Assembly (NCBI GenBank): GCA_019115805.1
Contig: DXCW01000047.1
Location: 1 to 35,059 of the forward strand
From: Candidatus Sphingobacterium stercorigallinarum
GTDB taxonomy: Bacteria > Bacteroidota > Bacteroidia > Sphingobacteriales > Sphingobacteriaceae
Direction of reading: 5' to 3'
DNA length: 35,059 bases
The notes under the pieces were generated by a model, which was not told where the DNA came from, ran no database searches, and worked only from the letters and a program-made list of their open reading frames with translations. Position numbers and translations under genes: made by a program. This document shows positions 1 through 35,059 of this stretch, piece after piece (position 1 is the first letter of the stretch; each line of letters opens with the position of its first letter).

Positions 1-5
1 TTCGA

Positions 6-497
6 TTAAAAAGTGAAGTCATTGTCAGTCAGCGCCTCTAAAATCAATTGATTTTCGAATCCGCGTCCCAGCGCATACTGAAAAAGCTTATTCCGTCTTT
101 TAAATGGATCATTTTCTCGAATCAATCGGTTTTTTTTCTCTAAAATCTCAATCAACTTAGCCGTATACTCTTCAGCATTCAGTTGATTTAACGCAATTTT
201 GATCAGGGGAGGAGATACCCTTTTTTGCTTGAGTCCTTGCTTAATTTTTACTTTTCCCCATCCTTTAATCCGAAACTTTCCATGAACATAAGCCGTAGCG
301 AACCGTTCCTCGTTCAGGTAGTTCTCTTCAATCAAATAGCTTATAATGGATTCCACATCATCATGATGTAATCCCCAGTCATATAATTTATCTCGCACCT
401 CTTGCTGGGCACGCTCCTGATACGCGCAATAGGACTCTGCTTTTCGAGTCGCTTGTTGGGGCGTATAAACTTTCTTTTTCTTTCCCGTCTCTTCCAT
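6..497 (-). CDS. recX: Regulatory protein RecX
   Basis: 163 aa, a normal length for RecX, the small helical protein that binds RecA filaments and modulates recombination and SOS activity in the cytoplasm. The sequence shows the family's repeated three-helix pattern: a first module around residues 18-60, the conserved NYLNEERFATAYV segment near residues 59-71, then the basic GWGKVKIKQGLKQKRV stretch around 79-94. The C-terminal third is a further helical repeat ending shortly before the window edge. It is divergent from murF-alr with a 71-bp gap, so the two probably have separate promoters. recA is not in view, so recX is not in a recA-recX operon here as far as the window shows. The start is the ATG giving MEETGKKKK. 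Family assignment is confident from the conserved segments. Confidence 0.9.
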   Translation of the reverse strand: MEETGKKKKVYTPQQATRKAESYCAYQERAQQEVRDKLYDWGLHHDDVESIISYLIEENYLNEERFATAYVHGKFRIKGWGKVKIKQGLKQKRVSPPLIKIALNQLNAEEYTAKLIEILEKKNRLIRENDPFKRRNKLFQYALGRGFENQLILEALTDNDFTF

Positions 498-568
498 AGT
501 ACAAATCTTGAAAAAATAAGGAAGTATTAAAAAAAATGATGAAATTCGTCACATATCTTTAGCTGTAA

Positions 569-3007
569 ATGTATTCATTTCAACGGATTTCAGAAATATT
601 GCAAGTCAATCCATCTCGGACTGCCGATACGACGACGGCAATCACCGAATTGGTCTATGATAGTCGGAAAATCACTCACCCCAAACAGGCGATGTTTTTC
701 GCGCTAAAAGCCACCAGAGACGGGCACGATTTTATACCAGACGCTTACAACAGAGGGGTACGGAATTTCATCGTAACCCAGATACCTCCTGTTTTAATGC
801 GTCGTGACGATGTGAATGTCATTCGTGTATCCGACCCTTTACTGGCCATGCAGCAGGTATCGAAATCGCATAGAGATCAGTTTCAATACCCGATTATCGG
901 CATTACGGGAAGCAACGGAAAATCGATTGTTAAAGCCTGGTTATTTCAATTGTTAGCGCCGGATAGTAGTGTGTATCAAAGTCCCAAAAGTTACAACTCC
1001 CAATTGGGAGTGGCACTTTCCTTATGGCATTTATCGGAAAACTACGACATGGCTTTGATTGAAGCTGGAATTAGCCAACCCGGTGAAATGAAAGCTTTAG
1101 CGGAAATGATCCAGCCAACGATTGGCATTTTGACCAATATCGGTGCGGCGCATCATCAATATTTCGACAGCACCCATCAAAAATTACAGGAGAAGCTTTT
1201 ATTGTTCCGTCATTGCGAATCCGTTATCGCTGGTTCGGCATATCTAAAAAAGGATGACTTGCCCGCTTCTGTGAAACTGATTACTTGGGGGATACAAGAA
1301 ACAGATGATCTGCAGCTTATCGAGCAACAGGGAGTAGGTCCGTCATACACACGGTTGACCCTGCGCTTCAATCAGCACACCTTTCACATTCAGGTTCCTT
1401 TTATTGATAGTGCTTCCATTGAAAATCTGTTAACTTGTATTACCGTACTGGGACATCTAGGCTATTCGACGGAAACCATCTCTAACCGCATCGGTGCCCT
1501 CCGCCCTTTAGAGATGCGCTTGCAGTTGAAAAAGGGGATTCATCAAACCTCCGTGATTGATGACTCGTATTCAAACGATATCGCTTCGTTGGCAGTCTCA
1601 CTAGAATTTTTAGCACAACAAAATCAACATAAGCGCCAAACACTCATTCTTTCGGAAATGGAAGGGTTGAGCCAAATTGATGGCTTAGGAGAACAATTGG
1701 TGGCGCTCATCAATCGTACCCATTTAAATCGATTGATTTGGGTTGGCCCAGGGTACAGCTGGTTGAGCACACTGGAAACGCCGGAAGTAATAACCTTTCC
1801 AGGCACAGCTCAGTTACTGGAAGAACTACCCCAAATGAGCTTTCAAGATGAGACCATTTTAGTGAAAGGGGCACGGGTCTATCAGTTTGAACGTGTGGTC
1901 AGCCGTTTGAGCGCTCGCTCGCATGGAACCGTCTTGGAGATTAATCTAAATGCGATTGCTAACAACTTGATGGTTTACCGGTCGCAGTTAGGAAGAGACG
2001 TAAGACTTATGGCGATGGTGAAGGCATTTTCCTATGGAAGCGGCAGTTTTGAAATCGCTAATCTCCTCCAATTCAGTAAAGTAGATTATTTAACCGTCGC
2101 ATTTGCCGATGAGGGGGTAGACCTAAGAAACAGCGGTATAACCTTACCAATCATGGTCCTGAGTCCAGATAAGGAGACCTTTGGAGCCCTATTGGAACAT
2201 CGCTTAGAACCCGAGATTTATAGTTTAGAGATTCTCGAGGCGTTTACGGCATTTTTAAAAGAGCAGCAGGCAACAGGATTCCCCATACACCTCAAACTGG
2301 ACACCGGTATGCATCGACTGGGTTTTCTGCCTGATGAATTGGATCAATTATTAGCGCATCTAGAAAACGCGAAAGAGTTGACCGTAAAATCAGTCTTCAC
2401 TCATTTAGTCGCATCGGGAGACCCAGCGCAAGACGAATTTACCTCATTGCAAATTGATCGCTATAAACAAGCGGCCGAGCGGATCGAGGCTGGACTTGGG
2501 TATGCTTTTATTCGGCACGTTGCCAATACATCAGCGATCACCCGTTGGCCGGGCGCGCACTTCGATATGGTTCGATTAGGCATTGGTCTATATGGCGTCG
2601 ATCTCCACAATAGTTTACCCTCTTTGCAACAGGTCAGCCGATTAAAAACCACTGTCACGCAATTAAAATCATTATCATCCGGCGAAACGGTCGGCTACGA
2701 TCGAAAGGGTGTATTGATTAGAGATAGTCAGATTGCCACGGTTAAAATCGGCTATGCAGATGGGTATCCGCGCCGGTTTGGAAATGGGGTAGGGAAAATG
2801 CAAATTCAAGGCAGCAACGTGCCGACAGTCGGCTCGATATGTATGGACATGTGTATGCTAGATGTCACCGGATTAGAGGTGCGGGTAGGCGATGAAGTAG
2901 ACGTCTATCCTGATATCAACCAGGCAGCAGCCGACATTCAGACCATACCCTATGAGTTATTGGTCAATGTGTCCGACCGTGTGAAACGAATATACTATTA
3001 CGAATAG
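569..3007 (+). CDS. murF-alr: Bifunctional MurF ligase / alanine racemase
   Basis: 812-aa fusion of two peptidoglycan precursor enzymes. The N-terminal half (about 1-450) is MurF, which adds D-Ala-D-Ala to UDP-MurNAc-tripeptide using ATP; the P-loop GITGSNGKS lies at residues 111-119 with Lys118. The C-terminal half (about 455-812) is a PLP-dependent alanine racemase that makes D-alanine. Its PLP lysine is Lys485 in MVKAFSYGSG, the catalytic tyrosine is Tyr729 in GYADGY, and the SICMDMCMLDV segment follows. This fusion is characteristic of Bacteroidota. The MurF half has the usual Mur-ligase order: substrate-binding N-domain, central ATPase, C-domain. It heads a tight plus-strand run: DUF502 starts 3 bp after its stop. 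A near-consensus -7 sequence, TATCTTTA, at 554-561 lies only 7 bp before the ATG, so the leader may be extremely short. Both activities look intact. Confidence 0.96.
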   Translation: MYSFQRISEILQVNPSRTADTTTAITELVYDSRKITHPKQAMFFALKATRDGHDFIPDAYNRGVRNFIVTQIPPVLMRRDDVNVIRVSDPLLAMQQVSKSHRDQFQYPIIGITGSNGKSIVKAWLFQLLAPDSSVYQSPKSYNSQLGVALSLWHLSENYDMALIEAGISQPGEMKALAEMIQPTIGILTNIGAAHHQYFDSTHQKLQEKLLLFRHCESVIAGSAYLKKDDLPASVKLITWGIQETDDLQLIEQQGVGPSYTRLTLRFNQHTFHIQVPFIDSASIENLLTCITVLGHLGYSTETISNRIGALRPLEMRLQLKKGIHQTSVIDDSYSNDIASLAVSLEFLAQQNQHKRQTLILSEMEGLSQIDGLGEQLVALINRTHLNRLIWVGPGYSWLSTLETPEVITFPGTAQLLEELPQMSFQDETILVKGARVYQFERVVSRLSARSHGTVLEINLNAIANNLMVYRSQLGRDVRLMAMVKAFSYGSGSFEIANLLQFSKVDYLTVAFADEGVDLRNSGITLPIMVLSPDKETFGALLEHRLEPEIYSLEILEAFTAFLKEQQATGFPIHLKLDTGMHRLGFLPDELDQLLAHLENAKELTVKSVFTHLVASGDPAQDEFTSLQIDRYKQAAERIEAGLGYAFIRHVANTSAITRWPGAHFDMVRLGIGLYGVDLHNSLPSLQQVSRLKTTVTQLKSLSSGETVGYDRKGVLIRDSQIATVKIGYADGYPRRFGNGVGKMQIQGSNVPTVGSICMDMCMLDVTGLEVRVGDEVDVYPDINQAAADIQTIPYELLVNVSDRVKRIYYYE

Positions 3008-3010
3008 ATT

Positions 3011-3628
3011 ATGATCAAGAAACTGTTTCAAAAATTCTTCTACTACCTGATCAAAGGTACGCTTGTAGTTGTACCGTTAGCGGGAGCGATATTTTTGATC
3101 GTATGGCTTGTCGCCACGGTTGACGGAGCGCTTAACATTACTGAGCACTTTTTACAGGACGATCAGGGTGAACCGCTGTATATACCTGGGTTGGGTATAC
3201 TATCGGTGATTATATTACTCACTTTAGTCGGACTTATTTTCACCAATTTGGTCACCGATCCGATCCGAAACTGGCTGGGTCGAACGGTCAATAAGATTCC
3301 ACTATTCAATACGTTATATTCTTCTATTCGAGATTTTACCGAAGCTTTCGTAGGCGACGCAAAAAAGTTTAACGAACCGGTCTTGGTAGAATTTAACGAC
3401 AGTGGGTTAAAACGAATCGGATTTTTAACACAACGTGATCTGACGGCGCTTGAATTGGAAAATCATGTGATGGTTTACTTTCCCTACGCTTATTCAGTGG
3501 CTGGGCAAATTGCTGTGGTGTCAGCAGATCGCGTAAGAAAGCTAAATATTTCCGCAACTGACGCCATGAAACTCGTGGTATCAGGGGGAGTCAGTGGACT
3601 GGAAATTAAAAAGGAAGGAAAGCATTAA
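3011..3628 (+). CDS. DUF502 family inner-membrane protein
   Basis: 205 aa. Two hydrophobic membrane segments are visible, roughly residues 14-36 and 62-81. They are followed by the soluble DUF502 core, with the conserved PLFNTLYSSIRDFTEAF stretch around 97-113 and a C-terminal segment rich in beta strand. The family is widespread in bacteria and plants, but its biochemical function is not established to my knowledge, so none is assigned. The gene starts 3 bp after the murF-alr stop and is followed after 1 bp by a small kinase-like protein, which strongly suggests one transcript. An A/G-rich AAGGAAGGA near its 3' end could act as a ribosome site for the next gene. Confidence 0.85.
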   Translation: MIKKLFQKFFYYLIKGTLVVVPLAGAIFLIVWLVATVDGALNITEHFLQDDQGEPLYIPGLGILSVIILLTLVGLIFTNLVTDPIRNWLGRTVNKIPLFNTLYSSIRDFTEAFVGDAKKFNEPVLVEFNDSGLKRIGFLTQRDLTALELENHVMVYFPYAYSVAGQIAVVSADRVRKLNISATDAMKLVVSGGVSGLEIKKEGKH

Positions 3629-3629
3629 T

Positions 3630-4241
3630 ATGTTATTCAGGTCCGATAATCAAAGAGCCATTAAGGAACTCCGCAACCAATTAGCCGCCTGCGCTGCACA
3701 ATTGAGCTTTCAGTACATCCAGCACGATCCGCAACGCATCTCGCGGCTGGCGGATTCAAATGGTCATTCCCCATCGTTATTGGAAAAAACAAGAGCATTA
3801 CAAATACAGTTCAGCAGGTTGGAATTTGACAGCGAGTGGACTTTAGATCAAGAAATAGCACTGCTCCAACAATATATAGCAATTGAAACCCAGTACGGTA
3901 TTCCCACACCTGATTTTGAACTCGATCTTAGCGAGCACGAGCAGCTTCGGATTAAAGCACTATCGCTGTTTCCATTGGTTCAGAATGCGCTTCATTACGG
4001 ATACGTTTCACCGAAGGCCAGCCCAATGAAAATCCGGCTCGTCGCCCGACCCACGCTCCTGCGGATGGAGGTTAGCCATCAGGCTAATCCCTACTTGTTG
4101 AGCCAAACAGGAACGCCAATTTTCAAGGCATTTCTCGGTGCGCTCGATTGGCTATATCCTGAACGCGCTGAATTGCTTTACAACAGCAATAGCAATCGAT
4201 TTAAAGCGACGCTTAGCTTCCAAGCCACGACAAAAAAATAG
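3630..4241 (+). CDS. Degenerate LytS/YehU-type histidine-kinase-like protein
   Basis: 203 aa, with no signal peptide or membrane helix. Residues 71-120 resemble the LytS-type His_kinase region: an EIALLQQYIAIETQYG helix (75-90) followed by LFPLVQNALHYG (113-124), the counterpart of the family's LQPLVENAIKHG N-box. The phosphoacceptor segment, normally PHFLFN, is replaced by AQLSFQY near residues 23-29, so the acceptor histidine is missing. The N-box Glu is Gln118, though Asn119 is kept. The glycine-rich ATP lid is replaced by TGTPIFKAFLGALDWLYPE (160-178). It therefore looks like a pseudokinase or truncated sensor remnant still under coding constraint. The ATG at 3630 is preferred over the non-ATG start at 3594, which would overlap DUF502. 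Its 1-bp spacing from the DUF502 stop implies translational coupling. Family resemblance is inferred by eye and is moderate. Confidence 0.6.
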   Translation: MLFRSDNQRAIKELRNQLAACAAQLSFQYIQHDPQRISRLADSNGHSPSLLEKTRALQIQFSRLEFDSEWTLDQEIALLQQYIAIETQYGIPTPDFELDLSEHEQLRIKALSLFPLVQNALHYGYVSPKASPMKIRLVARPTLLRMEVSHQANPYLLSQTGTPIFKAFLGALDWLYPERAELLYNSNSNRFKATLSFQATTKK

Positions 4242-4264
4242 GACCGGTTGTATGACCGATCCTA
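4232..4264 (-). terminator. Intrinsic terminator of the lipoprotein gene
   Basis: Read on the minus strand, a 9-bp stem AGGATCGGT / ACCGGTCCT (one G-T wobble, 6-nt loop) at 4240-4263 is followed by seven T residues (plus-strand A run 4232-4238). It overlaps the stop codon of the convergent kinase-like gene. It would end transcripts of the lipoprotein gene. On the plus strand it lacks a U tract. Confidence 0.8.
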
Positions 4265-4300
4265 AAACAAATGTGATTATTAATTTGGACTCATCTCGTA

Positions 4301-4687
4301 TTAGCGATTGGCGTCCGCGATCCAATTCTGACCGTCTCGTAAAATTGATAAGCTCAATGTCGATTCTGAGATGGTGATCGCGCCGATCTCGTCTTCATTA
4401 AAAAATATCGTATTGTTGTCGCCTTTAGTCATGGTGATATTATCCAAACCGGGGATATCGCGATCGAACGAAAATGAGTAATTATCGCCACCTAATTTCG
4501 TCACCGTTACTTTTCCGGGACCATTTTCTACGTTACTTTCCGGATCGCTGAAATTTGCGTAGCTGATGTCACCCTCATAGGTTCCCACGAACAAATCGTT
4601 GTCCGTTGGATCGTCGTCTTTTGAACAAGCGCTTAGGGTGAAGAACGCTAGGAATAGTAAACTCATCAATTTAACTGCACTTTTCAT
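4301..4687 (-). CDS. Small surface-type lipoprotein, function unknown
   Basis: 128 aa. The N-terminus is a type II signal peptide with hydrophobic core LMSLLFLAFF and lipobox L18-S19-A20-Cys21. Cys21 is followed by SKDDD, an acidic stretch of the kind used as a lipoprotein export signal to the cell surface in Bacteroidota. The mature part (about 108 aa) reads as alternating beta strands, with FVGTYEGDISY and a C-terminal ITISESTLSLSILRDG, similar in style to small lipocalin-like or META-like beta-barrel lipoproteins. I cannot name a family. It is a single gene bounded downstream by a clear terminator at 4232-4264 and upstream by 93 bp without a recognisable promoter. Lipoprotein status is confident; function is unknown. 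Confidence 0.75.
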   Translation of the reverse strand: MKSAVKLMSLLFLAFFTLSACSKDDDPTDNDLFVGTYEGDISYANFSDPESNVENGPGKVTVTKLGGDNYSFSFDRDIPGLDNITMTKGDNNTIFFNEDEIGAITISESTLSLSILRDGQNWIADANR

Positions 4688-4753
4688 AAACTGTATTTTT
4701 ATGTTTAAAAATTGTTATCGCAATGTTAATCCCAAAGCCAGTGCCAAGGACAA

Positions 4754-4771
4754 CGCGTTTACTGAAACGCG
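4754..4771 (-). terminator. Possible hairpin downstream of the radical SAM gene
   Basis: A perfect 7-bp stem CGCGTTT / AAACGCG with a 4-nt loop sits 10 bp past the radical SAM stop codon. No T run follows on the minus strand, so termination would be inefficient or the hairpin may have another role. Confidence 0.3.
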
Positions 4772-4780
4772 GCAAAACAT

Positions 4781-5857
4781 TTAACAATTGTTAACACCAT
4801 CAAAAAGGTTGAGTTGATGGCTGCGCCGATTTCCGAAATGACTATAGTCGTAGTCAAACGGCTCTACATTCAACCCATTACGTTTACAGTGAATCCGAAA
4901 CTGATCACCGATCATTTCGGCCAACTTCCCGGTGCCCCGCATGCGATTACCAAATTCACTATCGTTGACCTTCCCCTGATGGCAGCTCTGTATACTGTGC
5001 CAAATTTTAGCTGCTCTTTCTGGATAAGCGGTCGCTAACCACTTATGGAAAATTTCTCCGATTTCTCCGTTCAAACGGACAATGGTATAGCCGGCCCATT
5101 TTGCACCCGCTTTGCGAGCAGCGGCTAGCACCGCTGGAATCTCATGGTCGGTCAATCCGGGGATAATTGGTGCGCACATCACGCCCACTGGAATCCCGTT
5201 GTCCGCCAGTTTTTCTAAAGTATGGAGGCGTTGCTCGGCAGTGGCTGTTCGAGGTTCCAGTTTACCTCTGGTCTCTTTATTTAAGGAGTTAATGGAGAGA
5301 AATACCCGACACAATCCTTTTGCTGCCAGCGGCGCCAAGAGATCTAAATCACGTAGGATCAAACTGTTTTTGGTTATTAATCCCACCGGCTGTCCGTATT
5401 CCAAAGCCACTTTCAAGATATTTCTCGTCAACTCAAAACGCCGCTCAGCAGGCTGATAACAATCCGTATTCCCCGATAAACTAATCGGGCTTCCATCCCA
5501 TGTTTTTTTTGTTATGAATGACTTAAATAAGCGGGCACTATTCGCCTTGACCAAAATTTTACTTTCAAAATCAAGGCCTGCGCTATAACCCCAATACTGG
5601 TGGGAATTGCGCGCATAGCAGTAGATACAACCGTGTTCACACCCCTGATACGGATTAGCCGAATACGCCATGCCAACGTCTGGACTGCTGACCTTGTTGA
5701 CTAGCGATTTCGGATATACGATGGTCGTTTCGGTTTTTGGAGCTTCTCTTTCCCAATCGTCGATCGCTTCAATATGCTCTTGAACATACTGCTGTCTTTG
5801 GTAGATATTGCGTACGTTCGACTGTGCACCTCTTCCGGACAAATGTGACTTTGGCAT
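4781..5857 (-). CDS. PA0069-family radical SAM protein
   Basis: 358 aa. The radical SAM cluster motif CxxxCxxC is present as Cys73, Cys77 and Cys80 in QGCEHGCIYCYAR, followed by a TIM-barrel domain with LSGNTDCYQPAERR and GLITKNSLILRDLDLL. This pattern, with the N-terminal leader RGAQSNVRNIY, matches the PA0069/Rv2578c group, which is distantly related to spore photoproduct lyase. The substrate of the group is not established, so no reaction is assigned. It binds a [4Fe-4S] cluster and S-adenosylmethionine and should act in the cytoplasm. The gene lies 61 bp downstream of ppk1 on the same strand, and that gap holds an AT-rich inverted repeat. The ATG giving MPKSHLSGRG is the only sensible start. 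Confidence 0.88.
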   Translation of the reverse strand: MPKSHLSGRGAQSNVRNIYQRQQYVQEHIEAIDDWEREAPKTETTIVYPKSLVNKVSSPDVGMAYSANPYQGCEHGCIYCYARNSHQYWGYSAGLDFESKILVKANSARLFKSFITKKTWDGSPISLSGNTDCYQPAERRFELTRNILKVALEYGQPVGLITKNSLILRDLDLLAPLAAKGLCRVFLSINSLNKETRGKLEPRTATAEQRLHTLEKLADNGIPVGVMCAPIIPGLTDHEIPAVLAAARKAGAKWAGYTIVRLNGEIGEIFHKWLATAYPERAAKIWHSIQSCHQGKVNDSEFGNRMRGTGKLAEMIGDQFRIHCKRNGLNVEPFDYDYSHFGNRRSHQLNLFDGVNNC

Positions 5858-5859
5858 AT

Positions 5860-5895
5860 GCTAATAATTTTATTAAAATTACTAACATTATTAGC
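5860..5895. repeat. AT-rich inverted repeat between ppk1 and the radical SAM gene
   Basis: Perfect 9-bp arms GCTAATAAT (5860-5868) and ATTATTAGC (5887-5895) flank an 18-nt AT-rich loop. It lies immediately before the radical SAM start codon. It could be an operator or an mRNA hairpin. Low base complexity makes chance a real alternative. Confidence 0.35.
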
Positions 5896-5918
5896 AACAA
5901 ACAAGTTGTTCTGAAAAT

Positions 5919-7982
5919 TTAGTAGGATATCGCCTTCAAATACTGGTGAATAGCAATTTGGGAGCGACAAGCCTGTCCGTTATTGTCCACGTATCGGTTT
6001 CGCTGTTTATTATCCAAATAACGTGCTTTCACATTATCGCTAAGCTGGATTTCGAGCATTTCACGTATTTCTTTTTTCAAAGGGGCACTTTGTATCTCTA
6101 CGGCCGCTTCCAAGCGGTGATCCAGATTTCTTGTCATTAAATCAGCGGAAGAGATATACACCGTCTCCTTCGCTCCGTTATAAAAATAGAAGACGCGAGC
6201 GTGCTCTAAGAATTCATCCACGATGCTAATGGCATGAATAGGCTTAAGAAAATGTTTCTGATTTACCGCACAATAAATCCCTCTTACAATTAAGTCGACT
6301 TGTACGCCATGATCTGCAGCTTGATAAATTTTCTTAATCGATTCTCGATCACTCAAGGAATTCATCTTAAGAATAATCCGCCCTTTTCGTCCAGCTTGTA
6401 CTTCCGCAATTTCTCTATCGATTAACGCGTCGATTCGCTGACGCATGTTGATCGGACAAATCATGAGCTGGCGTTGATCCGTAATCGATTCGTCAAGCGG
6501 AGCCTTGGGTTTCTGTAGTGCATTAAAAATCTGATTAATACCACCCATTATATCCTTATTGCAGGTCATCAAACAATAGTCCCCGTAAAGCTTCGCGGTC
6601 GTTTCGTTAATGTTACCCGTACTGATAAAACCATATTGAATCGTTTTGTTCTCGACACGTTTTTTTATAATGCATAGTTTTGCGTGTACTTTTTTGTGCG
6701 GTATACCCACCAAAACCTTGACCCCCTCGGTCTCAAAACGGTCTTTCCATTGCAAATTATGCTCTTCGTCAAAACGGGCTCTCAACTCCAACATTACGGT
6801 CACTTCTTTTCCGTTTCTAGCGGCATTAATCAGTGCATTAGCAATCTTCGAATTTTTCGCCATTCGGTAGATCGTGATTTTTATAGATCGTACGTCCGGA
6901 TCCATAGCTGCCTCTCTCAGCAGGTCAATCAATGGACGAAACTCGTGATAAGGAAACGACAACAGCACGTCCCGTTTCAACACCACATCGGTCACTCGAG
7001 TGCTCCCCCGAAATTCAGGATGCTCAAATGCACTACGTTCTTCCGGTTGATGATAGGAGCGGAATACATCTGGGAAATCCATAAAATGTTTGAAATTATG
7101 AATGCGTTGCCCCGGTATGATGCTATCCTTACTACTCAACTGCAATTTTTTTATCAACAGTTCAAGTAAATCGGCGTCCATCTTCTGATCGAAAACAAAA
7201 CGAGTGGGTTTTCCCTTTCGGCGATTTTTAACCCCCTTACTAATTTTCTCGGCCAGTGATGTATTCACATCGTTGTCGATGTCAAATTCCGCATCTTTAG
7301 TTACCTTAAATGTGTGTGCAACAAATTCATCAAAGCCGAAATACGAGAAGATATAAGGTAGATTTACTTTTACGATATCCTCGACTAGAATAATGTGTTT
7401 TTGATGTTTAGGGGAGGGCAAGATGACGAACCGCCCCAAATTCCGAGACGGGAGTTCAATCAGCGCATATTTCCGATCTGATGCAGCCCCTGCTTTTTGC
7501 ATGGCTATTCCTAAATACAGGCTTTTATCACGCAAGTAGGGCATAGGCTTGTCCTCATCAACGATCAGGGGTATGATATTCGTTTCAACCTCTCGATCAA
7601 AATAGTCCTTGACAAACTTGAGTTGCTTTGGCTTTAATTGATCAGCCGACTTGATGTACACTTTTTCCTTAGCCATTTCTCGCTGAACCTGGTTCCATAT
7701 TCGATCAAACTCGCGTTGTTGTTTAATCACCAGCTCGGTAATTTTACTCAAAATAGAAGAAGGAGCTTGGTAAAAATAATCGTGCAGTTCATGACTATCG
7801 ATCTCAGCCGCTCGTTTCAACGCAGCGACGCGGACTCGGAAAAACTCATCCAGATTATTGGAAAATATGCCTAGAAATTTAATACGAAGCGGTAAAGGAA
7901 CGCTCGGATCAGCTGCTTCCTGCAAGACCCGACCATTGAAGCTTAGCCAACTGATATCTCTCGGTATGAATTTATGTCCCAT
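5919..7982 (-). CDS. ppk1: Polyphosphate kinase 1
   Basis: 687 aa, the usual length for PPK1, which reversibly transfers the gamma-phosphate of ATP onto polyphosphate and is often associated with the inner membrane. Domain order is complete: the N domain starting FIPRDISWLSFNGRVLQEA, the head domain with NIIPLIVDEDKPMP, then two phospholipase-D-like C domains. The autophosphorylated histidine is His433 in KVHAKLCII, followed by GFISTGNINE. The second C domain contains the conserved VYISSADLMTRNLDHRLEA. The segment usually written RGICCL is RGIYCAV here, a small variation. It is followed by a radical SAM gene after 61 bp. A near-consensus -7 sequence, CATCTTTG, reads on the minus strand at 8006-7999, about 17 bp upstream of the ATG. 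Assignment is secure. Confidence 0.97.
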   Translation of the reverse strand: MGHKFIPRDISWLSFNGRVLQEAADPSVPLPLRIKFLGIFSNNLDEFFRVRVAALKRAAEIDSHELHDYFYQAPSSILSKITELVIKQQREFDRIWNQVQREMAKEKVYIKSADQLKPKQLKFVKDYFDREVETNIIPLIVDEDKPMPYLRDKSLYLGIAMQKAGAASDRKYALIELPSRNLGRFVILPSPKHQKHIILVEDIVKVNLPYIFSYFGFDEFVAHTFKVTKDAEFDIDNDVNTSLAEKISKGVKNRRKGKPTRFVFDQKMDADLLELLIKKLQLSSKDSIIPGQRIHNFKHFMDFPDVFRSYHQPEERSAFEHPEFRGSTRVTDVVLKRDVLLSFPYHEFRPLIDLLREAAMDPDVRSIKITIYRMAKNSKIANALINAARNGKEVTVMLELRARFDEEHNLQWKDRFETEGVKVLVGIPHKKVHAKLCIIKKRVENKTIQYGFISTGNINETTAKLYGDYCLMTCNKDIMGGINQIFNALQKPKAPLDESITDQRQLMICPINMRQRIDALIDREIAEVQAGRKGRIILKMNSLSDRESIKKIYQAADHGVQVDLIVRGIYCAVNQKHFLKPIHAISIVDEFLEHARVFYFYNGAKETVYISSADLMTRNLDHRLEAAVEIQSAPLKKEIREMLEIQLSDNVKARYLDNKQRNRYVDNNGQACRSQIAIHQYLKAISY

Positions 7983-8155
7983 CTACGTTTTCTTTGCGCA
8001 AAGATGCTCGAGCGCTATGTTTTTATTGATAATTATTTGTTATGAAATAACTAAATCCGATCAATCCTTTCGGATACAACCGGATTTAATTATCAACCGC
8101 TCGCCATCGGTTAAGCGAACAGATACCTTGGCTAGACAAACGCTAGCACCAGCGC

Positions 8156-8536
8156 CTATTCTTTAAAACCACGGCGACTTTGTATGCTGATCGCCTCATA
8201 ACGACTGGTGTCGTAATGAGGCTCTTGGAGCTGCAATTCCGTCGGAAAGGGTTTGTTGCTATCAAAAAAATAAACTCTAGTCACGCTACCGTAGTCATTG
8301 ACTGGGAACATATCGGCACAAGCATCATATTGCGCATTGGCCGGATCGCCTACCGATACGGCGTAAATCCGAATAATTCCACCTTTATTGTTTTCGTTGC
8401 GTACGAAAGCAACCTCTTTAAAGTCTCCCGGTAAATCTTCAATACCAGGTTGGGTATACGCTTCGTATATAAAGTAGCACAAAATGACGATCAAACCCGC
8501 CGCAACCCACCAAATCTTTTTCTTCTTTCTCACCAT
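8156..8536 (-). CDS. Conserved hypothetical membrane-anchored protein
   Basis: 126 aa. A basic N-terminus (MVRKKKK) precedes a single hydrophobic helix (about residues 8-26, WWVAAGLIVILCYFIYEAY). The remaining roughly 100 residues would then face the periplasm if the helix is a signal anchor. No family is recognised. The soluble part has scattered aromatic and acidic residues and no catalytic motif that I can identify. Its ATG overlaps the TAA of the upstream DJ-1/PfpI gene by 1 nt (TAATG), so translation is probably coupled, and it is the last gene of that run. No convincing terminator follows in the 173-bp gap before ppk1. Confidence 0.6.
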   Translation of the reverse strand: MVRKKKKIWWVAAGLIVILCYFIYEAYTQPGIEDLPGDFKEVAFVRNENNKGGIIRIYAVSVGDPANAQYDACADMFPVNDYGSVTRVYFFDSNKPFPTELQLQEPHYDTSRYEAISIQSRRGFKE

Positions 8537-9114
8537 TATAAAGAAATTTTCACTCCCAAAAGTTTATAGAATTCCTTCAGGATTTCTTGATGTCCAGGCC
8601 AGGCAGGCGAGGTCACCAAATTGCCATCCACTACGGCTTGATCCGCGGGAATATTCTTCCAGGTACCGCCCGCGAGTTCAATGTCCGGGCCCACCGCCAC
8701 GTAGGCCGTAAGGGTCCGTCCCTTTAATACTTTAGCTGCAGTCAGCACCTGAATCCCATGACAAATCGCCGCTACGGGCTTGTCTTTATCAAAAAATGCT
8801 TTCGTAATTTCCAATACGCGTTCGTTCAAGCGAATGTATTCAGCGGATCGTCCGCCTGCAATATATAGACCATCGTAGTCATCCGGATTAACCGCGTCAA
8901 AGTCCTTATTGATTGCAAAGTTGTGTCCACGTAATTCTTTATACGTCTGATCACCTGTGAAATCGTGGACTGCGGTAGGTACTACATCCCCGTTCTTACG
9001 GTCCGGGGCAATCGCATCGACAGTTATTCCTACTGCACCCATCGCTTGGAAAGGAACCATTGCTTCGTAATCCTCTACGTAATCTCCAACAAGTAATAAT
9101 ACTTTCTTTGCCAT
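8536..9114 (-). CDS. DJ-1/PfpI family protein
   Basis: 192 aa, one complete DJ-1/PfpI domain. The reactive cysteine of the nucleophile elbow is Cys118 with His119 in PVAAICHG, the conserved acidic residue is in EDYE near residue 15, and IAGGRSAEY (85-93) forms the other active-site loop. The AVHDFTGDQTYKE segment and the closing TSPAWPGH place it close to PfpI-type and plant DJ-1D-like proteins. Those have been described as glyoxalase III or deglycase-like enzymes and stress proteins; which activity applies here cannot be read from sequence. It lies 27 bp after an FMN reductase gene and overlaps the next gene by 1 nt, so it appears to be part of a redox or electrophile-stress operon. Confidence 0.9.
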   Translation of the reverse strand: MAKKVLLLVGDYVEDYEAMVPFQAMGAVGITVDAIAPDRKNGDVVPTAVHDFTGDQTYKELRGHNFAINKDFDAVNPDDYDGLYIAGGRSAEYIRLNERVLEITKAFFDKDKPVAAICHGIQVLTAAKVLKGRTLTAYVAVGPDIELAGGTWKNIPADQAVVDGNLVTSPAWPGHQEILKEFYKLLGVKISL

Positions 9115-9141
9115 AATATAAATTGTTTACTAAGTTATTAT

Positions 9142-9699
9142 TTACACCGACAGCCGCTCGGCCATCCGTTTTTTGGTATTTCGTACTTTTGATTCCAGCT
9201 GACTTCGTAAAGCCGGTGTAATGATCCCTTTACCCTGTTGAAAATTCTTAGAAAATTCAGGGAGAGAAAAAGTATCCAATACACTTGCCCCGTCTCCAGG
9301 CATCCGGGATTCAGCAATCTCCAGAACGCTTTTAGCCCCACGTCCGCCATCGCTCGTAGAAAGTAAAAAAACGGCTTTATCTTGAAATATTTTCCGCCCA
9401 GGGATCCGGGAAACCCAATCCACGATGTTCTTATAGCAGGCGTTGTAATTCCCGTTGTTTTCAGCGTAAGAGATCAGCACCAAGTCCGCCCAATCCACAT
9501 GCTGCGCAAAACGCGTGGCTAATTCAGGAATGCCCTGGTCTTTTTCAATCTCTTTAGAAAAAACGGGCATCTGAAAATCATTTAGATCCAAAACGACAAT
9601 TTCGTCTTCGATTTCTTTATAGTATTTGCTCACACTTTCCACAAACATCTTGTTAATGGAGTTCGCACTGTTGCTTGCTGCAAAAGCCAATATTTTCAT
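9142..9699 (-). CDS. NAD(P)H-dependent FMN reductase
   Basis: 185 aa, flavodoxin-like fold. The N-terminal FMN phosphate loop is AFAASNSANSINKMF (about 5-19). The second flavin loop is ENNGNYNACYKNIVDWVSR, a variant of the family's NGSxPGxLKNAIDW motif. The third is STSDGGRGAKSVLE. Enzymes of this family reduce FMN or quinones and azo compounds with NAD(P)H as soluble dimers. The gene lies between a Crp/Fnr regulator (66-bp gap upstream) and a DJ-1/PfpI gene (27 bp downstream), all on the minus strand, suggesting a small redox-stress unit. The true substrate is unknown. Confidence 0.88.
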   Translation of the reverse strand: MKILAFAASNSANSINKMFVESVSKYYKEIEDEIVVLDLNDFQMPVFSKEIEKDQGIPELATRFAQHVDWADLVLISYAENNGNYNACYKNIVDWVSRIPGRKIFQDKAVFLLSTSDGGRGAKSVLEIAESRMPGDGASVLDTFSLPEFSKNFQQGKGIITPALRSQLESKVRNTKKRMAERLSV

Positions 9700-9765
9700 A
9701 GGGTCAATTTACTGAAAAAATCTCCAAAAAAGGCTCAAAACAGCGTTAAAAAAAGCTAAATAGCA

Positions 9766-10344
9766 TTAGCGACGATCGCAAGCGATTTCTTTACGAATGC
9801 GGCTCAGCGAAGTGTCAGTAATCCCTAAATAAGTAGCAATGTATTTTAAAGGAGCTTGTTGCACCACCTCAGGACGTTCTTCTAAGAGATGGAGATAGCG
9901 TTGTTTCGCTGGATCGGTGATCATCTCGGTCGCTCTTTTCTTACTCAAAAACAATTCATAAGCTAACCAAGCACGTCCCCATTCTCGAAAGGCAGGGATC
10001 TGATGAAACAGTTGTTGGAACTGTTGATAACCGATCGACCACACCGTGCAGTTCGTAATGCATTGCAAGTATTCCTGAGTGGGTATACGTTGGAAGAACG
10101 AAGCAGTTTCGATCACCACTTCGCCTTTGCTGATAAACCCCGTGGTCATCTCGTTGCCTTCATAGTCATACAGGAAACTCCGTATCAACCCCTCTTCTAA
10201 AATAGCGTAAGTTTGAAGCGTTTGGCCTTTCTCTAAAATATAATCCCCTTTGGAAAGGTCCACGCGTTCATGGGCAGCGAAAATTAAGTCTAGGTCAGTG
10301 GTTGTTAACAGCGGGTGCTGGTAAGCTTGTTTGAGAACTTCCAT
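9766..10344 (-). CDS. Crp/Fnr-family transcriptional regulator
   Basis: 192 aa from the chosen ATG (MEVLKQAYQHP); an alternative in-frame start at 10368 would add MVYYCCKT. The N-terminal two thirds form a cyclic-nucleotide-binding-type beta roll (GDYILEKGQTLQTYAILEEG, then EMTTGFISKGEVV). The C-terminus is a short helix-turn-helix, YIATYLGITDTSLSRIRKEI. This is the Bacteroidota type that lacks a clear cAMP-binding arginine motif and Fnr cysteines, so the ligand is unknown. It follows the pseudouridine synthase gene by 44 bp and precedes the FMN reductase and DJ-1 genes, which may be its targets; that is inference from position only. Confidence 0.88.
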   Translation of the reverse strand: MEVLKQAYQHPLLTTTDLDLIFAAHERVDLSKGDYILEKGQTLQTYAILEEGLIRSFLYDYEGNEMTTGFISKGEVVIETASFFQRIPTQEYLQCITNCTVWSIGYQQFQQLFHQIPAFREWGRAWLAYELFLSKKRATEMITDPAKQRYLHLLEERPEVVQQAPLKYIATYLGITDTSLSRIRKEIACDRR

Positions 10345-10388
10345 GGTTTTACAACAGTAGTATACCACTAAAGTTCATAAATTTATTT

Positions 10389-12071
10389 TTAAAATGGATC
10401 GCTTATTTCAAATTCCATTTTCTTTTGGGTGAGGGGATGGAGGAATCCCAGCTTACCGGCATGTAAATGCAATCGATCAGCCGGTTGCCCATACAAATCA
10501 TCACCAACCATTGGCGTGTTTAAGCCCAGCGCATGAGCGGCATGAACACGCAGCTGATGCGTCCTTCCGGTGATGGGATAAAAATGAACCCTCGTTCGTC
10601 CATTGCTTCGATCGAGCACCTGAAATCGCGTACGCGCTGGACGTCCAAACTCCGCGCATACGATTTGCCGAGGCCGATCATCCAAGTCCACGCGAAGTGG
10701 TAGATTGATCTCCCCCTCAGAAACCTCTACGATGCCTTGCAATAGCGCCGTATAACGTTTATACACGCGCTGAGAAGCGAACTGCCGTTGTAAATGTTCA
10801 TGGGCTTCTTTAGTTTTGGCTAACACCAATAAGCCTGAAGTCGACATATCTAATCGATGGACTATCCATGGACTATCCAACTCCGGGAATAGCTGCATGA
10901 TTCGATGCTGAACACTATCCTGAATGTGAATACCGGGGACGGTTAAAAATTCTGCAGGTTTATTGACTACAATGATCGCTTCGTCTTGATAGACTACAGG
11001 CAACTCCTTGTCGGCAGCCGGGTTGACCAACATCGGATTTGGATCCACAGACAGGCCCTTCAGCATATGGGCCAGAATCGGCTCGCATTTACCTTTGCAT
11101 GCCGGATAAAAATAACCGTGCTTCCTGACTTCCGATCCAGGTGGGCGCCCCCACCAAAACTCGGCCATGCAAATGGGCTTCCATCCATTTTGGTAAGCAT
11201 ATTGTAAGAGTTTCGGGGCGGCACATTCCCCAGCACCTGCCGGCGGAAGTTCCTTTCCCACTGCGTTAAATAATTCCAAAAGCGAGCACTCCTCGCCGGA
11301 AGCGTTCAAAAATTTATATTGTTCGAACAGCAAGTTTTGCAGCCGCGCGGACCGCGCTCTCCGCTCATCTCGCAATGCACTTATTTCATCCAGTAGTCTT
11401 TGGAGCGGTTCCTCTACCGCGCTGATCGCAGCGCTGCACTTGGCTTTAAGTACATCGTATTGATGTTGATCATGATAGCTTTGCTTAATCAAATCATCCA
11501 GCAGCGCTTGGTATTCCACGGGGTTAAGAAGAGCTTGCTGCTCGGTACGTGTGATTTTTCTTTGCTTTTTATTCGCTTTGTGACGCACGCGCATTTCCTC
11601 AAGCTGTTTTATTGCCTGATTTTTTATCTCCGAAAGCTGCGCTTTTTGTCGTTGCAGCTCCTCCGATTCACTCAGCTGTTCCAGGCGGTGGTTAATGCTG
11701 TTGATTTTCGCCTCTTCTTGAAGAAAGAAATCACCAGGCTTGAGCATATCGAAAACCGGGGGAACGAAATAGCGATGGTGATTTGCCCCAGCCAATTTCC
11801 CCGATACGGCGGCCAGGAAACCCAACTCACCCTGTTGGTCTTTGACCACAAGAACACCGAACATCTTACCGATAGCCCGCTCTTCGTCATCGTTTAAACC
11901 GAAGGGATGTATAAAATCCGATTGGCGCATCAAATAGGCTTGGGTTTGCTCAACAGCTGCCTGACTCAAAGGGTGAGGGCTGTAAGAAAACGGAAAATTA
12001 AAACGTTCGGGCTCTGAAATCCCCTCGAGCGGCGATTCAAACCGGTGAAGAAAAGTGAATTCTGATGGCAT
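10389..12071 (-). CDS. RluA-family pseudouridine synthase with long N-terminal extension
   Basis: 560 aa. The catalytic RluA-type domain occupies about residues 355-560, with the nucleophilic Asp408 in IVHRLDMSTSGLLVLAK and the closing GRTHQLRVHAAHALG segment. It would isomerise uridine in 23S rRNA or tRNA. The N-terminal 350 residues are not standard for RluA: there is a conserved-looking head (1-120), a charged coiled coil (about 122-250) and a cysteine-containing segment with GAGECAAPKLLQYAY and FYPACKGKCEPIL (around 279-333). Proteins with this extension occur in Bacteroidota and some gammaproteobacteria as annotated 23S or tRNA pseudouridine synthases. It is divergent from an aldo/keto reductase, with a palindrome and a good -7 element (TATTTTTG) upstream. 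RNA target is not determined. Confidence 0.88.
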   Translation of the reverse strand: MPSEFTFLHRFESPLEGISEPERFNFPFSYSPHPLSQAAVEQTQAYLMRQSDFIHPFGLNDDEERAIGKMFGVLVVKDQQGELGFLAAVSGKLAGANHHRYFVPPVFDMLKPGDFFLQEEAKINSINHRLEQLSESEELQRQKAQLSEIKNQAIKQLEEMRVRHKANKKQRKITRTEQQALLNPVEYQALLDDLIKQSYHDQHQYDVLKAKCSAAISAVEEPLQRLLDEISALRDERRARSARLQNLLFEQYKFLNASGEECSLLELFNAVGKELPPAGAGECAAPKLLQYAYQNGWKPICMAEFWWGRPPGSEVRKHGYFYPACKGKCEPILAHMLKGLSVDPNPMLVNPAADKELPVVYQDEAIIVVNKPAEFLTVPGIHIQDSVQHRIMQLFPELDSPWIVHRLDMSTSGLLVLAKTKEAHEHLQRQFASQRVYKRYTALLQGIVEVSEGEINLPLRVDLDDRPRQIVCAEFGRPARTRFQVLDRSNGRTRVHFYPITGRTHQLRVHAAHALGLNTPMVGDDLYGQPADRLHLHAGKLGFLHPLTQKKMEFEISDPF

Positions 12072-12091
12072 ATTCGATGGCGTACCAGCCG

Positions 12092-12099
12092 CAAAAATA
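12092..12099 (-). promoter_or_regulatory. Candidate -7 element for the pseudouridine synthase gene
   Basis: Minus-strand TATTTTTG fits the Bacteroidota TAnnTTTG -7 consensus exactly. It lies 20 bp upstream of the ATG at 12071. The -33 region falls inside the palindrome at 12117-12138 and lacks a clear TTG. Confidence 0.45.
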
Positions 12100-12116
12100 C
12101 AAAATCTACGGTGTAT

Positions 12117-12138
12117 TTCCGAGATCTATATCTCGGAA
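12117..12138. promoter_or_regulatory. 22-bp palindrome, possible operator
   Basis: TTCCGAGAT-CTAT-ATCTCGGAA: perfect 9-bp arms around a 4-bp centre, in the 148-bp divergent region between the pseudouridine synthase and the aldo/keto reductase. It covers the -33 position of the TATTTTTG promoter. No T run follows on the minus strand, and the plus strand has only TATTTTG, so an operator for a dimeric regulator fits better than a terminator. Confidence 0.5.
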
Positions 12139-12219
12139 TATTTTGACAAAAAAATGCTTTTTTTATCGTGAAATAACATGTTTTAATTCGTATTATTAGA
12201 GATAAACGCATCCGTGAAT

Positions 12220-13182
12220 ATGAATCAACAATATCGACTGCTGGGCAGGACCTCACTAAGCGTATCCCCCATAGTTTTCGGTGGAAACGTATTTGGATGG
12301 ACACTGAATCCGTCCGATTCATTTGCCATTTTGGATCAGTTTATTGACTTGGGTTTCAATAGTATCGACACGTCAAACAACTATTCGCATTGGGTGGAAG
12401 GAAATCAAGGTGGTGAGTCGGAAATCATTTTGGGCGATTGGTTCAAATCGCGCAAAAATAGAAGTCAAGTCATATTAATGACGAAGGTGGGCGGGCGGTT
12501 CGGTTATCACAGCAAACCCAATACACAAGGAACGTATATTCTCCAAGAAGTCGAAAATTCATTGCGCCGATTGCAAACCGATTATATTGATTTATATCAA
12601 ACGCATTACGACGATTTGGTAACCGCTCCTGAAGATACATTACGTGCTTATCAACAGCTCATTGGTGAAGGCAAGATCAGGTATATCGGCGTATCAAACA
12701 TTTCTCCAGAACGATTAACCGAGAGTATGGAAGTTGCCCGTGAGTTGGATTTGCCTGCATACGGGTCTTTACAGCCAGAGTACAATCTATACGACCGTAA
12801 AACCTACGAACAAGAATACCGTGATTTAGTGGAAAGGTATCAAATGGGCGTGGTTCCCTATTATGCATTAGCCAGTGGTTTTCTCTCGGGGAAATACCAG
12901 TCAGAACACGACTTTGCAGCATCAGCCAGGGGGGAAGGTATTCAAAAACGATACTGGAACGCTCGCGGAAAACAAATTGTTACTGCACTGACACGAACCG
13001 CGAAGGAGCTCAACTGTAGTGCGGCCTCCCTTGCGCTCGCGTGGCTAATGGCGCAACCTGACATCACCGCGCCGATTGCAAGCGCAACGAAGCCGGCGCA
13101 TTTAGAAGACTTTTTAAGCGCCTGTAACCTGAAACTGGAAAATACAACTTTAAAAAAACTAAATCAGGCCAGCGTGTATTAA
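12220..13182 (+). CDS. Aldo/keto reductase
   Basis: 320 aa from the ATG at 12220 (MNQQYRLLGRTSLSVS); a GTG 6 bp upstream is possible but less likely. The family tetrad is visible: Asp50 and Tyr55 in SIDTSNNYS, Lys89 in LMTKVGG, and His129 in YQTHYDD. The NADP-binding C-terminal part includes GVSNISPERL and the final IASATKPAHLEDFLSA. This is the AKR group related to YhdN/Tas-type oxidoreductases, soluble TIM barrels that reduce aldehydes and ketones with NADPH. The physiological substrate is unknown. dps begins 46 bp downstream on the same strand, so a shared transcript is possible. Confidence 0.92.
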   Translation: MNQQYRLLGRTSLSVSPIVFGGNVFGWTLNPSDSFAILDQFIDLGFNSIDTSNNYSHWVEGNQGGESEIILGDWFKSRKNRSQVILMTKVGGRFGYHSKPNTQGTYILQEVENSLRRLQTDYIDLYQTHYDDLVTAPEDTLRAYQQLIGEGKIRYIGVSNISPERLTESMEVARELDLPAYGSLQPEYNLYDRKTYEQEYRDLVERYQMGVVPYYALASGFLSGKYQSEHDFAASARGEGIQKRYWNARGKQIVTALTRTAKELNCSAASLALAWLMAQPDITAPIASATKPAHLEDFLSACNLKLENTTLKKLNQASVY

Positions 13183-13228
13183 TATAGTAAGAGAAATAAT
13201 TGACATACAACAAAAATTAATAGACAAC

Positions 13229-13699
13229 ATGAAAACAAATATTGGAATTAAGGAAAAAGACACCAAAGTCGTAGCGGAAATATTAAACCAGCTTCTGGCC
13301 GACGAAAACGTACTGTATACTAAAGTCAGAAACGCACATTGGAATGTAGTGGGGCCTGATTTCCACGCCCAACATATTTTCTTCGAAGAAATATATAGCG
13401 CATTAGCGGAACTGATTGACGAAGTGGCTGAACGTATACGAGCGATTGGACATTACGCAGTGGGATCGATGAAAGAATTTTTAGACTTCACGCGCTTAAG
13501 TGAAACAAAATACAAGAAAAATGACAGCCAGGGCTTTATCAAAGAGCTTTTATCAGATTTTGAAAGCCTGATCATCCATATCCGAGAGGATCTGAAACGT
13601 GCCGATGAGCATAACGATGCCGGGACAGAAGACTTCTTGGTAGGGATTTTGGCGCAACACGAGAAAACAGCCTGGATGTTGCGGGCACACTTAAGCTAG
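13229..13699 (+). CDS. dps: Dps-family ferritin-like DNA protection protein
   Basis: 156 aa, normal for Dps, the dodecameric iron-oxidising and storage protein that protects DNA in stationary phase or oxidative stress. The inter-subunit ferroxidase ligands are visible: His37 in NAHWNVVGPDFHAQHIFFEE, with the downstream acidic residues in ELIDEVAERIRAIG. The rest is the expected four-helix bundle, ending HEKTAWMLRAHLS. There is no long lysine-rich N-terminal tail, so direct DNA binding may be weak. It sits 46 bp after an aldo/keto reductase and is followed by a strong terminator at 13727-13757. A promoter of its own is not obvious in the short gap. Confidence 0.95.
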   Translation: MKTNIGIKEKDTKVVAEILNQLLADENVLYTKVRNAHWNVVGPDFHAQHIFFEEIYSALAELIDEVAERIRAIGHYAVGSMKEFLDFTRLSETKYKKNDSQGFIKELLSDFESLIIHIREDLKRADEHNDAGTEDFLVGILAQHEKTAWMLRAHLS

Positions 13700-13726
13700 T
13701 CATCTGTACCTCTAGGCTCAGCAACG

Positions 13727-13757
13727 AAATCCCCACTACAGCCCGTGGGGATTTTTT
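13727..13757 (+). terminator. Intrinsic terminator after dps
   Basis: A perfect 10-bp stem AAATCCCCAC / GTGGGGATTT with an 8-nt loop runs into a T tract at 13752-13757. It ends the aldo/keto reductase-dps unit. Confidence 0.88.
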
Positions 13758-13843
13758 ATGCACCGCACGCCCGATCATAGTGGTTCATATGTCCGAGGGA
13801 ATCGCCCCAGTTGGGACCGGAATTTAAATGAGTGGATCTTTCG

Positions 13844-13874
13844 TTGTCATTTTTTGAAAACTTTCGTTACTTTG
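13844..13874 (+). promoter_or_regulatory. Candidate promoter of the ZIP transporter gene
   Basis: TTG at 13844-13846 and TTACTTTG at 13867-13874 are separated by 20 bp, close to the Bacteroidota TTG / TAnnTTTG pattern with one mismatch in the -7 element. The ATG at 13895 would give a leader of roughly 10-15 nt. Confidence 0.35.
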
Positions 13875-13894
13875 AGTAAAATTCCAAACTGTGC

Positions 13895-14713
13895 ATGTTT
13901 GATACCATCATTGAATACTTAAGCCAGAAACACCATGTAACTGCCGCACTATTAGCCGGCTTGTTCACCTGGGGATTAACGGCATTAGGAGCAGCAAGTG
14001 TATTTCTATTCAAAGCCGCCAACAAAAGGCTCCTTAACGGCATGTTGGGGTTTACAGGCGGTGTAATGATCGCAGCGAGTTTTTGGTCTCTATTAGCACC
14101 GGCTATTGAAATGACACCAGGTGAGGGGTTTGAGCGCGTACTCCCCTCAGCGATTGGCTTTTTAGGCGGAGCGCTCTTTATTTTCGGCTTGGACAAACTC
14201 ATGCCGCACCTGCATTTGAATTTTCTTAAAACAGAAGGGCCTAAGTCTTCATTGCGTCGGACGACCTTGTTGACCATCGCCATTGCCCTTCATAATATCC
14301 CTGAAGGACTTGCCGTCGGGGTCTTATTCGGTGGAGCCGCGACGTATGCACCTGAGGCCAGCATCACCGGTGCGGTACTATTAGCCATCGGAATTGGTCT
14401 TCAAAATTTCCCAGAAGGAGTGGCAGTGGCGATGCCGTTACGAAGAATGGGACTCTCGCGTTGGAAGAGTTTTCAGTATGGTCAACTTTCCGCTGTCGTG
14501 GAACCTATTTTTGCCGTATTGGGCGCAGCAGCTGTTGGTTTTTTTATGCCGATTCTTCCCTATGCTTTGGCTTTTGCTGCTGGGGCAATGGTATTTGTAG
14601 TTATTGAGGAAGTCATTCCGGAAACCCAACAGGAAGAGCACTCCGACATTCCCATATTAGGTTTTGTTTTGGGATTCACCATTATGATGATATTGGACGT
14701 AGGCCTGGGTTAG
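13895..14713 (+). CDS. ZIP-family divalent metal transporter
   Basis: 272 aa with about eight hydrophobic segments. The family metal-binding motifs are present in two adjacent helices: HNIPEG at 133-138 and NFPEG at 171-175, the latter with the first His replaced by Asn as often seen in the GufA-like clade. A histidine pair (MPHLHL, about 103-108) lies in the variable loop between helices 3 and 4. It should move zinc, iron or manganese into the cytoplasm; the exact metal is not readable. It is a single-gene unit after the dps terminator. Closeness to dps may be coincidental, though both concern metals. Confidence 0.92.
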   Translation: MFDTIIEYLSQKHHVTAALLAGLFTWGLTALGAASVFLFKAANKRLLNGMLGFTGGVMIAASFWSLLAPAIEMTPGEGFERVLPSAIGFLGGALFIFGLDKLMPHLHLNFLKTEGPKSSLRRTTLLTIAIALHNIPEGLAVGVLFGGAATYAPEASITGAVLLAIGIGLQNFPEGVAVAMPLRRMGLSRWKSFQYGQLSAVVEPIFAVLGAAAVGFFMPILPYALAFAAGAMVFVVIEEVIPETQQEEHSDIPILGFVLGFTIMMILDVGLG

Positions 14714-14993
14714 CGCCAGGTAGGCCAGGGGAGTGGTGCTGACTCCTCAGTTCATGTGCGCATTATTGGTTACGCTAAACTTTCGGGAACGCCGTCCTCC
14801 TAGGGGCGCCATGCCCACCCTGTTTTTGAAGCATGTTTTCCCCTCTATATTGCGTGCTGTAGTAAGACTAAAGTTGACAGCAGGAGCATCCTCCTTATTC
14901 ACCCAGATCAGTCAAAGACAATGCCTCATAAAAAAATGAGGTCTCCAATAGAGACCTCACCTTGTACTATCTGCTGCGTTGGTACGCAACAAT
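14714..14993. other. Intergenic region with no gene seen
   Basis: 280 bp between the convergent ZIP transporter and TPR genes. Apart from the terminator at 14930-14959 I see no coding signal, tRNA or repeat. No plus-strand terminator for the transporter gene is obvious. Confidence 0.6.
14930..14959 (-). terminator. Intrinsic terminator of the gyrA-TPR run
   Basis: On the minus strand a perfect 9-bp stem TGAGGTCTC / GAGACCTCA with a 5-nt loop is followed by seven T residues. It lies 35 bp past the stop codon of the second TPR gene. Confidence 0.93.
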
Positions 14994-16169
14994 TTAGTTT
15001 AATGCTTCGATTTGTGCTTGGATCTCTGCAGATTTAGCCTCGTCATTCATGAAATCGTAATAGTTTTTCAAGTTACGAAGTGCATCGGCATTTCCACTAT
15101 CCAATGCAGCAGCCTTCTCTAAGTAAGGTACAGCGCGAGAAATCTCTGTTTTAATATCTTCCACTTGCTTGTTGTAATCCTCTCCAGAGATGCTCTTATC
15201 GTCATTCAATGCCATTAATTTATCTCTACCGGCATTCATGATCACCACAGCAGCATTGGTGTTCGCTTCGACGTAATCCGGATCGATAGCTATGGCTTTT
15301 TCATAAGCAGCTAAGGCTTTATCTGGCTCTCCAGCGGCACCATATGCCAAGCCTAAGTAATAGTGTAAACTTTTATTCTCAGGATCCTTCGCAACCTGTG
15401 CTTCAATATCCGAGACAATCTTACCTTCGTTTCCGGTAATCAAATTCAACTCGATATTCTGTTGCACCGCGGCATTATCGTCCGGATAAGCTTCGGCTGC
15501 ATTAGCCGCAGCAGTAATAGCAGCGGTGGTGTCGCCTTTAGACAGATAGAGCTTCGGCAAATCTACCATAATGGTCTTATGGCTGGAATATTCTTTGACA
15601 GGCACTAATTCTTCATATTTCTCAATGGCCTTATCGTACTCCTGATTTTGTACAGCGGCTAAACCAGAATAAAACGTCAGTGTCGTATCTCCAGGAAGGT
15701 ATTTTAATGCGGTGGAGAAATCATCGTACGCTGTTTTATAGTCTTGTTTATCCCAAGCAGCCACCCCTTTATTGAATTGATACTGACCCAGGGTCTGACC
15801 CGCGACGTGAATGTTTTCGCTGTTTTTTTCTTCCGTATCTAATTCTTTCGCTTTTTCAATGGCTTCAGTCGCTTTCACAGCGGCTTCTTCTCCACCGTCT
15901 AAATTGGCGAGGTTAGCATACACTAAAGCATAGTACGTCCAGGTCTCTGGATTGTCCTTTGTTTTATCATGCTCAATAGCATCATCAATCGCTTCTTGGG
16001 CCTCAGTTAGACTGGACATTCCCAGCTCTGCCGTCCCGGCGGCTTTCAGCTCCTCGAATTTAACGATTGCTGATTTCGCTTTACGCAGCTTACCTGACTG
16101 GGCAAAAACTGCAGTAGAACCCGTCGCAAATAGCAATCCTACTAGTAATATTGATTTTCTTAAATTCAT
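14994..16169 (-). CDS. Secreted tetratricopeptide-repeat protein
   Basis: 391 aa. A Sec signal peptide occupies about residues 1-23 (hydrophobic ILLVGLLFATGS, cleavage near VFA-Q). The mature protein is a string of TPR helices; clear examples are NKGVAAWDKQDYKTAYDDF and YLGLAYGAAGEPDKALAAYEKAIAIDPDY, the second being a near-perfect 34-residue TPR. TPR arrays mediate protein-protein contacts, here in the periplasm. No catalytic domain is seen. It follows another TPR protein by 20 bp and is the last gene of the gyrA transcript, ending at a strong terminator. The two TPR proteins look like diverged tandem paralogues. Specific partner unknown. Confidence 0.88.
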   Translation of the reverse strand: MNLRKSILLVGLLFATGSTAVFAQSGKLRKAKSAIVKFEELKAAGTAELGMSSLTEAQEAIDDAIEHDKTKDNPETWTYYALVYANLANLDGGEEAAVKATEAIEKAKELDTEEKNSENIHVAGQTLGQYQFNKGVAAWDKQDYKTAYDDFSTALKYLPGDTTLTFYSGLAAVQNQEYDKAIEKYEELVPVKEYSSHKTIMVDLPKLYLSKGDTTAAITAAANAAEAYPDDNAAVQQNIELNLITGNEGKIVSDIEAQVAKDPENKSLHYYLGLAYGAAGEPDKALAAYEKAIAIDPDYVEANTNAAVVIMNAGRDKLMALNDDKSISGEDYNKQVEDIKTEISRAVPYLEKAAALDSGNADALRNLKNYYDFMNDEAKSAEIQAQIEALN

Positions 16170-16189
16170 ATCGCTTTTATGTTTTTAAT

Positions 16190-17302
16190 TTAATTCGTAA
16201 GTTGATTCAACAAGAGGTTGACGCGATCCAGCTGCGTCTCGTCTTCAGCCTTTTCATAGAAGAGAGCTAATGATTTGAGGGCATTGATTTCATAAGGTTT
16301 AATCTCATTCGCTTTCAAAAGGTGATCCTGCGCGGCGGATTGTGCATCGTAATTATCGGGTGCAGTTAAAAAAGCACCCAGATGAATGAGCCCTAAGGCT
16401 AGGTTGGATTCATAGTTATTCGGATCCAAGTGCAGCACTTGCTGGTAATACTTTTTCGCCAGCTCTACGTTACCGGCATTTTCGTTTGCATAGCCTGCCA
16501 GATAATTCAAATCTATATTTTCAGGTTCCAAGTTAATTGCCTCTTCGATGATAGGTACAATCGAGTCGAAAGCGTCATTCTTCGCATACTTATCGATCAA
16601 AAGAAACAGCAAGTCCTTATCCTCTGGAAATTTTGTTCGTCCATCTTCTAGCGTTGATAGCGCCAGCTGCGATTCGCCCACTTGATCGTACAGATTGGCC
16701 AGCTCAATAGTTTGTGGAGCCGTCATATCGCCCGCCTCCAGTATCGCATCATAGTACGCAATTGCCTCTTCGGTTTTTCCCGCCTTTGTTGCCAAGAGGG
16801 CCAAGTTATAGGTGACATCAGAACTTCGAGCTCCGAGTTCATCTACTTGATTAAAGTCTGCGTATGCCCGCTCAAAATCGCCTTGTTCCAGTGACTTATT
16901 CGCGCGAAAAATCAGTGCGGCTGCGAGATTCTGCGTAACGTAACTTAATTCCCCTGGATAACCGTCACGATCCCGCTCATCAATTTTCGATAAGGTTTCA
17001 TACGTGAGGTCAATCGGATCCATATTCAATTCAATGCTACGCGCCGAGTCGGCATAAGCTAAAGAACTCAAAACCATCGCACGTAACACATTGACTCGGG
17101 TTCTTGAAGAGTCCCTCTTGGTTTTGTACACCTTCTCAATCTGCTTCCGTGCCTCATCCAGATTTTTAACATCACCGGTTTGCGTATACAGGGCAAACGC
17201 ATTGCTCGCCTCTTTATACGCTGACTGGGCATAGGTTTCTCCGACGCCTATCAGCATCAATACACCTATGAGCAGATAAATGATCTTATTCTTCTTCTTC
17301 AT
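16190..17302 (-). CDS. Secreted tetratricopeptide-repeat protein
   Basis: 370 aa from the ATG giving [15 protein letters not shown], a start that places a Sec signal peptide (residues 1-25, ending TYAQ) at the N-terminus; an upstream in-frame start at 17341 would bury the signal. The mature region is TPR-like throughout, including [20 protein letters not shown] and [19 protein letters not shown]. The first 17 nt overlap the 3' end of gyrA in another frame, which implies co-transcription and possibly coupled translation with gyrase. The next gene, a related TPR protein, follows after 20 bp. A periplasmic scaffold role is likely; nothing in the sequence gives a specific function. Confidence 0.85.
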
Positions 17303-19832
17303 TCTTCGTACTTGTTGAATCCTGATCGGTCGAATTTTCAACTTCCTCGATCTCTTCTTCTTCCTGACGTTCTACTTTCGTTACAGAAGCGATTTCATCC
17401 GCATCTTTCAATGTGATCAATTTCACCCCTTGCGTTGCACGTCCCATTACACGAAGGCTCTCCACACCGATGCGAATCACAATTCCCGATTTGTTAATAA
17501 TCATCAAATCGTCTTCGTCGGTAACACCTTTGATGGCGACGAGCTGACCTGTTTTATCGGTAATATTGATGGTCTTAACTCCCTTACCGCCTCGATTGGT
17601 TATCCGGTAATCATCGATATCTGTACGTTTACCGAAGCCTTTTTCGGACACGACCAAAACGGTTGTTTCTTTATCATTAACACTAATCATGCCAACAACC
17701 TCGTCCTTTTCATGCGCCAAGCTGATTCCTCGAACTCCGGCAGCAGTCCGCCCCATTGGTCTGACAGTCGACTCATTAAAACGGATCGCACGCCCAGAAC
17801 GAAGTGCCATGACAATTTCACTTTCGCCATTGGTCAGGGTGGCTTCTAAGAGCTGATCGCCTTCGTTGATATGGATTGCATTTATACCATTGGCTCTTGG
17901 CCTAGAATAAGCCTCCAAGGACGTTTTCTTGATGGTGCCTTTTTTAGTACACATGATGATGAAGTTATTCTCCAGATACTCTTGATCCTTCAAGTTCTTC
18001 ACCTTAATAAAGGCTTTAATCTTTTCGTCTTTCGGGACGTTGATGATATTCTGTAACGCCCGTCCTCTTGAGGTCCGACTGCCTTCAGGAATTTCAAAGG
18101 CTCGTAACCAGAAACAGCGCCCGCTTTCGGTAAACAGCAACAAATAGTTGTGAGCAGTAGCCGTAATGATGTGCTCGGTAAAGTCTTCATCGCGAGTCGT
18201 AGAGCCAATTGCCCCTTTACCACCTCGGCCTTGGCGTCGATAATCAGAGAGCGGGGTACGCTTGACGTAACTGTTGTGTGATATGGTTATGACGACGTCC
18301 TCGTCATCAATGAAGTCTTCCATCCGCATGTCCTCAGCCGAATGAACGATCTGTGAACGACGTTCATCTCCGAACTTTTCCTTGACCTCGAGTAGCTCGT
18401 CCTTGATAATCTGCATCCGAAGGTCCTCATTGGCCAACACATCTTTCAAGTATTCGATGGTTTTCATCAATTCGGCATATTCATCTTTGATTTTATCTCG
18501 CTCTAGTCCTGTTAGGCGTCTCAACGTCATGTCCAAGATGGCGCGTGCCTGAATATCTGTCAAGCCGAAGCGCTCCATCAAGCCCACACGGGCGTCTTCT
18601 GGAGTCGCGGAACTTCTTATCAATTGAATCACTTCATCCAGATGATCCAGCGCAATGAGATATCCTTCCAAAATATGCGCTCTTTTCTCCGCCTCGTTCA
18701 ACTCATATTTCGTTCTTCGGATAACCACATCGTGACGGTGCTCCACAAACTCATGAATCATATCCTTTAGATTCATCAGTTCAGGCCGCCCCTTAACCAA
18801 AGCGATGTTATTCACTGAAAAAGAAGACTGTAAGGCCGTCATCTTAAACAGATTATTCAACACAACATTTGCATTCGCATCGCGTTTGATATCATAAACG
18901 ATACGAATATCCTTAGCCGATTCATCTTTGATTGCGGAAATTCCTTCAAGCTTCTTTTCCTGAACCAACTCGGCGGTACGCTTAATCATGTCAGCCTTAT
19001 TCACCAGATACGGGATCTCCGTCACCACGATCGTCTCTCGACCATCCTTGCTGGTCTCGATTTCCGCTTTGGCCCGCATCACAATACGGCCGCGACCGGT
19101 TTCGAACGCATCTTTTACGCCAGTATATCCGTAAATCAACCCACCTGTCGGAAAATCTGGCCCCTTCACATGCTCCATCAATTCGCTGATTTCTATATCG
19201 CGATTATCGATATAAGCGATGGTTCCGTCGATGACTTCTGACAGGTTATGCGGCGCCATATTGGTGGCCATACCCACGGCAATTCCTGATGCACCGTTAA
19301 CCAACAGTGCTGGAATCCGAGTCGGCAATACGGTCGGCTCTTGCAAGGAATCATCAAAATTCAACTGAAAATCGACCGTATCTTTGGTGATATCGGCGAG
19401 CATCTCCTCGGTGATCTTACGAAGCCTAGCTTCCGTATAACGCATGGCTGCAGGAGGGTCACCGTCGAGAGAGCCATAGTTCCCCTGCCCATCCACCAAG
19501 GGATATCTAAGGGACCAATCTTGAGCCATCCTCACCATGGTATCGTATACCGATAAGTCTCCATGCGGGTGATACTTACCCAAAACATCACCTACAATAC
19601 GTGCGGATTTCTTATACGGTTTTCCACTGGTAACCCCTAAATCCAACATGCCATAAAGAACCCGTCTGTGAACAGGCTTTAGACCGTCGCGAGCATCGGG
19701 AAGAGCCCGGGACACAATAACTGACATCGAATAATCGATGTAAGCTGATTTCATTTGGTCTTCAATATTAATTGGAATGATCCGATCGCTTGCGGGAAGT
19801 AGGTTGTTTTCGTTTTCTGTTTCTTCAGCCAT
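17286..19832 (-). CDS. gyrA: DNA gyrase subunit A
   Basis: 848 aa. GyrA cuts and rejoins DNA in the A2B2 gyrase that introduces negative supercoils. The winged-helix and tower domains hold the catalytic Tyr132 in [11 protein letters not shown] (E. coli Tyr122, offset 10). The C-terminal beta-pinwheel carries a GyrA box at 534-540 (QGRGGKG), which separates it from ParC. The tail is acidic, ending in four glutamates. The quinolone-determining segment reads [17 protein letters not shown]: Leu93 stands where E. coli has Ser83, while Asp97 (E. coli Asp87) is kept. It heads a run with two TPR genes, the first overlapping its 3' end. A near-consensus -7 element, TATCTTCG, reads on the minus strand at 19901-19894. 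Confidence 0.98.
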
Positions 19833-20175
19833 TATATTTTGGTTTCGATCAATATAATTTAATGCGCGATTCTAGAATAATATGCGCAACAGGCGAAGAT
19901 ACATATTTTTTCGCTTTTTAGTGGCTTTTCGGGCGATTAAAAATATCCACAACACCACGATTTTCGACAGTATTAACGGGTTACGAACTACATAAACTCA
20001 ACCGTTTTCAATATAAATATCATAGCAAATAAAGTATAACATTAAAATAATGCAAACAAATACCGATTCTGCTTTAAAATTTTTCAAAAATGTTTTACCT
20101 TTGGGCATTCAGGAAAAGATCAATCGTTTGTTTTGCATTCAATTGATTGATTAACAATTAATTAAAAAAAATCCA
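19833..20175. other. Divergent intergenic region between gyrA and serC
   Basis: 343 bp, AT-rich. It holds the candidate serC promoter (TACCTTTG, 20096-20103) and a weaker gyrA candidate (TATCTTCG on the minus strand, 19901-19894). One DnaA-box-like 9-mer (ATATCCACA, 19943-19951) is isolated. No small gene, RNA gene or riboswitch-like structure is seen. Confidence 0.6.
20096..20103 (+). promoter_or_regulatory. Candidate -7 element for serC-serA
   Basis: TACCTTTG is an exact match to TAnnTTTG. The upstream TTT at 20073-20075 sits at the right distance for a -33 element but is not TTG. The implied leader is about 65 nt and AT-rich. Confidence 0.45.
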
Positions 20176-21243
20176 ATGAAACATAATTTCGGCGCAGGAC
20201 CATGTGTCTTACCTAAAGAAGTATTTGAGGAAGCTTCACGGGCGGTGATAGATTTCAACGAAACAGGATTATCTATCCTAGAAATATCGCACCGTTCGAA
20301 GGAATTCGAAGCCGTAAACACCGAGGCCGAGCGTCTGGTTAGGGAGCTTTTGAACGTCCCTCAGAACTATTCGGTTCTATTTCTTCAAGGTGGAGCTACA
20401 CAACAATTTGCGATGGTTCCTTTAAATTTACTCCCAGAAGGAGGACGAGCCGTTTATCTGGACACGGGTGTGTGGGCCACCAAGGCCACTAAAGAAGCCA
20501 AAAAGCTTGGGCATATCGATACGATTGCCTCCTCTAGTGACCGCAATTACAACTATATTCCGAAAGATTTCACCGTTCCTGCTGATGCGGCTTACTTCCA
20601 TTACACATCGAACAATACGATTTATGGAACCGAGTCCTTTGCTACTCCCGCATCACCCATCCCCACGGTAGTGGATATGTCATCGGACATTTTTAGTCGA
20701 AAAATAAACATTGCAGAGTACGACCTTATCTATGCAGGTGCACAAAAAAACCTAGGACCGGCAGGCGCAACTTTGGTGATCATTAAAGACGACCTGTTCG
20801 GTAAGTCGGGCAGATCCATTCCAAATATCTGGAATTATGAAGCCCATGCCAAGGCGAAGTCAATGCTCAATACGCCACCCGTCTTCGCTATATATGTGTC
20901 ATTGCTAAATCTCCGCTGGTTAAAAGCCAAGGGCGGTATCGAAGTAATCGAACAAGAAAATATCATCAAGGCGCGTACCCTATATGAGGAAATTGAACGA
21001 AACCCATTCTTCAAGGGCACAGCAGCTGTAGAGGATCGCTCCCGAATGAACATCACTTTTGTGATGGAAAATGCGGACCTAGAGGCGGCCTTTTTATCAC
21101 TGGCCAACGAAAGAAATCTCGTAGGAATTAAAGGACACCGGTCGGTGGGCGGTTTCCGTGCATCCATCTACAATGCGCTGACGATTTCCTCAATCAACGC
21201 GTTAGTAGACACGATGAGAGAATTCGAAGAACAGAACAAATAA
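20176..21243 (+). CDS. serC: Phosphoserine aminotransferase
   Basis: 355 aa, a PLP enzyme of aminotransferase class V that converts 3-phosphohydroxypyruvate and glutamate to phosphoserine and 2-oxoglutarate in the cytoplasm. The N-terminus NFGAGPCVLP is diagnostic. LQGGATQQFAMVP (70-82) contributes to the cofactor phosphate site, and the PLP-binding lysine is Lys191 in AGAQKNLGPAG. The C-terminus holds the GIKGHRSVGGFRASIYNA segment that binds substrate. In many bacteria the same enzyme also serves pyridoxine synthesis. It is followed after 9 bp by serA, so two of the three steps of serine synthesis are together; serB is not in view. Confidence 0.97.
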   Translation: MKHNFGAGPCVLPKEVFEEASRAVIDFNETGLSILEISHRSKEFEAVNTEAERLVRELLNVPQNYSVLFLQGGATQQFAMVPLNLLPEGGRAVYLDTGVWATKATKEAKKLGHIDTIASSSDRNYNYIPKDFTVPADAAYFHYTSNNTIYGTESFATPASPIPTVVDMSSDIFSRKINIAEYDLIYAGAQKNLGPAGATLVIIKDDLFGKSGRSIPNIWNYEAHAKAKSMLNTPPVFAIYVSLLNLRWLKAKGGIEVIEQENIIKARTLYEEIERNPFFKGTAAVEDRSRMNITFVMENADLEAAFLSLANERNLVGIKGHRSVGGFRASIYNALTISSINALVDTMREFEEQNK

Positions 21244-21252
21244 TAAAACAAC

Positions 21253-22197
21253 ATGAAGATTTTAGCTAACGATGGAATCGACCCGATCGGCAAACAACTA
21301 TTGGAAGATGCCGGTTTTCAGGTCGACACTACCCATATTCCGCAAGACGAATTAGTCGACAAGCTCAACCAATATGATGCCATTACTGTACGTAGCGCAA
21401 CGAAAGTCAGACAAGCCTTAATCGATGCCTGTCCGAACCTTAAAGTGATCGCTAGGGGTGGCGTTGGACTGGACAACATCGATGTTGCATACGCGCAATC
21501 CAAAGGCATTAAAGTAGTCAACACACCTGCCGCATCTTCCCATTCTGTCGCAGAGCTCGTATTCGCCCACCTGTTAACCGGTGTTCGGTTTCTTTATGAT
21601 TCGAATCGCAAAATGCCTCTTGAAGGGGATCGTAATTTTGCGGCGCTGAAAAAAGCGTATGCAAAAGGAAGCGAGCTTCAAGGCAAAACGCTGGGCGTTG
21701 TCGGGTTTGGACGCATTGGGCGGGAAACTGCAAAAATCGCTCTGGGCCTAGGAATGAACGTCCTCTACACGGACTTGTTTACGGGTCCCGAAACCCTATC
21801 CCTTACGTTCAGTGGTGCAGTGACTGTGGATATCCCGATTACTCAGGTGGAGTTGCCGGACCTATTCAGCCAAGCGGATTTTATCTCCATCCATGTGCCG
21901 TTTACCGATAAGCCGGTAATCGGAGCAGAGGAGTTCGAATTACTCAAAGACGGTGTAGGCCTGGTCAATGCCTCGCGCGGCGGAGTAATTGAAGAGAGCG
22001 CCCTTATTGCAGCCTTAGACAGCGGAAAAGTAGCCTTCGCTGCCTTGGATGTATTCGATGATGAACCGACACCTAAGGCCGCCATTTTGCAACATCCGCG
22101 CATTTCATTAACGCCACACATCGGCGCTGCAACCGTAGAGGCCCAGCAACGAATCGGCGCAGAATTAGCCGAATTGCTAATTGCCAACTTGCGCTAA
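21253..22197 (+). CDS. serA: D-3-phosphoglycerate dehydrogenase, short form
   Basis: 314 aa, a D-2-hydroxyacid dehydrogenase. The NAD-binding fingerprint GVVGFGRIG is at 148-156, and the catalytic triad can be placed as Arg242 (ASRGGV), Glu271 (DDEPTP) and His289 (LTPHIGAA). The substrate loop ARGGVGLDNID (68-78) fits 3-phosphoglycerate dehydrogenase. The protein stops after the nucleotide-binding and catalytic domains, with no ACT or intervening regulatory domain, so classical serine feedback inhibition through an ACT domain is not expected. Its place 9 bp after serC supports the serine-pathway assignment over other hydroxyacid dehydrogenases. A strong terminator follows at 22248-22289. Confidence 0.93.
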   Translation: MKILANDGIDPIGKQLLEDAGFQVDTTHIPQDELVDKLNQYDAITVRSATKVRQALIDACPNLKVIARGGVGLDNIDVAYAQSKGIKVVNTPAASSHSVAELVFAHLLTGVRFLYDSNRKMPLEGDRNFAALKKAYAKGSELQGKTLGVVGFGRIGRETAKIALGLGMNVLYTDLFTGPETLSLTFSGAVTVDIPITQVELPDLFSQADFISIHVPFTDKPVIGAEEFELLKDGVGLVNASRGGVIEESALIAALDSGKVAFAALDVFDDEPTPKAAILQHPRISLTPHIGAATVEAQQRIGAELAELLIANLR

Positions 22198-22247
22198 TAG
22201 ATCGATACTTTTCCCAAAATACAAGCGTCCACGACGCGAATCCATTT

Positions 22248-22289
22248 ATGCGGCACACAAGCTTTCATCAGAATTGTGCCGCATTTTTA
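22248..22289 (+). terminator. Intrinsic terminator after serC-serA
   Basis: A perfect 10-bp stem ATGCGGCACA / TGTGCCGCAT with a 17-nt loop runs into TTTTATT. Confidence 0.9.
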
Positions 22290-22339
22290 TTAAAAAAGTT
22301 TATATTCACACCCTTTAAAATACAAGACGTTAATTAGCT

Positions 22340-23653
22340 ATGAAAATTCTCAAATTCGGTGGTACGTCAGTTGGAAGCGCCGATCGTATTCAAAGTCTCT
22401 TGGATATCGTGAACCCTTCGGAACGCCAAATCGTGGTGTTATCAGCTGTAGCAGGCACAACGAATGCCTTGGTTGAAATATCCAGCGCATTTTTAAACGG
22501 TAAAAAGGAGGAAGCAAAGGAACTCATAATCGATCTCAAAGAAAAATACGAGCAATTGATTCACGACCTTTTTAAAACGGATACGGGACGAAAACAGGGC
22601 AAGGAGCTGATTGATTATCATTTTAATCTAATCGCGTCGCTTTCTAATGACCTGTTTACACCTACCGAAGAAAAGATCATTTTAGCTCAAGGGGAATTGT
22701 TATCGACAACGCTGTGGCACTTTCATCTGAGTGAAAAGGGCATTCCTTCGGTACTGCTACCTGCGCTTGATTTTATGAAAATCGACGAAGACAACGAGCC
22801 GGTGATTCCCTATATCAAAGAGAAATTAGAACAGCTCCTGGCACAAACACCAGACAACACCCTGTACATCAGTCAAGGCTATATTTGTAGAAACGCATTT
22901 GGTGAAATTGACAATCTGAGAAGAGGCGGATCCGATTATACCGCATCGCTCATCGGTTCGGCAATACAAGCTGATGAAATACAGATTTGGACGGATATTG
23001 ATGGCATGCACAATAACGATCCGCGTGTAGTCAGCACCACCAAACCGATCGCCGAACTGAGTTTTGATGAAGCCGCTGAACTTGCTTACTTCGGCGCCAA
23101 AATATTACATCCGCAAAGCGTCTTTCCAGCGCAGCGGTATAAAGTTCCGGTACGCTTGTTAAACACACTGGATCCCAACGCCAAGGGCACCCTCATTTCC
23201 GAACGTGGCGGTCCAGCCGGCACGATACGCGCCATTGCGGCCAAGGACGGCATTACAGCCATACATATCCACTCATCGAGAATGTTATTAGCGTATGGAT
23301 TTCTGAGACGTATTTTCGAAATCTTTGAACGGTACAAAACACCGATTGACATGATCACCACCTCCGAGGTGGCGGTTTCGCTCACCATTGACAACACCAG
23401 TAATTTAGACGACATTGTTCGGGAGGTTGAAGATTTCGGCCGGGTAAGCGTAGATCTTGACCAAACGATTGTTTGTGTCGTGGGCGACTTCAGCGCAAAT
23501 CGACACGGGTATGCCGCCCGGGTACTCGACGCAATCAAGCACCTGCCTATCCGTATGGTTTCCTATGGTGGCTCAGACTACAACGTATCGATACTACTGG
23601 ATAACGAGCATAAAATTGAAGCACTGCGTTCATTACACAATAGAATTTTTTAG
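22340..23653 (+). CDS. lysC: Aspartate kinase
   Basis: 437 aa monofunctional aspartokinase, the first step of the aspartate pathway to lysine, DAP, threonine and methionine. The amino-acid-kinase domain begins with KFGGTSVGSADRIQ (residues 5-18), contains the RRGGSDYTASLIG nucleotide-site loop and IWTDIDGMHNNDPR. The last 140 residues form tandem ACT domains (IHIHSSRML..., SEVAVSLTIDN..., VVGDFSA), so allosteric control by an end product is expected. No homoserine dehydrogenase domain is fused. lysA starts 4 bp after the stop, which points to a lysine/DAP operon. The 142-bp upstream region holds the serA terminator but no structure I recognise as a lysine riboswitch. Confidence 0.95.
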   Translation: MKILKFGGTSVGSADRIQSLLDIVNPSERQIVVLSAVAGTTNALVEISSAFLNGKKEEAKELIIDLKEKYEQLIHDLFKTDTGRKQGKELIDYHFNLIASLSNDLFTPTEEKIILAQGELLSTTLWHFHLSEKGIPSVLLPALDFMKIDEDNEPVIPYIKEKLEQLLAQTPDNTLYISQGYICRNAFGEIDNLRRGGSDYTASLIGSAIQADEIQIWTDIDGMHNNDPRVVSTTKPIAELSFDEAAELAYFGAKILHPQSVFPAQRYKVPVRLLNTLDPNAKGTLISERGGPAGTIRAIAAKDGITAIHIHSSRMLLAYGFLRRIFEIFERYKTPIDMITTSEVAVSLTIDNTSNLDDIVREVEDFGRVSVDLDQTIVCVVGDFSANRHGYAARVLDAIKHLPIRMVSYGGSDYNVSILLDNEHKIEALRSLHNRIF

Positions 23654-23657
23654 GGGA

Positions 23658-24830
23658 ATGAATATACATCAAATCGATTCACAACAACTTAATAACAAGC
23701 AAACGCCCTTCTACTATTATGATTTACAGCTGTTGAATGAGACGATAGCCAGCGTGAAGAGAGCGGCAGACAGGCGGGGATTTCACGTGCATTATGCATT
23801 GAAGGCAAACTTCAATAAACGAATAGTAAAACACATTCAGTCAGCCGGTTTTGGCGCGGACTGCGTTAGCGGAAATGAAGTGCAATTCGCCATTGACAAT
23901 GGATTTCCTGCATCCCAAATTACGTTCGCTGGCGCCGGTAAATCTGATGCAGAAATTCGTACCGCTTTGCAACACAAAATCTTCGCGTTTAACGTCGAAT
24001 CCATTCAGGAACTAGAGGTTATCAATGAACTGGCCGGGGAATCGGGGGTAACGGCCCATGTGTCGCTTCGAATCAACCCAAATGTAGATGCACACACACA
24101 CCATTACATCACCACCGGTTTGGATGAAAATAAATTTGGGGTTCCGAATTCAGAATTGGAACAAGCTGCCGCCGTTTTACGGAATTGTGCGCACATCCAA
24201 CTGCTCGGTCTTCATTTTCATGTCGGTTCACAAATCACAGACATGAATGTTTTTAAAAGTTTATGTGTGAAGGTAAACGAATGGAAAAATTGGTTCGAGG
24301 AACGCGGAACGCAAATTAAGGTATTGAACGTAGGAGGGGGGCTCGGGGTGGACTACCACCAGCCCGATGAACAACCTATCGCGGACTTCGAAGCTTATTT
24401 TGAGGTTTTCGATAAATTTTTAGAGCGTGAGTCTTACCAGGAAGTACATTTTGAACTGGGGCGGGCACTGGTGGCGCAATGCGGCACGCTAGTTAGCCGG
24501 GTATTGTATACCAAAAGTGGTGTAAAAACCAATTTTTTAGTGCTTGACGCCGGGATGACAGAGTTGATGCGTCCTGCTTTATACCAAGCGTACCACAAGA
24601 TCGAAAAGATAGGCGCACTTCCCGATAGCACACCCATCAACTACGATGTTGTAGGTCCAATTTGCGAAAGTTCTGATTGCTTCGGAAAGAACGTGAGTTT
24701 GCCAAGCGCTCAACGCGGGGATCTTATTGCTATTCGAACGGCTGGCGCGTATGGTGAGGTGATGGCTTCAGGCTACAATCTCCGCAACGAAATTCGATAC
24801 GTATATTCCGACGAAATCGGCCATTCTTAA
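23658..24830 (+). CDS. lysA: Diaminopimelate decarboxylase
   Basis: 390 aa from the ATG at 23658, 4 bp after lysC; the open frame extends further upstream inside lysC but that part is not coding. It decarboxylates meso-diaminopimelate to lysine using PLP. The fold type III barrel carries the PLP lysine Lys49 in HYALKANFN, the phosphate-binding GGGLGVDYH loop, and the C-terminal GPICESSDCFG and RTAGAYGEVMASGYN motifs that bind cofactor and substrate across the dimer. The length is slightly short of the 400-420 typical for LysA but all motifs are present. Context with lysC supports lysine synthesis rather than an ornithine or arginine decarboxylase. Confidence 0.95.
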   Translation: MNIHQIDSQQLNNKQTPFYYYDLQLLNETIASVKRAADRRGFHVHYALKANFNKRIVKHIQSAGFGADCVSGNEVQFAIDNGFPASQITFAGAGKSDAEIRTALQHKIFAFNVESIQELEVINELAGESGVTAHVSLRINPNVDAHTHHYITTGLDENKFGVPNSELEQAAAVLRNCAHIQLLGLHFHVGSQITDMNVFKSLCVKVNEWKNWFEERGTQIKVLNVGGGLGVDYHQPDEQPIADFEAYFEVFDKFLERESYQEVHFELGRALVAQCGTLVSRVLYTKSGVKTNFLVLDAGMTELMRPALYQAYHKIEKIGALPDSTPINYDVVGPICESSDCFGKNVSLPSAQRGDLIAIRTAGAYGEVMASGYNLRNEIRYVYSDEIGHS

Positions 24831-24845
24831 ACGGAAATTGACAAA

Positions 24846-24887
24846 CGCGGGAGATCGAGAATGCGCTCCCGCGCTTCCTCTGTTTTT
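24846..24887 (+). terminator. Possible terminator after lysC-lysA
   Basis: An 8-bp GC-rich perfect stem CGCGGGAG / CTCCCGCG (24846-24853 and 24866-24873) with a 12-nt loop. The T run (24883-24887) comes about 9 nt after the stem, so efficiency is doubtful. Confidence 0.45.
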
Positions 24888-24962
24888 AAAGAATTTCCTG
24901 CCACGCTTGGACACATGCTGCAGATATTGTTATATTGCCAAGACGAACCAAGCGATACCCGT

Positions 24963-26327
24963 ATGTATTTGACTCCCACTTCGAAAGCCGTATTTTTCTG
25001 GCTACTGTTTTTTTTCGCGACACCTCAACTCCATGCTCAAAATAAACCGAATATCATCCTGGTATTAACTGATGATTTGGGTTACAGCGATTTAAGCTCT
25101 TATGGCCACCCCACGATTGTCACACCGTTCTTGGACTCCATGGCCAGCACAGGTGTTCGGGCCACACATTATGTCGTTACCAACCCCACTTGCACCCCTT
25201 CCAGAGCAGGTTTATTAACAGGGAGATATCCCACACGCCACCAGCTGGACGACCCCATCGGGCCCGGGTCTCGCAAAGGTCTCCCTCCAGCGGAAATCAC
25301 CATCGCTAAAATGCTGCGCAACGCAGGTTATCGAACAGGGCTTATCGGAAAATGGCATTTAGGCGATTTGCCTCATTTTCACCCGAACAACCACGGCTTC
25401 GACACCTTTTTTGGTATGCTTTACAGCCATGATTATCACGATCCTTACGTACAAACCGACACCGTTATCAAACTTTTTCGCAATCAGGAAATCGTGGAAG
25501 AACAGCCCGAAGACCGCGCACTGATCGACACCTATCACCGGGAAGCCCTGCGGTTTATTTCCGCTCAAAAGCCCTCCGAACCGTTCTTTTTGTATTACGC
25601 ACACAACCTGCCGCATTTACCATTAGCCACCATCGTTGACGAGGAACAAGCAAAGCATCACCCTGCAGGAACTTTAGGCGTAGTAATGGAGCAGGTAGAC
25701 CAGGCGTTATCGGCACTCTGGGAAGCGCTGGAAGAGCAAGAGCTTGCCGAAAATACGATCTTCATCTTTACGAGCGACAACGGGCCCTGGATCGAATATC
25801 CGCCCCGCATGGAAGGGGATCAAATCACGCGCAATTGGCATGTCGGCACCGCTGGCATGTTTAGAGGTTCCAAGGCGCAAACCTATGAAGGCGGCATTCG
25901 CGTACCGATGATCATAAACGGCCCATCGAAGTTTATCCAAGGCGGGCAAACACTTCGCTCACTGATGAGCAATCTCGATGTTTTCCCAACCATTCAAGAG
26001 TGGGTGGGAGCGACAGCCGATACGGGAAACGAGCTGGATGGGCAATCGATCGCCCCGCTATTATCCGGATCAACTACGGATTCAGCATTCGAGCACCGTG
26101 CTGTTTATATTGTCAATCACGGACAACTAGAAGCCGTAAAACTTGGCGACTGGAAATACCGCAAGGTTAAAGCTGGCGTGAACAACAACTCGGGCAAACC
26201 CTATCCTGCTTCCGAAGAATTGTTCCATGTGGGACGAGATCCAAGTGAACGTACGAATGTACTACACCATTACCCGATGAAAGCAGAAGAAATGAAGGCA
26301 TTGTTTCAGGCCTTTGATGCAAAATAG
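24963..26327 (+). CDS. Secreted Cys-type sulfatase
   Basis: 454 aa from the ATG giving MYLTPTSK, which places a Sec signal peptide at residues 1-25 (cleavage near LHA-Q); upstream in-frame starts would mask it. It is a family S1 arylsulfatase-type enzyme: metal ligands Asp37-Asp38 in LVLTDDLGYSD, and the maturation motif CTPSRAGLLTGR at 77-88, whose Cys77 must be converted to formylglycine. IGKWHLG (128-134) and TSDNGPW provide further active-site residues. The sulfate ester substrate is unknown; Bacteroidota use such enzymes on sulfated polysaccharides. No SusC/SusD pair or glycoside hydrolase is adjacent, and the maturase is not in the window. It is convergent with clpB. Confidence 0.93.
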   Translation: MYLTPTSKAVFFWLLFFFATPQLHAQNKPNIILVLTDDLGYSDLSSYGHPTIVTPFLDSMASTGVRATHYVVTNPTCTPSRAGLLTGRYPTRHQLDDPIGPGSRKGLPPAEITIAKMLRNAGYRTGLIGKWHLGDLPHFHPNNHGFDTFFGMLYSHDYHDPYVQTDTVIKLFRNQEIVEEQPEDRALIDTYHREALRFISAQKPSEPFFLYYAHNLPHLPLATIVDEEQAKHHPAGTLGVVMEQVDQALSALWEALEEQELAENTIFIFTSDNGPWIEYPPRMEGDQITRNWHVGTAGMFRGSKAQTYEGGIRVPMIINGPSKFIQGGQTLRSLMSNLDVFPTIQEWVGATADTGNELDGQSIAPLLSGSTTDSAFEHRAVYIVNHGQLEAVKLGDWKYRKVKAGVNNNSGKPYPASEELFHVGRDPSERTNVLHHYPMKAEEMKALFQAFDAK

Positions 26328-26346
26328 CCCCCCTGACGTTTCAACG

Positions 26347-26382
26347 AAAAAGGTGCGGCATCATACAATACCGCACCTTTTT
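26347..26382. terminator. Bidirectional terminator between sulfatase and clpB
   Basis: AGGTGCGG / CCGCACCT (26351-26358 and 26371-26378) with a 12-nt loop is flanked by A4 on the left and T4 on the right, extending the stem to 12 bp. It can serve both convergent genes. Confidence 0.88.
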
Positions 26383-26401
26383 CTCTACTGATTTAGTATG
26401 C

Positions 26402-29005
26402 TCACGACTGCTTATCCTTATTGAGGAACACAAAGCGGCCTTCAAATGCATCTAAATGGATTTGCGAATCTCTAGAGATCCTACCGGAAAGAATTTCCTT
26501 AGATAGTTCATTTAATATCCGCTTTTGAATAACCCGTTTAAGCGGCCGTGCACCATAGATTGGATCGTATCCCAACTGCGCTAACCAATCTAATGCATCA
26601 TCAGATGCAGTAAGGGCGATGTGTTGCTCTTCCAATTGAGACTGCACCCTACGGAATTGCATTTTTACGATTTCACCTATTTCCTGGCGTGTCAAAGGCG
26701 TAAACATGATGATTTCATCGATACGGTTTAAAAACTCAGGGCGAATAGACTTTTGTAACAACTCGAAAACGGCATCCTTGGTTTTGGCCAATACCACGTC
26801 GCGATTCTCTTCGCTTAAAGCGGTAAAATTCTCCTGAATTAAGTGTGAACCGGTATTAGACGTCATGATGATGATCGTATTTTTAAAATTCACTACCCGG
26901 CCTTTATTATCGGTTAAGTGTCCGTCATCCAGCACTTGTAAGAGGATATTAAACACATCGGGATGCGCCTTTTCAATTTCATCCAGCAGCACAACAGAAT
27001 ACGGACGCCGGCGTACCGCCTCGGTTAACTGACCGCCTTCATCATACCCCACATATCCAGGAGGCGCACCAATCAATCGAGATACCGCATGGCGTTCCTG
27101 ATATTCCGACATGTCTATACGCACCATCGCCTGTTCATCGTCGAATAAAAATTCGGCCAAAGCTTTAGCCAATTCCGTTTTACCCACACCCGTGGTGCCC
27201 AGGAAGATAAACGACCCGATGGGGCGATTCGCATCGCTAAGCCCCGCACGAGAACGACGAATCGCGTCGGATATGGCTTCAATAGCCTCATCTTGACCGG
27301 CCACCCGCTTATGCAATTCCTCTTCCAAAAACAGCAATTTTTCCCTTTCCGATTGCACCATTTTACTAACAGGAATCCCCGTCCATCGGGCAACCACGTC
27401 CGCAATATCACCGGCAGTCACCTCTTCTTTCAACATCCGGCTCGCATCTTGTTTTTCGGAAAGCTCTAACTTTAACGTCTCTACTTTATCCTGTGCTTCT
27501 TTGATTTTCCCGTATCGGAGTTCCGCAACCTTACCGTAATCACCAGCCCTTTCGGCTTGCTCGGCTTCCAATTTATAATTTTCAATGTGCTGAATTTCTT
27601 GATTCACTTGATCCACTAAAGTCTTTTCAGACTGCCAGGCCGCCCTTAGAGAATCGCGTTGATTGGAGAGGTTAGCAATCTCCTCACTCAATTCAGCTAC
27701 TTTACGCTCGTCGTCCTCGCGTTTGATCGCTTCTCTTTCGATTTCCAATTGCATGATACGTCTCTCAATTTCATCGACTACCTCCGGCACAGAATCCATT
27801 TCCAAGCGAAGCTTTGAGGCCGCCTCATCAATCAAATCAATGGCTTTATCCGGTAAGAATCGATCGGTAATGTAGCGTTGTGAGAGCTCAACTGCGGAAA
27901 TGATCGCTTCATCGAGTATGCGAACGCGATGATGGGTCTCATACCTTTCCTTCAAGCCACGCAATATCGAAATGGCGTCCTGACTATTGGGCTCTTCCAC
28001 CAGCACGCGCTGGAAACGCCGCTCAAGGGCTTTATCTTTCTCAAAATATTTTTGGTATTCATTCAATGTCGTAGCGCCAATCGTCCGTAATTCTCCTCTA
28101 GCAAGCGCCGGCTTTAAGATATTCGCCGCATCCATTGCCCCTTCACCACCACCAGCACCAACGAGGGTGTGAATTTCGTCGATGAACAATATAATTTCCC
28201 CATCACTTCCCGATACTTCTTTTACGACGGCCTTCAACCTTTCTTCAAATTCGCCCTTATATTTTGCACCAGCTAGTAGCGCCCCCATATCCAAAGAATA
28301 AACTGTTTTTGTTTTTAGGTTTTCCGGCGCGTCACCTTTAATAATACGGTGAGCAATTCCTTCAGCAATTGCCGTTTTTCCCACCCCAGGTTCGCCCACT
28401 AATATGGGGTTATTTTTTGTGCGTCGGGACAATATCTGCATCACTCGACGAATCTCTTCATCCCGACCAATAACCGGATCCAATTTTCCAGATTCCGCAA
28501 ATTCGTTTAAATTATTAGCATATTTTTCTAACGCATTGAAGGTCGCCTCGGCGTTCTGGTCGTTCACCCGATTATTCCCCCGAAGTTCCTTTATCGCTAG
28601 TTTTAAGTTTTTCTCTGTCGCCCCTTGATCCTTCAGCAAGGAACCTACCGTATCACCTGCAGCGAGTAGGCCCAACAGGAGGTGCTCTATGGAAACAAAC
28701 TCGTCATTGAATTCCTTCAAATAGCTGCTTGCTTTTTGCAAGACCGCTGTACTTGTTGTACTTAAGTACACTTGGCTACCGCTGACCTTAGGAAACGACT
28801 CCACTTGTTTATCAATCTCGGCTCCCAAATAATGGATGTTGACATCTAGCTTCTTTAACAGATGACTGACAATATTCTCATCAACGGCTAATAATGCTTT
28901 CATCAAATGGGCCGGTTCAATGGCTTGCTGCTGATTTCCCAAAGCTATTTCAGAGGCTTTTTGTATGGCTTCTTGAGCCTTAATGGTATAATTTTTAAAG
29001 TTCAT
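26402..29005 (-). CDS. clpB: ATP-dependent disaggregase ClpB
   Basis: 867 aa from the ATG giving [13 protein letters not shown], the conserved family start; in-frame ATGs at 29011 and 29014 would add two or three residues. ClpB is a hexameric AAA+ chaperone that, with DnaK, rescues aggregated proteins after heat stress. Domain order is complete: N-terminal Clp_N repeats (1-145), first AAA+ with Walker A GEPGVGKT near 204-211, the coiled-coil M domain (about 400-525) rich in Glu and Lys, and the second AAA+ with GTTGVGKT near residue 605 and [14 protein letters not shown]. The M domain rules out ClpA/ClpC. The upstream 170 bp carry GTCA/TGAC half-sites that may be a stress operator. Confidence 0.97.
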
Positions 29006-29080
29006 ATGCATCATTTTCTATCATGCTTCATTTATCAAATGGGATGCCTAGCTACAAATAGCGGCTAAAACGGAAATTAT

Positions 29081-29117
29081 GTCATCAAAAAGTCAAACAA
29101 TACTGACAAAAATTCAG
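29081..29117. promoter_or_regulatory. Candidate stress-gene regulatory region upstream of clpB
   Basis: GTCA at 29081 and 29092 and TGAC at 29104 form inverted half-sites, and CTGACAAAAATTCAG (29103-29117) is a near palindrome. The cluster lies 76-112 bp upstream of the clpB ATG. Role is inferred from position and symmetry only. Confidence 0.3.
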
Positions 29118-29176
29118 CATCAAAATCAGTGATTAGCGACGCGAAGGAAGAGTCGCCTATCCGAGAGGCGTCCTGT

Positions 29177-29416
29177 CTACCGCAAAAGCATCGCTTCGCG
29201 ATGACGTAGGACTTCCCCATAGGTCGGCAGGCGACTTTCGAATAGGGTTTTGTGATGCGGACTAGGTATTAGCACCTTCACATCGTATTTCTCTAATGGA
29301 ATAAACACCAGGATGCCATGTATATTGAAATCTTCGTCCGTCACATCGGTATATTTTTCTACCGGCTGATCTAAACGTTTGAGGGTCGCTAATTTTTTGA
29401 TGACCTGTTGTATCAT
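29177..29416 (-). CDS. 79-aa hypothetical protein coupled to the universal stress protein
   Basis: 79 aa with no signal peptide or membrane helix. The composition is balanced, with a predicted helix at 1-13, a beta-rich middle (IHGILVFIPLEKYDVKVLI) and a basic C-terminus (GEVLRHREAMLLR). No family is recognised. Its ATG overlaps the TGA of the upstream universal stress gene as ATGA (29413-29416), a classic coupling arrangement that supports it being a real gene and suggests the two products act together. No clear terminator follows before the clpB upstream region. Confidence 0.6.
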   Translation of the reverse strand: MIQQVIKKLATLKRLDQPVEKYTDVTDEDFNIHGILVFIPLEKYDVKVLIPSPHHKTLFESRLPTYGEVLRHREAMLLR

Positions 29417-30270
29417 GCTTGTGTTTGTTCTTCGTGGAAAACTAAAATAGGTACTTTGGAATGCAAAGTTAAATGATTACTTACACTACTACGAAACAGG
29501 CGATCGAAAAAACCTCTATTTCGTTTGACGACACCTAGAATATCGATATTGTTTTCAATAATGTAATTCGCAATGGTATTCTCCACACTCTCTACTTCGT
29601 CCAAAAGCACATACTCGATATTCTCTGTGCGGAATTCCCTTTTCCATCTTTCCGTACCGTCCAGCACATCCGACACTTGTCCGGCTTGTAGCACGTGCAG
29701 GCAATCTATTTTTGCGCCTACAGCCCGCGACATGAGCAACATTTCTTTTAAGGCGTGTAGATCTTGATCTCTAAACAAGGTCGTAAAGACAGCCCGTTTA
29801 ATCCCTTGGTATTTGGCATGAGGCGGCACCGCCAATACGGGATTCTTAATCGATCGGATCACAGCAACGGTATTACTTCCTATCAATTTGGAGAGAAAGC
29901 CCGACTCGCCGTGGGTGCCCATAATCACCAAATGTATGCGCTCCCGCTCGACCACATTCCGAACCACACTCGCAACGGGTCCCTGTTCGAAAAGAAACAC
30001 CAGCTGCACCTCACTCATATTGTTTTCTGCCGCAATAGCCCGCAGATCCTCTGTCTTGTTTTTGTACCGTTCGAATTGCCCCAATTCGATCTGCTGATAG
30101 GCTTCCCCTAACATATCCGGTTGACCGCCGTGAGTCGCCGAGAGTACCGGTTCTATATAGGTATAGAGCACATAAATCTTCGCTTCGACGGACCGGGCGA
30201 TATGCAGGGCATAGACAAATGCATTAGCAGCAATGTCCGAAAAATCGGTTGGAAATAGGATTGCTCTCAT
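29413..30270 (-). CDS. Tandem-domain universal stress protein (UspA family)
   Basis: 285 aa with two Usp domains. Domain 1 (about 1-150) starts with ILFPTDFSDIAANAFVYAL and has the ATP-binding pattern G-x2-G-x9-G-S in MGTHGESGFLSKLIGSNT, so nucleotide binding is expected. Domain 2 (about 160-285) keeps the fold (GIKRAVFTTLFRDQDLHAL, then PILVFHEEQ) but its loop reads VVKRNRGFFDRLFRSSVSN and lacks the glycines, so it probably does not bind ATP. Such proteins help cells withstand starvation and other stresses by unknown means. It diverges from the sigma factor gene by 204 bp and overlaps a 79-aa gene by 4 nt. Confidence 0.92.
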   Translation of the reverse strand: MRAILFPTDFSDIAANAFVYALHIARSVEAKIYVLYTYIEPVLSATHGGQPDMLGEAYQQIELGQFERYKNKTEDLRAIAAENNMSEVQLVFLFEQGPVASVVRNVVERERIHLVIMGTHGESGFLSKLIGSNTVAVIRSIKNPVLAVPPHAKYQGIKRAVFTTLFRDQDLHALKEMLLMSRAVGAKIDCLHVLQAGQVSDVLDGTERWKREFRTENIEYVLLDEVESVENTIANYIIENNIDILGVVKRNRGFFDRLFRSSVSNHLTLHSKVPILVFHEEQTQA

Positions 30271-30474
30271 AATCGTTATGAATTTAGTTTTATTACATTT
30301 ACTGATAATTGGTCATAGCAACAATGACGTCCATTATTATTTAATACCAACTGTAGCATGAAATTGTTTTACCTCGTTTCATTGATACAATACCGAAAGA
30401 AAGGAATGTTGTGTTTAAAGTATGGTTTCACCTATAGTGTTTTTGCCAAACAACAGGTTAACAAAACAACATAG

Positions 30475-31080
30475 GTGGGAGTTTTTGGAAAATACCGGGA
30501 CAAACAGCCTCAATGGAGTCTAAGAACTGCATTGGAACGCTGTGCTGTGTCCGATTCCGAGCAAAGTAAAGCATTCCTTTATCGAAAATACTATGGGTAT
30601 GTTATGGCGATAGTTATTCGGTACATGAAACACGAAATGGAAGCCGAAGAGATAACGAACGAGTGCTTTGTGAAAATTTTTAAAAAGATTAGCACGTTTA
30701 GTCTACACGAGGATGCAACCGTTCTGGAGAAGACATTTAAATCTTGGATAGCAAGAATTGCCGTCAACACATCTATCGATGCGCTCCGCGTTCGTAAACA
30801 GATGCACATGATTGATGATCTTAGTGGAAGCGAAACGGCACAATTGTCCGTGGAGAACCAAAGTAACTTGGAATACGAGGACATCCTTTCACTTCTTCGC
30901 CAGCTGCCCGAGATTCAACGTTCGATTTTCAACCTTTATGAGATTGAAGGATATTCTCACGAGGAAATCGGAAAACAGTTAGCGATACCGGAGAGCACCT
31001 CTAGAACATATCTCACGCGTGCCAAACAGAAACTTCGCAAATTATACAGTATTCGTTTTGATTACCATACACCATCCTGA
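30475..31080 (+). CDS. ECF-type RNA polymerase sigma factor
   Basis: 201 aa. Sigma region 2 is about residues 32-75 (FLYRKYYGYVMAIVIRYMK, then AEEITNECFVKIFKKI, the core-binding and -10 recognition helices). Region 4 is about 137-190, with LRQLPEIQRSIFNLYEIEGY and the helix-turn-helix EEIGKQLAIPESTSRTYLTR that reads the -35. Spacing and size fit the extracytoplasmic-function group. The start is a GTG at 30475 directly after an in-frame TAG; no ATG gives a full region 2, so a non-ATG start is required unless the true start is a downstream TTG (30532). It is followed after 12 bp by a predicted membrane and beta-barrel protein that is the natural candidate for its regulator. Targets unknown. Confidence 0.9.
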   Translation: MGVFGKYRDKQPQWSLRTALERCAVSDSEQSKAFLYRKYYGYVMAIVIRYMKHEMEAEEITNECFVKIFKKISTFSLHEDATVLEKTFKSWIARIAVNTSIDALRVRKQMHMIDDLSGSETAQLSVENQSNLEYEDILSLLRQLPEIQRSIFNLYEIEGYSHEEIGKQLAIPESTSRTYLTRAKQKLRKLYSIRFDYHTPS

Positions 31081-31092
31081 TTCGACAAGAAA

Positions 31093-32442
31093 ATGGAAAA
31101 AGATAAAAAAGACATTGTTGAACATATCATTAGGGAACTAAAGGCCAAGCAAGAGCTGCCGTATAAGGAAGGCGCATGGGAACGCTTTCAGCAGCAGTCT
31201 GATTCCGCGGTTTCGAAAAAGCCCAAGATCGTATACTGGGCCGCGAGCGCTGCTGCGATACTTCTAGCGGTTTGGGCCGTCAACCAATGGTCTGTCGGTA
31301 CCGACTCCGACACGACACAACCCATCATTGCAGCGCACTCTGACATGGGTACGAGCAGCACCTCAGCGGATTCCGCAGGGGAGGGTGCGGTTCGCCCGGC
31401 AAAAGGCTCCGCTGTTGTTGCGGAACAAAAAGAGGCGTCCTCAGCGAACTTATCGATCCCAGATCAAATGGCAGATGCCTTTCATCCACCCGTATTCGGC
31501 GAGACCTTGTGGGCAAGCGTTCCAAAAACTACCGGTTCTCGCTTTTCGGTGGGCAATCTTACTGCACCGTCCTCACCAGCGCGACTGAATGCGGCAATCG
31601 GACCGACAGGTACGGTGAAACTTCATGCAGATCAGGGCGTGGATCTGGAAAATGCGGACTCGCGTAGCGTCCAATCATTGGCTCATGTAACACAACAGGT
31701 TACCGCGGTAGACGGGAAAGCCCCAGAATTGCGCGATAGAGGTTTTCGTTTTATGGATAAGTTCCAATTGGGGATTTTCGTTTCTCCGAATTCTACCAAC
31801 GAACAATTCAACTTTGGAGGCGGTGTATTGGTCAATTATCAACTTTCTAAAAACTTGAGCATCCGTACAGGATTGGCGTTCAATAAATATGAAGCGTCCC
31901 AAATGCGTGATCCGGTGACCTCACCGGAAATGCAGGTACGAACAAATTTAAACACCTCGCAAATGCCAACCTCTGATGGGGCTATCCAAGCAAAAGTGAG
32001 CAACGCACTGATATTACCGAATGTCAACGCGATTACAGGCAACGTCCAAGCATTAGAAGTTCCCTTAGATCTTAAACTTAACGTGGCACAGGGTTTCTAC
32101 ATTTCCTCAGGGATTACCTATGCTGCTATTCTACAGCAAAACCGGTATGCCCATTATATAGAAAATGTAAACAAAGACCTCTTCCAAGACGGTTTACCAG
32201 AAAATCAAGGTGAGGTACAGCAAGCTACCCAGCAGATTTCCCGATCCATTAAAACGGAAGATGAAAATGTCCGAAGCAATCAATTTGGTGGATTTGCTAA
32301 CTTTTCGCTGGGCAAGGAAGTCAAATTGAATAAAGGGATCTCGCTTTCCGTCGAGCCTTATGTGAAATTACCGGTAGGTAGCTTCCAGCGGGCCGACATG
32401 AACTATACCAATGGAGGGATCCGTATCATTACTAATTTTTAG
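31093..32442 (+). CDS. Putative trans-envelope anti-sigma / outer-membrane beta-barrel protein
   Basis: 449 aa. Residues 1-45 are charged and helical (DIVEHIIRELKAKQELPYKEGAWERFQQ) with no signal peptide. One hydrophobic helix follows at about 46-63 (IVYWAASAAAILLAVWAV). Residues 67-222 form a low-complexity Ser/Ala/Gly/Pro-rich linker. From about 223 the pattern is that of an outer-membrane barrel: alternating strands FQLGIFVSP, FGGGVLVNYQLSKNLSIRTGL, EVPLDLKLNVAQGFYISSGI and LSVEPYVKLPVG, ending GGIRIITNF with a terminal Phe as in BAM substrates. An N-terminal cytoplasmic segment plus an OM barrel implies one chain crossing the whole envelope. With the ECF sigma gene 12 bp upstream, the N-terminus may be an anti-sigma segment; that role is inference. 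Its stop overlaps that of the convergent HAD gene. Confidence 0.72.
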   Translation: MEKDKKDIVEHIIRELKAKQELPYKEGAWERFQQQSDSAVSKKPKIVYWAASAAAILLAVWAVNQWSVGTDSDTTQPIIAAHSDMGTSSTSADSAGEGAVRPAKGSAVVAEQKEASSANLSIPDQMADAFHPPVFGETLWASVPKTTGSRFSVGNLTAPSSPARLNAAIGPTGTVKLHADQGVDLENADSRSVQSLAHVTQQVTAVDGKAPELRDRGFRFMDKFQLGIFVSPNSTNEQFNFGGGVLVNYQLSKNLSIRTGLAFNKYEASQMRDPVTSPEMQVRTNLNTSQMPTSDGAIQAKVSNALILPNVNAITGNVQALEVPLDLKLNVAQGFYISSGITYAAILQQNRYAHYIENVNKDLFQDGLPENQGEVQQATQQISRSIKTEDENVRSNQFGGFANFSLGKEVKLNKGISLSVEPYVKLPVGSFQRADMNYTNGGIRIITNF

Positions 32443-33050
32443 AGTTGATCGATACGCACCCAGTCCATACCAGCGGCTATAGCGCCTTGGACTCCTGGAT
32501 CGCCATCTTCGAACACCAGGCAGTGCTCTGGTGCCACCCCCAATTGCTCTGCGGCCAATAAAAAAGGTTGCGGCGAGGGTTTTCCTTCCAGTGTATCTCC
32601 CGCGCAAACTAACGTTTCGTACTTTCCAATTACCTCAATAACCGCCAAGGTTTTACTTAATGTGGAGCGGCGACCGCCAGAAACAATAGCGATACGGTGG
32701 GAACGCACGGAATCGTACAAGACCTGTCGCACGTAATCAATTGCTTTGGTATCCATGATGTATCGGTCAATGAAGATCGCTGATTTCCGATTGGCAAAAA
32801 CCTGTACATCGAAATCCACCTGATAACGTACTGCGATTTCCCTGGCGACCGCTACGGTAGGCCATCCCGCTGTTTCATCAATCAAATTCGGGTCAAGCAG
32901 CACACCGTATTCCTCTGCCGTTGCGATATAAGCCGCCTTATGAGCGTGCATATTGTCGGCCAGTGTACCATCTACATCGAAAAGAAGGGCTTGATATCCG
33001 GCGGATAGTGATTTTAATTGTTCGTATTTCTTTTTTGAGATCTCGTTCAT
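32439..33050 (-). CDS. HAD-superfamily phosphatase (beta-phosphoglucomutase-like)
   Basis: 203 aa. HAD motif I is Asp25/Asp27 in LLFDVDGTLADNM, motif II Ser124 in AIVSGG, motif III Lys157 in EGKPSPQPF, and motif IV Glu181/Asp182 in VFEDGDPGVQGA. The helical cap between motifs I and II is of the C1 type found in phosphoglycolate phosphatase and beta-phosphoglucomutase relatives. It should hydrolyse a small phosphate ester, or isomerise a sugar phosphate, in the cytoplasm; the substrate is unknown. Its stop codon overlaps the stop of the convergent barrel gene (TTAG shared). It starts 7 bp after the U tract of the proline dehydrogenase terminator, so its own promoter must overlap that region or it depends on read-through. 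Confidence 0.88.
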   Translation of the reverse strand: MNEISKKKYEQLKSLSAGYQALLFDVDGTLADNMHAHKAAYIATAEEYGVLLDPNLIDETAGWPTVAVAREIAVRYQVDFDVQVFANRKSAIFIDRYIMDTKAIDYVRQVLYDSVRSHRIAIVSGGRRSTLSKTLAVIEVIGKYETLVCAGDTLEGKPSPQPFLLAAEQLGVAPEHCLVFEDGDPGVQGAIAAGMDWVRIDQL

Positions 33051-33056
33051 TTCGGC

Positions 33057-33091
33057 AAAAATAAGAAAGTCCCCGAGATTCGGAGACTTTC
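33057..33091 (-). terminator. Intrinsic terminator after proline dehydrogenase
   Basis: On the minus strand, 12-bp arms GAAAGTCTCCGA / TCGGGGACTTTC with one G-T wobble and a 3-nt loop are followed by CTTATTTTT-type U-rich sequence (plus strand 33057-33064). It lies 13 bp past the stop codon. Confidence 0.75.
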
Positions 33092-33104
33092 ATCGTGCAG
33101 TATG

Positions 33105-34298
33105 TTATTTTGTTCTTCCTCGTCTTCTATCGAGCTCTTTGGTGATCAACATGAGTTCTCTTCCGGTTTGTCCTTCGACCGAGGTGTTCTCCTGCGCTCT
33201 GCGAAACAAATAGGGCAACACCGATTTCACGGGTCCATATGGCATGTACTTCGCCACATTGTAACCTCCGGTAGCGAGGTTGAACGACAAATTATCAGAC
33301 ATACCTAAGAGCTGTGCGAAATGGATGTGCGGATCATTATGGGCAATGCCCCGACGATCCAACTCCTCAGCCAACAGTCGGCTACTTTCCTCATTGTGTG
33401 TACCGGCCATTAGCCCCACCTCGGACAAATGGTCTAAGGCAAATTCAATTGCGGCATTAAAATCAGCATCAGTAGCTTCCTTATCAGGCTGAATAGGTGA
33501 GGGGTAGCCCATTGCGGCCGCACGTTCTCTTTCCAATTCCATATACGCCCCACGTACGACTTTCGCACCTAAATGAAACCCTTGGGTATTTGCATAAGCA
33601 TAATCCGCCTTCATTGAAGCGAGTTTATCGTGTCGATATAACTGATAGGTATTGTAAACGATTGGACGTTGACGGTTATATTTTTCCATCATTTCACGAG
33701 CTAAATCGTCCACCGTTTCCTGAGTCCATGAATGTTCTGCGTCGATGGAAACGGGAATGTTCGCGTCATATGAGGCACGGCATATGCGATCACAGCGATG
33801 CCAAATACGCTGAAATTCCTCTTCCTCCTGCGCACTCAATGGCTCTTTCGCATCTTTCTTTGCCAATAGGTCGAAACGACCGATTCCACTAACTTTAAAA
33901 ACGGAGAACGAAATCGATGGGTTCGTTTTAGCAGCTTCAATGGTGCGTAAAATTTCCGCACAGGTTGCATCGAAACTTTCTTCAGAGTCCTTGCCTTCGA
34001 CCGAGTAATCCAAAATCGTGGATACTCCACCTTTAGCTAACTCTTGGATCGCCGTATGGCACCCCTCAATACTCTCTCCTCCGCAAAACTGCTTATATAT
34101 GGTATTCCGAATAATACCTTGTATAGGCAAGCCAATTTTTAAAGAAAAATTGGCGATCGGCGTACCTAATTTAATCAAGGTATTACTGCCGATCATCTTG
34201 AACAACCAATATGCTTTGTTCAAGTCACGATCACTCTTCCCTCGGAAGGCGATTTCGGTATTGTTAAAGTCGAGCTTAACGCGAGAAGCTATCTCCAT
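33105..34298 (-). CDS. Proline dehydrogenase
   Basis: 397 aa stand-alone PRODH, the FAD enzyme that oxidises proline to pyrroline-5-carboxylate and passes electrons to the membrane quinone pool. The (beta/alpha)8 barrel is evident: ILDYSVEGKD, FSVFKVSGIGRFDLL, IPVSIDAEHSW, then GAKVVRGAYMELERERA (substrate and FAD contacts) and the C-terminal YMPYGPVKSVLPYLFRRAQEN motif, whose paired arginines bind the proline carboxylate. There is no P5C dehydrogenase domain, so the second step is encoded elsewhere. It diverges from the S4-domain gene by 94 bp and is closed by the terminator at 33057-33091. Confidence 0.95.
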   Translation of the reverse strand: MEIASRVKLDFNNTEIAFRGKSDRDLNKAYWLFKMIGSNTLIKLGTPIANFSLKIGLPIQGIIRNTIYKQFCGGESIEGCHTAIQELAKGGVSTILDYSVEGKDSEESFDATCAEILRTIEAAKTNPSISFSVFKVSGIGRFDLLAKKDAKEPLSAQEEEEFQRIWHRCDRICRASYDANIPVSIDAEHSWTQETVDDLAREMMEKYNRQRPIVYNTYQLYRHDKLASMKADYAYANTQGFHLGAKVVRGAYMELERERAAAMGYPSPIQPDKEATDADFNAAIEFALDHLSEVGLMAGTHNEESSRLLAEELDRRGIAHNDPHIHFAQLLGMSDNLSFNLATGGYNVAKYMPYGPVKSVLPYLFRRAQENTSVEGQTGRELMLITKELDRRRGRTK

Positions 34299-34357
34299 AT
34301 CGTAGTGATTTAATGCAGCAAAAATAAACTATTTTTTCAAATATTATCCTGTTCATA

Positions 34358-34389
34358 TTGGTATTTCAAATGGAATAAAATTACATTTG
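34358..34389 (+). promoter_or_regulatory. Promoter of the S4-domain gene
   Basis: TTG (34358-34360) and TACATTTG (34382-34389) are 21 bp apart and match the Bacteroidota -33/-7 pattern. The -7 element ends only 3 bp before the ATG at 34393, so transcription would begin at or next to the start codon. Confidence 0.55.
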
Positions 34390-34392
34390 TAT

Positions 34393-34599
34393 ATGCAGAC
34401 ATTTTCTTTGAAAGGAGACTACATTCAGATGATCCAGCTACTCAAGGCGTTGAACTGGGTAGAGCATGGTGCAATGGCTCAATGGGCAGTTGAAGAGGGC
34501 TTGGTTAAGTATAACGGAGAGGTGGATTTACGCAAACGTTTGAAAGTAAAAAAAGGCGATCAAGTGGAGTTCAACGGACAGCTGGTAAAGGTGGTATAA
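34393..34599 (+). CDS. Small S4-domain RNA-binding protein (YaaA/YbcJ type)
   Basis: 68 aa from the ATG at 34393. The whole protein is an S4-like fold: FSLKGDYIQMIQLLKALNW, then GAMAQWAVEEGLVKYNGEV and LRKRLKVKKGDQVEFNG, which match the RNA-binding helix pair and turn of the YaaA/YbcJ group. Those proteins bind RNA, possibly ribosomal, but a defined role is not established. A TTG start 6 bp upstream is in frame but lies inside the promoter -7 element. A downstream Met at 34429 would remove the first strand that relatives conserve, so 34393 is preferred. aroB begins 60 bp downstream on the same strand. Confidence 0.85.
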   Translation: MQTFSLKGDYIQMIQLLKALNWVEHGAMAQWAVEEGLVKYNGEVDLRKRLKVKKGDQVEFNGQLVKVV

Positions 34600-34659
34600 T
34601 CCCCCTTACAGCTGCAGGTATTTTTCGCTTTATTCGAACACATTTTAATGATAAAAAAC

Positions 34660-35059
34660 ATGACAAAAGAGATTAACAGTTTAGGGTATCGCGTCGAATT
34701 CGACGATCAGTTGGCCGGGTTGAAATCCTTTTTAGAAAATCGAGCGTACTCGCAACTGTTGATTCTGGTGGACCGAAACACCAACGATCATTGTCTGCCC
34801 GTACTTCAAGCCGCTATTCCGGAACTCGTGGACTACGATATCATCGAGGTCGATCCAGGTGAAGAAAACAAAAACATCGACTTTTGTATTGGCGTCTGGA
34901 AAACACTTTTAGATTTTGGTGCGGACCGAAAAGCTTTGCTGATCAACCTGGGTGGCGGGGTCGTTACCGATATGGGTGGTTTCGCTGCATCCACATACAA
35001 ACGAGGCATTGATTTCATTCAAATTCCCACCACGTTGCTGTCGCAGGTAGACGCTTCAG
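34660..35059 (+). CDS. aroB: 3-dehydroquinate synthase, 5' part (cut by window end)
   Basis: The first 133 codons are present; the frame is open at the window edge. AroB converts DAHP to 3-dehydroquinate, the second step of the shikimate pathway, using NAD and a divalent metal. The visible part includes the NAD-binding strand LLILVDRNTN, the VDPGEENKNID loop, and the diagnostic ALLINLGGGVVTDMGGFAAS followed by KRGIDFIQIPTTLLSQVDAS, which is highly conserved in AroB. An in-frame ATG at 34648 would add four residues (MIKN); 34660 is chosen because the MTKEINSLGY start gives the usual length before the first strand. The metal-ligand and C-terminal domains lie beyond the window. Confidence 0.93.
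   Translation, partial: MTKEINSLGYRVEFDDQLAGLKSFLENRAYSQLLILVDRNTNDHCLPVLQAAIPELVDYDIIEVDPGEENKNIDFCIGVWKTLLDFGADRKALLINLGGGVVTDMGGFAASTYKRGIDFIQIPTTLLSQVDAS

Follow-up and report, generated by a model that had tools for sequence, protein, structure and literature searches.

The locus described here raises the question of whether a single polypeptide could connect the outer membrane of a bacterium with a sigma factor in the cytosol. In the window, as we call the whole stretch of DNA analysed (35,059 nucleotides from a contig of Candidatus Sphingobacterium stercorigallinarum), the gene of an ECF sigma factor is followed by a gene for a larger membrane protein, and the initial annotation proposed that the latter is a sensor barrel and an anti-sigma factor in one. 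By architecture and gene order, the pair is a Das/Dma-type module (ECF sigma factor and dual membrane-spanning anti-sigma factor). The best explanation, which as a whole we regard as very likely, is a module of this type in which the sigma factor would be held and then freed, and would transcribe a set of lipoprotein genes besides its own operon. Its anatomy, the co-conservation of the pair, the prediction of the barrel, the constraint on the tether and the promoter motif with its placement were computed; from there we reason to the binding of the sigma factor, its release, the inducing signal and the reading of the motif. The four-part design, which the initial annotation had implied to be novel, was already described (PMC13088901, PMC9308784), and it is published as the Dma family of Bacteroidota; the new content is the promoter motif and the predicted regulon. 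Members of the Dma family, reported solely from Bacteroidota, have an N-terminal anti-sigma domain, a membrane helix, a disordered tether and a C-terminal barrel, lie beside an ECF21 sigma gene, and span from the outer membrane to the cytosol (PMC13088901).

Table 1. Features of the sigma-dma locus, candidate targets of the sigma factor in the same genome, and partner proteins with a type IX end in other Bacteroidia
Feature	Coordinates	Strand	Basis or remark
Predicted ECF-type promoter, TGTAGCA-N16-CGTT	30352..30378	+	Ends 96 bp 5' of the sigma start codon
Promoter halves, TGTAGC and CGTT	30352-30357, 30375-30378	+	Pattern match in own genome and family upstream alignment
ECF sigma factor, 201 aa, GTG start	30475..31080 (including stop)	+	Pfam, NCBIfam and fold matches
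Intergenic gap, 12 bp	31081..31092	+	After the TGA stop of the sigma gene
Dma-type dual membrane-spanning anti-sigma protein, 449 aa, ATG start	31093..32442 (including stop)	+	Architecture and relatives
Residues 1-45, predicted cytoplasmic anti-sigma domain, two helices	31093..31227	+	Conservation and AlphaFold2
Residues 46-67, single membrane helix	31228..31293	+	AlphaFold2 helix 46-67; mean identity 37%
Residues 68-218, disordered periplasmic tether	31294..31746	+	Low pLDDT, unconserved sequence, kept length
Residues 219-449, 8-stranded outer-membrane barrel, last residue Phe	31747..32439	+	AlphaFold2 and fold matches
Candidate target, FKBP-type lipoprotein			PF00254, E 1e-9
Candidate targets, two DUF4397 lipoproteins			PF14344
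Candidate target, 137-aa lipoprotein			
Candidate target, the sigma-dma operon itself			
Type IX-ended partners	L086:1456-2727, L089:1477-2751, L095:1480-2823	+	CHU_C, E 3e-14 to 4e-9
Type IX-ended partners, weaker	L079:1495-2775, L088:1471-2754	+	

When both open reading frames were rechecked, the coordinates recorded earlier, the 12-bp gap and the C-terminal Phe proved exact (Table 1). The sigma protein matched the Pfam models Sigma70_r2 (PF04542, 8e-11) and Sigma70_r4_2 (PF08281, 3e-18) and the NCBIfam model sigma70-ECF (TIGR02937, 3e-23), that is, regions 2 and 4 without region 3, as in ECF sigma factors. Its fold, taken from a model together with residues 1-66 of the partner, matched those of sigmaE, SigW and AlgU, and the GTG start agreed with the alignment of relatives. 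The sigma and dma genes (window 30475-31290) share a reading frame, with the TGA codon and four further codons between them. The gap between the two genes is a multiple of three in many relatives too. Both flanking genes, by reading of their translations UspA-like upstream and HAD-like downstream, are on the opposite strand, and the two genes thus form an isolated pair with no other anti-sigma candidate in the operon. Scanning of the region for sigma-70 promoters and terminators gave nothing beyond chance level, and no Rfam family was found in it.

The structure of the partner protein was predicted by AlphaFold2 on an alignment of 71 relatives. Two N-terminal helices (residues 3-18 and 28-37) precede the membrane helix, pLDDT is below 50 over residues 70-191 of the tether, a short helix (192-203) lies between the disordered stretch and the barrel, and eight long strands follow between residues 224 and 448. 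The part boundaries given by the initial annotation (1-45, 46-63, a linker to about 222, and a barrel at 223-449) were therefore right within a few residues, and the closed barrel on which its proposal depended is predicted with confidence as 8-stranded, the pLDDT of this block being mostly 84-98 and lower only within long loops. The best structural matches of the barrel by Foldseek and VIA-align include OprF, OmpA, NspA and OmpW (Z 13.5-15.6), with a VIA Z of 15.6 for the N-terminal domain of OprF (rmsd 2.5 over 126 residues) and of 14.9 for OmpA (rmsd 3.0 over 128 residues), and the de novo barrel 6x9z gave a Z of 15.1 (rmsd 2.2 over 111). Pfam OMP_b-brl_2 matched it weakly (E 0.0012, under the Pfam cut-off). 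No relevant match came from a profile search of PDB sequences, and the structural support is therefore all by fold. The C-terminal Phe is invariant in a 44-row alignment. Lysines 42, 43 and 45 stand directly before the membrane helix, suggesting an N-in, C-out orientation. The claim that the linker is long enough to cross a periplasm of 20-25 nm holds by arithmetic, because 151 residues at about 0.35 nm each give a contour of about 53 nm, which is ample.

The pair was then sought among relatives, as had been suggested, and was found to be conserved as a unit. A single-sequence scan of the genome contigs, with query peptides that came from variable parts, gave no matches, and an alignment query recovered the relatives missed by it. 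The sigma gene lies directly 5' of a partner with the same architecture in nearly all of 60 congeners, and of 78 loci with a named host (Sphingobacterium, Parapedobacter, Olivibacter and others) nearly all have the two side by side, so that the arrangement exceeds chance. All 78 belong to Bacteroidota genera, in a search that covered the class of the window in depth. Among the 58 congeners with full-length frames, the sigma factor had a mean pairwise identity of 61%, residues 1-45 and the barrel had 45% each, the helix 37% and the tether 14% (median 10%). The length of the tether in the same 58 species was 127-181 residues (mean 153, sd 16; 151 in the window). Judged from these comparisons, the predicted tether is constrained in length and free in sequence, as expected of a tether.

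In three of about 60 congeners the dma frame is broken while the sigma gene is intact (L009 of G039, L015/L115 of G038 and L042/L148 of G052), which may reflect assembly errors or real losses. In L009 a frameshift within the tether puts the barrel in a different frame from the N-terminal domain and helix. Some congeners have a second, diverged barrel-type partner (L067 of G020, L068 of G043 and L043 of G052), which in L067 and L043 lies behind a more distant ECF sigma gene of its own.

An unstructured, sequence-free tether is open to proteases, and the partner might be made as one piece and normally cut there, giving an inner-membrane anti-sigma factor and a separate barrel with no signalling through a continuous chain. 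The frameshift in G039, with both parts in separate frames beside an intact sigma gene, would also suit such a cut. However, the bounded length of the tether and the full-length frames in nearly all species fit a continuous link, and the family is described as reaching from the outer membrane to the cytosol (PMC13088901); we consider regular cutting of the tether unlikely.

Wherever the DNA 5' of a sigma-dma operon could be read in Sphingobacterium, Parapedobacter and Olivibacter, TGTAGC[AG]-N15/16-CGT, usually ending in CGTT, occurs upstream of the sigma gene, in all 71 distinct aligned sequences, and it is absent from three more distant relatives that have the pair (Pedobacter, Mucilaginibacter and Arachidicoccus). 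The motif looks like the -35/-10 pair of an ECF promoter, and its position before the sigma gene implies probable autoregulation of the sigma-dma operon. Over 62 genomes of the genus the motif was counted 598 times, against 291 for the reversed control (Wilcoxon p 8e-10), with an excess in 52 genomes and a deficit in 6. From its position and conservation, we infer that TGTAGCR-N15/16-CGTT is probably read by the sigma factor of the window. The promoter of a DUF4397 lipoprotein gene (G000:C175:9310-9336) is kept nearly base for base (TGTAGCAATAAGCT.TCCAA..TCGTT) in five species, with orthologous sites in G039, G054, G030 and G013 and with most of the 16-bp spacer conserved too. Such conservation, as far as the aligned sites indicate, is more than a plain -35/-10 pair needs.

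The motif is associated with lipoprotein genes. A lipoprotein-like open reading frame lies within 100 bp of 22 of 57 motif sites and of 0 of 31 control sites (p 1.5e-5) in six genomes; because these genomes are related, the sites are not wholly independent of one another. Of the 23 motif-linked lipoproteins, 17 have two or more acidic residues among the six positions that follow the lipidated cysteine, a surface-export signal by the criterion used previously (PMC12578637). The genome of the window has nine motif sites, and the candidate targets among them are listed in Table 1. In each of the six genomes compared, the motif is present at relatives of the FKBP gene, and across the genus the exact motif is within 29 of 30 FKBP lipoprotein loci (control pattern, 0 of 30), in most cases 50-150 bp upstream of a gene of the tandem. 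The outer-membrane insertion machines of Bacteroidota include surface lipoproteins that have prolyl-isomerase folds (PMC12578637, PMC12611786): BamJ and BamK in Bacteroides thetaiotaomicron (PMC12578637) and BamM in Flavobacterium (PMC12611786). The FKBP lipoprotein is of the same general type as these, though it is not the best BamJ match. Its identification as BamJ was rejected at 26-30 bits (cut-off 100); in the genome of the window it scores 26.6 bits and two other genes score higher (99 and 81), none above the cut-off. A match of a DUF4397 lipoprotein to NigD was likewise dropped, being weak (E 0.045) and mostly over the signal peptide.

The motif was found by position and not by binding, and Pedobacter, Mucilaginibacter and Arachidicoccus have the pair without it; a different ECF sigma factor might read it, with the sigma-dma operon as one member of that other regulon. 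Several points argue against this. ECF operons are usually autoregulated, the sigma gene of the window is the only ECF gene among the nine motif sites of its genome, and the occurrence of the motif follows the relatedness of the sigma factor, all close relatives having it and the more diverged ones lacking it. Reading by another sigma factor is, in our estimate, quite improbable, and we retain the sigma factor of the window as the likely reader.

The N-terminus of the partner matched no Pfam or NCBIfam model above the cut-off. It carries the motif ELPYKEGAWE, in which Y24, G27, W29 and E30 are invariant among 71 relatives. Across the class, single-helix proteins encoded beside ECF sigma genes show it again in a looser version, P(Y/F)....aW. 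As the sigma and dma genes are in frame, the sigma factor and residues 1-66 of the partner could be modelled as one chain through the TGA, the stop codon being read as a residue; this read-through served as a folding device and is not put forward as biology. The model had a pTM of 0.42 and yielded no contacts that could serve as evidence; matches to known folds were confined to its sigma part. Binding of the sigma factor by residues 1-45 is thus suggested by gene context, conservation and published relatives, and not by the model. As to the proposal of sensor barrel and anti-sigma factor as one polypeptide, the four parts do lie on one chain that is conserved beside the sigma gene, and its contact with the sigma factor is a putative one. 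The second gene might instead encode an ordinary protein of the outer membrane that has a long signal-anchor and is controlled by the sigma factor without inhibiting it. This would agree with the unrecognised N-terminus and the low pTM, but it is very improbable: the 45 residues ahead of the helix match the barrel in their degree of conservation, their motif recurs in single-TM proteins beside ECF sigma genes across the class, and in Phocaeicola the sigma regulon is activated when a gene of this kind is disrupted (PMC9308784). Conservation, the predicted fold and the published relatives support the reading of the protein as an anti-sigma-type N-terminus, a membrane anchor, a tether and a barrel in one chain.

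On the Das/Dma-type explanation, residues 1-45 would hold the sigma factor in the cytoplasm of the resting cell, helix 46-67 would anchor the protein in the inner membrane, and the unstructured tether would span the periplasm to the small C-terminal barrel in the outer membrane. If insertion of the barrel failed or the outer membrane were disturbed, the anti-sigma hold would be lost, probably by proteolysis, and the sigma factor released. The freed sigma factor would then transcribe its own operon and lipoprotein genes from TGTAGCR-N15/16-CGTT promoters, the predicted lipoproteins including many with the surface-export signal and an FKBP-type prolyl isomerase. We read the motif and the lipoprotein targets as an autoregulated outer-membrane quality-control circuit, and we propose that it strengthens surface-lipoprotein and outer-membrane folding capacity, possibly on failed barrel insertion; since other genes of the genome match BamJ better than the FKBP lipoprotein does, the proposal is kept to this capacity. 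A bolder suggestion, which we offer tentatively and consider rather unlikely, is that the barrel is itself a client of the outer-membrane insertion machinery and so lets the protein test that machinery from within. On failed insertion the tether would go unheld at the outer membrane and the sigma factor would be freed to express the FKBP-type and other lipoproteins, mostly with the surface signal, that would aid outer-membrane assembly. The promoter found across the genus would then provide the output of such a loop.

A different ending occurs in other Bacteroidia, where proteins encoded next to ECF sigma genes share the N-terminal motif and the membrane helix but have a type IX secretion sorting domain, usually preceded by PKD domains, in place of the barrel (Table 1). 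Their composition suggests a second trans-envelope anti-sigma design, which would use the type IX system; to our knowledge such a design has not been described.

Dma proteins were reportedly first named in 2024, in a founding paper said to be that of Pardue (PNAS) on Dma1/Das1 and Dma2/Das2 of Bacteroides thetaiotaomicron. The published work on them that we found concerns gut Bacteroidales only. The present results place the design throughout Sphingobacterium, a large genus with free-living and host-associated members, and species comparison indicates a tether under constraint of length and not of sequence. With a concrete promoter motif and candidate targets, what a Dma protein reports on becomes directly testable in an easily grown organism.

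Among known systems, FecI-FecR-FecA shares with the pair of the window an ECF sigma factor, an inner-membrane anti-sigma factor and an outer-membrane sensor, but uses a separate TonB-dependent receptor as its sensor, whereas here barrel and anti-sigma factor are in one chain. FecR-type cell-surface signalling was rejected for this locus, as there is no FecR match in Pfam, the neighbours are UspA-like and HAD-like, and the barrel is on the anti-sigma protein itself. M0N98_03760-61 of Phocaeicola vulgatus (Evans 2022, PMC9308784) has, like the pair of the window, a sigma gene followed by that of an unusually large anti-sigma factor, called 'unusual' and predicted to cross the periplasm and to have a barrel in the outer membrane at its C-terminus; disruption of the anti-sigma gene activates the sigma regulon, and envelope stress is the likely trigger (PMC9308784). 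EcfO of Bacteroides fragilis and its partner (Ndamukong 2013), as far as they are described in the citing report (PMC9308784), have the same layout with a large, predicted periplasm-spanning anti-sigma factor with a barrel. The response of the Phocaeicola and EcfO systems is tied to envelope stress and antibacterial toxins, and their genus and regulon differ from those of the window. Dma3 of B. thetaiotaomicron unites sigma, anti-sigma and barrel parts in one module, as does the pair of the window, but its sigma domain is fused at the N-terminus, whereas the window has two in-frame genes with a TGA stop between them, a short evolutionary step from the fused arrangement. Dma1/Das1 and Dma2/Das2 of B. 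thetaiotaomicron (Pardue 2026, PMC13088901) have the same four parts and an adjacent ECF sigma gene and are confined to Bacteroidota, a likeness of architecture and not of direct sequence comparison. Deletion of dma2 increases vesiculation in a das2-dependent manner (PMC13088901). In these systems NigD1 mediates the action of Dma1, and polysaccharide loci are changed as well in dma2 mutants, whereas the pair of the window comes from the Sphingobacterium lineage and has a predicted regulon of FKBP and DUF4397 lipoproteins.
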